Below, piece by piece: positions 1-6,080 of a stretch of DNA of 6,080 bases. Position numbers and translations under genes: made by a program. Below the pieces are notes generated by a model that saw only the letters and a list, made by a program, of their open reading frames with translations, ran no database searches and was not told the DNA's origin. The DNA lies in the NCBI GenBank assembly GCA_003353825.1, contig PIVW01000363.1, positions 1-6,080 on the forward strand, written 5' to 3'. The DNA comes from Chloroflexota bacterium. Lineage in GTDB: Bacteria; Chloroflexota; Anaerolineae; J102. The first letter of the stretch is position 1. Each line of letters opens with the position of its first letter.

Positions 1-138
1 GCCACCCCATCACCTTGTCACCCCATCACCTTGCCACCCCATCACCTTGCCACTCCATCACCTTGTCACCCCATCACCTTGCCACCCCATCACCTTGTCA
101 CCTTGCCACCCCATCACCTTGTCACCTTGCCACTCATG
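1..138. repeat. Octamer tandem array ending in the imuB start codon
   Basis: From position 3 to 138 the sequence divides without gaps into seventeen 8-bp units. Two unit types mostly alternate, CACCCCAT and CACCTTGY, giving a 16-bp higher-order period; in two places an extra CACCTTGY unit breaks the alternation (99-106 and 123-130). Variants are single-base changes, such as CACTCCAT at 51-58. The last unit (131-138) reads CACTCATG and supplies the ATG of the next gene. The first two bases fit the end of another unit, so the array probably continues upstream of the window. It is open in several frames because the units lack stops, which creates spurious His/Pro/Thr-rich open frames. No -10-like AT-rich segment or Shine-Dalgarno sequence is visible in it. 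The periodicity is read directly; any function is unknown. Confidence 0.95.
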
Positions 139-1323
139 CCCATCCTCTCCTGCAACATCCCTGCTTTTCCTTTAGCGCTGATCGCTCGCGCCGAACCAAC
201 TCTACAGGAACGTCCCCTGGCCTTGTACGATCCCCAAGAGCGTGTCCTGGTTGCCACTGCCTCCGCTGGCCGTGCCGGTGTGCAGATCGGCCAAAACGCC
301 AGACAGGCGCGCATTGCCTGCCCGGAACTGGATCTGCGTCCGGCCGATCTACCCCAAGCCCGTACTGAGTTCGAGGCCCTGCTCACAGTGCTCGACGATT
401 ACTCGGATGCCGTGGAGCCGGCCAGCCTGGGACGCGCTTATCTGGCCGCGTCCGATCTCCGAGAAGGCGGCATCGTCCCCTTTTGCCAGGAGATCGGGCG
501 GCGTGTACGCCAGGATTTTGGAGAGGCTCTGCAACCGGCCATCGGCTGCGATCAAGGGAAGTTCACAGCCCATGCTGCCGCTCGCCACACCCGCCCCGGC
601 GCTGTCCGGGTGATTCTGGGCGAGGCGGAGCGCCCCTTTCTGCGCCCTCTATCGGTAACTTTGCTGCCTTTGCCTGCAGAGCGGCAGCGTTTTTTAGGCT
701 ATCTCGGCATCCGCACTTTGGGCCAATTCGCCGATCTGCCGCAGCGGGCCGTTTTCCAGCAGTTTGGGAAACCGGGCCGATTGGCACAGCATTGGGCTCG
801 GGGAGAAGATACCCGTCCGGTGCTGGCGCGCAGCCAACGCCCGATATTCACACGAGCCGTCGATTTCGACCCGCCCTTGGTTTCGACCCCGCCCCTTATT
901 GCCAGCGCCGAACGCCTGCTCTCCCCTTTGCTGTCCCACCTGCAAAACAACCTCCAGGCAGCCCAGGCCTTGCGCGCCACCCTTTTGCTAGATGATGGCG
1001 AGCAGCAAACTCAGGACTGGCGTCTTTCAGCTCCCGCCACCGACCTCAAGCGCTTTCTACACCTGCTGACCAACCACTGGCAAAACATGACCTGGGAGCG
1101 TCCCGCCAGTACCTTGACGCTGAGTCTCAGCGATATCCAGGAAGCGCCCGGCGATCAATTATTGTTGTTTCCGGGCGAAGGCGCGCCCGGCGATCTCTTG
1201 GGCGAACTGATCTCGCAAATGCGTTTGCGTTATGGCGCCGGACGTCTCCTGAGCGCTGAAGTGCCCGACCCCTTGCGGCTCTGGGTGGAAAAACGCGCTC
1301 ACTGGCAGGAGTTCGCCCTATGA
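136..1323 (+). CDS. imuB: ImuB-like catalytically inactive Y-family polymerase protein
   Basis: 395-aa protein of the ImuB branch of Y-family DNA polymerases, which in known mutasomes is a non-catalytic adaptor linking DnaE2 to the beta clamp during translesion synthesis. The N-terminus (NIPAFPLAL, residues 7-15) aligns with the first palm strand, followed by a palm/finger region (about 26-65, RPLALYD and QARIACPEL). The usual SxDEAYLD active-site motif reads SLGRAYLA at 97-104, and the first metal-binding Asp position appears to be N7, so all expected catalytic carboxylates look lost. A helix-hairpin-helix thumb segment follows (LGIRTLGQFADLP, 190-202, then QQFG and ARGEDTRPV to 229). The C-terminal region contains QLLLF (341-345), resembling a beta-clamp-binding motif. 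The ATG at 136 is preferred because family similarity begins there; an in-frame TTG at 31 would add 35 residues encoded wholly by the octamer repeat. No Shine-Dalgarno is visible. The stop overlaps the next start (ATGA). No imuA or lexA is visible upstream. Confidence 0.88.
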   Translation: MPILSCNIPAFPLALIARAEPTLQERPLALYDPQERVLVATASAGRAGVQIGQNARQARIACPELDLRPADLPQARTEFEALLTVLDDYSDAVEPASLGRAYLAASDLREGGIVPFCQEIGRRVRQDFGEALQPAIGCDQGKFTAHAAARHTRPGAVRVILGEAERPFLRPLSVTLLPLPAERQRFLGYLGIRTLGQFADLPQRAVFQQFGKPGRLAQHWARGEDTRPVLARSQRPIFTRAVDFDPPLVSTPPLIASAERLLSPLLSHLQNNLQAAQALRATLLLDDGEQQTQDWRLSAPATDLKRFLHLLTNHWQNMTWERPASTLTLSLSDIQEAPGDQLLLFPGEGAPGDLLGELISQMRLRYGAGRLLSAEVPDPLRLWVEKRAHWQEFAL

Positions 1324-1583
1324 ATGCCCGCCTGTGGCGCGATGGTGAACCCATCGCCATGACATGTGACAAAACCGGCCGGCCTCAGCACTTCCGCTGG
1401 GGTTCGCACACTCATCAAGTCGAGCATGTCTGCAACCGTTGGCGGGTTCATGAAGGTTGGTGGAGGGACAAAGAAAATGGTTGGCGAGAGTACATCAAGA
1501 TCGCCACAAGTGATGGGCTGCTTTGTCTAGTGGTGCGGGATATGCAGAATGATGTTTGGTTTCTGGTGCGGTTGTATGATTAA
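1320..1583 (+). CDS. Small Trp-rich DUF6504-like protein, mutasome-associated
   Basis: 87-aa protein whose ATG overlaps the imuB stop in an ATGA arrangement, implying translational coupling and expression with imuB. It has no signal peptide or membrane segment. It is unusually rich in tryptophan (W6, W27, W41, W47, W48, W55, W80). The pattern GRPQHFRWG (20-28), VCNRWRVHEGWWR (37-49), WREYIKIAT (55-63) and a closing WFLVRLYD (80-87) resembles the DUF6504 family, small beta-rich proteins that I recall being encoded next to DNA polymerase Y/ImuB and DnaE2 genes in Actinobacteria and Chloroflexota. Family assignment is from memory of the pattern, not from a search. Biochemical function is not known; position between imuB and dnaE2 suggests a role in, or regulation of, the mutasome, which is inference. 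Confidence 0.75.
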   Translation: MNARLWRDGEPIAMTCDKTGRPQHFRWGSHTHQVEHVCNRWRVHEGWWRDKENGWREYIKIATSDGLLCLVVRDMQNDVWFLVRLYD

Positions 1584-1584
1584 T

Positions 1585-1610
1585 CGTGGTGCGTGTTGCG
1601 TGGTGCGTAC
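1585..1610. repeat. Short heptamer tandem repeat
   Basis: Immediately after the stop of the small gene there are three tandem 7-bp units: CGTGGTG (1585-1591), CGTGTTG (1592-1598), CGTGGTG (1599-1605), followed by a partial unit CGTAC. It resembles the short tandemly repeated repetitive (STRR) heptamers described in cyanobacteria in period, not in sequence. No terminator-like hairpin with a T tract was seen between this gene and dnaE2. Confidence 0.6.
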
Positions 1611-1653
1611 AGTTCTTCCCTAGCAACTATTCAGCATCCAAGCAACCATCCCA

Positions 1654-1683
1654 TTGACCATGATCGAATTGGACGTAGATAAA
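1654..1683 (+). promoter_or_regulatory. Weak candidate sigma70-type promoter for dnaE2
   Basis: TTGACC at 1654-1659 matches five of six -35 positions; GATAAA at 1678-1683, 18 bp downstream, matches four of six -10 positions. Transcription from here would start around 1690 and leave a very short leader before the dnaE2 ATG at 1707. Read-through from imuB is equally possible because the 123-bp gap holds no clear terminator. Chloroflexota promoter rules are poorly known to me, so this is tentative. Confidence 0.3.
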
Positions 1684-1687
1684 AGTG

Positions 1688-1706
1688 GGTTCTCACTGGA
1701 TGAACC
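1688..1706. promoter_or_regulatory. Inverted repeat abutting the dnaE2 start codon
   Basis: GGTTC (1688-1692) and GAACC (1702-1706) form a perfect 5-bp inverted repeat with a 9-base spacer, and the second arm ends exactly at the base before the ATG at 1707. It could be an operator half-site pair or a small mRNA hairpin next to the start codon. It is not a GAAC-N4-GTTC SOS box. Five base pairs can occur by chance. Confidence 0.3.
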
Positions 1707-4700
1707 ATGTCCACCTATATCGAACTACACACTCACAGCTTTTACTCGCTCCTAGATGGTGCCTCTTCACCTGAAGCGCTGCTCGACCGGGCTTCGGCAT
1801 TGCACATGCCCGCCCTGGCTTTGACTGACCACGATAACCTCTATGGCGCCGTGCGTTTCTGGCGAGCGGCAAAGGACCGGGGCATCCACCCTATCATCGG
1901 AGCTGAAATAACCCTCTCGGTCCCGGAGAAATCAGAAAACAACTATCATCTCACCCTTCTGGCCGAAAACCAAACCGGCTATGCCAATCTCTGCCGTCTG
2001 CTCACATCGGCACATCTCGGCCATTCACAATCCGTAGACGACAAGCTCCAAGCTGCAAGCTCCAAGCTGCAAACTCCAAACCGCAATCCGCAATCTGAAA
2101 TCCTCAAAAAACAATTAACAACCAACAGTGAACAGAGAACGGTTAACACAACACCCAATCCTCAACCCTCAACTCCCGACGACTGGCCCGGCAAAACCTC
2201 ACCCCGGCTCAGTTGGGATATCCTTAACGCCCGGCGTCAAGGCTTGATCGCCCTCTCCGGCTGTTGTCAGGGAGCGATCGCCGCCCCCTTGCTTGCCGGG
2301 CAAGCGGCATTGGCACGTACGAACGCCGAACATCTGCGCCGTATCTTCGGCCCCAACAACCTCTTTGTCGAACTGCAGCGCCACCTGTTGCCCCACGAAC
2401 CACCACTCATCCACGAGTTGACCACCATCGCTCGCCAACTCGACCTGCCCCTTATTGCCACCAACAACGTGCATTACGCCGAACGAGCAGGACAACCTCT
2501 TCAGGACGTGATGGTCTGCATCCAGCATCTCACCTCACTGGATGAGGCTGAGGGTCTCCTGCGCCCTAATAGCGAATTTCACCTCAAATCGGATGAGGAG
2601 ATGGCACGGCTCTTTCCGGCGCAACTCGAGGCCATCAAAAACACCCTGGCCATTGCCGAACGCTGCCAGGTCAGCCTGGATTTCAGCGACTATCCATCAT
2701 CCGACCCCGCGAATGGGTATTCTGGACGAGGCTCTTTGCCCGCATTTCCAGTACCTAAAGAGCATACGCCTTTCAGCTATCTGTACGAACTCTGCCAGAA
2801 AGGGCTGCACCGTAAATTCCAACCGGTAACACCCGCCGCCGGCAAACAATTGGCCTACGAATTGGATATCATCGAACGCAGCGGGTTGGCCGGGTATTTC
2901 TTGATTGTCTGGGATATCGTGCGTTTCGCGGGTTCACAGGGTATCCGCTACCAGGGCCGGGGGTCCGCGGCCAATTCATTGGTAGCCTACCTGCTGGATA
3001 TCACACCCGTCGATCCGCTACGCTTCAACCTGCTCTTCGACCGCTTTTTATCCGAAGACAGCCATACAACCCCCGATATCGACATCGATTTCGCCGCCGA
3101 CCGCCGGGAGGAAGTCATCCAGTACGTCTATCGGCGTTATGGCGCCGAACACACTGCCATGGTGTGCAATATCAACACCTTTCGGGCCCGCGCTGCCCTG
3201 CGAGATGTAGGCAGAGCATTGGGCTTGAAGCCGGGCATGATCGACCAGATCCAGCGTGCAACTCGTGTGGATGAGGGAGGGCGCTACGGCTACAAAGATA
3301 TTCGCCAGCAAAACTGGCAGAGGAACACGCCCCCGGCCGAGCCAGGGCTGACCAGCCACCGCTATCGCCAAGCCCCCAGCGATAGCGACAGTTCCCGATA
3401 TGATTCAGCGGACGGTGTCTCAAAAGAGGATGAAGCAGAAACCGCCGGTTCACCTCATGATTTACTCCTGACATTGTATGAGGAGATCGAAGGGGCGCCA
3501 CGCCATCTCTCCATCCACAACGGAGGCATGATCATCACCGCCAGCCCCTTAAACGAGATCGTGCCCTTGGAGCGTGCGACGATGCCGGGACGCGTGGTCA
3601 CGCACTGGAACAAAGACAGCGTCGAGAATGCAGGCCTGATTAAAATCGATCTACTGGGGTTGCGGACGCTGGGAATGATCGAAGAGATCGCCCAGTCCAT
3701 CGAAACACGCACCGGGGTTGCTGCGCCGCTAGACAACCTGCCACTAGACGATCCCGCTATCTATGACGATTTGTGCAAAGCCGATACCATCGGCGCTTTC
3801 CAGGTGGAATCACGGGCACAGGCACAAATGCTGCCCCGCTTGCGCCCCCGTTGTTTCGAAGATATCGTAGTAGAAGTAGCGATTATCCGTCCCGGCCCCA
3901 TCCAGGGCAACATGGTCCACCCTTACTTGCGCCGCCGCCAAGGCCTGGAACCGGTGGCGTACCCGCATCCAGCTCTGGAACCGGCATTGAAAGAGACGTT
4001 GGGCGTGGTGCTGTTTCAGGAGCAAGTGTTGCGCGTGGCCATGATCATCGCCGGCTTCACAGGAGGAGAGGCCGACCAGTTGCGGAGGGCTATGTCTCGG
4101 CAGCGCCCAGATGAAGAGATGGTTAAGCTGGCGCAACGCTTTGTGGTCGGGGCCTTGCAGCAAGGGTTGAGCAAAGAAGAAGCGATCGAGATATTCGGCC
4201 AGTTGGCGGGCTTTGCCTCCTATGGATTTTGCAAAAGCCATGCCGCGGCTTTTGCCCTGGTTGCCTACCAGACCATGTGGCTCAAGCACTACCATCCGCC
4301 CGACTTCTACTGCGCCCTCCTCAACCACCAACCTATGGGTTTTTATGCCCCTTCGGTGATCATGGGGGATGCCCGCAGGCACAACGTTACCCTTTTGCCA
4401 CCTGATATCAACCGCAGTGAGGAAAACTGCACGCTGGAAGGGGATGACATTCGCCTGGGATTTCGTTATGTCAAAGGATTGGGTGCGGCGGCGCGTGAGC
4501 ATTTGCTAACAGTGCGTAACGATCGGCGGGATTCACAGCCAAAATCACACTATAGCGATCTGGTAGACCTGTGCAAACGCACGCATTTGCCAGGCGCTGT
4601 CATCGAAGCGTTGATTCGCGCCGGTGTACTGGACAGCCTGGATCCGGATCGCCGCAAACTGCTCTGGGAATTGGGCACTCTGGATTACCGCCCCCGTTCG

Positions 4701-5123
4701 CTCGAACTGGATACTGAACTCGACCCCGTTGCCTTGCCCGAACTCAGCGAATTCGAACGGATGGGATGGCATCTCGATCTGCTGGGCATGACCCCTGGCG
4801 ACCATATCATGCGCCTCTACCGCCATCACCTGCAGGCGCATGGCATCCTCAGCGCTGCCGATCTAAACCGCCGCCAGGATGGTGAGGTGGTCAAAATCGC
4901 CGGCCAGGTGATCATCCGCCAGCGCCCCTCCACCGCCAAAGGTCATCTCTTTATCAGCTTGGAAGATGAAACCGGCCTGTCCAACCTCATCATCCGCCCC
5001 GCCCTCTATGAAAAACGACGCGAGGTTCTGAGATATGCCCCCATGCTAGGCGCTGTCGGGCGTTTACAACGCGAAGGTGAAGTACGTAGCATTCTAGTCT
5101 TCGATGCCTGGAGCCTGGACTAG
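1707..5123 (+). CDS. dnaE2: Error-prone DNA polymerase III alpha subunit DnaE2
   Basis: 1138-aa C-family DNA polymerase of the DnaE2 type, the catalytic subunit of the ImuA/ImuB/DnaE2 mutasome used for induced mutagenesis and lesion bypass. An N-terminal PHP domain is seen with H8/H10 (HTHS), D41-H42 (TDHD), E67 (GAE), C186 (SGC) and H256 (NNVHY). The palm has PDIDIDF (456-462, with D457 and D459 aligning with the E. coli catalytic pair) and KIDLLGL with D648 as the third carboxylate. DnaE2-typical blocks follow: PRHLSIHNGGM (598-608), FQVESRAQ (698-705), RPGPIQG (728-734), YGFCKSHAAAF (839-849), and a C-terminal OB-fold from about 1061 (VVKIAGQVIIRQRP). Catalytic residues are intact, in contrast to ImuB. 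Two in-frame low-complexity inserts, about residues 106-163 in the PHP domain and 524-582 before PRHL, probably make it longer than usual. The start at 1707 puts the PHP HTHS motif at the expected place; the ribosome binding site is weak. The C-terminus ends without the RSRDFH-like tail that I recall in many DnaE2 proteins. Confidence 0.95.
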   Translation: MSTYIELHTHSFYSLLDGASSPEALLDRASALHMPALALTDHDNLYGAVRFWRAAKDRGIHPIIGAEITLSVPEKSENNYHLTLLAENQTGYANLCRLLTSAHLGHSQSVDDKLQAASSKLQTPNRNPQSEILKKQLTTNSEQRTVNTTPNPQPSTPDDWPGKTSPRLSWDILNARRQGLIALSGCCQGAIAAPLLAGQAALARTNAEHLRRIFGPNNLFVELQRHLLPHEPPLIHELTTIARQLDLPLIATNNVHYAERAGQPLQDVMVCIQHLTSLDEAEGLLRPNSEFHLKSDEEMARLFPAQLEAIKNTLAIAERCQVSLDFSDYPSSDPANGYSGRGSLPAFPVPKEHTPFSYLYELCQKGLHRKFQPVTPAAGKQLAYELDIIERSGLAGYFLIVWDIVRFAGSQGIRYQGRGSAANSLVAYLLDITPVDPLRFNLLFDRFLSEDSHTTPDIDIDFAADRREEVIQYVYRRYGAEHTAMVCNINTFRARAALRDVGRALGLKPGMIDQIQRATRVDEGGRYGYKDIRQQNWQRNTPPAEPGLTSHRYRQAPSDSDSSRYDSADGVSKEDEAETAGSPHDLLLTLYEEIEGAPRHLSIHNGGMIITASPLNEIVPLERATMPGRVVTHWNKDSVENAGLIKIDLLGLRTLGMIEEIAQSIETRTGVAAPLDNLPLDDPAIYDDLCKADTIGAFQVESRAQAQMLPRLRPRCFEDIVVEVAIIRPGPIQGNMVHPYLRRRQGLEPVAYPHPALEPALKETLGVVLFQEQVLRVAMIIAGFTGGEADQLRRAMSRQRPDEEMVKLAQRFVVGALQQGLSKEEAIEIFGQLAGFASYGFCKSHAAAFALVAYQTMWLKHYHPPDFYCALLNHQPMGFYAPSVIMGDARRHNVTLLPPDINRSEENCTLEGDDIRLGFRYVKGLGAAAREHLLTVRNDRRDSQPKSHYSDLVDLCKRTHLPGAVIEALIRAGVLDSLDPDRRKLLWELGTLDYRPRSLELDTELDPVALPELSEFERMGWHLDLLGMTPGDHIMRLYRHHLQAHGILSAADLNRRQDGEVVKIAGQVIIRQRPSTAKGHLFISLEDETGLSNLIIRPALYEKRREVLRYAPMLGAVGRLQREGEVRSILVFDAWSLD
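2042..2174. repeat. Degenerate heptamer array inside the dnaE2 PHP domain
   Basis: The 133 bp divide into nineteen 7-bp units. The first four alternate CAAGCTC and CAAGCTG perfectly; the next four are close variants (CAAACTC, CAAACCG, CAATCCG, CAATCTG); later units drift (CAATTAA, CAACCAA, CAGTGAA, CAGAGAA) but 12 of the first 14 still begin with CA at the 7-bp register. The array stays open in the dnaE2 frame and encodes a Gln/Asn/Ser/Thr/Pro-rich stretch (about residues 112-156) where other DnaE2 proteins go directly from the AHL segment to PRLSW. Codons differ clearly from the flanks: A-rich and T-poor against GC-rich neighbours. Confidence 0.85.
3360..3387. repeat. Perfect 9-bp inverted repeat inside dnaE2
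   Basis: CGCTATCGC (3360-3368) and GCGATAGCG (3379-3387) are perfect reverse complements separated by 10 bases. They lie within the second low-complexity insert of DnaE2 (about residues 524-582; the hairpin covers residues 552-561), a region rich in Ser, Asp and Pro with no counterpart that I recall in other DnaE2 proteins. It may be the remnant of a palindromic mobile unit, or an mRNA hairpin. Confidence 0.75.
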
Positions 5124-5149
5124 TACATCGAGGCGTAAGTAATTGTGCG

Positions 5150-5213
5150 GTTCGTAATAGGTGATGCATCGCCGTTACAACTGCGCAAGAGCGCTAAAGC
5201 GCTTACTACAAAC
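5150..5213. repeat. REP/MITE-like palindromic unit with two hairpins
   Basis: The ends are imperfect inverted repeats: GTTCGTAATAG (5150-5160) against the complement of TTACTACAAAC (5203-5213), matching 8 of 11 with all differences being transitions. Inside are two hairpins. The first, 5154-5178, pairs GTAAT with GTTAC and GGTG with CGCC around the loop ATGCAT, with one bulged A. The second, 5190-5203, pairs AGCGC with GCGCT around a TAAA loop. Neither is followed by a T tract, so neither looks like a classical intrinsic terminator, though they could stabilise the 3' end of the dnaE2 transcript. Confidence 0.5.
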
Positions 5214-5292
5214 TGTCACCGTACTTATGCCGTTCTGAACTGGTGAAACGTGATGACCATCGGCCACACCCTATCTTGTCGAGATTTTTCAA

Positions 5293-5323
5293 ACAAAATG
5301 CTTGACAAAATGCGTACAAAATG
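5293..5323 (+). promoter_or_regulatory. Three ACAAAATG direct repeats, candidate CarH operator
   Basis: ACAAAATG occurs three times in the same orientation at 5293-5300, 5305-5312 and 5316-5323, with starts 12 and 11 bp apart. The second copy includes the end of the -35 hexamer (TTGACA) and the third lies in the promoter spacer. From published work on Thermus CarH, a tetramer places three DNA-binding domains head-to-tail on tandem repeats of about 11 bp overlapping the -35 element. The arrangement here matches that geometry closely, apart from one extra base between the first two copies. Binding by the downstream protein is inferred. Confidence 0.6.
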
Positions 5324-5330
5324 ATAGGTT
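5302..5330 (+). promoter_or_regulatory. Promoter P1 upstream of the MerR/CarH gene
   Basis: A consensus -35 TTGACA (5302-5307) is followed after 17 bp by TAGGTT (5325-5330), a weak -10 (three of six) that is preceded by TG at 5322-5323 in the extended -10 position. Transcription would begin near 5337, leaving a leader of about 118 nt before the ATG at 5455. The direct repeats described separately cover the -35 and spacer, so a bound repressor would block RNA polymerase. Confidence 0.6.
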
Positions 5331-5373
5331 ACATTTAGCCAGAATGATCCATCCCTCCAACACCCCACCTCTT

Positions 5374-5409
5374 GTGAACTGGTAAGCATGTATTCAGTTC
5401 ACCTTTTTT
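5374..5409 (+). terminator. Terminator-like hairpin in the carH leader
   Basis: GTGAACTG (5374-5381) and CAGTTCAC (5395-5402) are perfect 8-bp inverted arms around a 13-base loop; after one C comes a run of six T (5404-5409). This has the layout of a rho-independent terminator on the + strand, though the stem is only half GC. It lies downstream of P1 and upstream of the MerR gene, so it either stops transcripts from P1 or dnaE2, or acts as an attenuator. The same arms could also serve as a protein-binding palindrome. Confidence 0.55.
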
Positions 5410-5436
5410 AACATTGTTGCCAGTTTACCGTATTTA
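5408..5436 (+). promoter_or_regulatory. Possible second promoter P2 for the MerR gene
   Basis: TTAACA (5408-5413) matches five of six -35 positions and TATTTA (5431-5436) matches three of six -10 positions with a 17-bp spacer. It starts within the T tract of the hairpin and would give a leader of only about 12 nt. If real it would let the MerR gene be transcribed independently of the upstream terminator. The evidence is weak. Confidence 0.3.
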
Positions 5437-5454
5437 ACAGACAAAGCAAAGTCC

Positions 5455-6080
5455 ATGCATACAACAGCCTTAGCTACCCCGACCTTCAACTTGAAAGCCG
5501 TCGTCAAAGAGACAGGGCTCAAACCGGACACCTTACGTGCCTGGGAACGGCGCTACGGTTTACCTCAACCCCAGCGCAGCAGCGGACGACATCGCTTGTA
5601 TTGCCAGCATGATATCGACACACTCAAATGGCTGGTAGCTCGCCAGGAAGAAGGGTTGTCTATCAGCAGGGCCGTGGACCTCTGGCACAATCTACTAGAA
5701 GAGGGACAAGACCCCCTAGTGACGATGCCTGTGGCCTCTCCGCTGTCCAGCACAAGCACAAAACCGCTGGTTTCAGGTGACGCCCAGGCATCGTTGCGGG
5801 GGGCGTGGCTCGACGCCTGTCTCAACTTCGATGAACCCACTGCCGACAACGCCCTCACCCTGGCTTTTGCCCTTTTCCCCGCCGAAACCGTCTGTCTCGA
5901 CATCATTCGCTGGGGGCTGGCCAAAGTTGGCAACGAATGGCATGCAGGAAAGGTCACCGTACAGCAAGAACATTTCACAACGGCCATGGCCATGCGGCGT
6001 ATGCAAACGCTCATAGCCGCCGCTGCCCCCCCAACCCGGCAAGAACGCATCCTCATCGCTTGCCCACCCGAAGAAGCCCA
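5455..6080 (+). CDS. carH: CarH/LitR-like B12-dependent MerR photoreceptor (partial)
   Basis: The first 208 residues of a MerR-family regulator that runs off the window. Residues 11-80 are a MerR winged-helix DNA-binding domain ([27 protein letters not shown], given as positions 11-37, then SGRHRLY at 43-49). A flexible Ser/Thr/Pro linker (about 86-108) leads to a helical cap domain (about 110-190) containing W162, then nine residues, then E172-H173. This W-x9-EH motif is the signature of CarH photoreceptors, where these residues contact the upper 5'-deoxyadenosyl face of adenosylcobalamin. The Rossmann-like B12-binding domain begins at about 198 ([10 protein letters not shown]), but the part carrying the cobalt-ligand histidine lies beyond the end. 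In the family, the AdoCbl-bound tetramer represses in the dark and light disassembles it, derepressing carotenoid or photoprotection genes. The ATG at 5455 is the natural start, placed just before the HTH; no clear Shine-Dalgarno precedes it. Targets cannot be seen here beyond its own promoter. Confidence 0.85.

What the first reader, a model, noticed from the sequence alone, without database searches (positions are those of the whole stretch)
2025..2190. Heptamer tandem array captured in frame inside the DnaE2 PHP domain
A 19-unit degenerate 7-bp array (133 bp) of the kind usually found between genes lies within an essential-looking domain and is translated as a Q/N/S/T/P-rich loop of about 50 residues. 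Because 7 is not a multiple of 3, each single-unit change shifts the frame; only changes of three units keep it. The gene could therefore be switched off or on by repeat slippage, giving a contingency locus for the mutator polymerase itself. Decay of the units from a perfect 5' end to a divergent 3' end suggests age or recent re-expansion at the 5' end.
Basis: partly seen in the sequence, partly recalled or inferred. Interest (0 to 1): 0.75.

Follow-up and report, generated by a model that had tools for sequence, protein, structure and literature searches.

The report
Heptamer repeat array inside error-prone polymerase
A stretch of seven-letter DNA repeats sits in frame in a probably floppy loop of an error-prone DNA polymerase gene, and it looks like tolerated, drifting repeat DNA rather than an on/off switch.

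Summary
Window 2042-2178 is a 7-bp array (19 units plus 2 bp; lag-7 identity 0.685 against 0.31 in shuffles), read in frame inside a complete dnaE2 (1707-5123).

The switch interpretation is not supported. The longest perfect 7-bp tract is 15 bp. A sister locus (L001, 94% identical) has a rebuilt array at the same site, 51 bp shorter: seven units plus 2 bp, so the frame was kept by an off-register step. The rest of the gene is under purifying selection (pN/pS 0.17); the array is near 1.0 (about 30 codons). In 24 of 24 relatives with both flanks the site is in frame and open; 23 of them have only 3-42 nt there. OFF alleles were sought in proteins with little power.

Such arrays are scattered through some related Chloroflexota genomes: 95 in 1.4 Mb of five genomes, none in 369 kb of four others. 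24 of the 95 lie in long open frames, fewer than random intervals do. The loop is a 5-residue turn in solved Pol III alpha.

Best reading: a locally grown heptamer array tolerated in a permissive PHP loop and held in frame by selection; a coding, non-triplet variant of known heptamer repeats.

The parts
1707..5123 (+). dnaE2 (error-prone DNA polymerase, 1138 aa), host gene of the array
   Evidence: NCBIfam PRK05672 1064 bits vs cutoff 939; PHP, Pol III alpha, finger and HHH_6 domains
2042..2178 (+). degenerate 7-bp tandem array, 19 units plus 2 bp and a short edge, translated as about 46 residues
   Evidence: lag-7 identity 0.685 vs 0.306 in shuffles; unit list
2042..2072 (+). most regular part: 14-mer CAAGCTCCAAGCTG in about 2.2 copies
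   Evidence: TRF; longest perfect lag-14 tract 31 bp
2022..2186 (+). insert relative to most homologues (residues 106-160), filling a short PHP turn
   Evidence: 121-protein alignment; Taq Pol III alpha residues 118 and 124 flank it; pLDDT under 50 for residues 106-165
136..1323 (+). imuB-like Y-family gene upstream in the same direction
   Evidence: Pfam IMS E 3.3e-14; the name imuB rests on this and its place beside dnaE2

Best explanation
This is one member of a class of degenerate heptamer arrays scattered through some related Chloroflexota genomes, lying in a permissive loop of the DnaE2 PHP domain. Shown: it is in frame, lineage-specific, fast-changing, of low model confidence, in a gene otherwise under purifying selection, and arrays of the same kind are common elsewhere in several related genomes. 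Inferred: it grew by local duplication of neighbouring units with continuing point mutation, so that units drift; alleles that break the frame are lost by selection on the polymerase, so only net multiples of 3 persist, here seven units plus a 2-bp off-register step; the loop does little beyond not interfering.
For: Sister locus with a rebuilt array, 51 bp shorter, in frame. pN/pS 0.17 in the rest of the gene, about 1.0 in the array. Unit identity falls with distance from 0.68 to 0.33, and from 0.77 to 0.60 in 40 other arrays. 95 lag-7 arrays in 1.415 Mb of five related genomes, with lags 5, 10, 11 and 13 giving 0-2 per genome. 24 of 24 relatives in frame and open at the site, 23 with 3-42 nt there. 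Arrays between or inside Pfam domains of three other genes. Arrays in other loops of dnaE2 in two relatives.
Against: Both sisters keep an array at the same site, and P0001 keeps the window's tract at 55 of 55 residues, which a useful linker would also do. pN/pS in the array rests on about 30 codons and an uncertain alignment. The step of seven units plus 2 bp is one case, and could be one complex event. Low model confidence is not special to inserts: conserved residues 598-647 are also under 50. Four DnaE2-bearing relatives have no arrays.
Confidence: 0.8

Rival explanations
1. Contingency locus: slippage by single units switches the mutator polymerase off and on.
For: A change of 1 or 2 units would stop translation after 125-141 aa, 3 units would restore the frame. 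The site changes quickly.
Against: Longest perfect 7-bp tract 15 bp in the window, 19 bp in the sister. The one observed length change kept the frame. 24 of 24 relatives in frame at the site, though 23 of them lack the insert. The best truncated-length protein was 76% identical, so none is a near copy among the 120 listed of 3045; only three near sequences are known, so power is low.
Confidence: 0.06
2. The tract has become a functional disordered linker (binding or tethering) and is kept for that.
For: Present in the window, P0001 and L001 at the same place; relatives also carry inserts there.
Against: The residues are not conserved: the sister's tract is 17 residues shorter and mostly different; pN/pS about 1.0; most homologues have no insert.
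Confidence: 0.12
3. Assembly or binning artefact.
For: The known relatives are metagenome assemblies (titles).
Against: Three separate sequences carry an array there, two with the same tract, and the frame is open across it in each.
Confidence: 0.02

Closest known systems
Heptanucleotide simple sequence repeats of bacteria (PMC4692102, passages; PMC4679880, Introduction; Mrazek et al. 2007 only as reported there)
   Same: 7-bp unit, spread over the genome, mostly outside genes
   Different: Here the units are degenerate and drifting and the array lies in the middle of a conserved gene
Borg tandem repeats that form disordered protein regions (PMC9879509, passages)
   Same: Tandem repeats in ORFs, fast-evolving, in frame, disordered product
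   Different: Borg ORF repeats are near-perfect with units divisible by three; here the unit is 7 bp and only total length keeps the frame
Palindromic or MITE elements captured in frame in proteins (PMC5896051, passages; Rickettsia elements, Ogata et al. 2000, seen only as a citation there)
   Same: Repeat DNA of intergenic kind found in frame within genes
   Different: Those are mobile palindromic elements; no palindrome or transposition was looked for or shown here
Phase-variable simple-sequence loci, e.g. Neisseria (PMC5084427, listing and start of abstract)
   Same: A non-triplet repeat in an ORF could shift the frame
   Different: No long perfect tract and no OFF allele seen
Prokaryotic satellites survey (PMC6749651, passages)
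   Same: Reports families derived from heptamers in Bacteria, and lists Chloroflexus aurantiacus among its table rows
   Different: The passages seen do not describe heptamers in frame in conserved genes

Membership tests
DnaE2 / ImuC error-prone polymerase | Score above the curated family cutoff | tested here: met
   PRK05672, 1064 vs 939 bits
DnaE2 / ImuC error-prone polymerase | imuB-like neighbour | tested here: met
   IMS-family gene at 136-1323, same strand; an imuA gene was not looked for
Heptanucleotide repeat arrays | 7-bp period beyond chance | tested here: met
Heptanucleotide repeat arrays | Many arrays over the genome, mainly outside genes | tested here: met
   In relatives, not in the window's own genome, which is not held: 95 arrays in 1.415 Mb; in open frames 4 of 22 (G001) and 17 of 62 (G008) against 629 and 802 of 1000 random intervals
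Phase-variable contingency locus | Long perfect repeat tract able to slip | tested here: not met
   Longest perfect 7-bp tract 15 bp; 14-bp tract 31 bp
Phase-variable contingency locus | ON and OFF alleles in a population | not testable with these tools
   No reads; protein search has little power
In-frame captured mobile element (MITE, palindromic element) | Palindromic or terminal-repeat structure and dispersed copies of the same element | not tested
   Inverted repeats were not searched; the exact 13-mer of the array occurs once in G001

The most novel reading that the evidence does not exclude
In array-rich Chloroflexota, non-triplet heptamer arrays are a continuing source of new disordered loops and interdomain linkers in core enzymes, kept in frame by compensating off-register indels, so that selection on net length modulo 3 can be read directly from paired alleles.
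Probability: 0.35. Interest if true: 0.55.

Novelty: new variant of a known kind. Interest (0 to 1): 0.35.

Why it matters
Two papers seen here say that repeats inside genes tend to have units divisible by three: all of those in Borg ORFs (PMC9879509), and those most likely to be found in coding regions of bacteria (Mrazek et al. as reported in PMC4679880). Here a 7-bp array is in frame in a conserved polymerase, and similar arrays separate known domains in other enzymes. If general, it is a route from intergenic repeat DNA to new disordered protein sequence, and paired alleles give a simple test of selection on reading frame.

Tried and rejected
Rejected: mutator switch (short perfect tracts, in-frame alleles); DnaE2 as sufficient cause of the arrays (0 arrays in 369 kb of four genomes with strong matches to the window's DnaE2; no DnaE2-negative genome was sampled); ordinary conserved linker (absent from most homologues).

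Led nowhere: the exact 13-mer of the array occurs once in G001, at dnaE2; the longer degenerate motif with up to 3 mismatches occurs 9 times against 2 for the reversed control, so this heptamer is not the one amplified there. A test of 101 of the 120 truncated-length proteins for heptad periodicity after residue 95 found 1 at lag 7, as at lags 5 and 6; the window's own tract scores below that threshold, so the test cannot detect a window-like tract. Paper searches on Chloroflexi with heptamers and on dnaE2 with phase variation listed nothing on this case; only the best 12 of 35 and 8 of 79 were listed, and most were not opened.

Full report
What is there. Window 2042-2178 is a degenerate tandem array of 7-bp units. 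Lag-7 identity is 0.685 against 0.306 +/- 0.039 in 2000 dinucleotide shuffles, and the weak 3' part (2109-2178) alone gives 0.63, reached by 0 of 1000 shuffles. There are 19 whole units and two further bases before unique sequence. The frame is that of a 1138-aa dnaE2 (1707-5123) with PHP, Pol III alpha, finger and HHH domains, above the NCBIfam cutoff for error-prone DNA polymerase. An IMS-family gene (imuB-like) and a DUF6504 gene lie upstream.

Where it sits. In an alignment of 121 proteins (the window and the best 120 listed of 8000 scored hits) the residues between 105 and 161 are an insert: median length 0, at least 8 aa in 24 of 121 and at least 20 aa in 12 of 121; the window and its near copy P0001 are among these. 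In solved Taq Pol III alpha, query residue 104 aligns to 118 and residue 165 to 124, so the array fills a 5-residue turn. The AlphaFold2 model (65 sequences, mean pLDDT 71, pTM 0.62) has pLDDT under 50 for residues 106-165, between a helix at 89-104 and PHP elements at about 90. Low confidence is not confined to inserts (conserved 598-647 is also under 50), so this agrees with disorder but does not prove it. Exposure was not computed.

How it evolves. The nearest locus, L001 (record title: MAG Chloroflexi bacterium isolate Bse_26), is 94.4% identical over 5112 aligned positions. It has an array at the same point with mostly different units, 51 bp shorter. Counted in units, the window has 19 x 7 + 2 bp where L001 has 12 x 7 bp. 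Seven units alone would have shifted the frame; the 2-bp step restores it. This is one case, and the order of events is unknown. Outside the array pN/pS between the window and L001 is 0.17; inside it is about 1.0, on about 30 codons of uncertain alignment with 5 synonymous and 17 other differences. Identity between units falls with their separation, from 0.68 (neighbours) to 0.33 (eight apart), as expected of local duplication with drift; in L001 the fall is weaker, 0.75 to 0.61. Forty other arrays of at least 84 nt average 0.77 falling to 0.60.

Is it a switch? A change of one or two units at the 5' end would stop translation after 125-141 aa; three units would not. But the longest perfect 7-bp tract is 15 bp in the window and 19 bp in L001, and the longest 14-bp tract is 31 and 23 bp. 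I checked 34 locus entries: L001, L002, the 30 loci returned for 150 genomes searched, and two re-fetched stretches. Four are repeats, leaving 30 distinct loci. Both flanks of the site are present in 24, and all 24 are in frame and open there; one (L083) has a stop elsewhere. Between the flanks 23 of the 24 have 3-42 nt and L001 has 108, against 159-204 in the window by the matching alignment ends. These relatives were picked by a search that favours good matches, and 23 lack the insert, so they say more about its novelty than about switching. A search with the first 158 residues for proteins of truncated length listed 120 of 3045 hits, the best at 76% identity. I printed 38 of the 39 listed that lie on contigs over 3 kb and saw no clear heptads at their ends. 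A count over 101 of the 120 agrees, but the window's own tract would not pass its threshold, so this line of evidence is weak.

A scattered class. In stretches of five related genomes not picked for arrays I found 22 lag-7 arrays in 533 kb (G001), 62 in 400 kb (G008), 8 in 300 kb (G049), 3 in 137 kb (G004) and 0 in 45 kb (G011): 95 in 1.415 Mb. G008 was chosen after a motif search had shown many heptamers in it, so its density is not typical. Lags 5, 10, 11 and 13 gave 0-2 per genome. Lag 8 gave 20 in G001 and 8 in G008; lags 6, 9 and 12 gave up to 14 in G008; lags 14 and 16 are multiples. Four further relatives with strong matches to the window's DnaE2 had no lag-7 arrays in 369 kb. In stretches fetched because of a motif or the gene there were 9 more arrays in G001, 4 in G004 and 8 in G011, not counted above. 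The window's own genome is not held.

In genes or not. 24 of the 95 lie in a frame open for at least 150 nt on both sides: 4 of 22 (G001), 17 of 62 (G008), 2 of 8 (G049), 1 of 3 (G004). Random 70-nt intervals meet that test in 629, 802, 752 and 709 of 1000, so arrays avoid open frames. Some of the 24 may be chance frames.

Other genes. I gave Pfam 10 of the 19 ORF candidates; two (L184, L185) come from motif-picked stretches. Nine of 10 had a domain. In three the array lies between or inside matches: lipoyl (4-76), array (98-134), E3-binding (134-167) in L134; 2Fe-2S (17-94), array (91-115), oxidoreductase (124-454) in L190; and within a methyltransferase match in L171. In six it lies to one side of the matched domain, and L138 has none.

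Recurrence in DnaE2. Lag-7 DNA arrays also lie in two other dnaE2 genes: G011 (N-terminus and a second PHP loop) and L002 (second PHP loop). G011 and G004 are matched to the proteins P0002 and P0004 by equal contig lengths, an inference. Protein inserts at the window's own site in other relatives include heptad-periodic ones (P0003, the very short P0013, weaker P0009 and its copy P0011) and others without heptads (P0010, P0015, P0016 and more). That some of these are other dispersed repeats is recalled from seeing such peptides, not tested.

Literature. Heptamers are reported as over-represented and mainly intergenic (PMC4692102, passages), and a 7-nt polymerase contact was proposed for them (PMC4679880, Introduction). 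Borg repeats in ORFs have units divisible by three (PMC9879509, passages). In-frame MITEs are described in PMC5896051 (passages). A survey of prokaryotic satellites mentions heptamer-derived families and Chloroflexus aurantiacus (PMC6749651, passages). No title listed or 60 describes heptamers in frame in Chloroflexota genes or in dnaE2; these lists are capped and the library is open access only.

Conclusion. It is best read as a tolerated, locally grown, drifting heptamer array in a permissive loop, held in frame by selection on the gene. Switching has not been excluded in a population, but nothing found favours it.

Noticed in passing
window 1-133: An array of 8- and 16-bp units (CACCTTGC/CACCCCAT type) ends just before the ATG at 136 of the imuB-like gene; it also differs in L001. 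Lag-8 arrays number 20 in 533 kb of G001.
   Followed up: partly
window 1585-1612: A short CGTGGTG/CGTGTTG heptamer array lies between the DUF6504 gene and dnaE2; the same length in L001.
   Followed up: no
window 1320-1583: A DUF6504 gene lies between the imuB-like gene and dnaE2; in P0221 a similar-looking N-terminal stretch precedes a DnaE2 start in one ORF (by eye).
   Followed up: no
window 5124-5330: The intergenic region after dnaE2 has 18- and 30-bp gaps against L001, and 12-bp repeats at 5293-5323.
   Followed up: no
window 5455-6078: MerR / B12-binding regulator, CarH-like but below the CarH cutoff (97 vs 400 bits over a cut-off ORF).
   Followed up: no
P0121, P0123, P0127, P0131 and others: N-terminal DnaE2-like fragments on long contigs end in what look like frame-shifted tails; they may be sequencing errors or decayed copies.
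   Followed up: partly
G004: The motif read backwards, used as control, matches G004 39 + 25 times, so G004 has its own abundant heptamer; the preferred heptamers seem to differ between genomes.
   Followed up: no
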